From Agrobacterium vitis (GTDB taxonomy: Bacteria; Pseudomonadota; Alphaproteobacteria; Rhizobiales; Rhizobiaceae): DNA of 64,000 nt. The notes beneath the pieces are model-generated. The model was not told where the DNA came from and made no database searches. It worked only from the letters and a program-made list of their open reading frames with translations. Position numbers and translations under genes: made by a program. Below are positions 1 to 64,000 of the stretch, in pieces (positions within the stretch are counted from its first letter, which is position 1; each line of letters begins with the position of its first letter). The DNA lies in contig NZ_JACXXJ020000005.1 in the NCBI RefSeq assembly GCF_014926405.1, positions 3,043,001 to 3,107,000 on the forward strand, read 5' to 3'.

Positions 1-699
1 TCATTGTGGTTTACGGCCAGCGCTACTCGCCATCCGCGGCGAAAGGCCACGATAGGTTTCAAGCAGAGTTGCGCGCTTCACTACACCTTCACCCGCCTGT
101 CCTGCAAGCGCGCAGGCATGGATAAAAGCGTTCTGGCCCATCAGTTCTTGCATTTCCGCCTCGGAAAAGAGCCGATAAGAGGGAATTTCCTCGTCCGTTT
201 CCATTCCGAGATGCCAGGCCTTGCGGGCCTGGTCCAGTTTTCGAACGCCATCTGCGGCGGCATCGGTGGCGTGAAACACGCCAAGCGCGGCACCGCTGCG
301 GATCGCGAGATCGACCTTGGCCGACCCAGTTACAAACTGGCCCGCCTTGCGCGCCAGGTTCATCATTCCCGCCAGCTGCTGGACAAGCAGCCTGTCCACA
401 CGCGCTCCCATTTCGGGATCGACGGTGACATCCGTCTTCAAGGCACGGGCGAAAAGCTTTTTCGCCACAGCCTTGTCCACGGCCTCGCGGGAAACAGACA
501 CCCAGCAGCCACGGCCGGGCAATTCCCGTTTCAGATCCGGCACCAACGTCCCATCAGGGCCTGCCACGAACCGGATCAGTGTATCTGGCGTCCCCGGCTG
601 GCGGGTGACGATGCACGTCCGGTCGTTCTGACCGTCCTTTACCGCCTTCGCCGGCTTTGCCGGACGCCTGTCCTCCAAAGATGGATCGGAGGCCATCAC
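1..699 (-). CDS. ylxR: YlxR/DUF448 family RNA-binding protein
   Basis: The protein has about 230 residues. The YlxR fold lies at roughly residues 27-90, with the family motif GRGCWV, followed by an L7Ae-like segment at about 100-200. The stop codon is at the very left edge, so the gene is complete. It can start at GTG (base 699) or at the next codon, ATG (base 696). The ATG shares one base with the nusA stop, which implies translational coupling. In alphaproteobacteria this gene normally sits between nusA and infB, so infB is expected just outside the window. The family binds RNA and is linked to ribosome function; the exact role is unsettled. Confidence 0.93.
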   Translation of the reverse strand: MMASDPSLEDRRPAKPAKAVKDGQNDRTCIVTRQPGTPDTLIRFVAGPDGTLVPDLKRELPGRGCWVSVSREAVDKAVAKKLFARALKTDVTVDPEMGARVDRLLVQQLAGMMNLARKAGQFVTGSAKVDLAIRSGAALGVFHATDAAADGVRKLDQARKAWHLGMETDEEIPSYRLFSEAEMQELMGQNAFIHACALAGQAGEGVVKRATLLETYRGLSPRMASSAGRKPQ

Positions 700-2312
700 G
701 AGCCCTGCTCAGCCTCTTGCGCCTCATCCTCGACGACTTCTGCCTCAGTCTCGGCGGCAATATCCGCTTCGGTGATCCAGCCAGCCGCCAGGCGAGCCTG
801 AACGATCATCTGTTCCGCTTCGGTACGAGAAATGTCGATTTTCGAGAACAGGCCCTCGAATTTCTTGGTCTCGCCATCCTTACGCTCACTCCAGCCGATC
901 AGGTCGTCAGCAGCGCAGCCGGCGAAATCCTCGACCGTCTTGATGCCGTCTCCCCCGAGCGCAACCAACATTTGCGTTGTCATGCCATCAATGCTGCGAA
1001 GCTCGTCGGACACGCCGAGCGCCTTGCGCTTGGCATCCAGTTCGGCTTCCAGCTTTTCGAGATATTCGCGGGCGCGGGTCTGGATTTCTTCTGCGGTATC
1101 GCCGTCAAAACCATCGATGGAAGCGATTTCCTCCAGATCGACATAGGCAAGCTCTTCAACCTGGGCAAAGCCTTCCGACGCCAGAACCTGGCCGACCATT
1201 TCATCGACGTCGAGCGCGTCCATGAACAGATTGGTGCGCTCGTTGAATTCCTTCTGGCGGCGCTCGGATTCTTCCGCTTCCGTCATGATGTCGATATCCC
1301 AGCCGGTCAGCTGCGACGCCAGACGAACATTCTGGCCGCGACGGCCGATGGCCAGCGACAGCTGCTCATCGGGAACCACGACTTCGATGCGCTCGGCATC
1401 TTCGTCCAGCACCACTTTGGCAACTTCTGCCGGTTGAAGCGCGTTGACGATGAAGGATGCCGGGTCTGCCGACCACGGAATGATATCGATCTTTTCACCC
1501 TGCAATTCACCAACCACGGCCTGAACACGCGAACCGCGCATACCGACGCAAGCACCGACCGGATCGATCGAGCTGTCGTTGGAAATCACTGCAATCTTGG
1601 CGCGAGAACCCGGGTCACGGGCCACCGACTTGATCTGGATGACGCCGTCGTAAATTTCCGGCACTTCCATGGTGAACAGTTTCACCATGAACTGCGGATG
1701 GGTGCGCGACAGGAAAATCTGCGGGCCACGCTGTTCGCGGCGCACGTCATAGACATAGGCGCGAACGCGGTCACCATAACGCATGGTTTCGCGCGGGATC
1801 ATTTCATCGCGGCGGATAATGCCTTCGCCACGACCGAGATCGACAATGACATTGCCATATTCGACACGCTTGACCGTGCCATTGATGATTTCGCCGACGC
1901 GATCCTTGAACTCGTCGAACTGCCGGTCGCGCTCGGCTTCGCGCACTTTCTGCACGATGACCTGCTTGGCGGACTGGGCGGCGATACGGCCAAAATCCAT
2001 CGGCGGCAGCGGATCGGCAATGTAATCACCGAGCTTGGCGTCAACATTGCGGTCGCGCGCCAGTTCGAGTGCGATCTGGGTGCCGTAATCCTCGACGGTT
2101 TCGACCACTTCGAGCAGGCGCTGCAGACGAATCTCGCCGGTCTTGGAGTTGATGTCGGCGCGAATATTGGTCTCGGAACCGTAACGCGAACGCGCGGCCT
2201 TCTGGATGGCGTCAGCCATCGCAGCAAGCACGATTTCGCGGTCGATGACTTTTTCGCGTGCGACCGCATCCGCGATCTGCAACAGCTCGAGCCGATTAGC
2301 ACTGACTGCCAT
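696..2312 (-). CDS. nusA: Transcription termination/antitermination factor NusA
   Basis: A 538-aa protein with the complete NusA layout: an N-terminal RNA polymerase-binding domain (1-130), an S1 domain (about 140-205), two KH domains with GxxG loops (GMRG near 257, GRRG near 323), two helix-hairpin-helix repeats in the C-terminal part and an acidic tail. NusA binds RNA polymerase and nascent RNA and controls pausing, termination and antitermination. It lies 58 bases downstream of rimP and overlaps ylxR, the classic rimP-nusA-ylxR-infB order. The start ATG at 2312 matches the usual [18 protein letters not shown] beginning. Confidence 0.98.
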
Positions 2313-2370
2313 TGTTTAAAGTCTCCGTCTTCCTGCCTGGGGCACGTTCGCCTGCCAGGCGCGTTATCGG

Positions 2371-2985
2371 TTATTGGTCTTCGCCGGTTTCGTCGTTCTG
2401 GTTCGCGGCTTCAGCCGCGGCCTTTGCCTGCTTGTCGGCGCGCAGCGCATCGCGCACCAGATCATCCGTCAGGATCAGCTTGGCCTCGGCCAATGCCGTG
2501 AATGGGATGGTGAGCCGTGGCTCTTCCCCATAAGCAACCTGATCGCGCTCCAGAATGAAACCGTCAGGGGTGACATCGGCAATCTTGCCACGAAAACGCT
2601 TGCGATTGTCGATCAGAATGGACGTTTCGCATTTCAGCAGGTTGCCCTGCCAGCGCGTGAAATCGGATGCGCGCACCATCGGACGGTCGATACCGGGCGA
2701 CGAGACTTCCAGATGATACTCCTTATCGACCGGATCTTCCACATCCAGAACCGGAGAAATCGCCATGGACAGTTCTTCGCAATCCTCGACGGTCATCGTG
2801 CCGTCCTTGCGCTCGGCCATGATTTGCAGCGTCATGCCGTTCTGGTTGAGGATCCGCACGCGAACGAGCTTGAAACCAAGTTCGACAATCACAGGCTCGA
2901 TAATATCGGCGATGCGCCGGTCGAGGCCGGTTTCGGTAATCAGACGTGGCTCGGGCGCCTCATCGGCTGGCACGTGTTCGGACAA
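2371..2985 (-). CDS. rimP: Ribosome maturation factor RimP
   Basis: A 204-aa protein. The N-terminal RimP domain (about 20-95) includes the family signature [11 protein letters not shown] near residue 95, followed by the SH3-like C-terminal domain (about 100-170) and a charged tail rich in Ala, Lys and Asp. RimP is needed for 30S subunit maturation. It is the first gene of the rimP-nusA-ylxR operon. The leader upstream contains a hairpin with a U-tract (separate entry), so expression may be controlled by premature termination. Confidence 0.97.
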
Positions 2986-3001
2986 ACCTGTCCTCCTCGG
3001 T

Positions 3002-3059
3002 ATGGAGCTTCATGGTCCATCGCCAACAAAAAAGAGCGGGTCCTTGCGGGCCCACTCTT
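3002..3059 (-). promoter_or_regulatory. rimP leader: terminator-like hairpin plus second stem
   Basis: On the minus strand, upstream of rimP, an 11-base-pair stem (3034-3059, arms AGAGTGGGCC and GGACCCGCTCT) is followed directly by six U (3028-3033), the form of an intrinsic terminator. A second stem, ATGGA/TCCAT, follows at 3002-3020, and rimP starts at 2985. A terminator in front of the first gene of an operon suggests attenuation. A rimP leader motif of this kind has been described in alphaproteobacteria; assignment to that family is by resemblance and was not run against a covariance model. Confidence 0.65.
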
Positions 3060-3287
3060 CATCTGGCGATCAAGAATTTGAACGCCGTATACGCCCTTAG
3101 CGCCAACAATGCAAGCATTTCAGAAAAGTCGATCCAATCGCCCTCAAACGCAGACGTGAGTTCATTTTGCCCAAATAAGGACTGTTTTCTTGGCTTCAAG
3201 GGATTAGGTTGTGCAACAAGCGAGTCGCCTCTCGGTCGGCTGCCCTTCATCGCCCATCCCAGCCTGCAACCGATCGAGCGGAAAACC

Positions 3288-4916
3288 GTGCCGGACAGAA
3301 AATCATCATTGGCGCCTTTCAAGAACCAGATCTTTCTGACGATCTGGTTGGCCAGCATCACCTCCAACTTCGGCGGCCTGATCCAGGATGTTGGCGCCGC
3401 CTGGATGATGACATCGATCTCCTCTTCGGAAAGCATGGTGGCGCTGGTCCAGGCCTCCAATACCGCGCCGATCATGCTGTTTTCGCTGGTGGCTGGAGCG
3501 CTTGCCGATGGGTTCGACCGCCGCCGGGTCATGCTGTTTGCGCAGGTCTTTCTGTTGACCGTCTCGGCGCTTTTGTCGATCTTCACATGGTTTGGCCTGC
3601 TGACGCCCTGGTCGCTTCTGGCCTTCACCTTTCTGATCGGCTGCGGCACGGCATTGAACAGCCCGGCCTGGCAAGCCTCGGTCGGCGATATCGTCGGGCG
3701 CGAAGACCTGCCCTCCGCCGTCTCGCTCAACAGCATGGGCTTCAACATCACCCGCAGCGTCGGCCCAGCCATTGGCGGCCTGATCGTTGCTGTTGCAGGC
3801 GCTGCCACAGCCTTTGCCATCAACGCTGTCAGCTACCTGGCGATGATCTATGCTTTGTTTCGCTGGAAGCCTGTCTATCCGAAAAACACCCTGCCGCGCG
3901 AAAATCTTGGCCACGCCATCGCCGCTGGCCTGCGCTACATGGCCATGTCGCCCAACCTGATGAAAGTGCTGTTTCGCGGCTTTTTCTTCGGCTTTTGCGC
4001 AACCGCGATCCTGTCGCTATTGCCGCTGGTGGTGAAGGATAATCTGGGCGGCGGTCCCCTGGCCTATGGCGGATTGCTGGGCGCTTTCGGGATTGGTGCC
4101 ATTGCAGGCGCAATTTCAAATGCCCGTATCCGAGAAAAACTCAGCAGCGAACAGATCGTCAGCTGTTCGTTTGCCGGCTTCGCGCTGGCCTCCGTTCTGA
4201 CCGGTATCAGCCATCATTTCTGGCTGACGGCCCCTGCCCTGGTTCTGGCTGGAGCCTGCTGGGTGCTGTCCCTGTCGCTGTTCAACACGGTGGTGCAGCT
4301 TTCGACCCCGCGTTGGGTGGTGGGCCGGGCGCTGTCGCTCTACCAGACCGCCACCTTCGGCGGCATGGCGGGCGGAGCCTGGATCTGGGGATTGCTGGCC
4401 GAATCCGGCAGCGCAGGCCAGGCGCTGGTCATGGCGGCCGGGCTGATGGCTCTCGGTGTCGGCATTGGTCTCGCCTTGCCGATGCCCGCGTTTGCGACGC
4501 TCGATCTCAACCCGCTGAACCGTTTCAACGAGCCGCCCCTGCGGCTGGATATCCGCCCGCGCAGCGGCCCGATCGTCATCCAGATCGATTTCGAGATCGA
4601 TGACAAGGACGTGCCGGAATTTTTAGAGGTCATGGTCGAGCGGCGCCGCATCCGTCTGCGAGATGGTGCCCAGAACTGGGCGCTGATGCGCGACCTGGAA
4701 AACCCTGACATTTGGACGGAAACCTATCACACCCCGACCTGGGTCGATTACGTGCGCCACAACCACCGCCGCACCAAGGCCGATGCCGAAATCACCGACC
4801 GATTGGGAGACCTGCACAAAGGCTCAAAACCACCGCATGTCCACCGGATGATCGAACGCCAAACCATTCCGCCTGCCGACGACATATTTCACAAACCGCA
4901 TATCGATCATCATTGA
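3288..4916 (+). CDS. MFS exporter (MFS_3 / EntS-like family)
   Basis: About 542 aa. The first 410 residues hold about 11-12 hydrophobic segments; the cytoplasmic loop GALADGFDRRR is the major-facilitator signature between helices 2 and 3. A hydrophilic C-terminal domain of about 120 residues follows (from about LRLDIRPRSGP). The family groups with enterobactin-type exporters, but the substrate cannot be read from sequence. The chosen start is GTG at 3288 (MPDRKSSLAPFKNQIF), because the longer frame to 2946 runs through the rimP leader and into rimP and does not look like protein. The GTG start has only a weak ribosome-binding site. Confidence 0.85.
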   Translation: MPDRKSSLAPFKNQIFLTIWLASITSNFGGLIQDVGAAWMMTSISSSESMVALVQASNTAPIMLFSLVAGALADGFDRRRVMLFAQVFLLTVSALLSIFTWFGLLTPWSLLAFTFLIGCGTALNSPAWQASVGDIVGREDLPSAVSLNSMGFNITRSVGPAIGGLIVAVAGAATAFAINAVSYLAMIYALFRWKPVYPKNTLPRENLGHAIAAGLRYMAMSPNLMKVLFRGFFFGFCATAILSLLPLVVKDNLGGGPLAYGGLLGAFGIGAIAGAISNARIREKLSSEQIVSCSFAGFALASVLTGISHHFWLTAPALVLAGACWVLSLSLFNTVVQLSTPRWVVGRALSLYQTATFGGMAGGAWIWGLLAESGSAGQALVMAAGLMALGVGIGLALPMPAFATLDLNPLNRFNEPPLRLDIRPRSGPIVIQIDFEIDDKDVPEFLEVMVERRRIRLRDGAQNWALMRDLENPDIWTETYHTPTWVDYVRHNHRRTKADAEITDRLGDLHKGSKPPHVHRMIERQTIPPADDIFHKPHIDHH

Positions 4917-4999
4917 ATTATTTTTAGTATGTAATTTTCACACTACACAACCGAATTTAAACATGCAAACTATTCCTGTTTCAATCAGGGGTGGTTAAA

Positions 5000-7501
5000 A
5001 TGGTATATATTTTGGGTGGAAGTGGCAACGATACAATCACAGGCACGTCTGACTATGACAACCTCAGCGGAGGCCTGGGCGATGACACCATCAATGGCGG
5101 CGCAGGCAACGATGTGCTCTCAGGGAATGGGGGAAATGATGCAATTTCGGGAGAAGACGGCTCCGATTCCATTCGGGGAGGCTCAGGCAACGACAGCCTC
5201 TCCGGCGGCGATGGAGTTGATACTCTTTATGGCGAAGCCGGCAATGACAGCCTTTCCGGCGATGCCGGTAACGATGTTCTGAATGGGGGAGCCGGGGCCG
5301 ATATTCTTAACGGCGGCGATGGCACGGATACTGTCAACTATACGTCAAGCGATGCGATCAATATAAACCTCGCAACGGGAGTGGCGAGTGGAGGCGATGC
5401 GCAAGGCGATACCTTTGTCAGCATTGAGGTCATCAGTGCATCGAGCCAAGACGATGTTCTTGTCGGCGACGATAATGACAATATCTTCAAGGGCGGCGAT
5501 GGCAGTGATACCATTCATGGTGGTGACGGCGATGACACGTTAGCGGGTGGCTTCGATGCGGATGTGATCAATGGCGGGAACGGCTCCGACACAGCAAGTT
5601 TTGTCGACAACATGGCTGTGGTGGTCAACCTCGAAACCGGCGAGATGAGCGGCGATGCCCAAGGTGATGTCCTGATCGACATCGAAAACCTCATGGGCTC
5701 CTACTATGACGACACCCTTACCGGTGACGACGGCGATAACGTTATCGATGGATATTACGGTTGGGACCTTTTGGATGGCGGCTTGGGCGCCGACACGCTC
5801 AAGGGCGGGGCGGATGGTGGAGCGGCAGTCTACACCTATTCGAACGAAGCTGTGCAGATCAACATCGACACCGGTATTAACACCGGCGGTTATGCAGAAG
5901 GCGATGTTTTCGAGAAAATACTTCAGGTCTATGGCTCTGCTTTCAATGACACATTCACCGCCTCGAAAGATGCCCGTTTTGCAGGCGGCCTGGGTGATGA
6001 TCACTACATTGTCAACAACTCCTCCGTTTATCTGATCGAACAGGAGGGCGAGGGCATCGACACCGTGACGACCGGGTTGAACAGCTATTCTCTGACCAGG
6101 AATTTTGAAAACCTCACTTACACCGGTACGGCCAATTTCACTGGATCTGGAACGGTGGCCGATAACGTGATGATCAGCGGGGCCGGTGCGGATTACCTGT
6201 TTGGAAACAACGGTAATGATACGCTGATCGGTGGTGCCGGCGCAGACAAGTTAAGCGGTGGCGGTGGCAATGATACCTCCAGCTATCGTGACTCGACGTC
6301 AGCGGTTACTGTCAATCTGGCTACGGGTCTTGCGCAAGGTGGATTTGCACAAGAAGATACGTTTATCTCTATAGAAAGCCTGGAAGGTTCTGCATATAAT
6401 GATACGCTGACCGGCAACAGAGAAAGCAATACACTGCGCGGCGGCGATGGCGGCGATGTATTGGACGGCGCGGCTGGCAGCGATACGGCGAGTTACCTGG
6501 ATTCGACCAGTGCGGTTACAGTTAATCTCCAAACCCGCACGCTATCCGGCGGATATGCGAATGGAGATACCATCATCTCTATCGAAAATCTGGAAGGCTC
6601 AACCTATGCTGACAGCCTGACGGGAGACGATCAGGCCAACGTTTTGACCGGTCGAACGGGAGCGGACATCCTGGATGGCGGAGCCGGTTCCGATACGGCA
6701 AACTATAGCGACTCCACTGCAGGTGTAATCGTCAATCTCGTAACTGGCCAAACAGCCGGTGGCTCGGCAGAAGGCGACGTCCTCGTCTCGATAGAGAACG
6801 TCACGGGTTCCGGCGAAGCGGATTACCTGACGGGCAATGATGGTAGCAATGTGCTTTCAGGTGGAGAAGGCGATGACCATCTGATCGGTGGCGGCGGCGA
6901 CGATCTGCTGAACGCAGGCAGCGGCGCGAACATTCTGGATGGCGGCGACGGCAGCGATACCGCAAGTTACGCTGACTCTTCCGTTGGTATCAGCGCAAGC
7001 CTCTCCGGGGACGCAGGCGTCGGCGGTTCGGCAGAAGGTGATGTGCTGATCTCCATAGAAGCGTTGGAAGGTTCCTTTTACGCCGACACTCTTTCGGGAA
7101 GCGGATATGCTGACGTTCTTAAGGGTGGCGAGGACGCTGATACGCTCTTTGGTCTTGAAGGTGACGATTCGCTTCATGGCGATGGCGGTGATGACGTCCT
7201 TTATGCGGACGCTGGCGATGACACGCTTGTCGGTGGTGAAGGCGACGATGCCCTCTACGGCGGTGAAGGCAGCGATGTGTTCGTGTACAGCTCAACCTAT
7301 GGCAATGATGTGATTTTCGACTTCGACTCGTCGGCGGACACGATCGATCTGACCGACATGGGCTTTGCCACCGTCAGCGATGCCGCCGCCTATGCAACCG
7401 AGATCGAGGACGGCGTGCTGTTCACCTTCAGTAACCTGGATACGCTGACAGTACATGGCTTGAGCTATGCCAGCCTGACATCCAGCGACACATTGATGTA
7501 A
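5000..7501 (+). CDS. RTX calcium-binding secreted protein 1
   Basis: An 833-aa protein made almost entirely of RTX nonapeptides (GGxGxDxxx), which form calcium-binding beta-rolls, alternating with a longer module of the type DTASYxDSTxAVTVNL...GGxAxGDxxxSIExLxGSxYADxLTG. No N-terminal signal peptide and no cysteine are seen. The last ~80 residues (from SDVFVYSSTYGND to the SDTLM end) lack nonapeptides and match the ends of the two RTX proteins downstream, as expected of a C-terminal type I secretion signal. No enzymatic domain is recognisable. ATG 5000 is preferred to GTG 4991 because the conserved AATCAGGGGT leader is then a well-spaced ribosome-binding site. No secretion genes are nearby. 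Confidence 0.9.
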   Translation: MVYILGGSGNDTITGTSDYDNLSGGLGDDTINGGAGNDVLSGNGGNDAISGEDGSDSIRGGSGNDSLSGGDGVDTLYGEAGNDSLSGDAGNDVLNGGAGADILNGGDGTDTVNYTSSDAININLATGVASGGDAQGDTFVSIEVISASSQDDVLVGDDNDNIFKGGDGSDTIHGGDGDDTLAGGFDADVINGGNGSDTASFVDNMAVVVNLETGEMSGDAQGDVLIDIENLMGSYYDDTLTGDDGDNVIDGYYGWDLLDGGLGADTLKGGADGGAAVYTYSNEAVQINIDTGINTGGYAEGDVFEKILQVYGSAFNDTFTASKDARFAGGLGDDHYIVNNSSVYLIEQEGEGIDTVTTGLNSYSLTRNFENLTYTGTANFTGSGTVADNVMISGAGADYLFGNNGNDTLIGGAGADKLSGGGGNDTSSYRDSTSAVTVNLATGLAQGGFAQEDTFISIESLEGSAYNDTLTGNRESNTLRGGDGGDVLDGAAGSDTASYLDSTSAVTVNLQTRTLSGGYANGDTIISIENLEGSTYADSLTGDDQANVLTGRTGADILDGGAGSDTANYSDSTAGVIVNLVTGQTAGGSAEGDVLVSIENVTGSGEADYLTGNDGSNVLSGGEGDDHLIGGGGDDLLNAGSGANILDGGDGSDTASYADSSVGISASLSGDAGVGGSAEGDVLISIEALEGSFYADTLSGSGYADVLKGGEDADTLFGLEGDDSLHGDGGDDVLYADAGDDTLVGGEGDDALYGGEGSDVFVYSSTYGNDVIFDFDSSADTIDLTDMGFATVSDAAAYATEIEDGVLFTFSNLDTLTVHGLSYASLTSSDTLM

Positions 7502-7511
7502 AAATCGACGA

Positions 7512-7539
7512 GTGGCCGGGGTGCTTTCGCCCCGACCAC
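7512..7539. terminator. Bidirectional terminator between RTX1 and GT61 pseudogene
   Basis: GC-rich hairpin with arms GTGGCCGGGG and CCCCGACCAC and a short TGCTTTCG-type loop, lying between the convergent RTX1 gene and GT61 pseudogene. A near copy lies at 13930-13953 after RTX2, so the element was duplicated with the unit. No long U-tract is present. Confidence 0.6.
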
Positions 7540-7573
7540 TTGCCTCGGCGTCAATTTTGATTTCATTGGCCAA

Positions 7574-8625
7574 TCATGCAGTCAAGACCTTTTCCAGCAG
7601 GGCAAGATCGACGATCTGCCACATGTCGTTTCTGGTCTTGATCTCTTTCAGCGTCCCATCCGCGTCCTGCCCGGGCCTATCAGGATTGATGATTGCCGTA
7701 TAATCCAGCCCTTTCGCCTGACAAACTCTTGCATAGCAGGCATTGATGCAACTCGCCTGGAACAGTTCAATAACCCTGGTTTTGACGCCCGGCTGGCAAT
7801 AAACGAGATTCGCCAAGCCTGCGCCATGCGGGGCAACAATGACCTCGGCATCGCGGAAAGCGACAACCTGTTCTTTCACGGAAAGCTCACCAGGTGTGAT
7901 GATTTCAAACCCACGGCTTTCGAGCAACGCGCAGACAGCCTTTTCATTGACAACTCGGCGCACATCGCCCGCATCCAGGCGCGAGACATAGAGCTTGCGG
8001 CTGAACCGGCGCTCAATCGTGACATGCTGCGCAAGCGCCTCGAATTCAGCGATAACGGCTGGATGGGGGAGGTGGGCAAAGCCGCCGCCGGTCAGATTGC
8101 TCGTGATGCAGTCGTCTACATGCAGAAAATGGTGACTAGTCCATCTCAAGCAATTGCCCACTAAATCCGGTGAGCGAAAGGGCTTCATTCCTCCACCCAT
8201 TCAGACGCGGCATTGCCAATAAAATATTACCATCATCGCGATGTTTTTTATAAATCAACAGACAGCCGATAGCCTGTAACGTCCAATGATAATAGTTTTT
8301 GTACCAACCATTACCAATGATAAGTGGCGATATCCATCATATACGTGATATATTTGCATTCTTAGGAATCAATTCATCGAATATAGGTGGATATACGCCA
8401 TACAATGTGTCCTTCGATTTCACCGAAATTTTCCGACTTTATCGCAGCACACCAGCCCAGAATGAAGGATTCGCCAAGTCTGCGAAAGGTGATTTCCGGG
8501 CTATTGTAGCCGAGTGGAATTTGCAGACGAAATGCATCAAGAACTTTGCCAACCGTAGCACCGGCGGCAACCTGAATTACAGGTATCCAGGAACGCACTT
8601 CAGCGGACGCGACATTCAGCGTCAT
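7574..8625 (-). pseudogene. Family 61 glycosyltransferase, broken by frameshifts and a stop
   Basis: The 3' part (7574 to about 8130) reads as a normal GT61 C-terminus, with PHPAVI, the APHGAGLANL motif and VIELF. Upstream, homology continues in a different frame: from about 8130 to 8330 the minus strand encodes LIIGNGWYKNYYHW, the GT61 signature, then MPRLNGWRNEALSL, ending at an in-frame TAG next to the frame change. Further upstream the same frame has a TGA and then PPIFDELIPKNA. The N-terminus (MTLNVASAEVRS, from 8625) is in yet another frame. At least two frameshifts and one or two stops therefore break the gene. GT61 enzymes add sugars to polysaccharides or glycans. It lies tail-to-tail with RTX1. 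Confidence 0.75.
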
Positions 8626-8941
8626 ATTTACTTCCTTTTATTTCAAAAAATCTCGGAAAATTTGAATGCGCACCAACCGAACATATTCCTGCATCGACAG
8701 GGAGTGATAGTGCTTTGAGGCCCTGAAATAAAGTGGCGCTTGGCCAGGTTTTCATGATTGCGCAGCTAGGCCGCTCGACATTACTCTCGCATTTTTGCGC
8801 CAAACTATTGCATGTACGATACTACAAGCGTTGCCTTCATCTTTTAATTGTATTTTCCTAAATTAGATAATTAAATTCCCTCTATGCGATTATATTTTGA
8901 TATGCCAACTATATCCTGGGACGCAATCAGGGGTAGATTAT
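8626..8941. other. Intergenic region carrying the RTX2 leader
   Basis: AT-rich 316-base gap between the divergent GT61 pseudogene and RTX2. The right part (8873-8905) is a 33-base block identical to one in front of RTX3 (14288-14320), followed by CAATCAGGGGT, the probable ribosome-binding site shared by all three RTX genes. No convincing gene is seen in the rest. Confidence 0.6.
8873..8941 (+). promoter_or_regulatory. Conserved RTX leader, copy 2
   Basis: A 33-base AT-rich block (8873-8905, contains CTATGCGATTATATTTTGAT) and then CAATCAGGGGT just before the ATG at 8942. The block is identical upstream of RTX3. The distal part (ATGCcAACTATaTCCTG and CAATCAGGGGT) also occurs before RTX1 at about 4968-4992. 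Common promoter or mRNA-leader control of the three genes is inferred. Confidence 0.55.
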
Positions 8942-11900
8942 ATGGCGACTTTAACGGGTGATTCTGGAAATAATACTTTAACGGGAACATCTTCGGACGA
9001 TACAATTTCAGGTCTGGCCGGCGACGATATATTAAACGGTGGCGACGGGAATGATACGCTGAAAGGTGGGGCAGGCGCCGACGCTCTCAAAGGTGGATCG
9101 GGCTCCGACACGGCCAGCTATGCTGGAAGTGTGGCGGTCAACGTCGACCTCAAGACCGGCATCACGTCCGGTGGAGACGCCGTTGGAGATACGTTCACAA
9201 GTATCGAGAATCTGACAGGGTCGAGCAACGCCGACACGCTGACTGGTGATGATGGTGACAACGTTATATTCGGAGGCAGCCACAATGACATCCTGGACGG
9301 TGGTAAAGGAGCCGACACGCTGGAGGGCGGCACCGGCACTGACACGGTAACCTACGCCAAGTCAGATTCCGCTGTTCATGTGATCTTCGATGAACGTGCC
9401 TATGGCAATGGCTATGGATTGGGTGGCGATGCTCAGGGTGATAATTATATCTGGATCGACAAGGTCATTGGATCAGACTTCAATGATACATTTACCGGGA
9501 TAAAGTCTACCGTTACCTTTTCAGGTGGCAAGGGTAACGACACCTACGAAATTAGCAATACAAGTTTCACTGTGATCGAAGCCAACGGCGAAGGAGACAA
9601 TGACACAGTCCGTACGTCAATCAATTATACGCTGTCGGACTATGTCGAAACGCTGGAATACACTGGAACCGGTGACTTTACCGGCACTGGAAACGATCAG
9701 AACAATACCATCGTTGGCGGCTCCGGCAACGACACGCTGATCGGCAATGGTGGAGCCGATAAGCTAGACGGCGGATCGGGCTCCGACACAGCCAGCTATG
9801 AGAAAAGCGCAGCGGTCAATATCAATCTCAAGACCGGCGCGAAATCAGGTGGAGATGCAGTTGGCGATGAATTCACCAGCATCGAAAACCTCACAGGGTC
9901 AATCTATAAAGACACGCTGACTGGTGACGACGGTAACAATGTCATCGATGGCGGCGGTTCCGACGATGTTCTTGAAGGTGGCAAAGGTGCTGATACCCTG
10001 ATAGGTGGTGCCAACACAGATACGGCCAGCTATGCTGGCTCCGACGCAGCAGTACAAATCAATCTCGTCACAGGCATCCACACCGGCGGCGATGCCAAAG
10101 GCGACACATTCACCACAATCGAAAAAATCGCCGGCTCTGACTTCGGCGACACATTCACCGCATCAAGCTCCATCACCTTCGAAGGTGGAGAAGGGGATGA
10201 CACTTATGTCGTTTGCAGCACCAGCGTCATCGTCTCCGAGGCAGCAGATGAGGGCAGCGATACTGTCCGTACATCAATAGATTACACCCTAACGAACAAT
10301 GTCGAGAATCTCGTATACACCGGCTCCAATAACTTCATCGGCACGGGTAACGCCCTGAACAACACCATCACCGGCGGCACGGGTAACGACACGCTGATCG
10401 GTAGTGGTGGAGCCGATAAGCTAGAAGGCGGGTTAGGCTCCGACACGGCCAGCTATTACGGAAGCAACGGCGTTTCGGTCAGCCTGGCCAGCAGCATCGG
10501 CGCAACTGGCGATGCAATTGGCGATACGTTTGACAGGATCGAGAACCTGACAGGATCGAGCACGACCGATACCCTTACGGGCGACGACGGTGACAATGTC
10601 ATATCCGGTGGCAACGGCAACGACACTCTGGACGGAGGCAAAGGGGCCGACACGCTGGACGGCGGCGTCGGCGGCGGTGATACGGTAACCTACGCCAAAT
10701 CAGATACCGCTGTTCATGTGATCTTCGATGAACGTGATAATGGTAATGGCTATGGATTGGGTGGCGATGCTCAGGGTGATGATTATCTCTTGATCGAAAA
10801 GGTCATTGGATCAGACTTCAATGATACATTTACCGGGATAAAGTCTACCGTTACCTTTTCAGGTGGCAAGGGTAACGACACCTACGAAATTAGCGATACA
10901 AGTTTCACTGTGATCGAAGCCAACGGCGAAGGAGACAATGACACAGTCCGTACGTCAATCAATTATACGCTGTCGGACTATGTCGAAACGCTGGAATACA
11001 CTGGAACCGGTGACTTTACCGGCACTGGAAACGATCAGAACAATACCATCGTTGGCGGCTCCGGCAACGACACGCTGATCGGCAATGGTGGAGCCGATAA
11101 GCTAGACGGCGGATCGGGCTCCGACACAGCCAAGTATGGGGGAAGCGCGGCGGTCAATATCAACCTCAAGACCAATTTAGCCACTGGCGGCGAAGCGGCT
11201 GGCGATAAATTCTTCAGTGTCGAGAACCTGACGGGGTCAAGCAACGCCGACACGTTGACGGGTGATGACAACAACAACGTTTTCAACGGTGACAAAGGCA
11301 ATGACACGCTGGAGGGCGGCAAAGGCGCCGATACCCTGATAGGTGGTTATGGTGATGACACCTTGGTAGGTGGAGAGGGAGCCGACACGCTGACCGGTGG
11401 CGCTGACACTGACACGGCAAGCTACGCCAGTTCGTTAGCCGCTATCCAAATCAATCTCATCACCGGCACGAATACGGGCGGTGATGCAGCAGATGATACG
11501 CTGATCAGTATCGACAAGCTTATCGGCTCAGACTTCGACGACACATTCACGGCAAACTCAAGAATAGCCTTCGCAGGCGGGAAAGGAGATGACACCTATG
11601 TCGTGGACAGCACCAGCGTCACCATTACTGAAGTAGCAGATGAGGGCAGCGATACTGTCCGTGCATCAATGGATTACACACTCTCGAACAATTTGGAGAA
11701 TCTCGTATACACCGGCCCCAATAACTTCACCGGTACGGGTAACGCCCTGAACAACACCATCATCGGCGGCTCCGGTAACGATACCCTCATTGGCAAGGCA
11801 GGTGCCGACGTTCTGATTGGCGGGTCGGGTTCCGACACAGCAAGCTATGCCGGAAGTGCGGCGGTCAATGTCAATCTCAAGACCAACTTGGCGACCGGCG

Positions 11901-13918
11901 GCGAAGCGGCTGACGATACATTCTCCAGCGTCGAGAACCTGACAGGCTCCAGCTATGCCGACACGCTCACGGGCAATGACAGCAACAATGTTCTCAACGG
12001 CGGTGATGGCAATGATACGCTGGCAGGTGGCAAAGGTGCCGATACGCTGAACGGTGGCAACGGCTCCGACACGGCAAACTACGCCGATTCCTTTGCAGCC
12101 ATCCAGATCAATCTCGTTACCGGCACGCATACGGGCGGTGATGCCGCAGATGACACACTGAGCAGCATCGAAGGCGTGATCGGTTCTCAATATAATGATC
12201 GGTTCACCTCGGCATCGACCGGAACGCTTTCGGGTGGCGGTGGCAATGACACTTATGTCGTTAGCCAGATTGCCACCACGACGGTTCTGGTCGAAGACGC
12301 AGGCGCTGGCACGGATACGGTTGAAACAACCTTGACCAGCTACACGCTGAAAGCCAATTTTGAAAACCTCACCCACACCGACTCGACCAATTTTCTCGGT
12401 TACGGCAATAGCGCCGACAACGTCATTGTCAGTCAGGGTGGCGTCGATAAGCTTTATGGCTATGCCGGCAACGACACGATCCGTGGCGGCAGCGGTGGCG
12501 ATACCATTGATGGTGGTGACGGAAGCGACACGGCAAGCTACAGCGATTCCACCGCCGCGGTGACCATTAATCTTTCCACGAAAACGATATCCGGCGGTTA
12601 CGCAACAGGCGATGTGTTCACCAGCATCGAAAACGTTGAAGGATCGGCCTATGCTGATACGCTGACGGGAGACATCGGCGCCAACGTGCTATCGGGTGGG
12701 GCTGGCGATGACATATTGATCGGCGGCGCGGGTGCTGACACCCTCAATGGCGGCGCTGGCCAAGACAAGATCACCTATGAAGCCTCGTCTGCTGCGGTCA
12801 AAGTTGATCTCAGCACTGGGACAGCAACAGGTGGCGATGCGCAAGGCGATAAACTCAGCAGCATCGAACGCGTCATCGGCTCCAGCTTCAATGATACGCT
12901 GATTGGAAGCAGCGCGGCGGAAATGTTAACCGGCGGCGCTGGCGACGATATTCTGATCGGCGGCGGTGGCAATGACGTCCTGAACGGTGGAGAGGGCGCA
13001 GATGTCCTTGATGGCGGCGTGGGGAATTACGACACGCTCAACTACTCTGCCGCAACATCGGCAGTAATGCTGGATCTGACGACAGGAACCGGCTCCGGCT
13101 ACGCGGCGGGCGATACGTTTACCGGGATCGAGGCCTTCACCGGCAGCGCTTATGGTGACACCTATACCGGCAGCACCTACGCTGCCGAATATAATGTCGG
13201 TGCTGGCAATGACACTGTATTGGCTGGCTCCGGCGCCGAGAAAATCAATGGTGGCACGGGGACGGATACCGCAAGCTATGCACTTTCCACAGCGGGTGTT
13301 TCCGTCAACCTGGTGACGAATGTCGGCAGCGGAGGTTACGCCGAGGGCGACCAGTATAGCAGCATTGATGTCGTTGTCGGGTCAGACTATAGCGACACGT
13401 TCACCTCAAGCACCGACAAGACCCTGCTGGGCGGCCTTGGCGATGACACCTATGACATCGGCAGTTCGGCAAGCACTACTACGGAAAATGCCGATGCCGG
13501 GACCGATCTCGTCAAGACCAGCAGTGCCAGCTATACGCTGGGCGACAATCTCGAAAACCTCACCTATACCGGCACAGCCAACTTTACTGGCTCTGGCAAC
13601 AGCGCCGACAATGTGCTGACCGGCGGTATTGGCGATGATGTGCTGGATGGCAGCACCGGCAATGACGCCCTCTACGGTGGTGAAGGCAGCGATGTGTTCG
13701 TGTTCAACAGCAGTTATGGCAATGATGTCGTTTTCGACTTCCAGGCCTCGTCGGACACAATCGACCTGACCGGTATGGGCTTTGCCACGGTCAGCGATGC
13801 CGCCGCCTATGCCAGCGAGATCGAGGACGGTGTGCTGTTCAACTTCGGTAACGGGGATACGCTGACCGTGCATGGCTTGAGCTATGCAAGCCTGAATGGC
13901 AGCGACACATTGATGTAA
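8942..13918 (+). CDS. RTX calcium-binding secreted protein 2 (largest)
   Basis: A 1658-aa protein with the same plan as RTX1: RTX nonapeptides from about residue 15, several copies of the DTASYAGSAAVNVNLKT...TSIENLTGSSNADTLTG module, repeated YTLSDxxExLxYTGxxxFTGTGN segments, and the shared ~80-residue C-terminal region ending in SDTLM. Only one cysteine is seen (VVCSTSV). Two internal blocks offset by 1338 bases are almost identical in DNA (about 9470-9805 and 10808-11143). The start MATLTGDSGNN at 8942 is set by the AGGGGT site and by identity with the start of RTX3. Type I secretion is inferred from composition and C-terminus. Adhesin, matrix or surface-layer roles are possible; none is proven. 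Confidence 0.9.
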   Translation: MATLTGDSGNNTLTGTSSDDTISGLAGDDILNGGDGNDTLKGGAGADALKGGSGSDTASYAGSVAVNVDLKTGITSGGDAVGDTFTSIENLTGSSNADTLTGDDGDNVIFGGSHNDILDGGKGADTLEGGTGTDTVTYAKSDSAVHVIFDERAYGNGYGLGGDAQGDNYIWIDKVIGSDFNDTFTGIKSTVTFSGGKGNDTYEISNTSFTVIEANGEGDNDTVRTSINYTLSDYVETLEYTGTGDFTGTGNDQNNTIVGGSGNDTLIGNGGADKLDGGSGSDTASYEKSAAVNINLKTGAKSGGDAVGDEFTSIENLTGSIYKDTLTGDDGNNVIDGGGSDDVLEGGKGADTLIGGANTDTASYAGSDAAVQINLVTGIHTGGDAKGDTFTTIEKIAGSDFGDTFTASSSITFEGGEGDDTYVVCSTSVIVSEAADEGSDTVRTSIDYTLTNNVENLVYTGSNNFIGTGNALNNTITGGTGNDTLIGSGGADKLEGGLGSDTASYYGSNGVSVSLASSIGATGDAIGDTFDRIENLTGSSTTDTLTGDDGDNVISGGNGNDTLDGGKGADTLDGGVGGGDTVTYAKSDTAVHVIFDERDNGNGYGLGGDAQGDDYLLIEKVIGSDFNDTFTGIKSTVTFSGGKGNDTYEISDTSFTVIEANGEGDNDTVRTSINYTLSDYVETLEYTGTGDFTGTGNDQNNTIVGGSGNDTLIGNGGADKLDGGSGSDTAKYGGSAAVNINLKTNLATGGEAAGDKFFSVENLTGSSNADTLTGDDNNNVFNGDKGNDTLEGGKGADTLIGGYGDDTLVGGEGADTLTGGADTDTASYASSLAAIQINLITGTNTGGDAADDTLISIDKLIGSDFDDTFTANSRIAFAGGKGDDTYVVDSTSVTITEVADEGSDTVRASMDYTLSNNLENLVYTGPNNFTGTGNALNNTIIGGSGNDTLIGKAGADVLIGGSGSDTASYAGSAAVNVNLKTNLATGGEAADDTFSSVENLTGSSYADTLTGNDSNNVLNGGDGNDTLAGGKGADTLNGGNGSDTANYADSFAAIQINLVTGTHTGGDAADDTLSSIEGVIGSQYNDRFTSASTGTLSGGGGNDTYVVSQIATTTVLVEDAGAGTDTVETTLTSYTLKANFENLTHTDSTNFLGYGNSADNVIVSQGGVDKLYGYAGNDTIRGGSGGDTIDGGDGSDTASYSDSTAAVTINLSTKTISGGYATGDVFTSIENVEGSAYADTLTGDIGANVLSGGAGDDILIGGAGADTLNGGAGQDKITYEASSAAVKVDLSTGTATGGDAQGDKLSSIERVIGSSFNDTLIGSSAAEMLTGGAGDDILIGGGGNDVLNGGEGADVLDGGVGNYDTLNYSAATSAVMLDLTTGTGSGYAAGDTFTGIEAFTGSAYGDTYTGSTYAAEYNVGAGNDTVLAGSGAEKINGGTGTDTASYALSTAGVSVNLVTNVGSGGYAEGDQYSSIDVVVGSDYSDTFTSSTDKTLLGGLGDDTYDIGSSASTTTENADAGTDLVKTSSASYTLGDNLENLTYTGTANFTGSGNSADNVLTGGIGDDVLDGSTGNDALYGGEGSDVFVFNSSYGNDVVFDFQASSDTIDLTGMGFATVSDAAAYASEIEDGVLFNFGNGDTLTVHGLSYASLNGSDTLM
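9470..11143 (+). repeat. Internal duplicated block in RTX2 (offset 1338 bp)
   Basis: Bases 9470-9805 and 10808-11143 match almost perfectly; one clear difference is AGCAATACA against AGCGATACA. The offset of 1338 bases equals 446 codons, so the frame is kept. Similarity extends further upstream with more differences. This indicates a recent in-frame duplication or conversion. Confidence 0.8.
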
Positions 13919-13929
13919 AAACGACTTTT

Positions 13930-13953
13930 GGCCGGGGTGCTTTCGCCCCGGCC
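13930..13953. terminator. Terminator after RTX2
   Basis: Perfect inverted repeat GGCCGGGG ... CCCCGGCC with a TGCTTTCG loop, 12 bases after the RTX2 stop. It is a copy of the element at 7512-7539. It lies between RTX2 and the convergent GT61 remnant. Confidence 0.65.
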
Positions 13954-13989
13954 ACATGCTCCTGCGTCAATTTTAACGTCATTTGGCGA

Positions 13990-14258
13990 TCATGCAGTCA
14001 AGACTTTTTCCAGCAAGAAAATGTCGGCGACGAGCCACATGTCGTTTCTGGTCTTGATCTCTTTGGGTGTTCCGTCTGCATTCTGACCGGGCATATCTGG
14101 ATTGACGATCGCCGTATAATCCAGCCCTTTTTGCTGACAAATTCTGGCATAGCAGGCATTGATGCAACTCGCCTGGAACAGTTCGATAACCCTGGTTTTG
14201 ACGCCCGGTTGGCAATAGACAAGATTTGCCAAACCCGCGCCATGCGGGACAACAATCT
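13990..14258 (-). pseudogene. 3' remnant of a duplicated GT61 glycosyltransferase
   Basis: The minus strand encodes only the last ~90 residues of a GT61 enzyme, starting at IVVPHGAGLANL and ending LLEKVLTA, closely matching the tail of the pseudogene at 7574-8625. Homology stops abruptly at about 14258 (after AACAAT), where the leader of RTX3 begins. No start codon, N-terminus or catalytic half is present. It is a relic of the duplication that made the RTX array. Confidence 0.8.
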
Positions 14259-14287
14259 AGGATTTTAATTTACTAAATTAGACGAAA

Positions 14288-14356
14288 AAATTCCCTCTAT
14301 GCGATTATATTTTGATATGCAATTTATAAATCAGGGTGCAATCAGGGGTATATCAC
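14288..14356 (+). promoter_or_regulatory. Conserved RTX leader, copy 3
   Basis: Bases 14288-14320 are identical to 8873-8905 upstream of RTX2. CAATCAGGGGT follows and supplies the ribosome-binding site for the ATG at 14357. It lies directly against the truncated GT61 fragment, which marks the duplication junction. Confidence 0.55.
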
Positions 14357-17300
14357 ATGGCGACTTTAACGGGCGATTCTGGAAATAATACTTTAAACGG
14401 AACAACAGCGGCAGATACAATTTCGGGCCTAGCTGGCGACGACATATTAAACGGTAGCGATGGTAACGATACGCTAGATGGTGGCGAGGGTGCCGATACA
14501 CTGAACGGTGGTCTTGGTACTGACACCTTGGTAGGTGGCGAGGGTGCCGACACGCTGACCGGCAGTGATGGCGATGACACCTTCGTAGGTGGCGCGGGTG
14601 CCGATAAGCTGAGCGGTGGCGCTGGCACCGACACGGCAAGCTATGCCAGTTCGTCAGCCGCTATCCAAATCAATCTCATCACCGGCACGAATACGGGCGG
14701 TGAGGCAGCAGGTGATACGCTGACCGGCATCGACAAGATTATCGGCTCAGACTTCAACGACACATTTACCGCATCAAGCACCATCACCCTGGCAGGCGGC
14801 AAAGGGGATGACACCTATGTCGTGGACAGCACCAGCGTCACCATTACTGAAGTAGCAGATGAGGGCAGCGATACTGTCCGTGCATCAATGGATTACACAC
14901 TCTCGAACAATTTAGAGAATCTCGTATACACCGGCTCCAATAACTTCACCGGCACCGGAAGCGCGCTGAACAACACGATCACCGGTGGTGCTGGCAACGA
15001 TACGCTGATCGGCAAGGCTGGCGCCGATATCCTGAACGGCGGTGACGGTTCCGACACGGCAAGCTATGCCGGAAGTGCGGCGATCAATGTTAACCTCAAG
15101 ACCAATGTAGCGACCGGCGGCGAAGCGGCTGGCGATACATTCACCAGCATCGAGAACCTGACAGGCACCAGCAGTGCCGACACGCTGACGGGGGATGACA
15201 ACAACAACGTTCTCAACGGTGGCGATGGCAATGACACGCTGGCAGGCGGCAAAGGCGCCGATACGCTGAACGGTGGGAATGGTGCTGACACCTTGGAAGG
15301 TGGCGAGGGTGCCGATACGCTGATCGGTGGCGATGGCACTGACACCTTGGTAGGCGGCGAAGGTGCCGATAAGCTGGACGGTGGTCTTGGTACTGACACC
15401 TTGGTAGGTGGTGAGGGTGCCGACACGCTGACCGGCAGTGATGGCGATGACACCTTCGTAGGTGGCGAGGGTGCCGATACGCTAAGCGGTGGCGCTGGCA
15501 CTGACACGGCAAGCTACGCCAGTTCGTCAGCCGCTATCAAAATCAATCTCGTCACCGGCACGAATACGGGCGGTGAGGCAGCAGATGATGCGCTGACCGG
15601 CATCGACAAGATCATCGGCTCTGACTTCAACGACACATTTACCTCGGATTCCGACATTACCTTTGCAGGCGGCAAAGGGGACGATACCTATGTCGTGGGC
15701 AGAAGCAGCGTCATCGTCTCCGAAGGCACAGGTGGGGGCAGTGACACGATCCGGACCTCGATAGATTACACGCTGTCGGACTATGTCGAAACGCTGGAAT
15801 ACATAGGAGCTGGCTACTTTACCGGCACCGGCAACACGCAGGATAACACGATCACCGGTGGTGCTGGCAACGATACGCTGATCGGCAAGGCTGGCGCCGA
15901 TATCCTGAACGGCGGTGACGGTTCCGACACGGCAAGCTATGCCGGAAGTGCGGCGATCAATGTTAACCTCAAGACCAATGTAGCGACCGGCGGCGAAGCG
16001 GCTGGCGATACATTCACCAGCATCGAGAACCTGACAGGCACCAGCAGTGCCGACACGCTGACGGGGGATGACAACAACAACGTTCTCAACGGTGGCGATG
16101 GCAATGACACGCTGGCAGGCGGCAAAGGCGCCGATACGCTGAACGGTGGGAATGGTGCTGACACCTTGGAAGGTGGCGAGGGTGCCGACACGCTGACCGG
16201 CAGTGATGGCACTGACACCTTGGTAGGCGGCGAAGGTGCCGATAAGCTGGACGGTGGTCTTGGTACTGACACCTTGGTAGGTGGTGAGGGTGCCGACACG
16301 CTGACCGGCAGTGATGGCGATGACACCTTCGTAGGTGGCGAGGGTGCCGATACGCTAAGCGGTGGCGCTGGCACTGACACGGCAAGCTACGCCAGTTCGT
16401 CAGCCGCTATCAAAATCAATCTCGTCACCGGCACGAATACGGGCGGTGAGGCAGCAGATGATGCGCTGACCGGCATCGACAAGATCATCGGCTCTGACTT
16501 CAACGACACATTTACCTCGGATTCCGACATTACCTTTGCAGGCGGCAAAGGGGACGATACCTATGTCGTGGGCAGAAGCAGCGTCATCGTCTCCGAAGGC
16601 ACAGGTGGGGGCAGTGACACGATCCGGACCTCGATAGATTACACGCTGTCGGACTATGTCGAAACGCTGGAATACATAGGAGCTGGCTACTTTACCGGCA
16701 CCGGCAACACGCAGGATAACACGATCACCGGTGGTGCTGGCAACGATACGCTGATCGGCAAGGCTGGCGCCGATATCCTGAACGGCGGTGACGGTTCCGA
16801 CACGGCAAGCTATGCCGGAAGTGCGGCGATCAATGTTAACCTCAAGACCAATGTAGCGACCGGCGGCGAAGCGGCTGGCGATACATTCACCAGCATCGAG
16901 AACCTGACAGGCACCAGCAGTGCCGACACGCTGACGGGGGATGACAACAACAACGTTCTCAACGGTGGCGATGGCAATGACACGCTGGCAGGCGGCAAAG
17001 GCGCCGATACGCTGAACGGTGGGAATGGTGCTGACACCTTGGAAGGTGGCGAGGGTGCCGACACGCTGACCGGCAGTGATGGCGATGACACCTTGGTAGG
17101 CGGCGAAGGTGCCGATAAGCTGGACGGTGGTCTTGGTACTGACACCTTGGTAGGTGGTGAGGGTGCCGACACGCTGACCGGCAGTGATGGTGATGACACC
17201 TTCGTAGGTGGCGAGGGTGCCGATACGCTGAGCGGTGGCGCTGGCACTGACACGGCAAGCTACGCCAGTTCGTCAGCCGCTATCAAAATCAATCTCGTCA

Positions 17301-18172
17301 CCGGCACGAATACGGGCGGTGAGGCAGCAGATGATGCGCTGACCGGCATCGACAAGATCATCGGCTCTGACTTCAACGACACATTTACCGCAAACTCAAC
17401 AATAACCTTTGCAGGTGGGAAAGGTGACGACACCTATGTTGTCAGCCAAGTTGCCACAACAACGGTTCTGGTCGAAGAGGCAAATGCTGGCACGGATACG
17501 GTTGAAACAACCTTGACCAGCTACACGCTGAAAACCAACTTTGAAAACCTCACCCACACCGACTCGACCAATTTTCTCGGTTACGGCAATAGTGCCGACA
17601 ATGTCATCGTCAGTCAGGGCGGCGTCGATAAGCTCTATGGCTATGCCGGCAACGATACGATCCGTGGCGGCAGCGGTGGCGACACCATTGATGGTGGTGA
17701 CGGAAGCGACACGGCAAGCTACAGCGACTCGACCGCAGCGGTGACCATTAATCTCCTCACGAAAACGATCTCCGGCGGTTACGCCGCAGACGATGTGTTG
17801 ACCAGCATCGAAAACGTTGAAGGATCGGCCTATGCCGATACGCTGACGGGAGACACCGGCGCTAACGTGCTATCGGGCGGTGCTGGCGATGACGTGCTGG
17901 ATGGCAGCACCGGCAATGACGGGCTCTACGGCGGTGAAGGCAGCGATGTGTTCGTGTTCAACACCAGCTATGGCAATGATGTCGTTTTCGACTTCCAGGC
18001 CTCGTCGGACACAATCGATCTGACCGGCATGGGATTTGCCACCGTCAGCGACGCCGCCGCCTATGCCAGCGAGATCGAGGACGGCGTGCTGTTCAACTTC
18101 GGCAACGGCGATACGCTGACAGTGCATGGCCTGAGCTATGCAAGCCTGACATCCAGCGACACATTGATGTAA
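14357..18172 (+). CDS. RTX calcium-binding secreted protein 3
   Basis: A 1271-aa protein whose first residues (MATLTGDSGNNTLNGT) nearly copy RTX2. RTX nonapeptides dominate (DTLVGGEGA, DTLTGSDGD and similar). The middle is built from a 291-residue unit repeated almost perfectly (873-base repeats; separate entry). From about 17400 it follows RTX2 again (TTVLVEExxAGTDTVETTL ... DSTNFLGYGNSADNV), and the C-terminal ~80 residues match RTX1 and RTX2. No cysteine, signal peptide or enzyme domain is seen. A secreted, calcium-folding extracellular protein is the best reading. The repeats make copy-number change and misassembly both plausible. Confidence 0.9.
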   Translation: MATLTGDSGNNTLNGTTAADTISGLAGDDILNGSDGNDTLDGGEGADTLNGGLGTDTLVGGEGADTLTGSDGDDTFVGGAGADKLSGGAGTDTASYASSSAAIQINLITGTNTGGEAAGDTLTGIDKIIGSDFNDTFTASSTITLAGGKGDDTYVVDSTSVTITEVADEGSDTVRASMDYTLSNNLENLVYTGSNNFTGTGSALNNTITGGAGNDTLIGKAGADILNGGDGSDTASYAGSAAINVNLKTNVATGGEAAGDTFTSIENLTGTSSADTLTGDDNNNVLNGGDGNDTLAGGKGADTLNGGNGADTLEGGEGADTLIGGDGTDTLVGGEGADKLDGGLGTDTLVGGEGADTLTGSDGDDTFVGGEGADTLSGGAGTDTASYASSSAAIKINLVTGTNTGGEAADDALTGIDKIIGSDFNDTFTSDSDITFAGGKGDDTYVVGRSSVIVSEGTGGGSDTIRTSIDYTLSDYVETLEYIGAGYFTGTGNTQDNTITGGAGNDTLIGKAGADILNGGDGSDTASYAGSAAINVNLKTNVATGGEAAGDTFTSIENLTGTSSADTLTGDDNNNVLNGGDGNDTLAGGKGADTLNGGNGADTLEGGEGADTLTGSDGTDTLVGGEGADKLDGGLGTDTLVGGEGADTLTGSDGDDTFVGGEGADTLSGGAGTDTASYASSSAAIKINLVTGTNTGGEAADDALTGIDKIIGSDFNDTFTSDSDITFAGGKGDDTYVVGRSSVIVSEGTGGGSDTIRTSIDYTLSDYVETLEYIGAGYFTGTGNTQDNTITGGAGNDTLIGKAGADILNGGDGSDTASYAGSAAINVNLKTNVATGGEAAGDTFTSIENLTGTSSADTLTGDDNNNVLNGGDGNDTLAGGKGADTLNGGNGADTLEGGEGADTLTGSDGDDTLVGGEGADKLDGGLGTDTLVGGEGADTLTGSDGDDTFVGGEGADTLSGGAGTDTASYASSSAAIKINLVTGTNTGGEAADDALTGIDKIIGSDFNDTFTANSTITFAGGKGDDTYVVSQVATTTVLVEEANAGTDTVETTLTSYTLKTNFENLTHTDSTNFLGYGNSADNVIVSQGGVDKLYGYAGNDTIRGGSGGDTIDGGDGSDTASYSDSTAAVTINLLTKTISGGYAADDVLTSIENVEGSAYADTLTGDTGANVLSGGAGDDVLDGSTGNDGLYGGEGSDVFVFNTSYGNDVVFDFQASSDTIDLTGMGFATVSDAAAYASEIEDGVLFNFGNGDTLTVHGLSYASLTSSDTLM
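14972..17389 (+). repeat. 873-bp near-identical tandem repeats within RTX3
   Basis: Unit 1 is 14972-15844, unit 2 is 15845-16717, and unit 3 starts at 16718 and is cut at about 17389, where it leaves the repeat inside ACACATTTACC. The period is exactly 873 bases (291 codons). Differences are few and clustered, for example CTGATCGGTGGCGATGGC in unit 1 against CTGACCGGCAGTGATGGC in units 2 and 3. Identity at silent sites means the units are young or are kept alike by recombination. Confidence 0.9.
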
Positions 18173-18179
18173 AGCGCGA

Positions 18180-18211
18180 AATGCCGTCGAGATCCCTGTC
18201 TCGGCGGCATT
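18180..18211. terminator. Bidirectional terminator between RTX3 and lytic transglycosylase
   Basis: Stem AATGCCGtCGAGA ... TCTCGgCGGCATT with a short loop, followed on the plus strand by TTCTT. It separates the convergent RTX3 and transglycosylase genes and differs from the terminators after RTX1 and RTX2. Confidence 0.75.
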
Positions 18212-18214
18212 TTC

Positions 18215-19471
18215 TTACTTCAATTTCGCCTTCAGGCCCTCATCGGGAAAGCAGGTCGGTTTCAGCCCGTTTTTCGCCTGCCAGTCGCCCAGCGACCGTC
18301 GGGTCTTGAAGCCTGCGAGACCATCGGCCTTGCCGACATCATAGCCCTTTTTCACTAGCGTCTGCTGCATGGACTGCACATCGGAACGCAGCATGTGCCC
18401 GACATCGCCCCATGGCGCGGAAAAGCTGCCTGAACCATAGGCGATCCGGTCGGCGAGATTGCCAATGAACAGGGCGTACAGGTCGGAATTGTTATATTCC
18501 TTCAACACATAGAAATTCGGTGTCACCAGAAATTCCGGGCCATGGGTTCCGGCGGGGACCAGCATCATGGTCGCAGCGGAAAGTTCCTGTTTCGGAAAGG
18601 CTTTCCCGCCAATGCGGCTGATGCCGGTTGCCGCCCAGGCCGACATCGGCTTTGCCAGATCCGGCCCTTCCTGGGCGCAGGAGACGCCGGACGGTATCGT
18701 GACTTCGAACCCCCAGTCGCGGCCGCGCTGCCAGCCTTTTTGCACCAGGAAATTGGCCATGGACGCCAGGCTGTCCGGCACTGAGGTCCAGATATTGCGA
18801 TGGCCGTCCCCGTCAAAATCCACCGCATATTGCAGAAAGCTCGAGGGCATGAATTGCGGCTGGCCCAGCGCTCCCGCGCTTGAACTCAGCATGGCGTCGG
18901 CAGCAATATCCTTGCCGTCGATAATATGCAGCGCATCAATCAGCTCGCGAGTGAAAAGCTCTTGCCGTGTGGACATGAAGGCGCTGGTGGCCAGAACATC
19001 AACCGCTTCATAGGGAAGCTTGGCCCGGCCATAGCCGGTTTCCCGACCCCAAAGCGCCAGAAGAATCGGACCGGGAACGCCATATTTGGCCTCGATTTTC
19101 TTCAATGTCGAGGCGTATTGATCAGCCAGCGCCCTGCCGCTCGCGGCCAGCGCCTGCATGCGGGCCTCACGGAAATACGGCCCGGGAGAGGAAAATTCCG
19201 CCTGGCTCTGCGGACGCTGCTTCGGTCGCGGGAAGCCTGGGGGCGCCAGATCGGGAAGCGACCAGTCGAGCTTCACCGTCTTCATCACCGAGGTAAAGGT
19301 TGCCTGCGAAATGCCAGCCTGTTTGGCTTGCGGCCAGAGGTCCCGGCTGATCCAGGACTGGAACTGGCTTTCCACCTGCGCTTTCGATGGTGCTGCCATC
19401 GCAGATTTGATCGCCAGAAAGCATAAGGCTGCTGCAAGCGCAGCCATCAGGGGGCGGCGAAAATGGGGCAT
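18215..19471 (-). CDS. Lytic murein transglycosylase (MltB type) with peptidoglycan-binding domain
   Basis: A 418-aa protein. It has a signal peptide ending near residue 26 (ALCFLAIKSAMAA), an SLT_2/MltB catalytic domain (about 35-335) with WGRETGYGR placing the catalytic glutamate at residue 144, the motif AGALGQPQFMPSSF, and a C-terminal peptidoglycan-binding domain (about 355-418). It cleaves the MurNAc-GlcNAc bond of peptidoglycan in the periplasm with 1,6-anhydro product formation. No lipobox is seen, so it is probably soluble. It lies 51 bases downstream of recR. Confidence 0.95.
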   Translation of the reverse strand: MPHFRRPLMAALAAALCFLAIKSAMAAPSKAQVESQFQSWISRDLWPQAKQAGISQATFTSVMKTVKLDWSLPDLAPPGFPRPKQRPQSQAEFSSPGPYFREARMQALAASGRALADQYASTLKKIEAKYGVPGPILLALWGRETGYGRAKLPYEAVDVLATSAFMSTRQELFTRELIDALHIIDGKDIAADAMLSSSAGALGQPQFMPSSFLQYAVDFDGDGHRNIWTSVPDSLASMANFLVQKGWQRGRDWGFEVTIPSGVSCAQEGPDLAKPMSAWAATGISRIGGKAFPKQELSAATMMLVPAGTHGPEFLVTPNFYVLKEYNNSDLYALFIGNLADRIAYGSGSFSAPWGDVGHMLRSDVQSMQQTLVKKGYDVGKADGLAGFKTRRSLGDWQAKNGLKPTCFPDEGLKAKLK

Positions 19472-19522
19472 GTCGTCTCCCGGTCAGAAATTATCGGTCA
19501 GATGTCTATTATCAGCATCGAT

Positions 19523-20128
19523 CTATATCAGCGTGCGGGCACGAAGCGCCGCCGAGAGCGTACCCTCGTCCAGATAGTCCAGTTCGCCGCCGACAGGCAC
19601 GCCATGGGCAAGCCGGGTGGTTTTCACCCCTAGCCCGGCCAGGTGATCGGTAATGTAATGGGCCGTGGTCTGGCCTTCCACCGTGGCATTAACGGCGATG
19701 ATGATTTCCCGCACGCCGCCTTTTGCCACCCGGTCGATCAGGCCCTTGATGTTGAGATCGTCAGGCCCGACGCCATCGAGCGGCGACAGCGTGCCGCCCA
19801 GCACATGATAGGCGACATTCATCGCGCCTGCCCGTTCCAACGCCCAGAGATCGGAGACATCCTCCACAACGATGATCATCGACTGGTCGCGCCGCTCGTC
19901 GGTACAGACAGTGCAGGGATCGATGGTATCGACATTGCCGCAACAGGAGCAGATCTTCACCTTCGCGTGTGCCTCGCCGATAGCCAGCGCCAACGGCCCC
20001 ATCAATTGCTCGCGCTTCTTGATCAGATGCAGCGCCGCCCTTCGGGCCGAGCGGGGGCCGAGCCCCGGCACTTTCGCCAGGAGCTGGATCAGTTTTTCGA
20101 TTTCGGGACCAGTGACTCGCTTTGCCAT
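19523..20128 (-). CDS. recR: Recombination protein RecR
   Basis: A 201-aa protein with an N-terminal helix-hairpin-helix ([13 protein letters not shown]), a C4 zinc finger (Cys60, Cys63, Cys72, Cys75), a Toprim domain (about 80-175) and the C-terminal Walker B-like region with [12 protein letters not shown]. It acts with RecF and RecO to load RecA at gaps. In most bacteria recR follows dnaX and ebfC; here those two genes are at 51426-53747, about 31 kb away. Confidence 0.98.
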
Positions 20129-20184
20129 GGCGCGTTCTTAGCCCATATCTATCGGAAACGGAATCGCCGAAGGAGAACAGCCTC

Positions 20185-20802
20185 ATGAAAATCCTCGCGG
20201 TCTGCCTTGGTCAACCACAAACCTTGCCCGGTAAAAGTTACAGGACAGGGATTTTCAAATCGGCACGATCAGGTCCGGTGATGGTAGACGAGCAAGGTCT
20301 CGTCGGCGATGCGGTGCTGAATCGCAAATATCATGGCGGGCCGGACCAGGCGATTTATCTGGAGGGTGCACTGACCTTACAATGGTGGGAGGCGCACCTG
20401 AACCGGCAAATCACACCCGGCCTGTTTGGCGAAAATCTGGTCATTGATGGTCTCGACAACCGCGAGCTTGCCGTCGGCGACCGGCTTTCCATCGGTGACA
20501 TATTACTGGAAGTGACCGCGCCGCGCATTCCCTGCGCCACATTCTCGGCCAGTATGGAGGATTCCGGCTTTGCGAAACGCTATACGAGAGCCGCGCAACC
20601 CGGCGCCTATTGCCGGGTGCTGCAAGGCGGCGTGGTAGAAGCGGGGATGATTGCCGAGTGGACAGCGAGCGAAGGCGACAGGTTGATGCTGGCGCAGATG
20701 ATCGGCAAATCCTTCAAATCTCTCGATCCATACCAAAAGGCCCACTATCTCACTTTTCCCATCGCGGCGCGGATCAGGGCTGAGATTACCGCGACACTTT
20801 AA
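20185..20802 (+). CDS. MOSC domain-containing protein (YiiM-like)
   Basis: About 205 aa. The MOSC domain spans most of the protein, with LNRKYHGGPDQAIYL, LFGENL and a cysteine in APRIPCATF at the expected active position. MOSC domains carry sulfur or bind molybdenum cofactor; YiiM relatives reduce N-hydroxylated bases. The substrate is not clear here. The start ATG 20185 (MKILAVCLGQP) follows a good AAGGAGAAC site. It is divergent from recR. Confidence 0.88.
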   Translation: MKILAVCLGQPQTLPGKSYRTGIFKSARSGPVMVDEQGLVGDAVLNRKYHGGPDQAIYLEGALTLQWWEAHLNRQITPGLFGENLVIDGLDNRELAVGDRLSIGDILLEVTAPRIPCATFSASMEDSGFAKRYTRAAQPGAYCRVLQGGVVEAGMIAEWTASEGDRLMLAQMIGKSFKSLDPYQKAHYLTFPIAARIRAEITATL

Positions 20803-20981
20803 CTCGATGTCATGGTTTTGCTTTCCTTAGTCAAAACGGGCCTCAGTCAAAAATCAGGGATGGCCTTGACGAATGGCAAAGGGGAACAAAAATTTACCGT
20901 GAGACTTCTAACGGCAGCACGATCCTGCCTGAATTATACGATTAGGCTCGATCACAGCATTTATCCATGAAGGAGAAACTC
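20803..20981. other. Intergenic gap before DUF992 gene
   Basis: 179 bases with no gene. The last part holds the AAGGAGAAACTC ribosome-binding site that fixes ATG 20982 as the start of the DUF992 gene. No terminator hairpin is evident for the MOSC gene. Confidence 0.4.
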
Positions 20982-21539
20982 ATGTCATCGCTCGCTCAAT
21001 CATCGCTCGCAAAGCTGTCTGCGGTGGCGCTTGTCGCCGCTCTTGCCGTGCCGCTGGCGGCCACGAGCGCCAATGCAGCCGTGCAGGTCGGCATGCTCAC
21101 CTGCGAAATGAGCCCCGGCATCAGTGCGGTCGTCGGTTCCAGCCGCGACCTGACCTGCGAATTCAAGCCGACGACATCGGCACCGGTCGAATATTACCAA
21201 GGCACCCTCAGTAAGATCGGCATCGACCTGGGCTATGTGCAGGGCGGCAAAATGGCGTGGGCAGTCTATGCGCCGGGTCGTCTGGTGGAAGGCGCCTTGC
21301 AAGGTAGCTATGGCGGCACCAGCGCCAATGCCGCAGTTGGTTTCGGCGGTGCTGTCAACCTGCTGATGGGCGGCTTCCAAGGCTCAGTCGCCTTGCAGCC
21401 CATCGCGCTGGAAAGCACACTCGGCGTCAATCTCGGCGCGACACTCGCCTCGCTGAAGCTCGCTTATATGCCACCAACCACGCCAAAGTCGCTGGATAAT
21501 GGCCCGCCGCTGCGCCACGGCAAGCATTACAAGGGCTGA
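20982..21539 (+). CDS. DUF992 domain-containing exported protein
   Basis: A 185-aa protein with a signal peptide (MSSLAQSSLAKLSAVALVAA, predicted cleavage after SANAA near residue 32). The mature part begins VQVGMLTCEMSPG, typical of DUF992, with two cysteines (LTCEM, LTCEF) that may form a disulfide, then a Gly/Ala-rich beta-type body. The family is common in rhizobia and has no established function; periplasmic location is inferred. The start with AAGGAGAAA spaced 4 bases upstream is preferred to the ATG at 20967. A strong terminator follows. Confidence 0.88.
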   Translation: MSSLAQSSLAKLSAVALVAALAVPLAATSANAAVQVGMLTCEMSPGISAVVGSSRDLTCEFKPTTSAPVEYYQGTLSKIGIDLGYVQGGKMAWAVYAPGRLVEGALQGSYGGTSANAAVGFGGAVNLLMGGFQGSVALQPIALESTLGVNLGATLASLKLAYMPPTTPKSLDNGPPLRHGKHYKG

Positions 21540-21559
21540 TCCGCCCGTCTACGGTCTTC

Positions 21560-21596
21560 ATCTCCCCGGCAAAACCCATGCCGGGGAGATTTTTTA
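21560..21596 (+). terminator. Intrinsic terminator after DUF992 gene
   Basis: Stem ATCTCCCCGGC ... GCCGGGGAGAT with loop AAAACCCAT, followed by TTTTTT. It is a textbook intrinsic terminator. It may also stop the convergent aldo/keto reductase transcript. Confidence 0.9.
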
Positions 21597-21612
21597 TAGC
21601 TATGTGATTTGA

Positions 21613-22614
21613 TTACTTGTTGGCCATCGCTGCCATCTTTTCGGGATAGCGCCCGCCAGCCACCTTCTGCGGTGACAAGAGATCTCCCAAGGCGCTCACT
21701 TCTTCCTCACTCAGGACGATATCGACGGAACCGATATTCTTTTCCAGATTGGCAATTTTCGTTGTCCCCGGGATCGGCACGATGAAATCCCCCTGGGCCA
21801 GCACCCAGGCCAGGGCCAGCTGGGCGGCTGTCGTGTCCTTCGCCTTGGCCATGTCTTCCAGCGCATTGATCAGCGCCAGATTGGCATCGAAATTTTCCTG
21901 CTGAAAGCGTGGCAGGCCCCGGCGGAAATCGGTGTCGGAAAGGCCATCCAGGTTTTTCAATGCACCAGTCAACGTGCCGCGACCGAGTGGGCTGAAGGGG
22001 ACGAAGCCGATACCCAGTTCACGGCAGGTGTCGAGCACGCCGTTTTCCTCGGGGTCACGGGTCCAGAGGGAATATTCGCTCTGAATGGCGGCGATGGGAT
22101 GGACTGCATGGCCGCGACGCAAGGTCTCGTCACTGGCCTCCGACAGGCCAAGAGCGCGCACTTTGCCCTGTTTCACCAGATCGGCCATCGCCCCGACTGT
22201 TTCTTCAATCGGCACATCGGGATCGACACGGTGCTGGTAGAAAAGGTCGATGACATCAATGCCGAGCCGTTGCAACGAGGCTTCGGCCACCGCTTTTACA
22301 TGCTCAGGCCGACTATCGAGTCCGACCATGGCATTTTGTGAGGATTGCGTCGGATCGATCTTGAAGCCGAACTTGGTGGCGATCACCACCTGGTCACGGT
22401 AGGGCTTCAATCCCTTGCCGACCAGAATTTCATTTTTGAACGGCCCGTAGACCTCCGCCGTATCGAAGAACGTCACACCAAGCTCTACGGCCCGCGCCAG
22501 CGTGGCAAGCGAAGCGCTTTCATCAGCCGATGGACTATAGGCATGGCTCATACCCATGCAGCCAAGGCCAATAGCCGAGACGGACAGGTCGGAGCCGAGT
22601 TTTCGGGTTTTCAT
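21613..22614 (-). CDS. Aldo/keto reductase (AKR13-like)
   Basis: A 333-aa TIM-barrel oxidoreductase. The N-terminal motif [11 protein letters not shown], the catalytic Asp/Tyr pair in FFDTAEVYG, the Lys of VIATKFG and the C-terminal NADPH site [16 protein letters not shown] are present. It reduces aldehydes or ketones with NADPH; the substrate is unknown. The start MKTRKLG is chosen because GAGAAGGTGAAG lies just upstream; the longer frame would cross a dispersed repeat. It is divergent from a LysR-type regulator that may control it. Confidence 0.93.
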
Positions 22615-22640
22615 AGTCTTCACCTTCTCAATCGTGTCGA

Positions 22641-22744
22641 TAGAGCATTTCCAGGAAAAGTGGAAACCGGTTTTCCGCCCGGAAATGCGCAAAACAAAGA
22701 GCTAGAGCGTCGCTGCTATTCTATGAATTGCAGCGACGCTCTAG
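22641..22744. repeat. RIME-like palindromic repeat element, copy 1
   Basis: Two parts. Bases 22641-22689 (AGAGCATTTCCAGGAAAAG to CCGGAAATGCG) form an imperfect palindrome that recurs inverted at 62019-62066 with few changes. Then 22702-22744 is a perfect 15-base inverted repeat (CTAGAGCGTCGCTGC and its complement) around a 13-base loop. The two-palindrome layout resembles rhizobial intergenic mosaic elements. It lies between the divergent reductase and LysR genes, so it sits in their promoter region. Confidence 0.75.
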
Positions 22745-22816
22745 AAACAAAATACCGCCTTTGCCGCGAAAGATAATGGATGCAAATGCGCAGGCACTGT
22801 TCTAACAAATAGAACA

Positions 22817-23707
22817 ATGAACAGGATTCAACTATCTCAACTGGCGGTGCTGGCAACGGTGGCCGAAACATCGAGCTTCAGGAAGGCGGCGGAAGAACTG
22901 GGCATTGCGCCTTCCGCTGTCAGCCACGCAGTGTCGGCGCTGGAGGCAAGCCTTGGCGTGCGGCTGCTGGCGCGCACCACCCGCAGCGTCGCTCCGACCG
23001 AGGAGGGGCGGCAATTGCTGCAAAAACTGGCCCCGGCACTGGCCGATATCGGCACCGCGTTGGAAACCCTGGCGGAAAACAAATCCAATCCCGCCGGACC
23101 GCTGCGGATCACCATGCCGGCGCTGGCTGCTGAAGACCTGATCGTACCGCGGCTTGGAGACTTCCTCGGCCTCTATCCGGATATCCAACTCGAACTGATC
23201 ACCAATGATCAGTTCGAGGATATTGTCGAAAAGGGTTTCGATGCAGGGCTTCGGCTTGGCGAACATCTGGAAGCGGATATGGTGGCAGTCAAGGCGAGTG
23301 GCCCGATCAGCGGCACGATTATCGGCGCGCCCAGCTATTTCGAAAGGCATCCCCTGCCCCTCCACCCACATGACCTGATGGAGCATCGCTGCATTCGCCG
23401 CCGCTTTTCCAGCGGGCGGATCTATCGCTGGGAATTGGAAAAACACGGCAAGCAAATTGCCGTGGATGTGCCTGATGTTCTGACGCTGGCCGACCAGCGA
23501 CTAATCCGGCTGGCGGCGCTAAAGGGTGTCGGGCTGGCCTTTGTCTTTGACCAGCGGGTAGACAAAGACATCCGCGAGGGCAGGCTGATCCGGGTGTTGG
23601 AAGACTGGTGCCCGCCCTTTGACGGCTTTTACATCTATTACCCCACCCGCCGCCAGATGCGACCGGCCCTGCGCGCCTTCGTCGATTTCTTCCGGCACCG
23701 GAGCTGA
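22817..23707 (+). CDS. LysR-family transcriptional regulator
   Basis: A 296-aa protein. The N-terminal winged helix-turn-helix (about 1-60, VAETSSFRKAAEELGIAPSAV) is followed by a LysR substrate-binding domain (about 90-290). It is divergently transcribed from the aldo/keto reductase, the usual arrangement for a LysR regulator and its target. The inducer is unknown. A small AT-rich gap and no strong ribosome-binding site precede the ATG. Confidence 0.95.
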   Translation: MNRIQLSQLAVLATVAETSSFRKAAEELGIAPSAVSHAVSALEASLGVRLLARTTRSVAPTEEGRQLLQKLAPALADIGTALETLAENKSNPAGPLRITMPALAAEDLIVPRLGDFLGLYPDIQLELITNDQFEDIVEKGFDAGLRLGEHLEADMVAVKASGPISGTIIGAPSYFERHPLPLHPHDLMEHRCIRRRFSSGRIYRWELEKHGKQIAVDVPDVLTLADQRLIRLAALKGVGLAFVFDQRVDKDIREGRLIRVLEDWCPPFDGFYIYYPTRRQMRPALRAFVDFFRHRS

Positions 23708-23753
23708 GCCGAATTCTCGCCCGCGCGAAACCCTATCGGCCCGCCATGCCTCG

Positions 23754-24707
23754 TTATTCTGCTCCGGCCTCGTTCAGGCTTTGCATCTGCGCCGCAGACA
23801 GTTCCAGTGTTCCAGCCCTGACCATCGCTTCAAGCTGCGACAGGCTGGTGGCCGAGGCGATGGGTGCGGTAATGCCGGGGCGAGCTGCGACCCAGGCAAT
23901 GGCAACCGTCGCGGGCGTCGTGCCGGTTTCCTTTGCAACTGTATCGAGGGCGTCGAGGATACTGTGGCCCTTGTCGTTCAGATAGTTGGTGACACGGTAG
24001 GAGCGCGCCTTGCCCTCTGCATCCTCCACTTGGCGATATTTGCCGGTGAGAAAGCCTGCCGCCAGCGCGTAATAGCTGATGACGCCGATGTCTTCACGCA
24101 TGCAAAGCTCTGCCAGCGCCCCCTCGAATTTCTCGCGGGTATAGAGATTATATTCCGGCTGGATCACATCATAGCGCGGCAGGCCAGCCTTGGCCGCCGC
24201 ATCGAAGGATGCCTGCAATTGGACGGCATCGAAATTCGAGCAGCCAAAGGCGCGGATCTTGCCCTCATCCTTCAGCCTGGCATAGGCACCCAGCGTTTCC
24301 TCATGCGGCGTATCGGCATCAAAGGTATGGGAGAGATAGAGATCGATATAGTCGGTCTGAAGCCGCTTCAGGGAGTTTTCAACCGCCTCGACAATCCATC
24401 TGGCCGAAAGCGCGGGTTTGCCCTGGCCCATATCCATGCCGACCTTGGTGACAATCACTGCCTTGTCGCGGGCGACATGTCCCTGTTTCAGCCATTTGCC
24501 AATCACGGTTTCGGATTCGCCGCCGGAATGACCGTCTATCCAGCGCGAATACACATCCGCCGTATCGATGGCATTGTAGCCAGCATCGAAAAACGCATCG
24601 AGCAGCCTGAACGAGGTTTGCTCGTCCGCCGTCCAGCCGAACACATTGCCGCCGAACACGACCGGGGCGATTGTGAGGCCGGAGCGGCCAAGATTTCGTT
24701 TCTGCAT
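23754..24707 (-). CDS. Aldo/keto reductase
   Basis: A 317-aa AKR TIM barrel with YNAIDTADVYS (catalytic Asp and Tyr), VIVTKVGMDMG (Lys), the His of YLSHTFDADTP, and APIASATSLSQLEAM for cofactor binding. It differs clearly from the reductase at 21613-22614 and is closer to the YajO/Tas-type branch. An NADPH-dependent carbonyl reductase is the safe call. GGAGACC lies just before ATG 24707. It converges with the LysR gene and diverges from the Gfo/Idh/MocA gene. Confidence 0.92.
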   Translation of the reverse strand: MQKRNLGRSGLTIAPVVFGGNVFGWTADEQTSFRLLDAFFDAGYNAIDTADVYSRWIDGHSGGESETVIGKWLKQGHVARDKAVIVTKVGMDMGQGKPALSARWIVEAVENSLKRLQTDYIDLYLSHTFDADTPHEETLGAYARLKDEGKIRAFGCSNFDAVQLQASFDAAAKAGLPRYDVIQPEYNLYTREKFEGALAELCMREDIGVISYYALAAGFLTGKYRQVEDAEGKARSYRVTNYLNDKGHSILDALDTVAKETGTTPATVAIAWVAARPGITAPIASATSLSQLEAMVRAGTLELSAAQMQSLNEAGAE

Positions 24708-24851
24708 GACAGGTCTCCATGAAAGTCCAATAGGGAAATTTCGACAAGAAAGTAACGCTTACTGCACCGATAACAACCAAGCCCTGTTCACAATCCGGGC
24801 ATAGGCGTTATGTGTCGTCTACAGAAATACGATTTACGGAGGAGATAGGAC

Positions 24852-25838
24852 ATGCTGCGGTTTGGAATTTTATCGACGGCGAAAATCGGCCGTGAACTGG
24901 TCGTACCCGCCATTCAGGATGCGGAAGGGGCCGTGGTCACAGCCATTGCCAGCCGTGACCTTGCCAAGGCCCGGGCGATGGCTGACCGCTTTTCCGTACC
25001 GCATGCCTTCGGATCCTATGAAGAGATGCTGGCGTCTGACCTGATCGATGCCGTCTATATTCCCCTGCCGACCGCCCAGCATGTGGAATGGACGATAAAA
25101 GCTGCCGATGCGGGCAAGCATGTTTTGTGCGAAAAGCCGATTGCCCTGAAAGCGGCGGACATCGACAGCCTGATCGCCGCGCGCGACCGCAACAAGGTGC
25201 TGATTTCGGAAGCCTTTATGGTGACCTATGCGCCTGTCTGGCACAAGGTGCGCGCCCTTCTGGCCGATGGTGCCATCGGCAAACTGCGGCATGTCCAGGG
25301 GTCGTTCACTTACTTTAACCGCGACCCCGGCAATATGCGCAATATCCCGGAACTTGGCGGCGGCGCGCTGCCGGATATTGGCGTCTATCCAACCATCACC
25401 ACCCGCTTCGTGACGGGCCTTGAGCCAGTACGAGTGCAGGCGGTGACGCAACGCGATGCTGAATTCGGCACCGACATCTATTCCAGCGTCAAGGCCGATT
25501 TCGGCAGTTTCGACATGAGCTTTTACATCGCCACCCAGATGGCCGCCCGCCAGACCATGGTGTTTCATGGGGATGAAGGGTTTATCGAGGTGAAATCACC
25601 GTTCAATGCCGACCGCTGGGGGGCGGAAGAGCTGGAACTGACCAACCGCAACCACAGCGAATCGCAGATTTTCCGCTTTCCCGACAGCCGCCAATATCGC
25701 CTGGAGGCTGAGGCGTTTGCCAAGGCGGCGCGGGGTGAGGAGAGCGATGTTGTGACGCTGGAAAACTCCCGCGCCAACCAGCGCTTCATCGATGCGATCT
25801 ACCGGGCGAGCGAAAAGGATGGTTGGGAACCGGTTTGA
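24852..25838 (+). CDS. Gfo/Idh/MocA family oxidoreductase
   Basis: A 328-aa protein. The N-terminal Rossmann fold (about 1-120) begins [16 protein letters not shown] and contains the family motif CEKPIAL (about 95-101, with the catalytic Lys). The C-terminal alpha/beta domain includes [12 protein letters not shown]. It is an NAD(P)-dependent dehydrogenase or reductase of sugars or related compounds; the substrate is not evident. A strong GGAGGAGATAGG site precedes the ATG. It is probably expressed alone. Confidence 0.93.
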
Positions 25839-25857
25839 TCCAACCGATTTCAGTGCT

Positions 25858-26232
25858 TCAACGGCGAAACACAAACCGCGAATAGCCGAAAAAGCTGAAA
25901 GCCATCGCGGCAAGTGATGCGAAAACCAGCGCCGCGAAAGGATTGAGTGCCGGGATGACGATCAACAACCCGGCATAAAGACCGTAATTGACCAGCGCCG
26001 AGACCACCCCGACCGAGCCATAGCGAAATCCCTCGACGGCGAGGCTTCGCCGGGACGCCCCGAAGGTGAAGGCACGGTTAAGCCGCCATGTGACGAACAG
26101 GGCCGCCAGAATGGCAAGGGCGCGGGCCGGTAAAGGGCCAAGAGCGCTGTAAGACAGAAGCAGCCATAAAAGCCCGGCATCCACGGCAAAACCCGTACTG
26201 CCGACCAGAGCAAAACGGACCAGCTTCTTCAT
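25858..26232 (-). CDS. GtrA-like membrane protein
   Basis: A 124-aa protein with four predicted membrane helices and the GtrA signature FALVGSTGFAVDAGLLWLL at the N-terminus. GtrA proteins are thought to flip lipid-linked sugars across the inner membrane. Its start overlaps the end of the upstream glycosyltransferase by 4 bases, so the two are translationally coupled. Confidence 0.92.
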   Translation of the reverse strand: MKKLVRFALVGSTGFAVDAGLLWLLLSYSALGPLPARALAILAALFVTWRLNRAFTFGASRRSLAVEGFRYGSVGVVSALVNYGLYAGLLIVIPALNPFAALVFASLAAMAFSFFGYSRFVFRR

Positions 26233-27233
26233 GCAGCGTCCGCAGCCGAGCGAGCCGGATCGATGGCGGGATCAGCCGCTGCCAAGGCGGGGTTTTCAGG
26301 TGCGGTAAAGGCGGGCAAGGCGATATAGGAAAGCCGCAAATGCTCGGCCCGCGCCCTCGATAGCGAGTCGAGGATCAATCCCGCGGTAAACAAGAGCTGG
26401 CTCATCAACAGCAGCGCCACCGACAGAACCCAGGTCGGCAGCCGCGAAACGAGGCCGGTGGTGAAATATTCGCCCAGAACCGGTGCCATGAAACCGAGGC
26501 TTATCGCCAGGACCAGCCCGGCCAGCGCCGAAAACGTCGCAAATGGCCGCGTCTCCTTGGACAACATCGCAAACATCCAGAGGATTTTTGCGCCGTCGCG
26601 CAGGGTTGATAGCTTGGAATGGGAGCCTTCTGGCCGGCGTCCGTAGTCCAGTTCCAGTTCCACCACCGGCAATTTCAGCCGCGAGGCATGGACGGACATT
26701 TCCGTCTCGATTTCAAAACCTGCCGACACCGCCGGAAAGGTTTTGACATAGCGGCGCGAAAAGGCACGGTAGCCGGAGAAGATATCGGTAAAGCCCGGCC
26801 CGAACAGAAAGCGGTAGAGCCCGTTAAACAGGCGATTGCCAAGCGCATGACCCTGGCGTCCGGCATCATTGTGGACATTGCGGCGCGTGGCGACCACCAT
26901 GTCGGCGCGCTCTTCCATCAGCAGATGGATCAACGCATTCGCATCCTGCGGCGCATAGGTGCCATCGCCATCGGCCATCAGATAGATATCGGCGTCAACA
27001 TCGGCAAACATCCGGCGCACCACATGCCCCTTGCCCTGCCTGCGTTCCTGCAACACCTCGGCACCGGCCAGCATGGCGGCCAGCGCCGTACCATCGGTGG
27101 AATTGTTGTCATAGACATAGACCCGCGCCTGCGGCAGGGCGGTGCGGAAACCGCGCACCACGGAGGCAATGGTGCTGGCCTCATTATAGCAGGGAATAAG
27201 GACCGCCACGTCCGGTACTGGTGTCTGGCCCAT
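26229..27233 (-). CDS. Family 2 glycosyltransferase (polyprenyl-phosphate type, GtrB-like)
   Basis: A 334-aa protein with a GT2 catalytic domain (about 8-230): VLIPCYNEAST, DNNSTDG, and a DxD motif MADGDG (Asp88, Asp90). Two predicted membrane helices follow (about 236-300) and then an Ala/Pro-rich tail. This is the arrangement of dolichol- or polyprenyl-phosphate glycosyltransferases such as GtrB. It is coupled to a GtrA-like gene and divergent from a GT-C-like membrane protein at 27394. Together they could load a sugar on a lipid carrier, flip it and transfer it to a surface polymer. Confidence 0.92.
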   Translation of the reverse strand: MGQTPVPDVAVLIPCYNEASTIASVVRGFRTALPQARVYVYDNNSTDGTALAAMLAGAEVLQERRQGKGHVVRRMFADVDADIYLMADGDGTYAPQDANALIHLLMEERADMVVATRRNVHNDAGRQGHALGNRLFNGLYRFLFGPGFTDIFSGYRAFSRRYVKTFPAVSAGFEIETEMSVHASRLKLPVVELELDYGRRPEGSHSKLSTLRDGAKILWMFAMLSKETRPFATFSALAGLVLAISLGFMAPVLGEYFTTGLVSRLPTWVLSVALLLMSQLLFTAGLILDSLSRARAEHLRLSYIALPAFTAPENPALAAADPAIDPARSAADAA

Positions 27234-27393
27234 GAACTTACTCGATACAGATGTTCGGGCAGCCGAAACGCGGCTCCTTGAGATTTTACTATTTCTTGAG
27301 AAGGTTAAGGCTAGGTTTCGGACAAGCCGAACAATCGAAGAATCTTGGTCGCATCCCCCCGAAACGGGAGGCCCCGAACAACCGGAAATACCG

Positions 27394-29289
27394 ATGACGT
27401 CCAGTTCTTCTCTTCCTGCATCCTCTGCATCATCTCTGGTGACCGCACCTGGGACCGCCCCACGCCTTCTGCCGGTGATGCTGGGCTATTGCCTTCTCGT
27501 CATCGTCGTCCTCTGTGCGACGACGCTGCCTTTTGCCAACGATTATGTCGGCGCTGACAATGACGATGCCATGCGGCTGGTCGAAGTCCGGGATTATCTT
27601 GCCGGTCAGGGCTGGTTTGACATGATGCAATACCGGCTGGGCCTGGCACCCGGCACGCTGATGCATTGGTCGCGGCTGATCGATTGGCCGATTGCCGCCT
27701 TGATCCGGCTGGCGGGTATCTGGTTTGCACCGCGTACAGCCGAGGCCGTTGCCCTTGCCATTTGGCCGCTCCTCTGGACCGTGCCGGTCATGCTCTCGCT
27801 CGGTGCTGCCGGATGGGCGCTGGGCGGCCGGGTGACCATGCATCTGGCGCTTTGTCTGAGCGCTCTTTATCTTCTGACATCCAACCGTTTCCTGCCCGGC
27901 GCAATCGATCATCACAATGTCCAGATCGCCCTGATCGCTTTCCTAACCGCCGTGCTTTCAACCGCTGCGCCAGCGACTCAGTCTGACGCCCGCTCCGCGA
28001 CACGCTCATCGACACTGTTTGCGCTGGCCGGTGCGGCGGCAGCGCTGGCACTGGCCATCGGCGCGGAGACCACCCCGCTGATTGCCACGGCCTGCGCTAT
28101 CGTCGCCCTGCTCTGGGCCTGGCATGGCAAAGCGATGCGGGCCTGCGCCATGGCCTATTCTCTCAGCCTGGCGCTGTCGGTCACACTTCTGTTCGCGGCA
28201 ACCGTGCCGCCGCAATCCTATCGCACGGTCACTTGTGACAATCTCTCCTTCGGCTTTTACGCCCTGACGGCGATTGGCGGCGGATTGCTGTTTTCCGCTG
28301 CCGCCTTTGCCAGCCGGTTTCCTGCCGGTGTTCGGCTGTTCCTGCTGCTGGTAATCGGCGCCAGCGTCGGTTTCTCCGCCCTGATTGTCGCGCCTCAATG
28401 CCTTGGCAATCCGCTCGCCAATCTCGATCCGATGCTGGTGACGCTGTGGCTGAACAATGTCGGCGAGGCTCGCTCGATCTTTGCCATGGCGCAGCAGGAG
28501 CCGGGAACTCTCGGCGGCTTTTACGCTGTCGGCCTGTTCGGGCTTTTGGTCTGCCTTACCCAGGTCTGGCGGAAAAACCAGATGGAGGCGCATCTGGCAC
28601 TGGCGCTCTTGCTGGCGGTCAGCGTCGGTGTCGCACTGATCCAGGTGCGCGGCGCCATGTTTTCCAACCTGATCCCGATCCTGCCGCTCGCTCTGCTGGT
28701 TGCCGATCTGCGCGGGCGTGCAATGCTGCGACCAGCCCGCATTCTCTCAAGCCTTGCCTATATCGCCAGCATTCTTCTGTCGGTCCCTTCCGTGTGGGCA
28801 ATCGCAGGCACGCTTGCCGTGGAAGGAACGGCACGGCTAAAACTACAGACTCGCTCCGGCCCGGTATCCCAGGATGCCAGCCGTGATTGCTCATCTGAAA
28901 AAGCTCTTGCTCAATTGGCGGGCTTGGCCCAATTGACGAGTTTAGCGCCGACGACGGTTGCCGCCCCATCGGAAAGCGGCACTTCCATCCTGCGCTTTAC
29001 CTCGCATCGGATATTGACCGCGCCCTATCATCGCAACCAGGCAGGCATGCTGACGGAACTGCATATCGGCCTCTCGACACCGCCGGACGCCCTTGCTTTT
29101 CTGGTGGGTGCCCATGTCGGCATTCTCGCCTTCTGCCCGTCCGATTCGCAGACCCGCCAGTTGATCGCCTTGAAGCCCGACGGGCTTTATGCAGATCTGA
29201 ACCGCAACAGAGTGCCTGATTATCTTCAGCCGCTAGCAACAGACAGCCAGTCCGGCCTGCGGATCTTTTTGGTCAAGCCGCAGCCGTGA
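27394..29289 (+). CDS. Multi-spanning membrane protein, GT-C glycosyltransferase-like
   Basis: About 631 aa with roughly 11-12 hydrophobic segments up to about residue 485, then a soluble C-terminal domain. The first long periplasmic loop carries an acidic cluster, VGADNDDAMRLVEVRDYL (near 52-69), and HWSRLIDWP (near 91), features of GT-C enzymes that use lipid-linked sugars. I do not recognise a named family with certainty. The start ATG 27394 is chosen because the longer frame begins inside the divergent glycosyltransferase start. The neighbouring GtrA/GtrB-like genes support a glycosyl transfer role. Confidence 0.8.
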   Translation: MTSSSSLPASSASSLVTAPGTAPRLLPVMLGYCLLVIVVLCATTLPFANDYVGADNDDAMRLVEVRDYLAGQGWFDMMQYRLGLAPGTLMHWSRLIDWPIAALIRLAGIWFAPRTAEAVALAIWPLLWTVPVMLSLGAAGWALGGRVTMHLALCLSALYLLTSNRFLPGAIDHHNVQIALIAFLTAVLSTAAPATQSDARSATRSSTLFALAGAAAALALAIGAETTPLIATACAIVALLWAWHGKAMRACAMAYSLSLALSVTLLFAATVPPQSYRTVTCDNLSFGFYALTAIGGGLLFSAAAFASRFPAGVRLFLLLVIGASVGFSALIVAPQCLGNPLANLDPMLVTLWLNNVGEARSIFAMAQQEPGTLGGFYAVGLFGLLVCLTQVWRKNQMEAHLALALLLAVSVGVALIQVRGAMFSNLIPILPLALLVADLRGRAMLRPARILSSLAYIASILLSVPSVWAIAGTLAVEGTARLKLQTRSGPVSQDASRDCSSEKALAQLAGLAQLTSLAPTTVAAPSESGTSILRFTSHRILTAPYHRNQAGMLTELHIGLSTPPDALAFLVGAHVGILAFCPSDSQTRQLIALKPDGLYADLNRNRVPDYLQPLATDSQSGLRIFLVKPQP

Positions 29290-29336
29290 ACGGATAGAGT
29301 TTAAAAACGAATAGTGAGATCAGGCGAATAGTGAAA

Positions 29337-29606
29337 TCAGGCGATCTTGCGCTGTGACAAGGCCAGCGAGACCATCAGGCAATCGATCAGCCCGACATTA
29401 TAGGCGATCAGAGCCGTCAGCAGATCCATCGCCGTCATCGCAGGCGAAAGAGCCAGCATGACCAGCCCTGCCGTCAAAAGCACCAGCGAAACCGCTACAA
29501 TCGCCAGGATGCTTCTGGTCGTTGCGGTGGCGATGCCAATTGCCATGGCGATGAGAAAGGTCATGGATGCGATCCCGTATGACAGACAAATCGTGATATC
29601 GGGCAT
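29337..29606 (-). CDS. Small hypothetical membrane protein
   Basis: 89 aa with three predicted hydrophobic segments (about 5-25, 31-52, 58-80) and a basic C-terminus (SQRKIA). No family is recognised. It lies between the GT-C-like protein and xseA, opposite to both. The ribosome-binding site is weak. The hydrophobic pattern makes it likelier than chance, but expression is unproven. Confidence 0.5.
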   Translation of the reverse strand: MPDITICLSYGIASMTFLIAMAIGIATATTRSILAIVAVSLVLLTAGLVMLALSPAMTAMDLLTALIAYNVGLIDCLMVSLALSQRKIA

Positions 29607-29717
29607 ATTGCCACCCGAGAGTTAACGATTGGCCCCACGAAAACAGCCCCAACAAAGCCTGTTTACTTCTTTCCAAAAAAAGATGCGTTTTTATGTAAGC
29701 TTGGATAAAACGGTCTC

Positions 29718-31343
29718 ATGGCCTCTTTCTTTGACGACGACCAGCCCAGCAATCTGACCGAATTTTCCGTCTCGGAGCTTTCCGGATCGATCAAGCGCAC
29801 CATCGAAACCGCCTTCGACCAGGTGCGGGTGCGCGGCGAAATTTCCGGCTTTCGAGGCCAGCATTCCTCCGGGCATGCCTATTTCTCGCTTAAAGACGAC
29901 AAGGCGCGGATCGACGCGGTGATCTGGAAAGGGTCGTTTTCCAAGCTGAAATACCGGCCCGAAGAAGGTATGGAAGTGATCGCCACCGGCCGCATCACCA
30001 CCTTTCCCGGCTCGTCCAAATACCAGATTGTCATCGAGCAGATGGAGCCGGCCGGCGCTGGCGCCCTGATGGCGTTGATCGAGGAGCGCAAGCGCCGGTT
30101 TACGGCCGAAGGCCTGTTCGATCCGGCTGCCAAGCAATTGCTGCCTTTCATGCCGAAGGTCATCGGCGTCGTCACCTCGCCCACCGGCGCTGTCATCCGC
30201 GATATTCTTCACCGGATTTCAGACCGCTTTCCGGTGCATGTGCTGGTCTGGCCCGTCAAGGTGCAGGGCGAAGGCTCCGGCGACGAAATTGCCAATGCTA
30301 TCAACGGCTTCAATGCCTTTCAGCCTGATGGTGCCATCCCGAGGCCGGATGTGCTGATCGTCGCGCGCGGTGGCGGCAGCCTGGAAGATCTGTGGAGCTT
30401 CAACGACGAAGCGGTGGTGCGGGCGGCGGCGGCCAGCGCCATTCCGCTGATTTCGGCGGTCGGCCATGAAACGGACTGGACACTGATCGATTATGCAGCC
30501 GATGTCAGGGCGCCGACGCCGACAGGCGCGGCTGAAATGGCCGTGCCGGTCAAGGCGGATCTGGAAGCGCAACTGGCCGGGCTGGCCGCGCGATTGGCAG
30601 GCGCCGTCAACCGCCAGATGGATCATCGCCGCCAGAACCTGCGGGCACTGGCCCGCGCCCTGCCCTCTCTCGATCAATTGCTGGCGTTGCCGCGCCGCCG
30701 TTTTGATGAGGCCGCCAGCGGTCTTGGCCGCAGCCTGGAACTGAATACCATGACCAAGCGGCAAAGCTTCGAGCGGGCCGCCGCCAAATTGTCGCCTGAT
30801 ATGCTTGTGCGCCGCCTGGTGGAACGTCGCCAGCGTGTCAGCGAACGCGCCGCCCTTGCCGACCGGATCATCGAGCGGCTGATCGAGCGGCAAAAAGCCC
30901 ATCTCGGACGGATCGATGCAACATTGACGGCGGTCCCGGCCCGGCTGAAGGCGCAAACGGGACGCTCGAGAGACCGGCTGGACAGCTTTTCGCGCCGGGC
31001 CGACAGCGCTGTTATCAACGATCTTCGCCGCGCCCGCTCCACGGTGTCGGCCCATGACCGGATGCTGCAATCGCTGTCCTACAAAAATGTCCTGATGCGC
31101 GGCTATGCCGTGATCCGTGGGGAGGATGACAGGCCCCTGTCGCGTGCGGCAGGTCTTGAGGATGGGCGGGCCATCGCCATCGAATTTGCCGATGGCCGGG
31201 TTTCCGCCGTGACCGGTGATGGTGATAAGGCGTCACCTTCACCGCAAGCCGCTCCTGCCACGACAGCCCCAGCAAAACCGAATCCCCCGCCCAAATTGCC
31301 GAAAAAATCGGAGTCACCCGCCGGACAAGGTAGCCTTTTCTAA
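29718..31343 (+). CDS. xseA: Exodeoxyribonuclease VII large subunit
   Basis: A 541-aa protein with an N-terminal OB-fold for DNA binding (about 12-110; [25 protein letters not shown]), the catalytic core (about 135-330; [39 protein letters not shown]) and a long coiled-coil region (about 280-450). A low-complexity Ala/Pro/Lys tail ends the protein. Together with XseB it degrades single-stranded DNA to acid-soluble oligonucleotides. xseB is not nearby, which is normal in this group. Confidence 0.98.
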
Positions 31344-31495
31344 CAAAAACGGCGCAAACGGCACCGTGATGAGCGACAAAATGGACGTTTGAACGCGGTG
31401 CCGCACGGACAGAGATTACGGTGCGGATACAAGGCTTTGGACCCCTTCGCCATAGTCCGGAATAAAGGCGGATCATAATAAATTCAAAGCTTTGG

Positions 31496-31524
31496 TTGAC
31501 ATGCATGCCTTTAGGGGGTATCTA
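31496..31524 (+). promoter_or_regulatory. Sigma-70 type promoter of the cold-shock gene
   Basis: TTGACA at 31496-31501, a 17-base spacer, and TATCTA at 31519-31524: a near-consensus vegetative promoter, the best in the window. Transcription from about 31531 would give a 5' leader of about 137 bases before the cspA start, the long leader typical of cold-shock mRNAs that refold with temperature. Confidence 0.7.
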
Positions 31525-31667
31525 TTGGTCATCGATATTTGCTTGCTGAGCTTTGGTTACCGCGCAATTAGCACCGCGCCCTGAACGAACCTTCCTTTCA
31601 AAAATCGCTATCCTCATCCACGGCGTTTTGCGCTGTGGTCACTCAATATGCTATGAAAGGGTTCATC

Positions 31668-31877
31668 ATGACCACTGGCACAGTTAAATGGTTTAATTCC
31701 ACTAAGGGCTTCGGCTTCATTCAGCCTGACAACGGCGGCCCGGATGCATTCGTGCATATCTCTGCTGTTGAACGCGCTGGTATGCGTGAAATCGTCGAAG
31801 GCCAGAAGATCGCCTACGACATGGAACGCGACAACAAGTCCGGCAAGATGTCGGCCTGCAATCTCCAGGCTGCTTAA
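31668..31877 (+). CDS. cspA: Cold-shock protein, CspA family
   Basis: A 69-aa single OB-fold protein with RNP1 (KGFGFIQP, residues 14-21) and RNP2 (AFVHIS). It binds single-stranded nucleic acids and acts as an RNA chaperone. The start MTTGTVKWFN is the family standard; the upstream in-frame ATG at 31635 would add an atypical extension. A long leader precedes it and a strong terminator follows. Two small charged proteins, one of the DUF6481 family, lie downstream. Confidence 0.97.
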   Translation: MTTGTVKWFNSTKGFGFIQPDNGGPDAFVHISAVERAGMREIVEGQKIAYDMERDNKSGKMSACNLQAA

Positions 31878-31941
31878 TATAGGGTTCGGCTTTCCTTTGA
31901 CCACGGATGTACTGGCATTGTTGAGAGCATGATCCAACCAA

Positions 31942-31968
31942 GGTCAGGCAGTTTGCCTGGCCTTTTTT
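31942..31968 (+). terminator. Intrinsic terminator after cspA
   Basis: Stem GGtCAGGCA ... TGCCTGgCC with a 3-base loop, followed by TTTTTT. It gives a short monocistronic cspA transcript of about 430 bases. Confidence 0.9.
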
Positions 31969-32308
31969 ATTGCCTGCCGCGCCGTCGCAGACCGCGCTCA
32001 CACGAATTCCTGTTGCATAATTTCTTGTGGTCCGTGGGATCGCAAATCACATATGCAGCGGATGTAATGCGAAGAGACATTGAAGATGGCAATTCCTATG
32101 CCTTTTGCAAATATCTCAAGTCCTTGCAGTGTTTGAAATATTTGCAATACCTTCAGGGCGGGGATGTGCTCCACATCTTCGAACCTTCGTAATAAAGTGT
32201 CACAGCGGCCTTAAGTACAGCCTAGATGTACAAGGCGCTGAATGTCGCAGCGTTTTTTGCGCGCCATGCCCGGCACGCGGCGCTGGCCACCCAGAAAGGC
32301 GCGACCCC
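31969..32308. other. Intergenic region after cspA
   Basis: About 340 bases without a convincing gene. A near-direct repeat is visible around 32100-32160 (CAAATATCTCAAGTCCTTGCAG and TTTGCAATACCTTCAGGGCG, sharing short pieces). The right end leads into the small charged protein at 32309. Confidence 0.3.
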
Positions 32309-32533
32309 ATGGCAGAAAACTATAGTAAATCACGTCAGCAGGCGGAAATCGCTTTCGACAAGGAGCAGTCGCAGTTCTTCGCGCGCGGTCGCGCCGTGGA
32401 AGAGCAGGATTCGCTCGTGCTTGCCCGTGAAGAAAAAACCCTCAGGCTGCGCGAAGCACGGCTTGCCAAGGAATTGCAGGACCAGCAGATGGCTGACGCC
32501 GCGACTGCTGCCAAAACGACCCGAAAAGCCTGA
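32309..32533 (+). CDS. Small charged hypothetical protein
   Basis: A 74-aa protein rich in Glu, Arg, Lys, Gln and Ala, predicted as one long helix or coiled coil, with no membrane segment. No named domain is recognised with certainty; its composition and position beside the DUF6481-like gene and cspA suggest a member of the small charged protein set that accompanies rhizobial cold-shock genes. ATG at 32309 (MAENYSKSRQQAE) is chosen over upstream in-frame starts, which give unlikely sequence. Confidence 0.65.
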   Translation: MAENYSKSRQQAEIAFDKEQSQFFARGRAVEEQDSLVLAREEKTLRLREARLAKELQDQQMADAATAAKTTRKA

Positions 32534-32566
32534 TTTGCAGGCCCTATCTACAACTGGAACATCTCT

Positions 32567-32947
32567 TTGAAAAATAGCCGGAAAAATGAAGTCGTCGACC
32601 GCCGTACCACCGCTGCCGACGCAAAGGCCGCTCTCCTTCAGGCCTATAAGGCCGCGCAGGAAGCGTCGGAACCAACCCGTCTCGCCCGCCAGGCAGAGCG
32701 CCAGGCGATAGCCGAGGCCAGAGAAGCACGGCGCGCCGAGCGCGAACAGACAAAATTGCAGGAACAGCAACAGCTTGCAGCCGAGACAGCTGCACGTGAA
32801 GCCGCACTTGCCGCTGAAGCAACAGCTGAAGCCGATGCCCGCGACGCCGCTGAAAAAGCCAGAATTTCACGTCTGCTTGAAGACGAAGCCACCCGCAAGG
32901 CGCAACGCGATCAGCGTTATGCCAACCGTAAGGCAAGACAGGGCTGA
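32567..32947 (+). CDS. DUF6481 family protein
   Basis: A 126-aa, strongly charged, alanine-rich helical protein. The N-terminus, with RRTTAADAKAALLQAYKAA, fits DUF6481, followed by a long coiled coil of Glu/Arg/Ala heptads. The start is a TTG codon at 32567 (reading MKNSRKNEV), 33 bases after the previous gene, so the two may be co-transcribed. DUF6481 genes often lie near cspA in Rhizobiaceae; the function is unknown. Confidence 0.75.
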   Translation: MKNSRKNEVVDRRTTAADAKAALLQAYKAAQEASEPTRLARQAERQAIAEAREARRAEREQTKLQEQQQLAAETAAREAALAAEATAEADARDAAEKARISRLLEDEATRKAQRDQRYANRKARQG

Positions 32948-32956
32948 TCGGCCTTA

Positions 32957-33008
32957 CTGCATAATTCTTTAGACCGGAACCGGTTTGAAGAGAAAATTAT
33001 GCAACAAA
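32957..33008. repeat. Dispersed palindromic repeat (family B), copy 1
   Basis: CTGCATAATTC, then a near-palindromic core around ACCGGAACCGGTTT, then AGAGAAAATTATGCA. The outer arms are inverted. Copies at 37664-37715 and 45681-45734 share the arms and core. All three lie in intergenic gaps just after coding regions. Confidence 0.75.
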
Positions 33009-33108
33009 TTCAAAAATTTATGACGACTTTCGCGCACCACATTTGGTGCGCGGGTCTCTATTTCGATGAAACCGGCCTGCGTTTATCAAACGCGGGCCGT
33101 GTGCATGT

Positions 33109-34359
33109 TCAGGCCCATTCGCCCTTGCGCATCACGGGCACCGTTGTGCCATCCGCTTTCACGCCGTCAATATCGACCTTGTCGGAACCGATCATCCAGT
33201 CGATATGAATCAACGACGAATTGCCGCCCTGGGCTTTGATCTGCTCCGGCGTCAGCGACGCTCCGTCCAGGAAGCATTTGGAATAGCACTGGCCAAGCGC
33301 GATATGGCACGAGGCGTTTTCGTCAAACAGCGTGTTGTAGAACAGGATGCCCGACGCCGAAATCGGCGATGAATGCGGCACCAGCGCCACTTCTCCCAAA
33401 CGCCGCGCCCCCTCGTCAGTGTCCAAGACCTTATTGAGCACTTCCTCGCCGCGCGAAGCCTTGGCCTCGACGATCCGGCCTGCTTCGAACCGCACCTGGA
33501 TATTGTCGATCAACGTGCCCTGATGCGACAACGGCTTGGTGGAAGAAACCACACCCTCCACTTTCAGCGCGTGCGGCGTGGTGAACACCTCTTCCGTCGG
33601 AATATTCGGATTGCAGGTAATGCCATTCTTGGCCGTGGAGGCGCCCCCGTGCCATTCGTGGCCATCGGCCAGACCGACCCGCAGATCCGTTCCGGGGCCG
33701 GTGAAATGCAGACTGGAGAACCGCTCGCCATTCAACCAGGCCGACCGTTTGGCCAACTCACCATTATGAGCCATCCAGGCCGCGACCGGATCGGGTTGAT
33801 CAACGCGGGACGCGGCAAAAATCGCATCCGCCAGCTTTTTCACCGCCTCATCCAAGGGCAGATCCGGAAACACCTGCGCCGCCCAGGACGGGTTGGGATA
33901 GGACGAGATATTCCAGTTGATGTCGAAATTGGAAATCGGCTCCAAGGCAGGCTTAAAGGCAATTGAATTGGCCTTATTGGCCCGTGCCACCTTGGCGGGG
34001 TCCTGGCTGGCGAGCAACATGGGATTATCGCCGGAAATCGCCAATCGCGCCGCACCGCCCGCATAGGCTTTGGCCATGCCCTCGTAGAGCCAACCGGAAG
34101 CCCGGTCGAAACTGGCATCCGCGCCATGGGCATAACGGGCCAGCGTCGTCTCTTCATCCGAATAGAATGTCGTCACAAGACCGGCACCGGCCATATAGGC
34201 ATGGCGGGTGATGTTGCGCACCAGCGGCAGCGCATTCAGCGGCGCGGTGATCACCAGATCCTGGCCCGGCACCAGCCGTAGACCAACCTTGACGGCCACT
34301 TCGGCCAGTTTGTCGAGCTTTACCGGATCGATGGAATTTGAGACATCAGGCAGGGTCAT
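33109..34359 (-). CDS. Aminopeptidase, family M29
   Basis: A 416-aa protein of the thermophilic metalloprotease (M29, aminopeptidase T) family. Recognisable parts are the N-terminal LDKLAEVAVKVGLRLVPGQDLVI, the central DLRVGLADGHEW, and the metal-binding C-terminal region with GEVALVPHSSPIS, LFDENASCHIALG and HIDWMIGS. It removes N-terminal residues from peptides using paired metal ions. ATG 34359 (MTLPDVSNSID) is preferred to the longer frame to 34485, which adds sequence unlike the family. Confidence 0.94.
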   Translation of the reverse strand: MTLPDVSNSIDPVKLDKLAEVAVKVGLRLVPGQDLVITAPLNALPLVRNITRHAYMAGAGLVTTFYSDEETTLARYAHGADASFDRASGWLYEGMAKAYAGGAARLAISGDNPMLLASQDPAKVARANKANSIAFKPALEPISNFDINWNISSYPNPSWAAQVFPDLPLDEAVKKLADAIFAASRVDQPDPVAAWMAHNGELAKRSAWLNGERFSSLHFTGPGTDLRVGLADGHEWHGGASTAKNGITCNPNIPTEEVFTTPHALKVEGVVSSTKPLSHQGTLIDNIQVRFEAGRIVEAKASRGEEVLNKVLDTDEGARRLGEVALVPHSSPISASGILFYNTLFDENASCHIALGQCYSKCFLDGASLTPEQIKAQGGNSSLIHIDWMIGSDKVDIDGVKADGTTVPVMRKGEWA

Positions 34360-34556
34360 AGATTTTTTCCTGGTTTTCGAAACGAAAGCACCTACGCTTT
34401 TCAATCGCGCAGAGGCCGCAGTGGCTTCCGGTTGCGTCAATCCGGTCCCCACCGGTACCGGATCAGCGGTGAGTTGAAGACCCACATGGTCACGAGACAG
34501 AGATAGGTCATTTCATACAGAATTGAAGGCAAAAAACACCGCCAGACAATCGACCT

Positions 34557-35030
34557 TCAGGCAATAACCGATGCTGCAATGGCATTGAGCGCGACTTGCG
34601 CCGCCTTCGGCTCCAACCGGACCTGCAAGCCACGCTGGCCACCGTTTAGATAGACATGCGGCTCATTGAGCGCCGAGAGCTCGATCACGGTTGGCACCGA
34701 TTTTTTCTGGCCGAAAGGGCTGATGCCGCCGACAACGAAGCCGGTGAGCTTTTCGGCAGCGGCGGGCTTCATCATCGCGGCATGTTTACCGCCGATGGCG
34801 GCGGCCAGTTTCTTCATGCTGACCTCCTGATCGGAGGGCAGGACGACGCAGACAGGGTTGCCATCCACCTCCGCCATCAGGGTTTTCAACACCCGGCGCG
34901 GCTCCTCGCCAATCGCTTCCGCCGCCTGCAGGCCGATACGCTCGGCGTTCGGATCGTAATCGTAGTGATGCACGGTAAAGGCAAGGCCAGCCTTTTCCAT
35001 TGCCAGCGTGGCGCGGGTCGATTTCGACAT
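34557..35030 (-). CDS. ybaK: Cys-tRNA(Pro)/Cys-tRNA(Cys) deacylase YbaK
   Basis: A 157-aa YbaK/ProX-type editing domain across the whole protein, with EEPRRVLKTLMAEVDGNPVCVVLPSDQEVSMKKLA split by the known lysine positions and GGISPFGQKK, the family signature. It hydrolyses mischarged Cys-tRNA(Pro) in trans. Length and motifs are normal. It lies 48 bases downstream of the Spx/ArsC-like gene, so the two may form a short operon. Confidence 0.95.
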   Translation of the reverse strand: MSKSTRATLAMEKAGLAFTVHHYDYDPNAERIGLQAAEAIGEEPRRVLKTLMAEVDGNPVCVVLPSDQEVSMKKLAAAIGGKHAAMMKPAAAEKLTGFVVGGISPFGQKKSVPTVIELSALNEPHVYLNGGQRGLQVRLEPKAAQVALNAIAASVIA

Positions 35031-35078
35031 TATTTGCCTCGTTACAGCGATATGGACCCAGGAACATAGGGCCGAAAT

Positions 35079-35438
35079 TTAAGACCCGGTACCTGCGAAA
35101 ACAGCCTGATATTGCTCCGGCTTGAACCCCACCGTCAGCGTCCCGTCCTTGTCCAGAACCGGGCGCTTGATCATAGACGGTTGGGCCAACATCAGATCCA
35201 GAGCCTTTTCTTCATTCATATCGACCTTGGCTTCATCGGGAAGTTTCTTGAACGTCGTACCCGCCCGGTTCAGCAACACCTCCCAGCCAAGCTTGGCACT
35301 CCAGGCCTGAAGGCTGGCGCGGTCTATACCCTTGGCCTTGTAGTCGTGAAAAGCATAATCGATACCCGCCGTCTCCAGCCAGGTCCGCGCCTTTTTCATC
35401 GTGTCGCAATTCTTGATGCCATAAAGCGTGATCGTCAT
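35079..35438 (-). CDS. Spx/ArsC-like protein (YffB family)
   Basis: A 119-aa thioredoxin-fold protein. The N-terminus MTITLYGIKNCDTMKKA has a single active-site-like cysteine, followed by HDYKAKG and the C-terminal MIKRPVLDKDGTLTVGF, all typical of the YffB branch. This branch is not a true arsenate reductase and its function is not settled; glutathione-dependent reduction has been proposed. The start ATG 35438 follows GAGGTGG; GTG 35447 is a possible alternative. Confidence 0.92.
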   Translation of the reverse strand: MTITLYGIKNCDTMKKARTWLETAGIDYAFHDYKAKGIDRASLQAWSAKLGWEVLLNRAGTTFKKLPDEAKVDMNEEKALDLMLAQPSMIKRPVLDKDGTLTVGFKPEQYQAVFAGTGS

Positions 35439-35781
35439 GGGTGCCACCTCATCCTTGTTGCCCCATGCCTATCAAAAACGGGCGCTGTTGCAAGCTCCGC
35501 AGCATCTGGATTTCATCACTCAAAGGGTGCGATCTCAACGAGGGCTGACGTCCATCAAGGTAAAATATATCTTTCCGGCAATGTCGGTTTCATCAGTATT
35601 TCCTTAAAGATTTCGGCCTAGCTTTTGCCCTGGCAGCAGAACGGACAAACGTTCGAGACGGCTGCCAAAGATCGATGGGACAGGCCGGGCGCAACGATGT
35701 GTGCGCATCCAAGCCATTGCCCGTTCAAGCTGAAGCCATAGCGACCATGGATGAAGCCATGTGCGCCTGACCTGTGTGACC

Positions 35782-36153
35782 ATGATGGATACTGCATCAA
35801 TTGCGAGAGACGGTGTTTTGCTTTCCTCCGCGCCTTCCGCCCAGACCTATCCTGTGGAACGGACTGTGCGGCTCGGAGCGGCACATGACGACAGCCAGCA
35901 GATCGGGTTCCTGTTCTCCACCCCTCAACGCCAATTGCCGAGGGAGGAAATTCCACCTCTTTCTGCCGAAATGATCGAGGAAATTGCCGAGATCAAGGCA
36001 GACGACGTCAAGGAAGAAGAGCGACTACCGGCCAATTGGCTCGATGCCATGTCCTCAAGCGAGGAGGATGGATCACCGGTCATCGAGCGTCCTTCGGGCT
36101 TCCTTGCCGACGACAATGGTCTCTATCGCATGTTCCTGCCCGACACCGTTTGA
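35782..36153 (+). CDS. Hypothetical protein
   Basis: About 123 aa, acidic, without signal peptide or membrane segment. The middle is Glu-rich (EMIEEIAEIKADDVKEEER) and the end is hydrophobic (GLYRMFLPDTV). No family is recognised. The start could be ATG 35782 or 35785, or GTG 35761. It converges with the phosphoribosyltransferase gene. The call rests on composition and an open frame only. Confidence 0.5.
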   Translation: MMDTASIARDGVLLSSAPSAQTYPVERTVRLGAAHDDSQQIGFLFSTPQRQLPREEIPPLSAEMIEEIAEIKADDVKEEERLPANWLDAMSSSEEDGSPVIERPSGFLADDNGLYRMFLPDTV

Positions 36154-36206
36154 AGCAGAAACCGCAAAGAGCACTTCAGAATTGACCACCAATTCACGCC
36201 ATCGCA

Positions 36207-37625
36207 TCACATATCCATGCGATGCGGCGTCCTGGCCTTTGCTTTGATTTCGTCGAAACTCCATTCTTTCAGCAGGCGGCCATTTTCCCAAACCGGCTGC
36301 AAATGATTGGTGCGACGGCCTAGATCCTCCAAAGCAATGGAGGCAAACTCGTCTCCCTCAACGATCACGGCGCGACGCCCAGGTTCCGGCATGCGTTCCT
36401 GCATCGTGACCGGACGGCGGGAAATGGGACGCCAACGCTCCTGCCCGTCCATGATGGCACTGCATTTCATCGTGAACGAATAGGTCGAGCGGCTGACCTT
36501 CTGCAATTGCGATGCACCGATGCCGAAGGAAATATTTTCCGCCGAAAAGCCCATGGCTTCCAGCCGACCAAGGATCATGGTGATATCGCGTAGCGACACG
36601 CCGTCCGCCTGCAAGACCCGCACCTTGTCATCCAGAACCTTATAGCCCTTGGCATTCAACCGCGTGCCGAACTGGTAGGCGAGCTGGGCCACCGTCTGGA
36701 CCGGAACATCGATCGGATCACCACTATCGGGCCGCACAATCAGCCTGCCGGGCTTGGAGCGCACTTTCTGTTGCAGCGTCTTGCCCCAGATTTCGGACAC
36801 TGCATTGTGAATGTCATAGCTGTCCGATACCACCGAATAGGCCGGATAATCGCCGAATCGGTCGATCATATTGGCGAAGGACTGCACTTCCTGGTCCTGG
36901 CCCCAGGCAATCATGGTAGTATGCTCCGAGGCCGGAATCGAAAGTCCAGCCATGGCAGCACCATAATAGCGGCGGGCGTAGAGCACGGCTTCCAGCGTAT
37001 CGGTGTGGTCGAAATGCAGCAGGTTGGCCACGCCGCCCAGCCCGGCCTGTTCCAGGCTGGCTGCACCGCGCGCGCCGTATTCGAACAGCCGCGAGCCAAT
37101 AACGCCCGCCGGGTCGTCACAGCTTTTATCGAGGAAGGGCTTCAAAGTCTGTTTCACATGGCGAAGCGAGCTGGCGACCGTGGACGGATACCACACCGCC
37201 CGCAACAGCGCCGTCTCAATATAGGAGGGCAACCAGAAGCAGGCCGGATCGGTATTAACCACCTGCACCATCGGCACGCCGCGATGCAGGAAGCTGCCCT
37301 CTGGCAGCGCCTCTATGCGCAAAGGCAGAAATCCACCATGGGCGGAGAGAATATAGTGCCAGCCGGCCTGGTCGAAAGGCTGGCCGTGCAGGGCGGCCAG
37401 TTCCTGCGCTTCATCAATATCGGCCTGGGTGATGGGCTGTGACAAATATTCCTTCAAGAACATCTGCAAGCCGAAAAACACCACTTCCGGCCGCAGGGAA
37501 GCACCACGCGTGGTGACATAGCCGCTCACCGCCCGGGTTCCGGGAGGATATTGCAGGAAATGCCCCAGCTTGTAGCTATCGGTGTTCAAGATCGGATTGA
37601 TACGGCTCATCAGGCTCACCGGCAT
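36207..37625 (-). CDS. nadV: Nicotinamide/nicotinate phosphoribosyltransferase (NadV/NAMPT-like)
   Basis: A 472-aa protein. NPILNTDSYKLGHFLQYPPGT at the N-terminus (phosphoribosyltransferase type II fold), ASEHTTM, the VVSDSYDIHNAV motif, RPDSGDP near the phosphoribosyl site and FGIGASQLQK are typical of the NAMPT/NadV branch rather than PncB. The enzyme joins nicotinamide (or nicotinate) to PRPP in NAD salvage. Assignment to nicotinamide is by family resemblance. No other NAD gene is nearby. The start could be ATG 37625 or the later ATG of MSRINPILN. Confidence 0.9.
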   Translation of the reverse strand: MPVSLMSRINPILNTDSYKLGHFLQYPPGTRAVSGYVTTRGASLRPEVVFFGLQMFLKEYLSQPITQADIDEAQELAALHGQPFDQAGWHYILSAHGGFLPLRIEALPEGSFLHRGVPMVQVVNTDPACFWLPSYIETALLRAVWYPSTVASSLRHVKQTLKPFLDKSCDDPAGVIGSRLFEYGARGAASLEQAGLGGVANLLHFDHTDTLEAVLYARRYYGAAMAGLSIPASEHTTMIAWGQDQEVQSFANMIDRFGDYPAYSVVSDSYDIHNAVSEIWGKTLQQKVRSKPGRLIVRPDSGDPIDVPVQTVAQLAYQFGTRLNAKGYKVLDDKVRVLQADGVSLRDITMILGRLEAMGFSAENISFGIGASQLQKVSRSTYSFTMKCSAIMDGQERWRPISRRPVTMQERMPEPGRRAVIVEGDEFASIALEDLGRRTNHLQPVWENGRLLKEWSFDEIKAKARTPHRMDM

Positions 37626-38013
37626 GTTGCAATCGGGCAGGGTTATGGTGCGGTGTATGCTACTTCATAATTCCCGAAACCGGAATCGATTTAAGGAGAA
37701 AATTAACCAGCAGATAGAGAGGATTACGGCGAAACACTCTCTCCGAGACGAGCAGATGAGAGCTTTAACATATTGTTAACCATGTGCAGCCATTCTATCC
37801 TGATAAGGTGATTCGCAACTGCCTTGCACGGCGTCCGATGCAATCCCGCGTAGCTGGAGTGCGACGGGTTTCAGGTCCGGTGCATAAGGTTCTGGGCCGA
37901 GGCAGCCGATATCAAAGCCGCATGAGCGGCTTTCCAGCACACTATGCCCTTAAACTCCGGATTGCATGGCCGGGCCTTGGTTGGCCAGGTCCTTTTGCAA
38001 AAAGGGATATGCT
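37626..38013. other. Intergenic region with family B repeat
   Basis: About 390 bases between divergent genes. It holds a family B repeat (37664-37715) and, further right, AT-rich sequence around 37765-37785 that could carry a promoter. No convincing gene was found. Confidence 0.4.
37664..37715. repeat. Dispersed palindromic repeat (family B), copy 2
   Basis: TTCATAATTCCCGAAACCGG, then AATCGATTTAAGGAGAAAATTA and CCAGCAG. It shares the core GGAATCGATTTAAGGAGAAAAT with copy 3 (inverted) at 45681-45734. The right arm is degraded (AACCAG in place of ATGCAG). Confidence 0.7.
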
Positions 38014-40152
38014 ATGTTGCCTCCCGTTCAAGCTTTATCGCGCACTGCGCCAAATTTTCACGACAGCGCCACCGAGGCCGCCCTGTCCGACACGGCCATG
38101 AGCGGCTTGACGAGCGATAGCATGATCCGGGTGGACCGCGAGGGCGGTTCGGCGATTGCCGGACGCATCAATAACCTCTTGCTCAACAGCCGGGAAAGCG
38201 TGCAGACGGATCTGGCGGAAATCGCCGATCTGGTCGGCCAATCGATCGGACTGAAGCGTGATCCCGGCGAAACCGACGCGGCCTTTGCCCAGCGCTTCGC
38301 GACAGCCCTTGCCAATCTGGACGACGGCCAAAGAGCACGGCTGCAAACGCAGTTGACCCAAGCCCTGAAAGGATTGCAGATCGAGGTCCTGTTGCGGGTT
38401 CTACAAAATACCGATGGTCCGGAAGCCGCTTTGCTATCCGCCTATATGGAAATCAAGCGCAACAATAGCGGTGATCTGAAGGCGCTGAACGTGGTTTCCT
38501 CCTATAGCCAAAATGGCGCGAGCCCATCCAACCCCCTGCCACCTCAATCCGCCGGGGCCCCGCCAGCATCGAGCCAGACAGCGGCACCGCAAACGTTAAA
38601 TCCTGCAACAGGGCAACAGGTGCCAGCTGCCAGGTTAAGCGAACAGTCTCCTGGCCCGGTTGCGGGACAACCCGTAACCGCGGCACTCGCAGCGCAAGGC
38701 TCGGCGGTCTCTACCGCGCAACCACAAGCCGAACAGGCGGCAGTCGTTGCTCAAACCGCGCCGATTGTGTCGGAACCGGAAGACGTCACCACGAACCGCA
38801 CGCCATCCACACCAGTTCTTGATGGTACGCAGGCGGAGGATACTCCGGCCCCTCGCAGCCTTTCGGCGCAAGCGCCCGTAAACCCTGAAGTGGCAGGGCG
38901 CCAGACGCCTTTGCAAGCTGTCCGCCCTGAAGCGCTTGCTTCCGCACTAGCGCTGGTGACAAACGAAACGGCAACGACAGGCACTGCACCAGCCACGGAC
39001 AACAGGTCAATTGCTGGCAATATGGCTCCTGAAACGGTTATGACCGGCATGGATGACCTGCCGGAGGAAACAAGCACGGGATTTGCGGCCAAAGCTGCCA
39101 CGGAGGCAGGCTTGAAAGCGCCAGCTTTCGACCGCAATGGCCAGACCGGACCCTCTGGAATGACTGGAACGCCCGTCGCCGGGGCGATGGGGAATAGTGC
39201 AGCATCGCCTCTTGCTACAGACCTTGCACAGACAGGGCGGGAAGCCGCGATGGATGGCCTGGCGACACAAGCGACGAACCGAGCCTATGGAGCTTTCACC
39301 ACATCCGCTCCATTGCAGGATAATCGCCAGGATGCGATCCCGCGCCGCAGCGATGATGGCACTGGCATCGATACAATGGTCGCCACCGTGCTGTCTTTGA
39401 AGGGCTGGATGGATGTAACAGGAGCATCACTCCAAGCCCCGGCGATGCCGGAAGAGGATTCCGACACGGATTTGCTGCGCCAAATGTTTTTCCAGACGGA
39501 GGATATGCAGGAGAATGAACAGAACGGTCTGCACCCTGCGATCAATGCTGATGCCCGCGCCAACCAGGCTACACTGCTGGAGATAAACCAAAGGCGTTTA
39601 AGCCAGATGCAAGCTGGCCAGATGCAGGCACATTCCTCGGCAAACCAGACGCCAGCCGGCGACGCGCAGGCGGAGTTGGTTTCCGTACGGCAAGAAGAGA
39701 TTATCCGTGAGCAGGCCATTCTATCGCTTGCCGGAGCACAGGCCATAGTGCATGCGTCGGTTTTGCATGTGCCGCCCTTCGTGCCGTTTCCGGTGGTGAG
39801 CTATCTCGCGGTTCAGGATGAACCCGGTCGCGGCAAGACTGAGACTGTGGATGCCATTGAGGCTCTGGGCGACGACGACGCGCATCAGGACAACAACGGC
39901 CAGCACCAGCGCGACGGCTCTGCCGAGGATGAGGAGACGGCGGAAGAAGACGGCGCCAGCGCGGCAGAAACCCTATCCGAAAGCCAGTCTTATGTCCTGA
40001 GCGACGATGTGACGCTTGAAACAGCCGACCACACCGACGTGCTGGAGCTTGAGACAGAACATTATACTGCCCCGACCTTGGCGCTAGCGGCGCCGCAGGA
40101 AGACGCCCTACCCGCCGAAGCGCTCTATTGGCGGATCGCCGATCTGGCCTGA
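38014..40152 (+). CDS. Large low-complexity hypothetical protein
   Basis: A 712-aa protein. An ordered N-terminal part (about 1-150; GRINNLLLNSRESVQTDLAE, QLTQALKGLQIEVLLRVLQ) is followed by about 250 residues rich in Ala, Pro, Gln and Thr, then a Gln/Met-rich stretch and an acidic C-terminal region ending EALYWRIADLA. No membrane segment, signal peptide or named domain is recognised. The length and Ala/Gln/Pro bias resemble hook-length-control (FliK-type) proteins, but no motif supports that. The start ATG 38014 follows AAAAAGGGA. Confidence 0.75.
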   Translation: MLPPVQALSRTAPNFHDSATEAALSDTAMSGLTSDSMIRVDREGGSAIAGRINNLLLNSRESVQTDLAEIADLVGQSIGLKRDPGETDAAFAQRFATALANLDDGQRARLQTQLTQALKGLQIEVLLRVLQNTDGPEAALLSAYMEIKRNNSGDLKALNVVSSYSQNGASPSNPLPPQSAGAPPASSQTAAPQTLNPATGQQVPAARLSEQSPGPVAGQPVTAALAAQGSAVSTAQPQAEQAAVVAQTAPIVSEPEDVTTNRTPSTPVLDGTQAEDTPAPRSLSAQAPVNPEVAGRQTPLQAVRPEALASALALVTNETATTGTAPATDNRSIAGNMAPETVMTGMDDLPEETSTGFAAKAATEAGLKAPAFDRNGQTGPSGMTGTPVAGAMGNSAASPLATDLAQTGREAAMDGLATQATNRAYGAFTTSAPLQDNRQDAIPRRSDDGTGIDTMVATVLSLKGWMDVTGASLQAPAMPEEDSDTDLLRQMFFQTEDMQENEQNGLHPAINADARANQATLLEINQRRLSQMQAGQMQAHSSANQTPAGDAQAELVSVRQEEIIREQAILSLAGAQAIVHASVLHVPPFVPFPVVSYLAVQDEPGRGKTETVDAIEALGDDDAHQDNNGQHQRDGSAEDEETAEEDGASAAETLSESQSYVLSDDVTLETADHTDVLELETEHYTAPTLALAAPQEDALPAEALYWRIADLA

Positions 40153-40198
40153 GTTTTTATAGCGCTCCCATTCTGGCTTTGTACGCAAAACCTTCGCA

Positions 40199-41146
40199 TC
40201 ACGCGCCCAGCAGCCACGCCCAGAACGTGACGGAAAACACACCAAGTGCTGTTGTAATGGTGATGGTCGAGGCGGCCAGCGCATGACCGACCCCAAACCG
40301 ATTGGCGATCAGCCAAGCGTTGACGCCCGTCGGCACGGAAGACGTCAGCACAAGCGCCATGGTCCATTCATGCGGCAAATGCAGAAGGTGGCAGGCCATC
40401 CACACGGATGCGGGCATCAGGACCAATTTCAAAGCCGAGGTAACGCTGGCAATACCGACATTGCCGGTGACACGATATTTGGTCAGCGCCATGCCCAGCG
40501 AAATCAGCGCCGCCGGCCCAGCCATGGCGGAGATCTGACTGAGCACGGTCTCAATCGTCGCCGGAATTGGCAAGCCGATCACATGCACCATAAGTCCGAT
40601 GGCAAGACCAATCACCAGAGGATTGGTGACAAGATTGCGCCCGACCTGGCGCAAGACGGCGAGCATTCCCCGCAATTGCACCCCGCTTTCCCGGCGCTCG
40701 GCATGTTCCATCAAGACTGTACCGATCACCATCATCAAAGGCAGATGGACGGCCAGCAGAATGGAGAGGGCAACGATACCGTCATTGCCAAGCATGCGGC
40801 TGACCAGGGGCAGGCCGATGAAGACATTATTGGCAAAGGCTGAAGACACCCCCGCCAGCACACCGATCCGCTGGTCGCGGCCAAAAACCCGCGTCGCCAC
40901 GAGATGGCCGATGGTCCAGGTGACACCTACTCCGGCAAAATAGGCAATCCACAAACGAAAAGGCGATGCGCCCTGAAAATCAGCCTGGGTAATCGTATGC
41001 AGCAGCAGAACCGGCACCGCGACCTTGAAAACAAATTCGCTTAAGGCATCACCGATATCCACGTTCAGGAACCGGCTGCGCACCAGCGCCCAGCCGGAAA
41101 AAATCAGCAGGAAAATCGGCAGGACATTCAGGGTTATTTCGGTCAT
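40199..41146 (-). CDS. AEC family transporter (auxin efflux carrier type)
   Basis: A 315-aa protein with about ten membrane segments in two inverted halves, beginning LNVLPIFLLIFSGWALVR, with NPLVIGLAIGL in the middle and GVNAWLIANRFGVG near the end, all typical of the PF03547 family. Bacterial members move malate, malonate or other organic acids; the substrate is not evident. It stands alone, convergent with the gene at 38014. Confidence 0.9.
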   Translation of the reverse strand: MTEITLNVLPIFLLIFSGWALVRSRFLNVDIGDALSEFVFKVAVPVLLLHTITQADFQGASPFRLWIAYFAGVGVTWTIGHLVATRVFGRDQRIGVLAGVSSAFANNVFIGLPLVSRMLGNDGIVALSILLAVHLPLMMVIGTVLMEHAERRESGVQLRGMLAVLRQVGRNLVTNPLVIGLAIGLMVHVIGLPIPATIETVLSQISAMAGPAALISLGMALTKYRVTGNVGIASVTSALKLVLMPASVWMACHLLHLPHEWTMALVLTSSVPTGVNAWLIANRFGVGHALAASTITITTALGVFSVTFWAWLLGA

Positions 41147-41258
41147 GTAATCGATCTGTTCCGGTGGAAGAGCATCGGTGGGGCAGCAGAGAGCCGCAGG
41201 TCATGACGCAAAAAGGCGCCGTTGAGGGTTAAACGATCAAATCCCAAACTGTGATGTT

Positions 41259-41753
41259 TTAGTCCTGACCGGACAACTTGACCTGCTTGAAGCGATCCTC
41301 GAATTCCTGACGCAGGGCGCGGCGCTCACGAGCCGCCTTTTCCCGCCGGATTTTCGCTGGCGTCTCGGGACAGAAGGACGGAACGGCGGTCGGCTTGCCC
41401 TCGGCATCCACGGCAACCATGGTGAAATAACAGGAATTGGTATGGCGGCGTTCACCGGTGCGGATTTCCTCCGCCTCGACCCGAATGCCGATTTCCATTG
41501 ATGTGCGCCCGGCATAATTGACGGATGCGCGGAACGTCACCAGTTCACCGACATGGATCGGTTGGCGAAACACCACCTGGTCCACCGACAGCGTCACCGC
41601 ATATTGCTGGGAAAAGCGCGAGGCGCAGGAATAGGCGACCCGGTCAAGAATGTTCAGCAGCGCGCCACCATGCACCTTGCCGGAAAAATTCGCCATATCC
41701 GGCGTCATCAATACCACCATTTCAAGTTCGCTGGGGTCGTGGCCACGGTCCAT
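41259..41753 (-). CDS. Acyl-CoA thioesterase, hot-dog fold (YciA type)
   Basis: A 164-aa protein with one hot-dog domain (about 8-125): MTPDMANFSGKVHGGALLN carries the catalytic Asn/His/Gly region, and GELVTFRASVNYAGRTSMEIG the second strand set. The C-terminal 35 residues are strongly charged. It hydrolyses acyl-CoA; the chain length is not predictable. ATG 41753 follows AAAGGATG. It is read in the same direction as, and lies downstream of, the phosphomannomutase gene, 164 bases away. Confidence 0.92.
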   Translation of the reverse strand: MDRGHDPSELEMVVLMTPDMANFSGKVHGGALLNILDRVAYSCASRFSQQYAVTLSVDQVVFRQPIHVGELVTFRASVNYAGRTSMEIGIRVEAEEIRTGERRHTNSCYFTMVAVDAEGKPTAVPSFCPETPAKIRREKAARERRALRQEFEDRFKQVKLSGQD

Positions 41754-41917
41754 CGGTCATCCTTTTGCAATAAAATCGGTCCTGCACATGATGTAACCGC
41801 AGCAGGCACGCGGCGGAAGCAAAAAGCGCATGACCATCCCTCGCGCTCGACGGACAGCATCCCGCCGGGAACCGCATCACCTTGTTTATCGGCTTGATTT
41901 GCATGCCTTTGGGTTTG

Positions 41918-43366
41918 TCAATCTGGCCATTTCGCCAGCAAGCCAAGACCTTGGTCCAGCAGACTGGCCGCCGATGCATGGTCGCTTGCCTCAACATAAC
42001 AGCGCATTTCCGGGGCGTTGCCGGAAGGGCGGAAATGGATGACCCTGTTATCATCGAGCGTCACCCGCAAACCATCGATATCGCTGGTTTCGCGCACACC
42101 CCCTATAGGCGCCAGGAAACTATGCAGGTTTTCGTCCGAGCCGCGCAGAAACGCCATCAACGCACTGCTTTTGTCCAAGGCATAGTGCTCAAGACGGTCA
42201 GAAAGGGCAATCGGCAGGCGATAGTCTGACACCACGGCAGAGAGTGTCTGTCCGGTGCTCGCCGCTACATAAAGCGCTGCCAGGATAGGCATAACACAAT
42301 CGCGGGTCGGCAGAGCGGCAAGCCTGCCGTCATGGATGGTGAAATCGGAGGCCAGCATCACGCCGCCATTCGCCTCAAAGCCGATCACGCCGCTTTCACC
42401 CACTGAGAGCGCCGCATTCATAGCGGAAATCACATAAGGAGAGCCGACGCGGGTGCGCAGGACCTTAAACCCGCTTGCGGCTTCAATGCCGGAATTGGAG
42501 GTAACGGGTGTTGCAATCACCTTGGCGCCCAGCAGGTTTGCCGTGATCAGCCCCAGCAGATCCCCCCGCAAGGGCGCGCCCTTTTCATCGGCCACCAGCG
42601 GACGGTCGGCATCGCCATCGGTGGAGACGATGGCATCCAGGCCATGCTCGCTTGCCCAGGCGGAAAGCTTGCCGATTGTGTCCGGGGATACCGCTTCGGT
42701 ATCAACAGGAACGAAGACCTCTGAGCGTCCCAGCGGCAGGACGGATGCGCCATAGCCCTCAAGCAGGGTCACCAGCATGTCACGCGCCACGCTGCTATGC
42801 TGATAGACGCCGATTTTCATGCCGGCAAAGGCGGCAGGGGGCAGTACAGCCATGTTGCGTTTCAGAAACAGGTCGACGGCAATGGCGTATCGGTCTTCGC
42901 CTGCGCCATGCTCAACGTGGTTAGCGCGCTCATCAGCCGCCAACTCGGCGGCAAGGGCAGTGATCGCCTCTTCATCAGCCTTGTCGATTTCTCCATCCGG
43001 CCGATAAAATTTGATGCCGTTGCGGTCGGCCGGAATGTGGGAGCCTGTCACCATCAGCGAGGCTGCACCGATCCGGCTGCCATAAAAGGCCAGCGCCGGC
43101 GTGGGAATGGCCCCACAATCAACCGGAACCAGCCCTTCCCGTTGCAGCGCACCCATGCAGGTGGCAGCGATTTCCGGGCTGGAGGGGCGAAAATCCTGGC
43201 CGATCAGCACGGTCGCGCCCGGCTTGGCATAGCCCTTGGCAAGCAGCATTCTGGCAAATGCCGTCGCATGCAGAGCCGAAACGCTGCCAACCAGGTCCAA
43301 AGACAGACCGCGCAGTCCGCTGGTGCCGAATTTTACCGCCATAGGGTCAAGCCTCGCTGTCATCAA
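41918..43366 (-). CDS. Phosphomannomutase / phosphoglucomutase family enzyme
   Basis: A 482-aa alpha-D-phosphohexomutase with all four domains. MAVKFGTSGLRG is at the N-terminus. The phosphoserine loop reads TGSHIP (Ser109), a change from the common TASHNP. The metal loop is DGDADR, the sugar-binding loop is GFEANGG, and the phosphate loop is RPSGNAPEMR. It interconverts hexose 6- and 1-phosphates, probably mannose, for GDP-mannose and polysaccharides. The altered serine loop (Gly108, Ile111) occurs in some rhizobial members, so the substrate should not be assumed. Confidence 0.93.
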   Translation of the reverse strand: MMTARLDPMAVKFGTSGLRGLSLDLVGSVSALHATAFARMLLAKGYAKPGATVLIGQDFRPSSPEIAATCMGALQREGLVPVDCGAIPTPALAFYGSRIGAASLMVTGSHIPADRNGIKFYRPDGEIDKADEEAITALAAELAADERANHVEHGAGEDRYAIAVDLFLKRNMAVLPPAAFAGMKIGVYQHSSVARDMLVTLLEGYGASVLPLGRSEVFVPVDTEAVSPDTIGKLSAWASEHGLDAIVSTDGDADRPLVADEKGAPLRGDLLGLITANLLGAKVIATPVTSNSGIEAASGFKVLRTRVGSPYVISAMNAALSVGESGVIGFEANGGVMLASDFTIHDGRLAALPTRDCVMPILAALYVAASTGQTLSAVVSDYRLPIALSDRLEHYALDKSSALMAFLRGSDENLHSFLAPIGGVRETSDIDGLRVTLDDNRVIHFRPSGNAPEMRCYVEASDHASAASLLDQGLGLLAKWPD

Positions 43367-44041
43367 GTCATCGCACCAATCCTCCGCGCGGTCATCGCGC
43401 TAAGGTTTGCCCAGACTGTTTAAACCAATTCAAAGCAGACGAAAGCATCGTTTATGCATCGAACCGGATAAGATGGACAGAAGAGAGAAGACACCGAAGC
43501 CAGAACGCAAAAGAGCCCGACGCGGGAGGAGGATGCGTCGGGCTCTTGAACTTGATCGGCAATTGGGAGGAGGAGTATCGCCGATCCCTTCAAAGCGACA
43601 CTGGGAGGAGGAGTGCGTCGCTTCGATGATTTCAATATAGAGGATTTCCCAGGGATGAATATCGTTAATACCGCATTGCAGCAATGTATTCAGCGCATAG
43701 CGAAAGCATGAAAATACCGGCGTTTGACGAAATCTATCCATAAACGGAGCCCTTTTACCCTCCATCGCCGATCATCAGCTAGGGAATGAGTAGAATTTGC
43801 GCACTTCCAATCGAGACGATTGCATAGCCACCGGATCAAGCGCGAGCAGAGTTGGAAGATTGCCCACGAGACCTATCGGCGCAATGGCCTGACAGACAAA
43901 GCCCCCCGCTGGAAGCCAAGCTCGAAAACCAAGCCTGCATGGACCTTAGAAAGACCCAAAAACCGTCCTAGGAAAACCAGATCCTCGCCGATATAAATTT
44001 TGCACATCGCGTCCGTGGCAAAACAAGCAAAGACCTCATCC
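43367..44041. other. Intergenic region holding a candidate sRNA
   Basis: About 675 bases between the mutase and the formylglycine hydrolase. The candidate sRNA (about 43507-43630, minus strand) occupies the left part. Bases 43640-44041 contain short frames only; none looks coding. No promoter for the hydrolase is obvious. Confidence 0.5.
43507..43630 (-). ncRNA. Candidate sRNA with three CUCCUCCC-loop hairpins (cuckoo/αr14-like)
   Basis: Three hairpins in a row, each presenting UCCUCCUCCC in its loop on the minus strand. Hairpin 1 (43593-43623) has AAGCGAC/GTCGCTT arms; hairpin 2 (43554-43586) has GATCGGC/GCCGATC arms; hairpin 3 (43511-43547) has a perfect 13-base-pair stem AAGAGCCCGACGC and is followed by U residues, like a terminator. 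The loop sequence is an anti-Shine-Dalgarno. This is the described hallmark of the cuckoo (CcsR/αr14) sRNA family of alphaproteobacteria. The minus strand is chosen from the loop polarity and the U-tract. The 5' end is uncertain. Confidence 0.75.
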
Positions 44042-45568
44042 ATGCAGAAAAAGCCGAATATCCTGCTGATCACCGCGGACCAATGGCGGGGCGATTGCCT
44101 GTCAGCGGTCGGCCATCCCGTGGTGCAGACCCCCAATGTTGACCGGTTGGCGGCAGAAGGCCTGTTGTTTCATCGACATTTCGCCGCAGCCGCCCCTTGC
44201 TCGCCGGCGCGGGCGGCGATCTATACCGGGCTTTACCAGATGAACAACCGGGTCTGTCGCAACGGCTCGCCACTCGATGCCCGTTTCGACACGGTGGCGC
44301 TGGCGGCACGCCGGGCCGGTTACGATCCGACGCTGTTTGGCTATACCGATGTATCTCTCGATCCGCGCCACCTGCCCCCCGCCGACCCGCATCTGACCAG
44401 TTACGAGGGCGTGTTGCCGGGCTTTACGGTTGGGCAATTGCTGCTGGAAGATGATCGGCAATGGCTGAGCTGGTTGAAAACCCGGCGCGGCGGCGTGCGG
44501 CCCGGGCGCGAACTCCATCAGACCGGGCAGGAGCGGCCAGTCCAGCCCAATCAGGAACCACCGGCCTATAGTGCGGAAGAAACCCCGACCGCGTTTCTGG
44601 CCGAGGCTTTCCTGAACTGGCGCGAGGAGCAGACGCGCCCGTGGTTTGCGCATATTTCCTTCCTGCGCCCACATCCGCCCTTCTGTGTTCCCGAACCCTA
44701 TAACCGGATGTTTACGCCGGGCAGTGGACCCAAACCTGTGCGTCATCCGACGCTGGAAGCGGAAATGGCCGTGCATCCACTGGCAGAGCTGATGCTGCCG
44801 CAGCTGCCTCAATCCTCTTTCATTGCCGGCGCCGAAGGCCGCGTCTGCGACTGGAGTTCAGAACAGATCGACGTAATCCGCGCCACCTATTACGGCATGA
44901 TCGCCGAGGTCGATGCCCAATTTGGCCGGATCATTGATGCCCTGAAAGACAGCGGCACCTGGGACGACACAATCATCGTCTTCACCTCCGACCATGCCGA
45001 AATGCTGGGTGACCACTGGATGCTGGGCAAGGGCGGTGTCTATGATGGCAGCTATCACATTCCACTGGTGATCCGCGATCCGGCGAACACTAGCACCCAC
45101 GGGCAAGTGGTGGAAACCTTCACCAGCGCCGCCGACCTGATGCCGACGCTGCTGGACCGGATGGGCGTCAGCCCGCTCAATCATCAGGACGGCGGTTCCC
45201 TGCTACCATTTCTTGCTGGCACACGGCCTGATGACTGGCGAGACCACGCGTTCTGGGAGTTCGATTTTCGGGAAGTGGTGACAAATTCCACGGAGAATGC
45301 CCTCGGTCTGAAATCCAGCCAGTGCAATCTCGCCGTGATCCGTGACGAAAAATTCAAATATGTGCATTTTGCCGGAATGCCACCGCTGCTGTTCGATCTT
45401 CAGGCTGACCCGGGCGAGTTGACCAACCTAGCAGAGGACCCGGCATATGGTGCGATAAGGCTGCATTATGCCGAAAAGCTGTTATCGCTTCGCGCCGAGC
45501 ATCTGGACCAGACCTTGGCCTATACCGAGCTTTGCGACGAAGGACCGGTGAGCAATCCGAAACTGTGA
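44042..45568 (+). CDS. Formylglycine-dependent hydrolase: phosphonate monoester hydrolase / sulfatase
   Basis: A 508-aa alkaline phosphatase superfamily enzyme. The sulfatase motif CSPAR (Cys53-Arg57) provides the cysteine that is converted to formylglycine; Asp13 (LLITADQWRG) and HAEMLGDHWMLGKGG supply metal and substrate residues. NILLITADQWRGDCL and the overall length fit the phosphonate monoester hydrolases known from Rhizobium and Burkholderia, which also act on phosphodiesters and sulfates. The physiological substrate is unknown. Start ATG 44042 (MQKKPNIL) is chosen over 44000. A formylglycine-generating enzyme is needed and is not encoded here. Confidence 0.9.
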   Translation: MQKKPNILLITADQWRGDCLSAVGHPVVQTPNVDRLAAEGLLFHRHFAAAAPCSPARAAIYTGLYQMNNRVCRNGSPLDARFDTVALAARRAGYDPTLFGYTDVSLDPRHLPPADPHLTSYEGVLPGFTVGQLLLEDDRQWLSWLKTRRGGVRPGRELHQTGQERPVQPNQEPPAYSAEETPTAFLAEAFLNWREEQTRPWFAHISFLRPHPPFCVPEPYNRMFTPGSGPKPVRHPTLEAEMAVHPLAELMLPQLPQSSFIAGAEGRVCDWSSEQIDVIRATYYGMIAEVDAQFGRIIDALKDSGTWDDTIIVFTSDHAEMLGDHWMLGKGGVYDGSYHIPLVIRDPANTSTHGQVVETFTSAADLMPTLLDRMGVSPLNHQDGGSLLPFLAGTRPDDWRDHAFWEFDFREVVTNSTENALGLKSSQCNLAVIRDEKFKYVHFAGMPPLLFDLQADPGELTNLAEDPAYGAIRLHYAEKLLSLRAEHLDQTLAYTELCDEGPVSNPKL

Positions 45569-45680
45569 CGTGATGATTTCAGGCGTGGTTCTTGATATTC
45601 GGTATCGCTGCACGACTGTTTCCGCTATACAGCGCCGTGCGCCATATATGGCGCACAAAGGTTCGCTGTAGCGCTTTATA

Positions 45681-45734
45681 TCTGCTGCATAATTTTCTCC
45701 TTAAATCGATTCCGATTTAAGGAATTATGCAGTA
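45681..45734. repeat. Dispersed palindromic repeat (family B), copy 3
   Basis: TGCTGCATAATTTTCTCC, core TTAAATCGATTCCGATTTAAG, then GAATTATGCAG. Arms CTGCATAATT and AATTATGCAG are inverted. It is the inverse complement of copies 1 and 2 and the best preserved of the three. It lies between the hydrolase and the exonuclease gene. Confidence 0.75.
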
Positions 45735-45771
45735 GGCCGCACAAAGACCAAAGAGACAGCAGGAGACAGGC

Positions 45772-46398
45772 ATGGCTTCCACCATTCGCTACCATGAAGG
45801 TGATATCAGCAGCGAAGACGCGGCGCGCTATACCCGCGCCATCGCCATCGACACCGAAACGCTGGGGCTTATCCCTCGCCGCGACCGGCTCTGCGTGGTG
45901 CAGCTTTCGCCAGGTGACGGTACTGCCGACGTGATCCGCATTGCGCCGGGCCAGCGCCAGGCCCCCAACCTGACCGCCCTGCTGGAAGACCCGACCCGGG
46001 AAAAAATCTTCCATTATGGCCGGTTCGACATCGCCGTGCTGTTCCACACGTTTGGTGTCACCACCACGCCGGTGTTCTGCACGAAGATCGCCTCGCGCCT
46101 GTCGCGCACCTATACCGACCGGCATGGACTAAAGGACAATCTCAAGGAAATGCTGGATGTGGATGTGTCCAAGGCCCAGCAATCCTCCGACTGGGCGGCG
46201 GAAACGCTGTCTCCGGCGCAGCTCGAATATGCCGCCTCCGACGTGCTCTATCTGCATGCGCTGCGCGACAAGCTGACCGCCCGGCTGGTGCGCGATGGCC
46301 GCATGGACCACGCCACCGCCTGCTTCGAGTTCCTGCCGACCCGGGCCAAGCTGGACCTGCTCGGCTGGGAAGAGACCGATATTTTCGCCCATAGCTGA
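45772..46398 (+). CDS. RNase D-like 3'-5' exonuclease
   Basis: A 208-aa DnaQ-fold exonuclease. Exo I, AIDTETLGL (Asp and Glu), Exo II, HYGRFDIAVL, and Exo III, YAASDVLYLH (Tyr and Asp) are all present. It has no HRDC domain, so it is about half the length of E. coli RNase D. Processing of structured RNA 3' ends is inferred. The start follows CAGGAGACAGGC. It converges with lepA across a shared terminator. Confidence 0.95.
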   Translation: MASTIRYHEGDISSEDAARYTRAIAIDTETLGLIPRRDRLCVVQLSPGDGTADVIRIAPGQRQAPNLTALLEDPTREKIFHYGRFDIAVLFHTFGVTTTPVFCTKIASRLSRTYTDRHGLKDNLKEMLDVDVSKAQQSSDWAAETLSPAQLEYAASDVLYLHALRDKLTARLVRDGRMDHATACFEFLPTRAKLDLLGWEETDIFAHS

Positions 46399-46422
46399 AC
46401 TGGTATTATATTGATCGAAAAA

Positions 46423-46455
46423 GGCGGAAAACCTCCCGGTTTTCCGCCTTTTTTG
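46423..46455. terminator. Bidirectional terminator between exonuclease and lepA
   Basis: Stem GGCGGAAAACC ... GGTTTTCCGCC with loop TCCC, followed by TTTTTTG. A run of A precedes it, giving a U-tract on the other strand, so it can end both convergent transcripts. Confidence 0.9.
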
Positions 46456-46479
46456 TTGAATGCTATCCACGTTAACCCG

Positions 46480-48303
46480 TTATTCGTCGCTCATTTTCAG
46501 CGCCGCGATAAAGGCTTCCTGCGGGATTTCGACCTTGCCGAACTGGCGCATCCGCTTCTTACCGGCCTTCTGCTTGTCCAGCAGCTTGCGCTTGCGGCTG
46601 GCATCGCCACCGTAGCACTTGGCAGTCACGTCCTTGCGCATTGCTGAAATGGTCTCACGCGCGATCACATTGCCGCCGATGGCAGCCTGGATCGGAATCT
46701 TGAACATATGCCGCGGAATAAGATCCTTCAGCTTCTCACACATGTCGCGACCGCGCTTTTCCGCTGCCGATCGATGCACCAGCATCGACAGAGCATCGAC
46801 GGGCTCGCCGTTGACCATGATCGACATCTTGACCAAATTGCCTTCGCGATAAGCGTCAAGGTGATAGTCGAAAGAAGCATAGCCCTTGGAGATCGACTTC
46901 AATCGGTCGTAGAAATCAAACACCACTTCATTGAGCGGTAGTTCATAGGTCAGCATGGCGCGCTTGCCGACATAGGTCAGCTCGGTCTGCACACCACGAC
47001 GGTCCTGGCAGAGCTTGAGAATGCCGCCGAGATAGTCATCCGGCGTCAAGATCGTTGCCTTGATCCACGGTTCGTGTATTTCCGAGATTCGCACCACATC
47101 CGGCATGTCCGCCGGGTTGTGCAATTCACGCTCGCTGCCATCGGTCATGAACAGCTTGTAGACAACCGAAGGCGCCGTGGCGATCAGGTCAAGGTCGAAC
47201 TCACGCTCCAGCCGCTCCTGAATTATTTCCAGATGCAGCAAGCCAAGGAAGCCGCAGCGGAAGCCGAAGCCGAGAGCCGCCGAGCTTTCCATTTCAAACG
47301 AAAAGCTCGCGTCATTGAGGCGAAGTTTGCCCATCGCTGAACGCAGATCTTCAAAATCAGCTGCATCGACTGGAAAGAGCCCACAGAACACCACAGGCTG
47401 GGCAGGCTTGAAACCGGGCAGCATGGTGGCTGTCGGGCGCTTGTCTTCCGTGATGGTATCGCCGACGCGGGTATCGGCCACTTCCTTGATCGAGCCGGTA
47501 AAAAAGCCGATTTCGCCGGGACCAAGACTGTCGACGGCCAGCATTTTCGGCGTCAAAACGCCGACACGCTCCACCTGATATTTCGCGTCCGTCCCCATCA
47601 TCCTGATAGTCTGACCCTTGGTCAAAACACCGTCGATGACGCGCACCAGAACCATAACGCCCAGATATGTATCATACCAGCTATCGACCAGCAGTGCTTT
47701 CAACGGGCCTTTGTCGCCCAGCTCACTTTTCGGCGCCGGCAAATGTTTGACAATGGCTTCCAGCACATCAGGAATGCCAAGCCCGGTCTTGGCGGAAATC
47801 AGCACGGCTTCAGAAGCATCGATGCCGATGACTTCTTCGATCTGTTCCTTGATTCGGTCCGGTTCGGCGGCAGGCAGGTCGATCTTGTTGAGAACGGTGA
47901 CGATCTCATGGTTGTTGTCGATAGCCTGATAGACATTGGCCAGCGTTTGGGCCTCGACCCCCTGGGACGCATCCACCACCAGCAGCGAACCTTCACAGGC
48001 CGACAGCGACCGCGAGACTTCATAGGCGAAGTCGACATGGCCGGGCGTGTCGATCAGGTTCAGCACATAGGTTTCACCATCATTGGCCTTATAGTGCAGG
48101 CGCACGGTTTGCGCCTTGATGGTGATGCCGCGCTCACGCTCGATATCCATGCTATCGAGCACCTGCTCCGACATATCACGCTCTGCCAGGCCACCGGTGG
48201 TCTGGATCAGGCGGTCGGCCAGCGTCGATTTTCCATGGTCGATATGGGCGACGATGGAAAAGTTGCGGATATGGTCGAGAGGCGTGCGGTTCTGTGTGCT
48301 CAT
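46480..48303 (-). CDS. lepA: Elongation factor 4 (LepA)
   Basis: A 607-aa translational GTPase. G1 [10 protein letters not shown]3 DTPGHVDF and G4 NKID are present, followed by domain II, the EF-G-like domains III and V, and the LepA-specific C-terminal domain with [14 protein letters not shown] at the end. LepA binds the ribosome and aids initiation or back-translocation. Start ATG 48303 ([14 protein letters not shown]) gives standard length; the frame to 48357 adds 18 atypical residues. Confidence 0.98.
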
Positions 48304-48390
48304 GGCCTGCGCATATAGCAGCGCGCCCGCATGCCGCAAAGCGGAAATGCGGGGCATTTGAAGGATAATTTTGACAAAGGTCGGGCGAAA

Positions 48391-49377
48391 TCAGCGTGCC
48401 TGCTGATGGTCGCCCTCTTCGCCAAGCCCGGTGGCGACCACCGACACTCGGAACGTGCCGTCCAGTTCCTTGTCGAAGATCGCGCCGACGACGATATCGG
48501 CCTCGTCATAGACCTCGTCGCGGATGCGGGTGGCGGCTTCGTCGACCTCGAACAGCGTCATGTCCATGCCGCCGGAAATCGAGATCAGCACGCCCCGCGC
48601 GCCGCGCATCGACACTTCGTCCAGCAGCGGATTGGCAATCGCCGCTTCCGCCGCCTTCATGGCGCGGCTGTCGCCGGTCGCCTCGCCGGTGCCCATCATC
48701 GCCCGGCCCATGCCCTTCATGACGGATTTCACGTCGGCGAAGTCCAGATTGATCAGGCCTTCCTTGACGATCAGGTCGGTAATGCAGGAGACGCCCGAGA
48801 ACAGCACCTTGTCGGCAATCACGAAGGCGTCGGCAAAGGTGGTCTTGGCATCGGCAATGCGAAACAGGTTCTGGTTGGGGATGACGATCACCGTATCGGC
48901 GGCTTCACGCAGCCGCTCGATGCCTTCTTCGGCAGCCTGCATACGGCGGCGGCCTTCAAAGCTGAAAGGCTTGGTCACGACACCGACCGTCAGAATACCG
49001 GCCTCGCGGGCCGCACGCGCAATCACCGGCGCTGCACCTGTCCCCGTGCCACCGCCCATGCCAGCGGTGACGAAGCACATATGGGTGCCGGCCAGGTGAT
49101 CCATCACTTCATGCAGGGATTCTTCGGCGGCCATCCGTCCGGTTTCCGGCACCGAACCGGCACCGAGACCCTCGGTCATTTCGGCACCAAGCTGAATGAG
49201 GCGCGGGGCTCTCGACATGGTCAGCGCCTGGGCATCGGTATTGGCGGCAATGAAATCGACGCCTTGCAGGCCTTCGTTGATCATGTTGTTGACGGCATTG
49301 CCGCCCCCACCACCAACCCCGATGACGGTAATCTTCGGCCGCATTTCCTCGATTTGCGGTTTTCTGATCTCAATCAC
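48391..49377 (-). CDS. ftsZ: Second FtsZ homolog, lacking the C-terminal tail (FtsZ2)
   Basis: About 328 aa. The complete tubulin-like GTPase domain is present: [20 protein letters not shown], and the GGGTGTG signature at about 108-114. The protein ends just after this globular domain with [12 protein letters not shown], so the disordered linker and the C-terminal peptide that binds FtsA and other partners are missing. A second, truncated FtsZ is known from Sinorhizobium meliloti (FtsZ2), and this matches it. The start is a GTG at 49377 ([14 protein letters not shown]), preceded by AAGGAG at good spacing. It lies apart from any division-gene cluster, next to lepA. Confidence 0.93.
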
Positions 49378-49537
49378 GTCTGTCTCCTTGGGGTTGTGCT
49401 CGACTCGTCCTGTCGTGCGAATCATACGCTCTCTTGGCACGCGAAAAAGGCCGGGAGTTGGGCGACATGCAAGAGGCTTGTTGATAAAACGTGATTTTGC
49501 TGCTGTGAGCCGCACGAGAAAGGTTATTGACTCCACT

Positions 49538-49560
49538 ATAAGATACTATATTTCTTATAT
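49538..49560. promoter_or_regulatory. Inverted repeat before the XRE-cupin gene
   Basis: TATAAGA (49538-49544) and TCTTATA (49554-49560) form a perfect 7-base inverted repeat with a 9-base spacer, ending two bases before the ATG at 49562. TTGACT at 49528 could be a -35 box. This is a plausible autoregulatory operator for the regulator that follows. Confidence 0.5.
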
Positions 49561-49561
49561 C

Positions 49562-50146
49562 ATGGAAAATACGCCTGATACCCTTACTCTCGCCATTGCC
49601 GCAAGGCTGAAAGCGATCCGTACCACACGCGGCCTGACACTCGACCAGTTGGCGGATCTCTCCGGCGTCAGCCGGGCCATGATTTCCCGTATCGAGCGAG
49701 CCGAAGCCAGCCCGACCGCCACCCTGCTGGCACGGCTATGCTCGGCGCTGGGTCAATCGCTTTCGATATTTTTTGCCGAACCCAATCATGGCTCACCCTT
49801 GATGCGCCACGCCAACCAGCCAGTGTGGCAAGACCCCGAAACCGGCTATATGCGCCGCGCCGTTTCCGCACCCGGCACCGGTGCGCGGGTCGATGTGGTG
49901 GAGGTGGAGCTGCCGCCGGGGGGGCTTGTCCAATTTTCCGCACAGCCTGCCAGCCCCCATCCCAGCAGCAGGCAATGGCAACATGTCTGGCTGTTTGAAG
50001 GCATTATCGAGTTGACCGTCGGCGATACCGTTCACCGGCTGGAGCCGGGCGACTGTCTTTATATGGATATCAGCGAGGTCCACGCCTTTCATAACCCCAC
50101 GGACCGCCCTGCCCGCTACGGCGTGATCATCGATCTTGGCCGCTGA
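49562..50146 (+). CDS. XRE-family regulator with cupin domain
   Basis: A 194-aa protein. The helix-turn-helix (about 8-65; TLDQLADLSGVSRAMISRIER) is followed by a cupin (about 115-190; WLFEGIIELTVGD, LEPGDCLYMD). HTH-cupin regulators usually sense a small metabolite and control the neighbouring gene. The GNAT gene starts about 16 bases downstream in the same direction. ATG 49562 is chosen over longer frames that overlap the divergent ftsZ2 gene. Confidence 0.93.
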   Translation: MENTPDTLTLAIAARLKAIRTTRGLTLDQLADLSGVSRAMISRIERAEASPTATLLARLCSALGQSLSIFFAEPNHGSPLMRHANQPVWQDPETGYMRRAVSAPGTGARVDVVEVELPPGGLVQFSAQPASPHPSSRQWQHVWLFEGIIELTVGDTVHRLEPGDCLYMDISEVHAFHNPTDRPARYGVIIDLGR

Positions 50147-50162
50147 TTCGAAGGAAATGACC

Positions 50163-50687
50163 ATGACTGCAATTCGGCTGCTAAACGCCTCTGACGCCCG
50201 TGAAGCAATCCCCGACCTCTGTGAAATCCTCTGCGATTGCGTCAATGGCGGCGCATCGGTGGGTTTCATGCTGCCCTTCGACCTCGAAACGGCCCGGCCT
50301 TTTTGGGAGGGCGTCGCCAATGCTGTCGAGGCGGGTGATAGCCTGCTGCTGGTGGCAGAACATCAGGGAGCCGTGGTGGGTACGGTACAGATCGGCATGA
50401 AACAGCCGCCCAACCAGCCGCACCGCGCCGACATCAAGAAATTGCTGGTGCATCGCTCGGCCCGTGGACTTGGCTTGTCGCGCTTGTTGATGGCCGAGGC
50501 CGAATGGCAGGCAGCGCGCGCAAGCAAGACCTTGCTCGTGCTGGATACGGCAACCGGAGAACAAGCCGAAGCAATTTATGAAAAGCTGGGCTGGACGCGG
50601 ACCGGTGTCGTGCCGGATTATGCGCTGTTTCCCGACGGGCGCTTCTGCGATACGACGATTTTCTACAAGCGTGTGGGCTCTCTATAA
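50163..50687 (+). CDS. GNAT family N-acetyltransferase
   Basis: A 174-aa protein. The GNAT fold (about 45-165) has the acetyl-CoA loop in VHRSARGLGLSRLLM and GDSLLLVAEHQGAVVGTVQI. The C-terminal segment EAIYEKLGWTRTG is typical. The substrate is unknown. AAGGA eight bases before ATG 50163 fixes the start; ATG 50157 is possible. It is likely co-transcribed with the XRE-cupin gene. Confidence 0.92.
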   Translation: MTAIRLLNASDAREAIPDLCEILCDCVNGGASVGFMLPFDLETARPFWEGVANAVEAGDSLLLVAEHQGAVVGTVQIGMKQPPNQPHRADIKKLLVHRSARGLGLSRLLMAEAEWQAARASKTLLVLDTATGEQAEAIYEKLGWTRTGVVPDYALFPDGRFCDTTIFYKRVGSL

Positions 50688-50736
50688 GAGCTTGGACACA
50701 TCGGCGAGGCAATTTGGCCACGCCGATCACGCCCTA

Positions 50737-50925
50737 TCAGACAGTTGCCGTGGTCTGGTCTTCGATCTTTGCCTCAGGCGCATTTTTCTGAATGGAGGCA
50801 ATCGCGCTCATCACTGAGGCTTTTGCCTTGTAGCCTTCAGAGCTGAACATTGTTTCGCCATTCGACGCCTTGAACCGAAACCGGAATTCGCCTGCCTTGT
50901 CTTTATAGACTTCAAATTTGTACAT
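50737..50925 (-). CDS. DUF1508 (YegP-like) protein
   Basis: A 62-aa protein with one DUF1508 unit: MYKFEVYKDKAGEFRFRF followed by GYKAKASVMSAIASIQKNAP. YegP-type proteins have two such units in E. coli; single-unit forms are common in rhizobia. The function is unknown. It converges with the GNAT gene. AGGGAGGGAAT precedes the ATG. Confidence 0.9.
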   Translation of the reverse strand: MYKFEVYKDKAGEFRFRFKASNGETMFSSEGYKAKASVMSAIASIQKNAPEAKIEDQTTATV

Positions 50926-51065
50926 TATTCCCTCCCTCGCTGGTGTTGAACAAGTCTCGGACGATCACGCCCAAGCCTACACCGGGAAAAGTCCAAATTC
51001 AATTTCACTTATGCTGTATTTATGCGCCAACACGACCTATACCAAACACTGAGAGCCTTGTCCCA

Positions 51066-51389
51066 ATGACCTATGAATCTGCAACCGCTAAACCCAAAAT
51101 CACCATTCTCTACTGCACCCAATGCAATTGGTTGCTGCGCGCCGCCTGGATGGCACAGGAACTCTTGCAAACCTTTGGCGATAGCCTAGGCGAAGTGGGC
51201 CTGATCCCCGGCACAGGCGGTAATTTCGAGATCCGCGTCAATGGTGCGCTGATCTGGGAACGCAAGCGCGACGGCGGATTTCCGGGGCCAAAGGAATTGA
51301 AACAGCGGGTGCGTGATGTGATCGAACCCGGCAAGGATCTCGGTCATGTCGACCGCACTCATGGCAAGACGGAAAAAGGCGAGGAATGA
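51066..51389 (+). CDS. SelT/SelW/SelH (Rdx) family protein
   Basis: A 107-aa thioredoxin-like protein with the redox motif CTQC (Cys17, Cys20), the cysteine version of the selenoprotein W CxxU site, and the family segment GTGGNFEIRVNGALIWERK. A thiol-redox role is inferred. ATG 51066 (MTYESATAKP) is chosen; upstream in-frame codons look non-coding. A terminator hairpin overlaps the stop codon. Confidence 0.92.
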   Translation: MTYESATAKPKITILYCTQCNWLLRAAWMAQELLQTFGDSLGEVGLIPGTGGNFEIRVNGALIWERKRDGGFPGPKELKQRVRDVIEPGKDLGHVDRTHGKTEKGEE

Positions 51390-51399
51390 CCTCGCCTTT
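51375..51399. terminator. Bidirectional terminator overlapping the SelW-like stop
   Basis: Perfect stem AAAGGCGAGG ... CCTCGCCTTT with loop AATGA, which contains the TGA stop. It separates the convergent SelW-like and ebfC genes. Confidence 0.75.
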
Positions 51400-51425
51400 A
51401 CGAATTCGGAACTGTCGCGATCAAC

Positions 51426-51749
51426 TTAAAACGGCAGCTTGAAACCGGGCGGGATCGGCAGACCGGCGGTCATGTCCTTGGTCTTTTCGGCAGCGATAGC
51501 CTCGGCCTTGTCCTTGGCGTCCTTGTGAGCCGCGACGATCAGGTCTTCGAGGATTTCCACGTCGTCTTCCTTGAAAAGCGACGGATCGATCTTCAGGCCC
51601 TTCAACTCACCCTTGCCGGTCATCGCCACAGTCACCAACCCGCCGCCGGATTTGCCCTCGACCTGAAGCGATGCAATCTCCTCCTGCATCTTCTCCATCT
51701 TGGCCTGCATTTCCTTGACCTTGCCCATCATGCCCATGATGTCGCGCAT
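51426..51749 (-). CDS. ebfC: YbaB/EbfC nucleoid-associated protein
   Basis: A 107-aa protein with the YbaB fold: [22 protein letters not shown] (helix 1) and [17 protein letters not shown] (strands). It ends KLPF, as usual. It binds DNA as a dimer. It lies 99 bases downstream of dnaX in the conserved dnaX-ebfC order, but recR is not next; the next gene here is the convergent SelW-like gene. Confidence 0.97.
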
Positions 51750-51848
51750 ATGACCTGCCTCCTTTAATATAGTCCGTTGTTCTTGGCTTCGTCTGTCAGA
51801 CGCGCAGCGGTTTCACGCTTCCGCGACAGATGATAAGCCGGCTAAACT

Positions 51849-53747
51849 CTAAAACTCGATATCATCTCCGGGAAGAATATCGCCCTCGGCGGATTCGGCG
51901 GCCGCTGGCGGCGGCAGGGCCTCGTCCTCTTCCTCCGTGACGGTTCGGATGCGCACGTCGGTGATTTTCGCACCGGGAAAGCGCGACAGGATCGCCATCA
52001 CATCCGGATCGGCGGCTGCATCGGTCATCCGCGCTTCGTGATCGCTCTTTTCCTGCTCGGCCAGGGTCTTTTCCCCCGGCTCGCGGCTAAGGATCACCAT
52101 CCAGCGGATATCGGTCCATTCCTCCAGCCGCTTTTGCAGATCACCAACCAGCGATTTCGGTGCCTCCGGCGGCAGATTAATCTCCAGCCTGCCGTTTTCC
52201 AGCTTCACCAGCCGCACATAGGCGCGGGTCAAGGCTTTCAGCTTCGGATCGCGGTTTGCGGTACAGAGATTGACGATGTCATCCAGCGACCGCACAGGAA
52301 CCTTGGGCTCCGGCACATCCGGTTGGATGTCAGGTTTTGTCTCTGGGCGGGCGGCAATGTCAGGCGACGGTGATGCCTTGGGTACCACCTGCAAATGCGC
52401 GGTCGGCTGTGGTTGGCCTAATGCACGTGGGGCCGGATCGCTCGATGCCCGTGCAACTGCCTGCCCGCCATAGCTGGCCGATGCGCCACCGCCACCATTA
52501 CCGCCTCTGGGACTGGTCCCCTGCGGCGCACCACCGCCATCCTGCGCCATATCCAGCAGACGGCGCGCCGCTTCTTCCGGCGAAGGCAGATGGGCGGCAT
52601 GAGCCAGCCGGATTAGCACCATTTCGGCGGCACCGGCCTGACGGGAGGCATTTTCCACCTCAGGAATGCCCTTGAGCAACATTTGCCAGATGCGCGACAG
52701 CGTGGTGACGGCAACGCTCTCGGCGTAGTCCGCCCCCCGCACCCGCTCGACTTCACTCAGCGACGGGTCATTGGCACCATTGGGTACATATTTCAGCCGC
52801 GTCACCAGATGGGTAAAATCAGCAAGATCGGTCAGCACCACGCTCGGGCTGGCGCCAGCTTCATATTGACTGTTGAATTCCGAAAGAGCTGCCGCGACAT
52901 CGCCGAGCACGATATGACCAAACAGATCGACCACCCGGGCGCGGTCGGCCAGACCCAGCATCCCACGCACGGCGTCTGCTTCCACCCGCCCTGCACCATG
53001 GGCAATGGCTTGATCGAGCAGTGAAAGCCCGTCACGGGCTGAGCCCTCGGCGGCACGGGCGATCATCGCCAGCGCCTCGTCTTCCGCCTCGATATTTTCC
53101 TTGGAGAGAATGGTGGAAAACAACCCGACGAGATCGCCAGCGCTGATGCGGCGCAGATCGAAGCGCTGGCAGCGTGACAGCACCGTGATCGGCACTTTGC
53201 GGATTTCGGTGGTGGCGAAGATGAATTTGACGTGTTCCGGCGGCTCTTCCAGCGTCTTCAACAATCCGTTGAAGGCAGCGGTGGAGAGCATATGCACTTC
53301 GTCGATAATATAGACCTTGTAGCGGGCCGATACCGGGCGGTAGCGTACCTGCTCGATGATTTCCCTGATATCGTCGATGCCGGTATGAGAGGCGGCGTCC
53401 ATCTCGATCACATCGACATGGCGGCCTTCCATGATCGCCTGACAATGCTCGCCGGGGATTTTCAGGTCGATGGTCGGGCGGTCGATCTCAGTGGTCTTGT
53501 AGTTCAGCGCACGGGCGAGAATGCGGGCGGTCGTGGTCTTGCCGACCCCGCGCACACCGGTCAGCATATAGGCTTGGGCAATCCGTCCTGTTTCGAAGGC
53601 ATTGGTGAGGGTGCGGACCATCGGCTCCTGGCCGACCATCAGGTCCGTAAAATCCTTGGGGCGATATTTGCGCGCCAGAACCCGGTAAGCACCGGAGGCT
53701 TGGCCGGACGCGGGAGCAGCTTGTGCTGTTGGTTCCAGATCGGACAT
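51849..53747 (-). CDS. dnaX: DNA polymerase III subunits gamma/tau
   Basis: A 632-aa clamp-loader ATPase. Walker A GVRGVGKTTT (about 64-73), Walker B YIIDEVHMLS, sensor FIFATTEIRKVPITVLSRC, and a long Ala/Gly/Pro-rich linker are present, followed by a C-terminal polymerase-binding domain. Unlike E. coli DnaX, the zinc-module segment keeps only one of four cysteines (EHCQAI), so this module probably binds no zinc, as in related alphaproteobacteria. ATG 53747 (MSDLEPTAQ) follows GGGGAGAC; the longer frame runs through the SRP RNA gene and is rejected. Confidence 0.97.
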   Translation of the reverse strand: MSDLEPTAQAAPASGQASGAYRVLARKYRPKDFTDLMVGQEPMVRTLTNAFETGRIAQAYMLTGVRGVGKTTTARILARALNYKTTEIDRPTIDLKIPGEHCQAIMEGRHVDVIEMDAASHTGIDDIREIIEQVRYRPVSARYKVYIIDEVHMLSTAAFNGLLKTLEEPPEHVKFIFATTEIRKVPITVLSRCQRFDLRRISAGDLVGLFSTILSKENIEAEDEALAMIARAAEGSARDGLSLLDQAIAHGAGRVEADAVRGMLGLADRARVVDLFGHIVLGDVAAALSEFNSQYEAGASPSVVLTDLADFTHLVTRLKYVPNGANDPSLSEVERVRGADYAESVAVTTLSRIWQMLLKGIPEVENASRQAGAAEMVLIRLAHAAHLPSPEEAARRLLDMAQDGGGAPQGTSPRGGNGGGGASASYGGQAVARASSDPAPRALGQPQPTAHLQVVPKASPSPDIAARPETKPDIQPDVPEPKVPVRSLDDIVNLCTANRDPKLKALTRAYVRLVKLENGRLEINLPPEAPKSLVGDLQKRLEEWTDIRWMVILSREPGEKTLAEQEKSDHEARMTDAAADPDVMAILSRFPGAKITDVRIRTVTEEEDEALPPPAAAESAEGDILPGDDIEF

Positions 53748-53817
53748 CGCGCTGCCAGTCTCCCCGTTTCGGGCGGGATACGGCCACGCTTGAAAAGGAC
53801 TGGCCATAAACATGAAG

Positions 53818-53918
53818 GGTGGGAGGCTGGCACGATGACCCGTGCCGCGCTCGTTAGGGCTGCTTCCTTCCGGACCTGACCCGGTTGGCGAGTGGCTCGT
53901 CCACCACCAACCTCCCGA
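53818..53918 (-). ncRNA. ffs: Signal recognition particle RNA, small bacterial type (4.5S)
   Basis: The minus strand holds the universal SRP core GGTCAGGTCCGGAAGGAAGC, the GGAA tetraloop and the two internal loops bound by Ffh. The ends pair through GGGAGG and CCTCCC, closing a long hairpin of about 96-100 bases. It lies 71 bases upstream of dnaX, read in the same direction, a position conserved in many alphaproteobacteria. Exact ends are inferred from pairing. Confidence 0.95.
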
Positions 53919-54014
53919 GCGACATATCGGCAATTCCGGCGGCAATTGCAAGCCGAGGACCAAAAAAACTGTTCGCCTTTCCGGTAAAAGTGGATATCGG
54001 CTTTACGGTCAGGC

Positions 54015-54458
54015 ATGCGTAAAAACAAAATGACCTTGAGGAGACCGATCTTGGAGCTTTTCCGTCTCGATGAACGGCTGGCGCGCGACAGCCAGTCAAT
54101 CTTGCAGCTGCCGTTAAGCGACCTGCGCCTGTCCAGGGATAGCCGCTGGCCCTGGCTGATCCTCGTGCCGCGCCGCAATGATGTCGCTGAGATTTTCGAG
54201 CTTTCCAAGGACGACCAGATCCAGCTGCTGCACGAACAGGTGCACGTCGGCGCCGCCTTAAAAACCGCGACCGGCGCCACCAAGATCAACATCGCCGCCA
54301 TTGGCAATGTGGTGCGCCAGCTCCATGTTCATGTCGTCGCCCGCTTTGAAAACGACCCGAACTGGCCGGGGCCGATCTGGGGCCATGGGGTGGCAGAGCC
54401 TTACTCGGACACAGCCCTTGCGGCGATGACAACGACAATTCTGGACGCGCTGACATGA
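54015..54458 (+). CDS. HIT family protein
   Basis: About 147 aa with the histidine triad QLHVHVVARF near residue 103 and the preceding AIGNVVRQ. It is a nucleotide-binding hydrolase fold; the substrate is unknown. The start may be ATG 54015 or 54030 (MTLRRPILEL); neither has a clear ribosome-binding site. Its last four bases overlap the nudC start (ATGA), so the two genes are coupled. Confidence 0.9.
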   Translation: MRKNKMTLRRPILELFRLDERLARDSQSILQLPLSDLRLSRDSRWPWLILVPRRNDVAEIFELSKDDQIQLLHEQVHVGAALKTATGATKINIAAIGNVVRQLHVHVVARFENDPNWPGPIWGHGVAEPYSDTALAAMTTTILDALT

Positions 54459-55420
54459 CCCCAATTTCCCTGTTTGAAACCGATACACCGCATCCGGAGG
54501 CAAGCGCTCTCACCGCTTTTGCCGGCAACGGACTGGAGCGCTACGCCGAGCATCGCTCGGAAGAGAGCCTTTCCGAGGCTTTCAAGGCCGAGGGCATGCA
54601 TGTGCTGGCTTTTGCCGGCAACCGGCTGGTGTTCAAGCATGAAGGACTGGTGCTGGACCCGCTATTTGCACCTTACGAGCTGACCGCCCTGCAACCGGAC
54701 CTCGACAATGCCGTGCTTTTGGGGCGCCGCCCCAGCGGCGAGCCGCGCATTGCCGTACCCGTGACAATCAGCGAAGAGCAGCTTGCCACTGGCTACAAGG
54801 CTTTAACGGCGCGCGAGCTGTTTCGTGATCCCAATATTGAGGCCGAACTGGTCGGCGAAGCGGCGCAGGGTTTCAGCCTCTTACACTGGAACAGTGAGAA
54901 CCGCTTCTGCGGCACCTGCGGCAAGCCGATGGAGCCGCGGCTTGGCGGCTACAAGCGCGAATGTCCTGCCTGTGGGCGCATGGCCTTTCCACGCACTGAT
55001 CCGGTGGTAATCATGATGACGCTGGATGAGGACAACGACCGCTGCCTGCTGGGACGTGGAGCGCATTTTCCCGAAGGCATGTATTCCTGCCTCGCAGGCT
55101 TTGTCGAACCGGCGGAAACCATCGAAAACGCCGTGCGGCGCGAGACCTATGAGGAGGCCGCGATCACCATCGGGCGTGTACGCTACCATGCGTCCCAGCC
55201 CTGGCCGATGCCACATCAGTTGATGATCGGTTGCTATGCACAGGCCTTGAGCTTCGAGATTTCCCGCGATGAGAACGAGCTGGCCGATTGCCGCTGGTTC
55301 AGCCGGGCCGAGGTGCAGGCAATGATTGATCTTGAGACTGAAACGATAAAGGCTCCCGCGCCCGGCACCATTGCCCATCGGCTGATGAGCGACTGGCTTG
55401 ACTGGGGCAAGGCTGGTTAA
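54455..55420 (+). CDS. nudC: NAD+/NADH diphosphatase (RNA deNADding)
   Basis: A 321-aa protein with a zinc ribbon (Cys152, Cys155, Cys170, Cys173), a Nudix box at 215-237 (GFVEPAETIENAVRRETYEE), and the NudC hallmark SQPWPMPHQLM just after it. It splits NADH to NMNH and AMP and removes NAD caps from RNA. It is translationally coupled to the HIT gene. The length is normal for the alphaproteobacterial form with an extra N-terminal domain. Confidence 0.97.
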   Translation: MTPISLFETDTPHPEASALTAFAGNGLERYAEHRSEESLSEAFKAEGMHVLAFAGNRLVFKHEGLVLDPLFAPYELTALQPDLDNAVLLGRRPSGEPRIAVPVTISEEQLATGYKALTARELFRDPNIEAELVGEAAQGFSLLHWNSENRFCGTCGKPMEPRLGGYKRECPACGRMAFPRTDPVVIMMTLDEDNDRCLLGRGAHFPEGMYSCLAGFVEPAETIENAVRRETYEEAAITIGRVRYHASQPWPMPHQLMIGCYAQALSFEISRDENELADCRWFSRAEVQAMIDLETETIKAPAPGTIAHRLMSDWLDWGKAG

Positions 55421-55711
55421 GGTGGTGAATGCTGCGTCTGGAACGGCCTTTAACACCATTTACGCGGAAAACGTGTGAGGCTATGGTAAGCGAATGTGAT
55501 GTCATCGTCCGATGGGAGGGGTCAGCGGACGATGAAGCAAAACATCACGCGCGATAGCCTATTTCGAGGGAGGATATATCTTTGCTTTCAAAACCCAATG
55601 CCACGGTGAAACGGCGGGCTGTGCCTCGATAGGCCTTCCGCGCTCGGCCTTTCAGACATCTGTTTTTTGGCCCGTTTTTCGGCGAAAATTCATCAATTCA
55701 GGAAATCATCG
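55421..55711. other. Intergenic region before the GH3 gene
   Basis: 291 bases without a gene. GGAAATCATCG lies before the GH3 ATG. No clear terminator for nudC or strong promoter is visible. Confidence 0.4.
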
Positions 55712-57682
55712 ATGAAAATGTTTAGCTTGGCGTCCTGCGCCATTCTGATGGCGTCTGTTGCCATCGCTCAAAACCAGCCTGTCGTCACCGCCCGTTCCGC
55801 GGCCATCCTCACGGTCGATGGAAAGACCTTCAAGGATCTTAACCGCAACGGCCGCCTGGACCCTTATGAGGATTGGCGACGTTCTCCGGCAGAACGGGCA
55901 AGTGACCTCGTCAGCCAGATGACCCTCATCGAAAAGGCCGGGTTGATGATGCATGGGACGGCACCAGCTTTGGCGTCCGGATCGGAGGCCGGACAGGGAC
56001 GCGGCAGCGGTTACGATCTGGAGCGGATCAAGCCCCTGATCAACGACGCCAAGGTTGCCACCTATATTACCCGGCTATCCCTACCGCCCGAACAGCTGGC
56101 CGCAGAAAACAACAAGCTCCAGGAAATTGCCGAGGCAAGCCGACTTGGCATTCCGCTGACCATCAGCACCGACCCGCGCAACCATTTCCAATATGTGCTG
56201 GGCGCTTCGGCCCAGAGCGGTGGTTTTTCCAAATGGCCGGAAAGCCTGGGGTTTGGTGCGCTCGACGACGCGAAACTGACACGCCGGTTCGGCGATGTCG
56301 CGCGGCAGGAATATCTTGCCGTCGGCATCCAGCAGGCCTTGTCACCGCAAATCGATCTTGCCACGGAACCACGCTGGCCACGCTCGACAGGCACGTTCGG
56401 AGAAGATCCGCAGATTTCCAGGCGCATGGCAGAGGCCTATGTCGCAGGCTTCCAGAACGGCACCACGGGTCTGAAACCCGGCAGTGTCAGCGCTGTCGCC
56501 AAGCATTGGGTGGGATATGGCGCAGCACCGCAAGGCTTTGACGGCCATAACTCCTATGGTCGCCATGTGGTGTTCAAGGCTAAGGACTTCGAAAAGCATG
56601 TCACCCCCTTCAAGGGTGCCTTTGCCGCCAAGGTGGCGGGCATCATGCCGACCTATTCGATTGTCGATGGCGTCAAGCTTGATGGCAAACCCCTGGAGCC
56701 CGTCGCCGCAGGCTATAGCAAGCAATTGCTGACGGATCTGCTGCGCAAGCGCTACAAGTTCGACGGCGTCGTCGTCAGCGACTGGCTGATTACCAATGAC
56801 TGCAAGGATGAATGCCTGAATGGCGAAAAGCCCGGCGACACCCCGATCATCCGGCCCGACACATTCGGCATGCCCTGGGGGGTCGAGGATCTCAGCCGGG
56901 AGGATCGTTTTGCCAAGGCGGTGAATGCCGGCATCGACCAATTCGGCGGCGTCGCCAACTCCGATATCCTGGTGAAGGCCGTGGAGGACAAGAAAGTCAG
57001 CGAAATCAGGATCGATCAGTCAGCCAAGCGGTTGCTGATCCAGAAATTCGAGCAGGGCCTGTTCGAAAACCCCTATGCCGATCCGCAAAAGGCCAAAGCC
57101 ATCGTTGGCAACGCGGATTTTGTCGCCGAGGGCGAAAAGGCCCAAGCCCGCGCCATGGTTGTTCTGCAAAACAAGGGGAAGATTCTGCCGGTCAAGCCTG
57201 GCAGGAAGGTCTATCTTCTCAATGTCGATGCCGCCACTGCCCAGAAGCGCGGTTATCAGGTGGTGACAAAACCGGAAGAGGCCGATTTTGCCCTGGTCCG
57301 TCTGATGGCACCGTTTGAGCGCTTGCATCCCAACTATTTCTTCGGGGCGCGGCATGAGGAAGGCGACCTATCCTTCAAGCCCGGCAACCCCGATTACGAC
57401 GCCGTCACAGCCATTGCCGGAAAGACACCGATTATTGCCACGGTGTTTCTGTCACGCCCGAGTATTCTCACCAATCTGAAGGACCAGACAAAGGCGTTGG
57501 TCGGCAATTTCGGCGCCAGTGACGAGGCACTGTTCAATGTCATCGAGGGCAAGCAGAAGGCGCGGGGCAAGCTGCCGTTTGAACTGCCGTCTTCAATGCA
57601 GGCTGTCGAGGCACAGGCGCCCAGCACACCGCATGATTCGAAAAAGCCGCTCTATAAGATCGGCTATTCGCTGAAGTATTGA
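55712..57682 (+). CDS. Family 3 glycoside hydrolase (beta-glucosidase type), exported
   Basis: A 656-aa protein with a signal peptide (MKMFSLASCAILMASVAIAQ, cleavage near residue 20). The GH3 N-terminal barrel (about 60-390) contains KHWVGYG (about 264-270) and the nucleophile Asp357 in GVVVSDW. A C-terminal GH3 domain follows (about 480-640). It probably removes beta-linked glucose or related sugars from oligosaccharides in the periplasm. An EF-hand-like DLNRNGRLDPYEDW lies just after the signal peptide (about 42-55), a feature of a GH3 subgroup. Start ATG 55712 fits the signal peptide; a second in-frame ATG is at 55718. Confidence 0.93.
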   Translation: MKMFSLASCAILMASVAIAQNQPVVTARSAAILTVDGKTFKDLNRNGRLDPYEDWRRSPAERASDLVSQMTLIEKAGLMMHGTAPALASGSEAGQGRGSGYDLERIKPLINDAKVATYITRLSLPPEQLAAENNKLQEIAEASRLGIPLTISTDPRNHFQYVLGASAQSGGFSKWPESLGFGALDDAKLTRRFGDVARQEYLAVGIQQALSPQIDLATEPRWPRSTGTFGEDPQISRRMAEAYVAGFQNGTTGLKPGSVSAVAKHWVGYGAAPQGFDGHNSYGRHVVFKAKDFEKHVTPFKGAFAAKVAGIMPTYSIVDGVKLDGKPLEPVAAGYSKQLLTDLLRKRYKFDGVVVSDWLITNDCKDECLNGEKPGDTPIIRPDTFGMPWGVEDLSREDRFAKAVNAGIDQFGGVANSDILVKAVEDKKVSEIRIDQSAKRLLIQKFEQGLFENPYADPQKAKAIVGNADFVAEGEKAQARAMVVLQNKGKILPVKPGRKVYLLNVDAATAQKRGYQVVTKPEEADFALVRLMAPFERLHPNYFFGARHEEGDLSFKPGNPDYDAVTAIAGKTPIIATVFLSRPSILTNLKDQTKALVGNFGASDEALFNVIEGKQKARGKLPFELPSSMQAVEAQAPSTPHDSKKPLYKIGYSLKY

Positions 57683-57688
57683 ATACGC

Positions 57689-57721
57689 AAAGCAATGGCG
57701 GCACCGCGCCGCCATTGCTTT
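57689..57721. terminator. Bidirectional terminator between GH3 gene and pheA
   Basis: Perfect 14-base stem AAAGCAATGGCGGC ... GCCGCCATTGCTTT with loop ACCGC, flanked by T on one side and A on the other. It serves both convergent genes. Confidence 0.85.
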
Positions 57722-57723
57722 GA

Positions 57724-58578
57724 TTAAAACTTGCCGCGCATGGCGTGAGCCTTGTAGACGCCGAGAATGTGGACCTTCTCGGAGAAGAAGCGCAATTCCT
57801 CCAGCGCCCGCTTGACCGGCGCATCCTCTGGGTGCCCTTCGATATCGGCATAAAACTGGGTGGCGATGAATTTGCCGCCGATCTGGTAGCTTTCCAGCTT
57901 GGTCATATTGACCCCATTGGTGGCAAAACCACCCATGGCCTTGTACAGCGCTGCCGGAATATTGCGGACATTGAAAACGAAGGTGGTGATGAAGCTTTCA
58001 TCCGCAGCCGTCCGCTTCAACGCCACCTCATCGCGCGACAGCACCACGAAGCGGGTGATGTTGTTTTCCGAATCCTCGACATTTTCGGCGAGAATATCCA
58101 GCCCGTAGAGCGAGGCGGCAAGGCGCGGCGCCAAGGCCGCCATGGAGCGGTCGCCCAGTTCCGCAACCTGCTTGGCAGCCCCTGCCGTATCGCCCGCCAC
58201 CACGGCCTTCCAGCCATGGCTACGGATGATCTTCCGGCACTGGCCAAGCGCATGGATATGGCTGTGAACCGTGCGTATCTCATGGGCCTTCACCCCCGGC
58301 AGCACCATGAGCTGAAACCGGATCGGCATGAAATATTCACCGATAATCTTCAGGCGTGACAGCGGCAGCAGATAGTGAATATCGGCGACCCGCCCAGCCA
58401 GGGTGTTTTCAATCGGGATCATCGCCAGATCCGCCTCGCCGTTTTCCAACGCCGTGAAGGCATCCTCAAACGTAGGACATGGCAGCGGCTCCATATCCGG
58501 GAACATATCGCGGCAGGCCATGTCGGAATTGGCGCCATAATCGCCCTGGAAGGAAATTTTGTTGGTGAGCGTGACCAC
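57724..58578 (-). CDS. pheA: Prephenate dehydratase
   Basis: 284 aa with a GTG start. The catalytic domain (about 5-185) contains PIENTLAGRV and the conserved threonine motif ENNITRFVVLS. A C-terminal ACT domain (about 200-275) has LESYQIGGKF, the site for phenylalanine feedback. It converts prephenate to phenylpyruvate in phenylalanine synthesis. It lacks a chorismate mutase domain, so it is monofunctional. The start GTG 58578 follows AAGGAT, and lies 10 bases after the kdsB stop; the pair is likely an operon. Confidence 0.96.
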   Translation of the reverse strand: MVTLTNKISFQGDYGANSDMACRDMFPDMEPLPCPTFEDAFTALENGEADLAMIPIENTLAGRVADIHYLLPLSRLKIIGEYFMPIRFQLMVLPGVKAHEIRTVHSHIHALGQCRKIIRSHGWKAVVAGDTAGAAKQVAELGDRSMAALAPRLAASLYGLDILAENVEDSENNITRFVVLSRDEVALKRTAADESFITTFVFNVRNIPAALYKAMGGFATNGVNMTKLESYQIGGKFIATQFYADIEGHPEDAPVKRALEELRFFSEKVHILGVYKAHAMRGKF

Positions 58579-58588
58579 GGGCTTATCC

Positions 58589-59338
58589 TTATTTTGCAGC
58601 CAGAATGGCGCGGGCTTTTTCCAAATCCGCCGCTGTATCGACGCCAAGCGGCACAGTATCGACAATCTCGACATCGATACGCATGCCCGCTTCCAGCGCC
58701 CGCAACTGTTCCAGCGATTCGCGCTTTTCCAGCACCGAGGGAGAGAGCGCCACGAACCGTTCCAATGCGGCGCGGCGATAGGCGTAGAGGCCGATGTGGT
58801 GATAAAGCGGTCCTTTGCCATGCGGGGCGGTGGCGCGGGTAAAATAAAGCGCCCGCAGGCGATTGTCCGACAGCGGCGAGCCGACGACCTTCACCACGTT
58901 GGGATTGGTCTTTTCCGCCTCATCCTCGATCTCCACCGTCAGCGTGGCGATATCGACTGCGGGATCGTCCAAGGGCCTCAGGGCGGCACGAATCGTCTCC
59001 GGGTCAATGGTAGGCAGGTCGCCCTGAACGTTGATGATGATCTCGGCCTCGCCCTTCGGATCGACCGTCATCAGCGCTTCATAGATGCGATCCGAGCCGG
59101 ATTGATGCTGCTCGCCGGTCATCACGGCTTCAAAACCGGCTGCCGTCACCGTGGCGAACACGTCAGGATGATCCACCGCCACGACGATACGTCCGACATT
59201 GGCCTCCGCTGCACGCTTTGCCACCTGCACGATCATCGGCAGACCGGCAATGTCAGCCAGGGGCTTACCGGGAAGCCTTGTGGAGGCCATACGGGCGGGG
59301 ATGAGAACCAGGGTTTTGAAGCGTGTATGGTCAGACAT
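58589..59338 (-). CDS. kdsB: 3-deoxy-manno-octulosonate cytidylyltransferase
   Basis: A 249-aa protein with the nucleotidyltransferase motif [15 protein letters not shown] at the N-terminus, [10 protein letters not shown] for metal and sugar binding, and [15 protein letters not shown]. It makes CMP-KDO for the inner core of lipopolysaccharide. It is upstream of pheA on the same strand, a conserved rhizobial pair. Start ATG 59338 (MSDHTRFKT) is standard; a longer frame to 59419 is rejected. Confidence 0.97.
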
Positions 59339-59495
59339 CGGTATTCGCCTTTGAAAGCAATGGGGGTAAGTGGCAAAACGTCTCAGGGCGGCGGAGCATA
59401 ATCGGGTTGCAACTGTCAAGCAAAAGTCTTAGCCTTTTCATAGATGGAGGCTTGTCCGATTTCTACTGCGCGGACTGCATGGGGAGCGATAACCA

Positions 59496-60053
59496 ATGAA
59501 TTCCTACATGAATATGGGAGCAGGCGCATTGCTTGGTACGATCTTCGTACTGATGTCGGTGTCCATTGCGTCGGAGGGGATTTTCCACGCGCCGAACCCC
59601 GAAAAGGAAGGCTATGCCATCGTGGCGGCCGAAGCGCCTGCCGCAGGCGGCGGCGAAGGTGCGGCACCAGCCGCAGCCGACAAGCCGATTGCTGAACTGC
59701 TGGCATCGGCAGACGTCAAGGCTGGCGAAGCGATTTTCAAGAAATGCACAGCCTGTCATAGCGTCGACAAGGGCGGAGCCAACAAGGTTGGACCCAACCT
59801 TTGGGGCGTTGTCGACCGGCCCGTCGCCAGTCATGAAGGCTTTGCCTATTCCGCCGGTATGAAGGATTTCTCCAAAGGCAGCTCCGAGCACTGGACCTTT
59901 GAAAACCTCAACCACTTCCTGACCGCGCCAAAGAAATTCGTGGCGGGTACGGCGATGGGCTTTGCCGGTATTCCCAAGGAACAGGACCGCGCCAACCTGC
60001 TGGTGTATCTTCACAACCAGTCCGACAATCCGGTGGCGCTACCGACCAATTGA
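59496..60053 (+). CDS. cycM: Membrane-anchored cytochrome c (CycM-like)
   Basis: A 185-aa protein. An uncleaved N-terminal membrane anchor (about 9-26) is followed by an Ala/Pro/Gly-rich linker and a class I cytochrome c domain with the haem motif CTACH (Cys84, Cys87, His88) and the distal Met154 in GTAMGFAG. It is of the type that carries electrons between the bc1 complex and the aa3 oxidase in rhizobia (CycM). The symbol is by similarity. It is divergent from kdsB. Confidence 0.92.
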
Positions 60054-60086
60054 TCGACCTCTCGTCGCATGGCGACAGAGGCACCA

Positions 60087-60130
60087 AACACAAAGACGCC
60101 CGGAGCATATGCCCGGGCGTCTTTGTGTTT
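60087..60130. terminator. Strong bidirectional terminator after the cytochrome c gene
   Basis: Perfect 18-base-pair stem AAACACAAAGACGCCCGG and its complement around loop AGCATATG. It is the longest perfect terminator stem in the window. Confidence 0.9.
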
Positions 60131-60164
60131 TGAAGGCTGGGCGTTTGTAAGGGTGGTTAAATGC

Positions 60165-60192
60165 TGGAGCCGGGTGATTGCACCCGGCTCCA
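60165..60192 (-). terminator. Hairpin at the end of the glycerol transporter operon
   Basis: Perfect stem TGGAGCCGGGTG ... CACCCGGCTCCA with loop ATTG, 14 bases after the glpV stop. There is no clear U-tract, so it may rather protect the mRNA end. Confidence 0.6.
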
Positions 60193-60205
60193 ACTATCGG
60201 GATGG

Positions 60206-61927
<1,722 letters not shown>

Positions 61928-61964
61928 CATGTCCTCCCAGAGTTTGCGATTGCAGGCGTATTTC

Positions 61965-62066
61965 AAAATATTTCAGCGTTTCCTTGGAAACACTGAAATA
62001 TTTTAACTCTTTGCTTTACGCATTTCCGGACGGAAAACCGCTTCACACTTTTCCTGGAAATGCTCT
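61965..62066. repeat. RIME-like palindromic repeat element, copy 2 (inside the glp operon)
   Basis: Two parts. Bases 61965-62004 are a long hairpin (AAAATATTTCAG ... CTGAAATATTTT, near perfect). Bases 62019-62066 are the inverse complement of copy 1 (22641-22689) with few differences. The element fills most of the 145-base gap between glpU and glpV. Such stem-loops inside an operon can stabilise upstream RNA and change the ratio of binding protein to permease. Confidence 0.75.
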
Positions 62067-62072
62067 TACCTC

Positions 62073-62354
62073 TCAAACCGTCCGGAACACGCCGATGGCG
62101 TAGATGACCGAAAGACCGAGAGCCCACCACAGGCTGAGACTGGACAGCCCCAACCATGCGAGATGAATGAAGGCAGAGCCGAGCAGCGACACAAACAGCC
62201 TGTCGCCGCGTGTCGTCTCGAACCGCAGAATGCCAACGCGGGGATTGCCGCCGGGCGAAACATATTCCCAGACCGACAGGGCGATCAGCAGGGCGAGAAT
62301 GGTGATGAAGAACAGCGCCGTGGGCGTGGTCCAGGCCATCCATGACAGGTTCAT
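62073..62354 (-). CDS. glpU: Small membrane protein of the glycerol transporter (DUF2160)
   Basis: A 93-aa protein with about three hydrophobic segments (WTTPTALFFITILALLIAL, then two more between 50 and 90). It belongs to DUF2160, which is always found with glycerol-type ABC transporters. It lies 13 bases downstream of glpQ. ATG 62354 (MNLSWMAWT) follows GAGGAGGACACG. The role is unclear; a membrane accessory subunit is inferred. Confidence 0.9.
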   Translation of the reverse strand: MNLSWMAWTTPTALFFITILALLIALSVWEYVSPGGNPRVGILRFETTRGDRLFVSLLGSAFIHLAWLGLSSLSLWWALGLSVIYAIGVFRTV

Positions 62355-62367
62355 CGTGTCCTCCTCC

Positions 62368-63180
62368 TCAGACGCGGCCGAGGGCAAAGCCCTTGGCGAT
62401 ATAATTGCGGACGAAATAGATCACCACGGCGCCCGGGATCAGCGTCAGTACACCGGCAGCGGCGAGCAGGCCCCAATCGACGCCGGAGGCTGACACCGTG
62501 CGGGTCATGACGGCCGCAATCGGCTTGGCATCGACAGTGGTCAGCGTGCGGGCGATCAGCAGCTCCACCCATGAGAACATGAAGCAGAAGAAGGCCGCGA
62601 CCCCGATGCCGGAAGCAATCAGCGGTATGAAGATCTTCACGAAAAAGCGGGGAAATGAATAGCCGTCGATATAAGCCGTTTCATCGATTTCCTTGGGGAT
62701 ACCAGACATGAAACCTTCCAGAATCCACACCGCCAGCGGCACGTTGAACAGGCAATGGGCAAGCGCCACCGCAATATGCGTGTCGATCATGTCAAAGGCC
62801 GAATAGAGCTGGAAAAACGGCAGGGCAAACACGGCGGGTGGTGCCATGCGGTTGGTCAGCAGCCAAAAGAACAGGTGCTTGTCGCCCAGAAACCGGTAGC
62901 GCGAGAAGGCATAGGCAGCCGGAAGCGCGCAGGCGACCGAAATTACCATGTTCTGCACCACATAGATGATCGAGTTGATATAACCCGAATACCAGGAACG
63001 GTCGGTGAAAATCGTGATGTAATTCTTCAGCGTCGGCTCATGCGGATAGAGCGTCAGGGAGCTCAGGATTTCCTGGTTGGTCTTGAAGCTCATGTTGACA
63101 AGCCAGTAGATCGGTAGCAGCAGGAACAGGATGTAAAGGCTGACAATCAGCACCGGGCGAAGGGATCGGCTGTTGTTCAT
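62368..63180 (-). CDS. glpQ: Glycerol ABC transporter permease
   Basis: A 270-aa inner-membrane permease with six helices and the EAA loop IDETAYIDGYSFPRFFVKIF that docks the ATPase. It pairs with GlpP. Three bases separate it from the upstream glpP stop, so translation is coupled. Its size and its company with DUF2160 support the glycerol assignment rather than a generic sugar transporter. Confidence 0.92.
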   Translation of the reverse strand: MNNSRSLRPVLIVSLYILFLLLPIYWLVNMSFKTNQEILSSLTLYPHEPTLKNYITIFTDRSWYSGYINSIIYVVQNMVISVACALPAAYAFSRYRFLGDKHLFFWLLTNRMAPPAVFALPFFQLYSAFDMIDTHIAVALAHCLFNVPLAVWILEGFMSGIPKEIDETAYIDGYSFPRFFVKIFIPLIASGIGVAAFFCFMFSWVELLIARTLTTVDAKPIAAVMTRTVSASGVDWGLLAAAGVLTLIPGAVVIYFVRNYIAKGFALGRV

Positions 63181-63183
63181 GGC

Positions 63184-64000
63184 TTAGTCCCCTTTCGGTG
63201 CGGTAGCGCTCTGGGCGTCACTATGGGTCATGACAGTGTAGAAGACCCAGGACAGCAGCAGAATGATCAGGAAGTAGATGATCGACATGGCCGCCGCAGG
63301 TCCGAGATCGAACTGGCCGAGCGCCATTTTCACCAGATCGATCGACAGGAAGGTGGTGGAATTGCCCGGACCGCCGCCGGTGACGACGAAAGGCTCGGTA
63401 TAGATCATGAAACTGTCCATGAAGCGCAGCAGCACGGCGATCAGCAGCACCTGTTTCATCTTTGGCAGCTGGATGTAGCGAAACACCGACCAGCGCGAGG
63501 CGCCATCAATCCGGGCCGCCTGGTAATAGGCATCCGGGATCGACACCAGACCGGCATAGCACAGCAGCACAACAAGGCTGGTCCAATGCCAGACATCCAT
63601 GACGACGATGGTCGCCCAGGCATCGAATGGATTGGCCACATAATTATAATCGAGACCAACGGCGTTGAGGGTATAGCCGAGCAGGCCAATATCGCTGCGT
63701 CCGAACACCTGCCAGATGGTGCCGACCACATTCCACGGGATCAACAACGGCAGGGCCATCAGCACCAGGCAGACCGGCACACCGAGCCCGGTCTTCGGCA
63801 TGTTCAGCGCGATCAGGATGCCAAGCGGCACTTCGATGGCGAGAATGATCATCGAGAAGATCAGGTTACGCCACAGCGCATCCCAGAACCGTTCCGATTG
63901 CAGCGTCTGGGTAAACCAATCGGAACCGGCCCAGAAGAAGTCGTTATTGCCGAACGTGTCCTGCACCGAATAATTCACCACCGTTATCAGCGGAATGACA
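63184..64000 (-). CDS. glpP: Glycerol ABC transporter permease (partial at window edge)
   Basis: At least 272 aa, cut by the right edge: the frame continues past 63981 (VIPLITVVNYSVQDTF...), so the true start lies outside. Six-helix permease with the EAA loop YYQAARIDGASRWSVFRYI and the C-terminal TGGGPGNSTTF typical of the class. ATP-binding genes (glpS, glpT) are expected upstream, beyond the window. Gene order P-Q-U-V matches rhizobial glycerol transporters. Confidence 0.9.
   Translation of the reverse strand, partial: VIPLITVVNYSVQDTFGNNDFFWAGSDWFTQTLQSERFWDALWRNLIFSMIILAIEVPLGILIALNMPKTGLGVPVCLVLMALPLLIPWNVVGTIWQVFGRSDIGLLGYTLNAVGLDYNYVANPFDAWATIVVMDVWHWTSLVVLLCYAGLVSIPDAYYQAARIDGASRWSVFRYIQLPKMKQVLLIAVLLRFMDSFMIYTEPFVVTGGGPGNSTTFLSIDLVKMALGQFDLGPAAAMSIIYFLIILLLSWVFYTVMTHSDAQSATAPKGD

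Follow-up and report, generated by a model that had tools for sequence, protein, structure and literature searches.

Positions 43508–43631 on the minus strand of the window (the whole 64,000-nucleotide stretch of DNA analysed) encode an alphar14-family three-hairpin small RNA, whose loops imitate the ribosome's mRNA-binding sequence. Rfam cmscan of the window matched the ar14 model (RF02344) over its full length (model positions 1–123 of 123) with a score of 122.5 bits, the gathering score being 58.8 (E 3.1e-22); this was the covariance-model search that a preliminary description of the locus had suggested. The MFE of the RNA was -56.7 kcal/mol compared with -29.3 ± 3.4 kcal/mol for shuffled sequences (z -8.15; 0 of 200 shuffles as good). 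We consider it highly probable that the locus specifies an LsrB-type-activated alphar14 trans-sRNA with redundant loops that would cover Shine-Dalgarno sequences and that would operate outside NtrC repression. The features of the locus and its neighbours are as follows.

43508..43631, minus strand: alphar14 (RF02344) trans-sRNA, about 124 nt (Rfam cmscan and fold z of -8.15)
43590..43626, minus strand: hairpin 1, 12-bp stem in the MFE fold, loop 43602–43614 with UCCUCCUCCC (fold)
43554..43586, minus strand: hairpin 2, 10-bp stem, loop 43564–43576 with UCCUCCUCCC (fold)
43511..43547, minus strand: hairpin 3, 13-bp stem, loop 43524–43534 with UCCUCCUCCC, then a short U run; probable intrinsic terminator (fold)
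43635..43640, minus strand: -10 element CTATAT, exact to the published consensus (sequence; consensus from PMC10746234)
43669..43697, minus strand: upstream element conserved in alphar14, TGCGCTGAATACATTGCTGCAATGCGGTA, spanning about -38 to -66, proposed LsrB-type site region (sequence comparison)
41918..43366, minus strand: phosphohexomutase (PMM/PGM-type) gene, likely start 43342; downstream, co-directional and syntenic, not part of the sRNA (Pfam)
44000..45568, plus strand: sulfatase/PehA-like ester hydrolase gene, divergent neighbour (Pfam; NCBIfam PehA 538 bits, cut-off 900)
45772..46398, plus strand: RNase D-like 3'-5' exonuclease gene, neighbour (Pfam; NCBIfam rnd 88.9 bits, cut-off 298.95)

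The preliminary description had placed the RNA at 43507..43630, where the features are indeed present with the coordinates one base off. Its three consecutive minus-strand stems with a shared loop motif were recovered as a three-hairpin MFE fold with UCCUCCUCCC in each loop and the CCUCCUCCC core unpaired in all three, and the last stem, described as perfect over 13 bp, has 13 unbroken pairs in that fold. The U-tract reported after it exists but is modest (CUCUUUUG) and lies in part within the stem; a simple terminator scan, which permits loops of 3–8 nt, called no terminator at hairpin 3, where the loop is 11 nt. Of the proposed cuckoo/CcsR/alphar14 affiliation, the alphar14 part stands and the CcsR part falls: the CcsR1 model (RF02791) scored 36.2 bits at the window RNA, below its gathering score of 65.3, so by Rfam's rule the RNA is alphar14 and not CcsR1, and the latter assignment was dropped. 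Within the 64-kb window the sequence CCTCCTCCC is found exactly three times, always on the minus strand (43524–43532, 43565–43573 and 43603–43611). Window shuffles gave a mean of 0.42 matches, with at least three anywhere in 3 of 100 shuffles, so the count alone is mildly unusual and weak evidence; chance is excluded because of the spacing of the motifs, the stems and the Rfam E of 3.1e-22. The sole other gathering-level Rfam match in the window was a bacterial small SRP RNA (53819–53915, minus strand, 61.7 bits).

Selection on the loops, which the preliminary description had also claimed, was borne out in an alignment of 27 orthologs (25 distinct rows), comprising 25 of the 29 phosphohexomutase-linked copies (without G006, G015, G016 and G023) and two RNase D-linked copies, one from Agrobacterium and one from Neorhizobium. 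The CCUCCUCCC columns were invariant in all three loops across the 27 orthologs, with loop 2 being 3 nt longer in many rows, while 99.6% of the 722 pair cells in the 25 distinct rows were standard pairs. Double changes were found in 10 of 29 stem pairs, compared with a shuffle mean of 2.9 (0 of 500 shuffles had as many) and at most 3 when the partners were slid; further pair types numbered 20 against a shuffle mean of 19.0 (58 of 500) and were thus no better than shuffles. By hairpin, the inner 7 pairs of hairpin 1 were 98.9% paired in the orthologs with double changes in one of the seven, hairpin 2 had double changes in 5 of 10 pairs, each confined to one row, and the 12 pairs counted in hairpin 3 were 100% paired with double changes in four. 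Selection on the anti-Shine-Dalgarno loop cores, carried on covarying stems, is supported by these data. The alignment also speaks to the strand, since 26 G-U cells were counted on the minus strand (many of them inherited together) compared with 2 A-C/C-A cells, the ones expected to read as G-U in a plus-strand RNA; this asymmetry identifies the minus strand as the RNA, as had been proposed.

The genome that contains the window (6.4 Mb, 7 contigs) has six ar14 matches over the cut-off and seven DUF1127 matches, with DUF1127 near four of the six ar14 copies and near neither the window copy nor the copy at C3:382775. The absence of the usual DUF1127 neighbour was correctly noted in the preliminary description, as none lies in the window and all seven matches of the genome are elsewhere. 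Its suggestion of an orphan copy is right with respect to DUF1127, but such a copy is not unusual and its locus is stable. In a survey of 23 genomes (20 via named contigs, plus G000, G012 and G029) with 101 ar14 matches over the cut-off, 52 copies had no DUF1127 within 1.5 kb and 49 had one, among the matches listed, so orphan status is common. Where DUF1127 did lie within 1.5 kb it was always on the strand of ar14, the nearest being 31–372 nt upstream (mostly about 250 nt) or 226–540 nt downstream of the sRNA; these counts cover DUF1127 matches of about 44 bits and more plus a single weaker one, and among the other weaker matches listed, which were checked by eye, none was within 1.5 kb of ar14.

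Within the genus of the window, ar14 was over the cut-off in 30 of 30 genomes, a set that includes Allorhizobium sonneratiae (G026), a Ciceribacter (G013) and Rhizobium sp. RU33A (G002), and it was found in 1 of 20 genomes from other families of the order. The stability of the locus follows from synteny: ar14 stood upstream of the phosphohexomutase gene, on the same strand, in all 29 same-genus genomes having the gene, at a gap of <300 nt in 22, 793–859 nt in 4 and 5.2–5.4 kb in 3 (G004, 66% complete, had no gene match, and in G014 the gene match was a piece, split with a stop). The best NCBIfam match of the phosphohexomutase itself was GlmM-like and below the cut-off. The association is not general in Rhizobiaceae, because the triple motif, searched as an exact motif and not by covariance model, was near the gene in 7 of the best 80 of 593 named phosphohexomutase loci, three of the seven (L074, L075 and L077) coinciding with same-genus genomes; the five of the 80 with <3.2 kb of upstream DNA (L081, L110, L118, L119 and L122) make a weak test of absence. 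In Agrobacterium tumefaciens CNPSo 675 the RNase D-like neighbour is separated from ar14 by 1.7 kb, and in Neorhizobium huautlense by 0.2 kb.

Upstream of the RNA, the -10 element agrees exactly with the published alphar14 promoter consensus, CTTAGAC-N17-CTATAT (PMC10746234), and the -35 region is poor relative to CTTAGAC; a simple promoter scan found nothing for the window sRNA. Transcription would start from a sigma-70-type promoter with this exact CTATAT and poor -35, and the weakness of the latter suggests that the sRNA promoter depends on an activator, for which the LysR-type regulator LsrB, acting at the -66 to -38 element, is the most likely candidate. NfeR1 homologs have already been reported to share a conserved upstream stretch of 29 nt (PMC10746234). 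In 35 of the 50 ar14 copies that we compared, a 30-nt element with the consensus aGctaTGCgttnnntGCAttGCTGCanTGCngcA began about 64–74 bases before the start of the RNA, scored as at least 16 of 26 against an author-chosen seed from ar14 promoters, the 50 copies being labelled loci and not all those fetched. Its core was present in 25 of the 26 locus orthologs used for promoter and strand counts (the 29 phosphohexomutase-linked copies minus G006, G016 and G023). A search of the window's own genome with up to 3 mismatches found the element at 8 places, compared with 0 for the reversed-pattern control; five places had up to 2 mismatches, four of which were ar14 promoters including that of the window copy, and the fifth, together with the three 3-mismatch places, was not at ar14. 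The ar14 copies at C3:382775 and C5:1271424 were unmatched in this genome-wide search.

The downstream half of the window element is well kept (CATTGCTGCAATGCGGTA) and the LsrB box less so. The sites described for NfeR1 are an LsrB box, TGCA-N6-GCAT, between about -72 and -60, and an NtrC box, TGC-N11-GCA, between about -116 and -101 (PMC10746234). The window has an LsrB-type box, TGCG-N6-ACAT, at the right place, in which 2 of the 8 fixed bases of TGCA-N6-GCAT are changed, and the exact LsrB box was found in 7 of the 26 locus orthologs. No TGC-N11-GCA match was present upstream of the window copy, and one was seen in that region in 1 of the 26 orthologs.

Two readings that would deprive the locus of a free minus-strand sRNA were weighed. 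To the idea that the plus strand is the functional one, with the triple repeat serving as a series of GGGAGGAGG Shine-Dalgarno-like sites or as a coding feature and the hairpins being incidental, we attach next to no probability: a 77-codon plus-strand frame does run across the locus (43407–43640), but neither this frame nor the two minus-strand frames tested had a Pfam match, the 26 minus-strand G-U cells stand against 2 complementary A-C cells, and the order of the U run and the conserved promoter element is that of the minus strand. The plus-strand feature was dropped on the lack of a Pfam match and the G-U asymmetry, and a small protein on the three overlapping frames without one. In the second reading the RNA belongs to the phosphohexomutase gene, as its 5' leader or an attenuator. 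The two are on the same strand, 142 nt apart as measured from the ORF start at 43366, and are co-directional in 29 of 29 genomes; however, the gap reaches 793–5386 nt in 7 of these 29, family RNAs with the same promoter element adjoin other genes, pairing of the phosphohexomutase leader with loop 1 is weaker than that of the candidate targets tried, and the 13-bp hairpin 3 resembles a terminator. A leader function is accordingly quite improbable, and was dropped for the variable gap and the weaker loop 1 pairing.

A further alternative accepts the alphar14 sRNA and makes it the true ortholog of Sinorhizobium meliloti NfeR1 (SmelC397, Smr14C2), with the same LsrB/NtrC/ntrB circuit. Six NfeR1-type copies are reported in S. 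meliloti (PMC7143759). In S. meliloti CP090106.1 two tandem ar14 copies occur in the order tig - ar14 - ar14 - DUF1127 - DUF1127 - trmFO, and the second has TGCATCACTTGCAT at about -71 and TGC-N11-GCA at about -115; it was taken as NfeR1 because these boxes match the published LsrB and NtrC sites. Common to NfeR1 and the window copy are the family, the RNA architecture, the loops, an upstream element near -70 at nearly equal distance and ABC-transporter-type candidate targets, and the genome of the window has its own ntrB-like gene with a complementary Shine-Dalgarno. The position, however, is different: NfeR1, as recognised from its boxes, is the second tandem copy between tig and DUF1127-trmFO and has an NtrC box, whereas the window copy is not in that locus, which in its own genome holds another, different ar14 copy, and has no TGC-N11-GCA upstream. 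The tree points the same way, the window copy and other orphan copies forming a 27-row clade (100/100) with the NfeR1-type rows outside it, in an unrooted analysis of 45 three-hairpin copies whose sequences are short and some of whose branches are long (5 four-hairpin rows were left out). NfeR1 orthology is thereby largely refuted by position and tree, with the NtrC box also missing, and we regard it as very improbable; on account of the other neighbourhood, the lack of an NtrC box and the separate clade, the window copy is probably a paralog of NfeR1 and not its ortholog.

Three observations were made beside this comparison. The 3.72-Mb record CP090106.1 is labelled pSymB but contains tig, trmFO and secDF together with the NfeR1-type locus, so the label has probably been swapped and the record is the chromosome. 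In S. meliloti Ak57 the first DUF1127 gene by NfeR1 has an ar14-type element of its own, about 130 nt ahead of the start codon (L288:8613-8645), a sequence arrangement which suggests that the sRNA and DUF1127 at the NfeR1 locus are under shared control. The ar14 copy in the tig/DUF1127 locus of the window's genome (C5:1271424-1271547) has an altered third loop, UCUCCUCCCC, and no upstream element at the usual distance, and is possibly differently controlled or decaying.

The alphar14 sRNA of the window would, on the mechanism that we propose, be transcribed up to hairpin 3, and each of its loops (UCCUCCUCCC) would pair with the Shine-Dalgarno of mRNAs carrying GGGAGGAG or GAGGAGG, thus blocking 30S binding; the three loops may be interchangeable, as published for NfeR1 (PMC10746234). 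As its promoter has no NtrC box match it should escape NtrC repression, unlike S. meliloti NfeR1. The latter silences two ABC-transporter mRNAs and ntrB through three redundant aSD loops and is activated by LsrB (PMC10746234). The window sRNA probably switches off nutrient-uptake genes.

Candidate targets were sought with the pattern GGGAGGAG-N4-11-ATG, which had 47 matches in the genome compared with 2 for the reversed pattern, an excess indicating that the sites are Shine-Dalgarno sites and not in itself proof of sRNA targeting. Of these places 45 were read; the remaining two are an additional ATG following a site already counted and the complementary sequence of an ar14 loop. Behind GGGAGGAG-N4-11 start 29 distinct frames of at least 100 aa, 14 of which are ABC-transporter components by Pfam (binding proteins, ATPases and permeases), unevenly spread over the replicons (13 of 21 frames on C3/C4 versus 1 of 8 on C5). 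A control Shine-Dalgarno pattern, TAAGGAGA, had 29 matches, many of them on a dispersed palindromic repeat; enrichment of ABC transporters over background is not established, because this control gave no background rate. ABC-transporter mRNAs nevertheless form the largest candidate target class, in agreement with the published NfeR1 targets. The ntrB-like gene, which lies downstream of a dusB-type gene and whose best NCBIfam match is NR(II) at 191 bits (below the cut-off of 240), has GAGGAGG four bases before its ATG; the sRNA-ntrB duplex is not exceptional, 22 of 500 shuffled leaders pairing at least equally well, and ntrB is a possible target.

With respect to known systems, the window RNA is an ordinary member of alphar14 (SmelA075-type, part of the 'cuckoo' RNAs), resembling the family in length, three hairpins, CCUCCUCCC loops and variable stems, as well as in a multicopy genome, a conserved upstream promoter stretch and orphan or DUF1127-linked loci; no difference was found in the RNA itself, and the locus alone (RNase D-like/PehA-like/phosphohexomutase) differs. 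The CcsR1-4 RNAs of Rhodobacter sphaeroides share the CCUCCUCCC loops and likely Shine-Dalgarno masking, and are released by cleavage from the transcript of a DUF1127 (ccaF1) operon that is driven by an RpoHI/RpoHII promoter (PMC10253847), whereas the window copy has its own promoter element, no DUF1127, a score below the CcsR1 cut-off and three hairpins, RS0680a being described with two stem loops (PMC3927594). Three- and four-hairpin CCUCCUCCC RNAs are already in print in the same source. The four-hairpin SmelA099-type RNAs have the same loop motif and one hairpin more than the window copy; a fourth CCUCCUCCC motif and hairpin was found in four of the six ar14 copies of the window's genome (C3:685621, C5:538062, C4:39931 and C3:382775), just upstream of the Rfam-modelled part, so that RF02344 cuts these four short. 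The six ar14 RNAs together hold 21 exact anti-Shine-Dalgarno motifs. No published description of the window ar14 locus was found in those portions of the literature on these RNAs that were searched; TSS data are published for Allorhizobium vitis T60/94 (PMC10469942).

A known Rfam family with a published function explains the finding, and its value is comparative: it is a stable alphar14 locus with neither DUF1127 nor an NtrC box match, in a genus not chosen for legume symbiosis, and comparison could separate what is ancestral in the NfeR1 circuit (possibly LsrB activation and ABC-transporter silencing) from symbiont additions (possibly NtrC feedback). A more far-reaching proposal, which we hold to be rather doubtful, is that copies at the RNase D-like/phosphohexomutase locus form a separate non-symbiotic alphar14 branch without NtrC control and would be, in this genus, the master arm of a small regulon. 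A single activator element would there drive alphar14 genes and hardly any others, so that the cell could mask an entire class of strong Shine-Dalgarno sequences together.

The dispersed palindromic repeat is itself present in the window, between the PehA-like and RNase D-like genes, as a sequence of about 105 nt (TGCATAATTCCTTAAATCG...CGATTTAAGGAGAAAATTATGCAG..., at about 45627–45731 on the minus strand) that we take to resemble the Rhizobium intergenic mosaic element RIME. It was observed at 12 places in the genome, some of them partial, namely the window copy (L323) and the rows L303, L305, L306/L307, L308, L311, L316, L318, L319, L320, L322 and L324.
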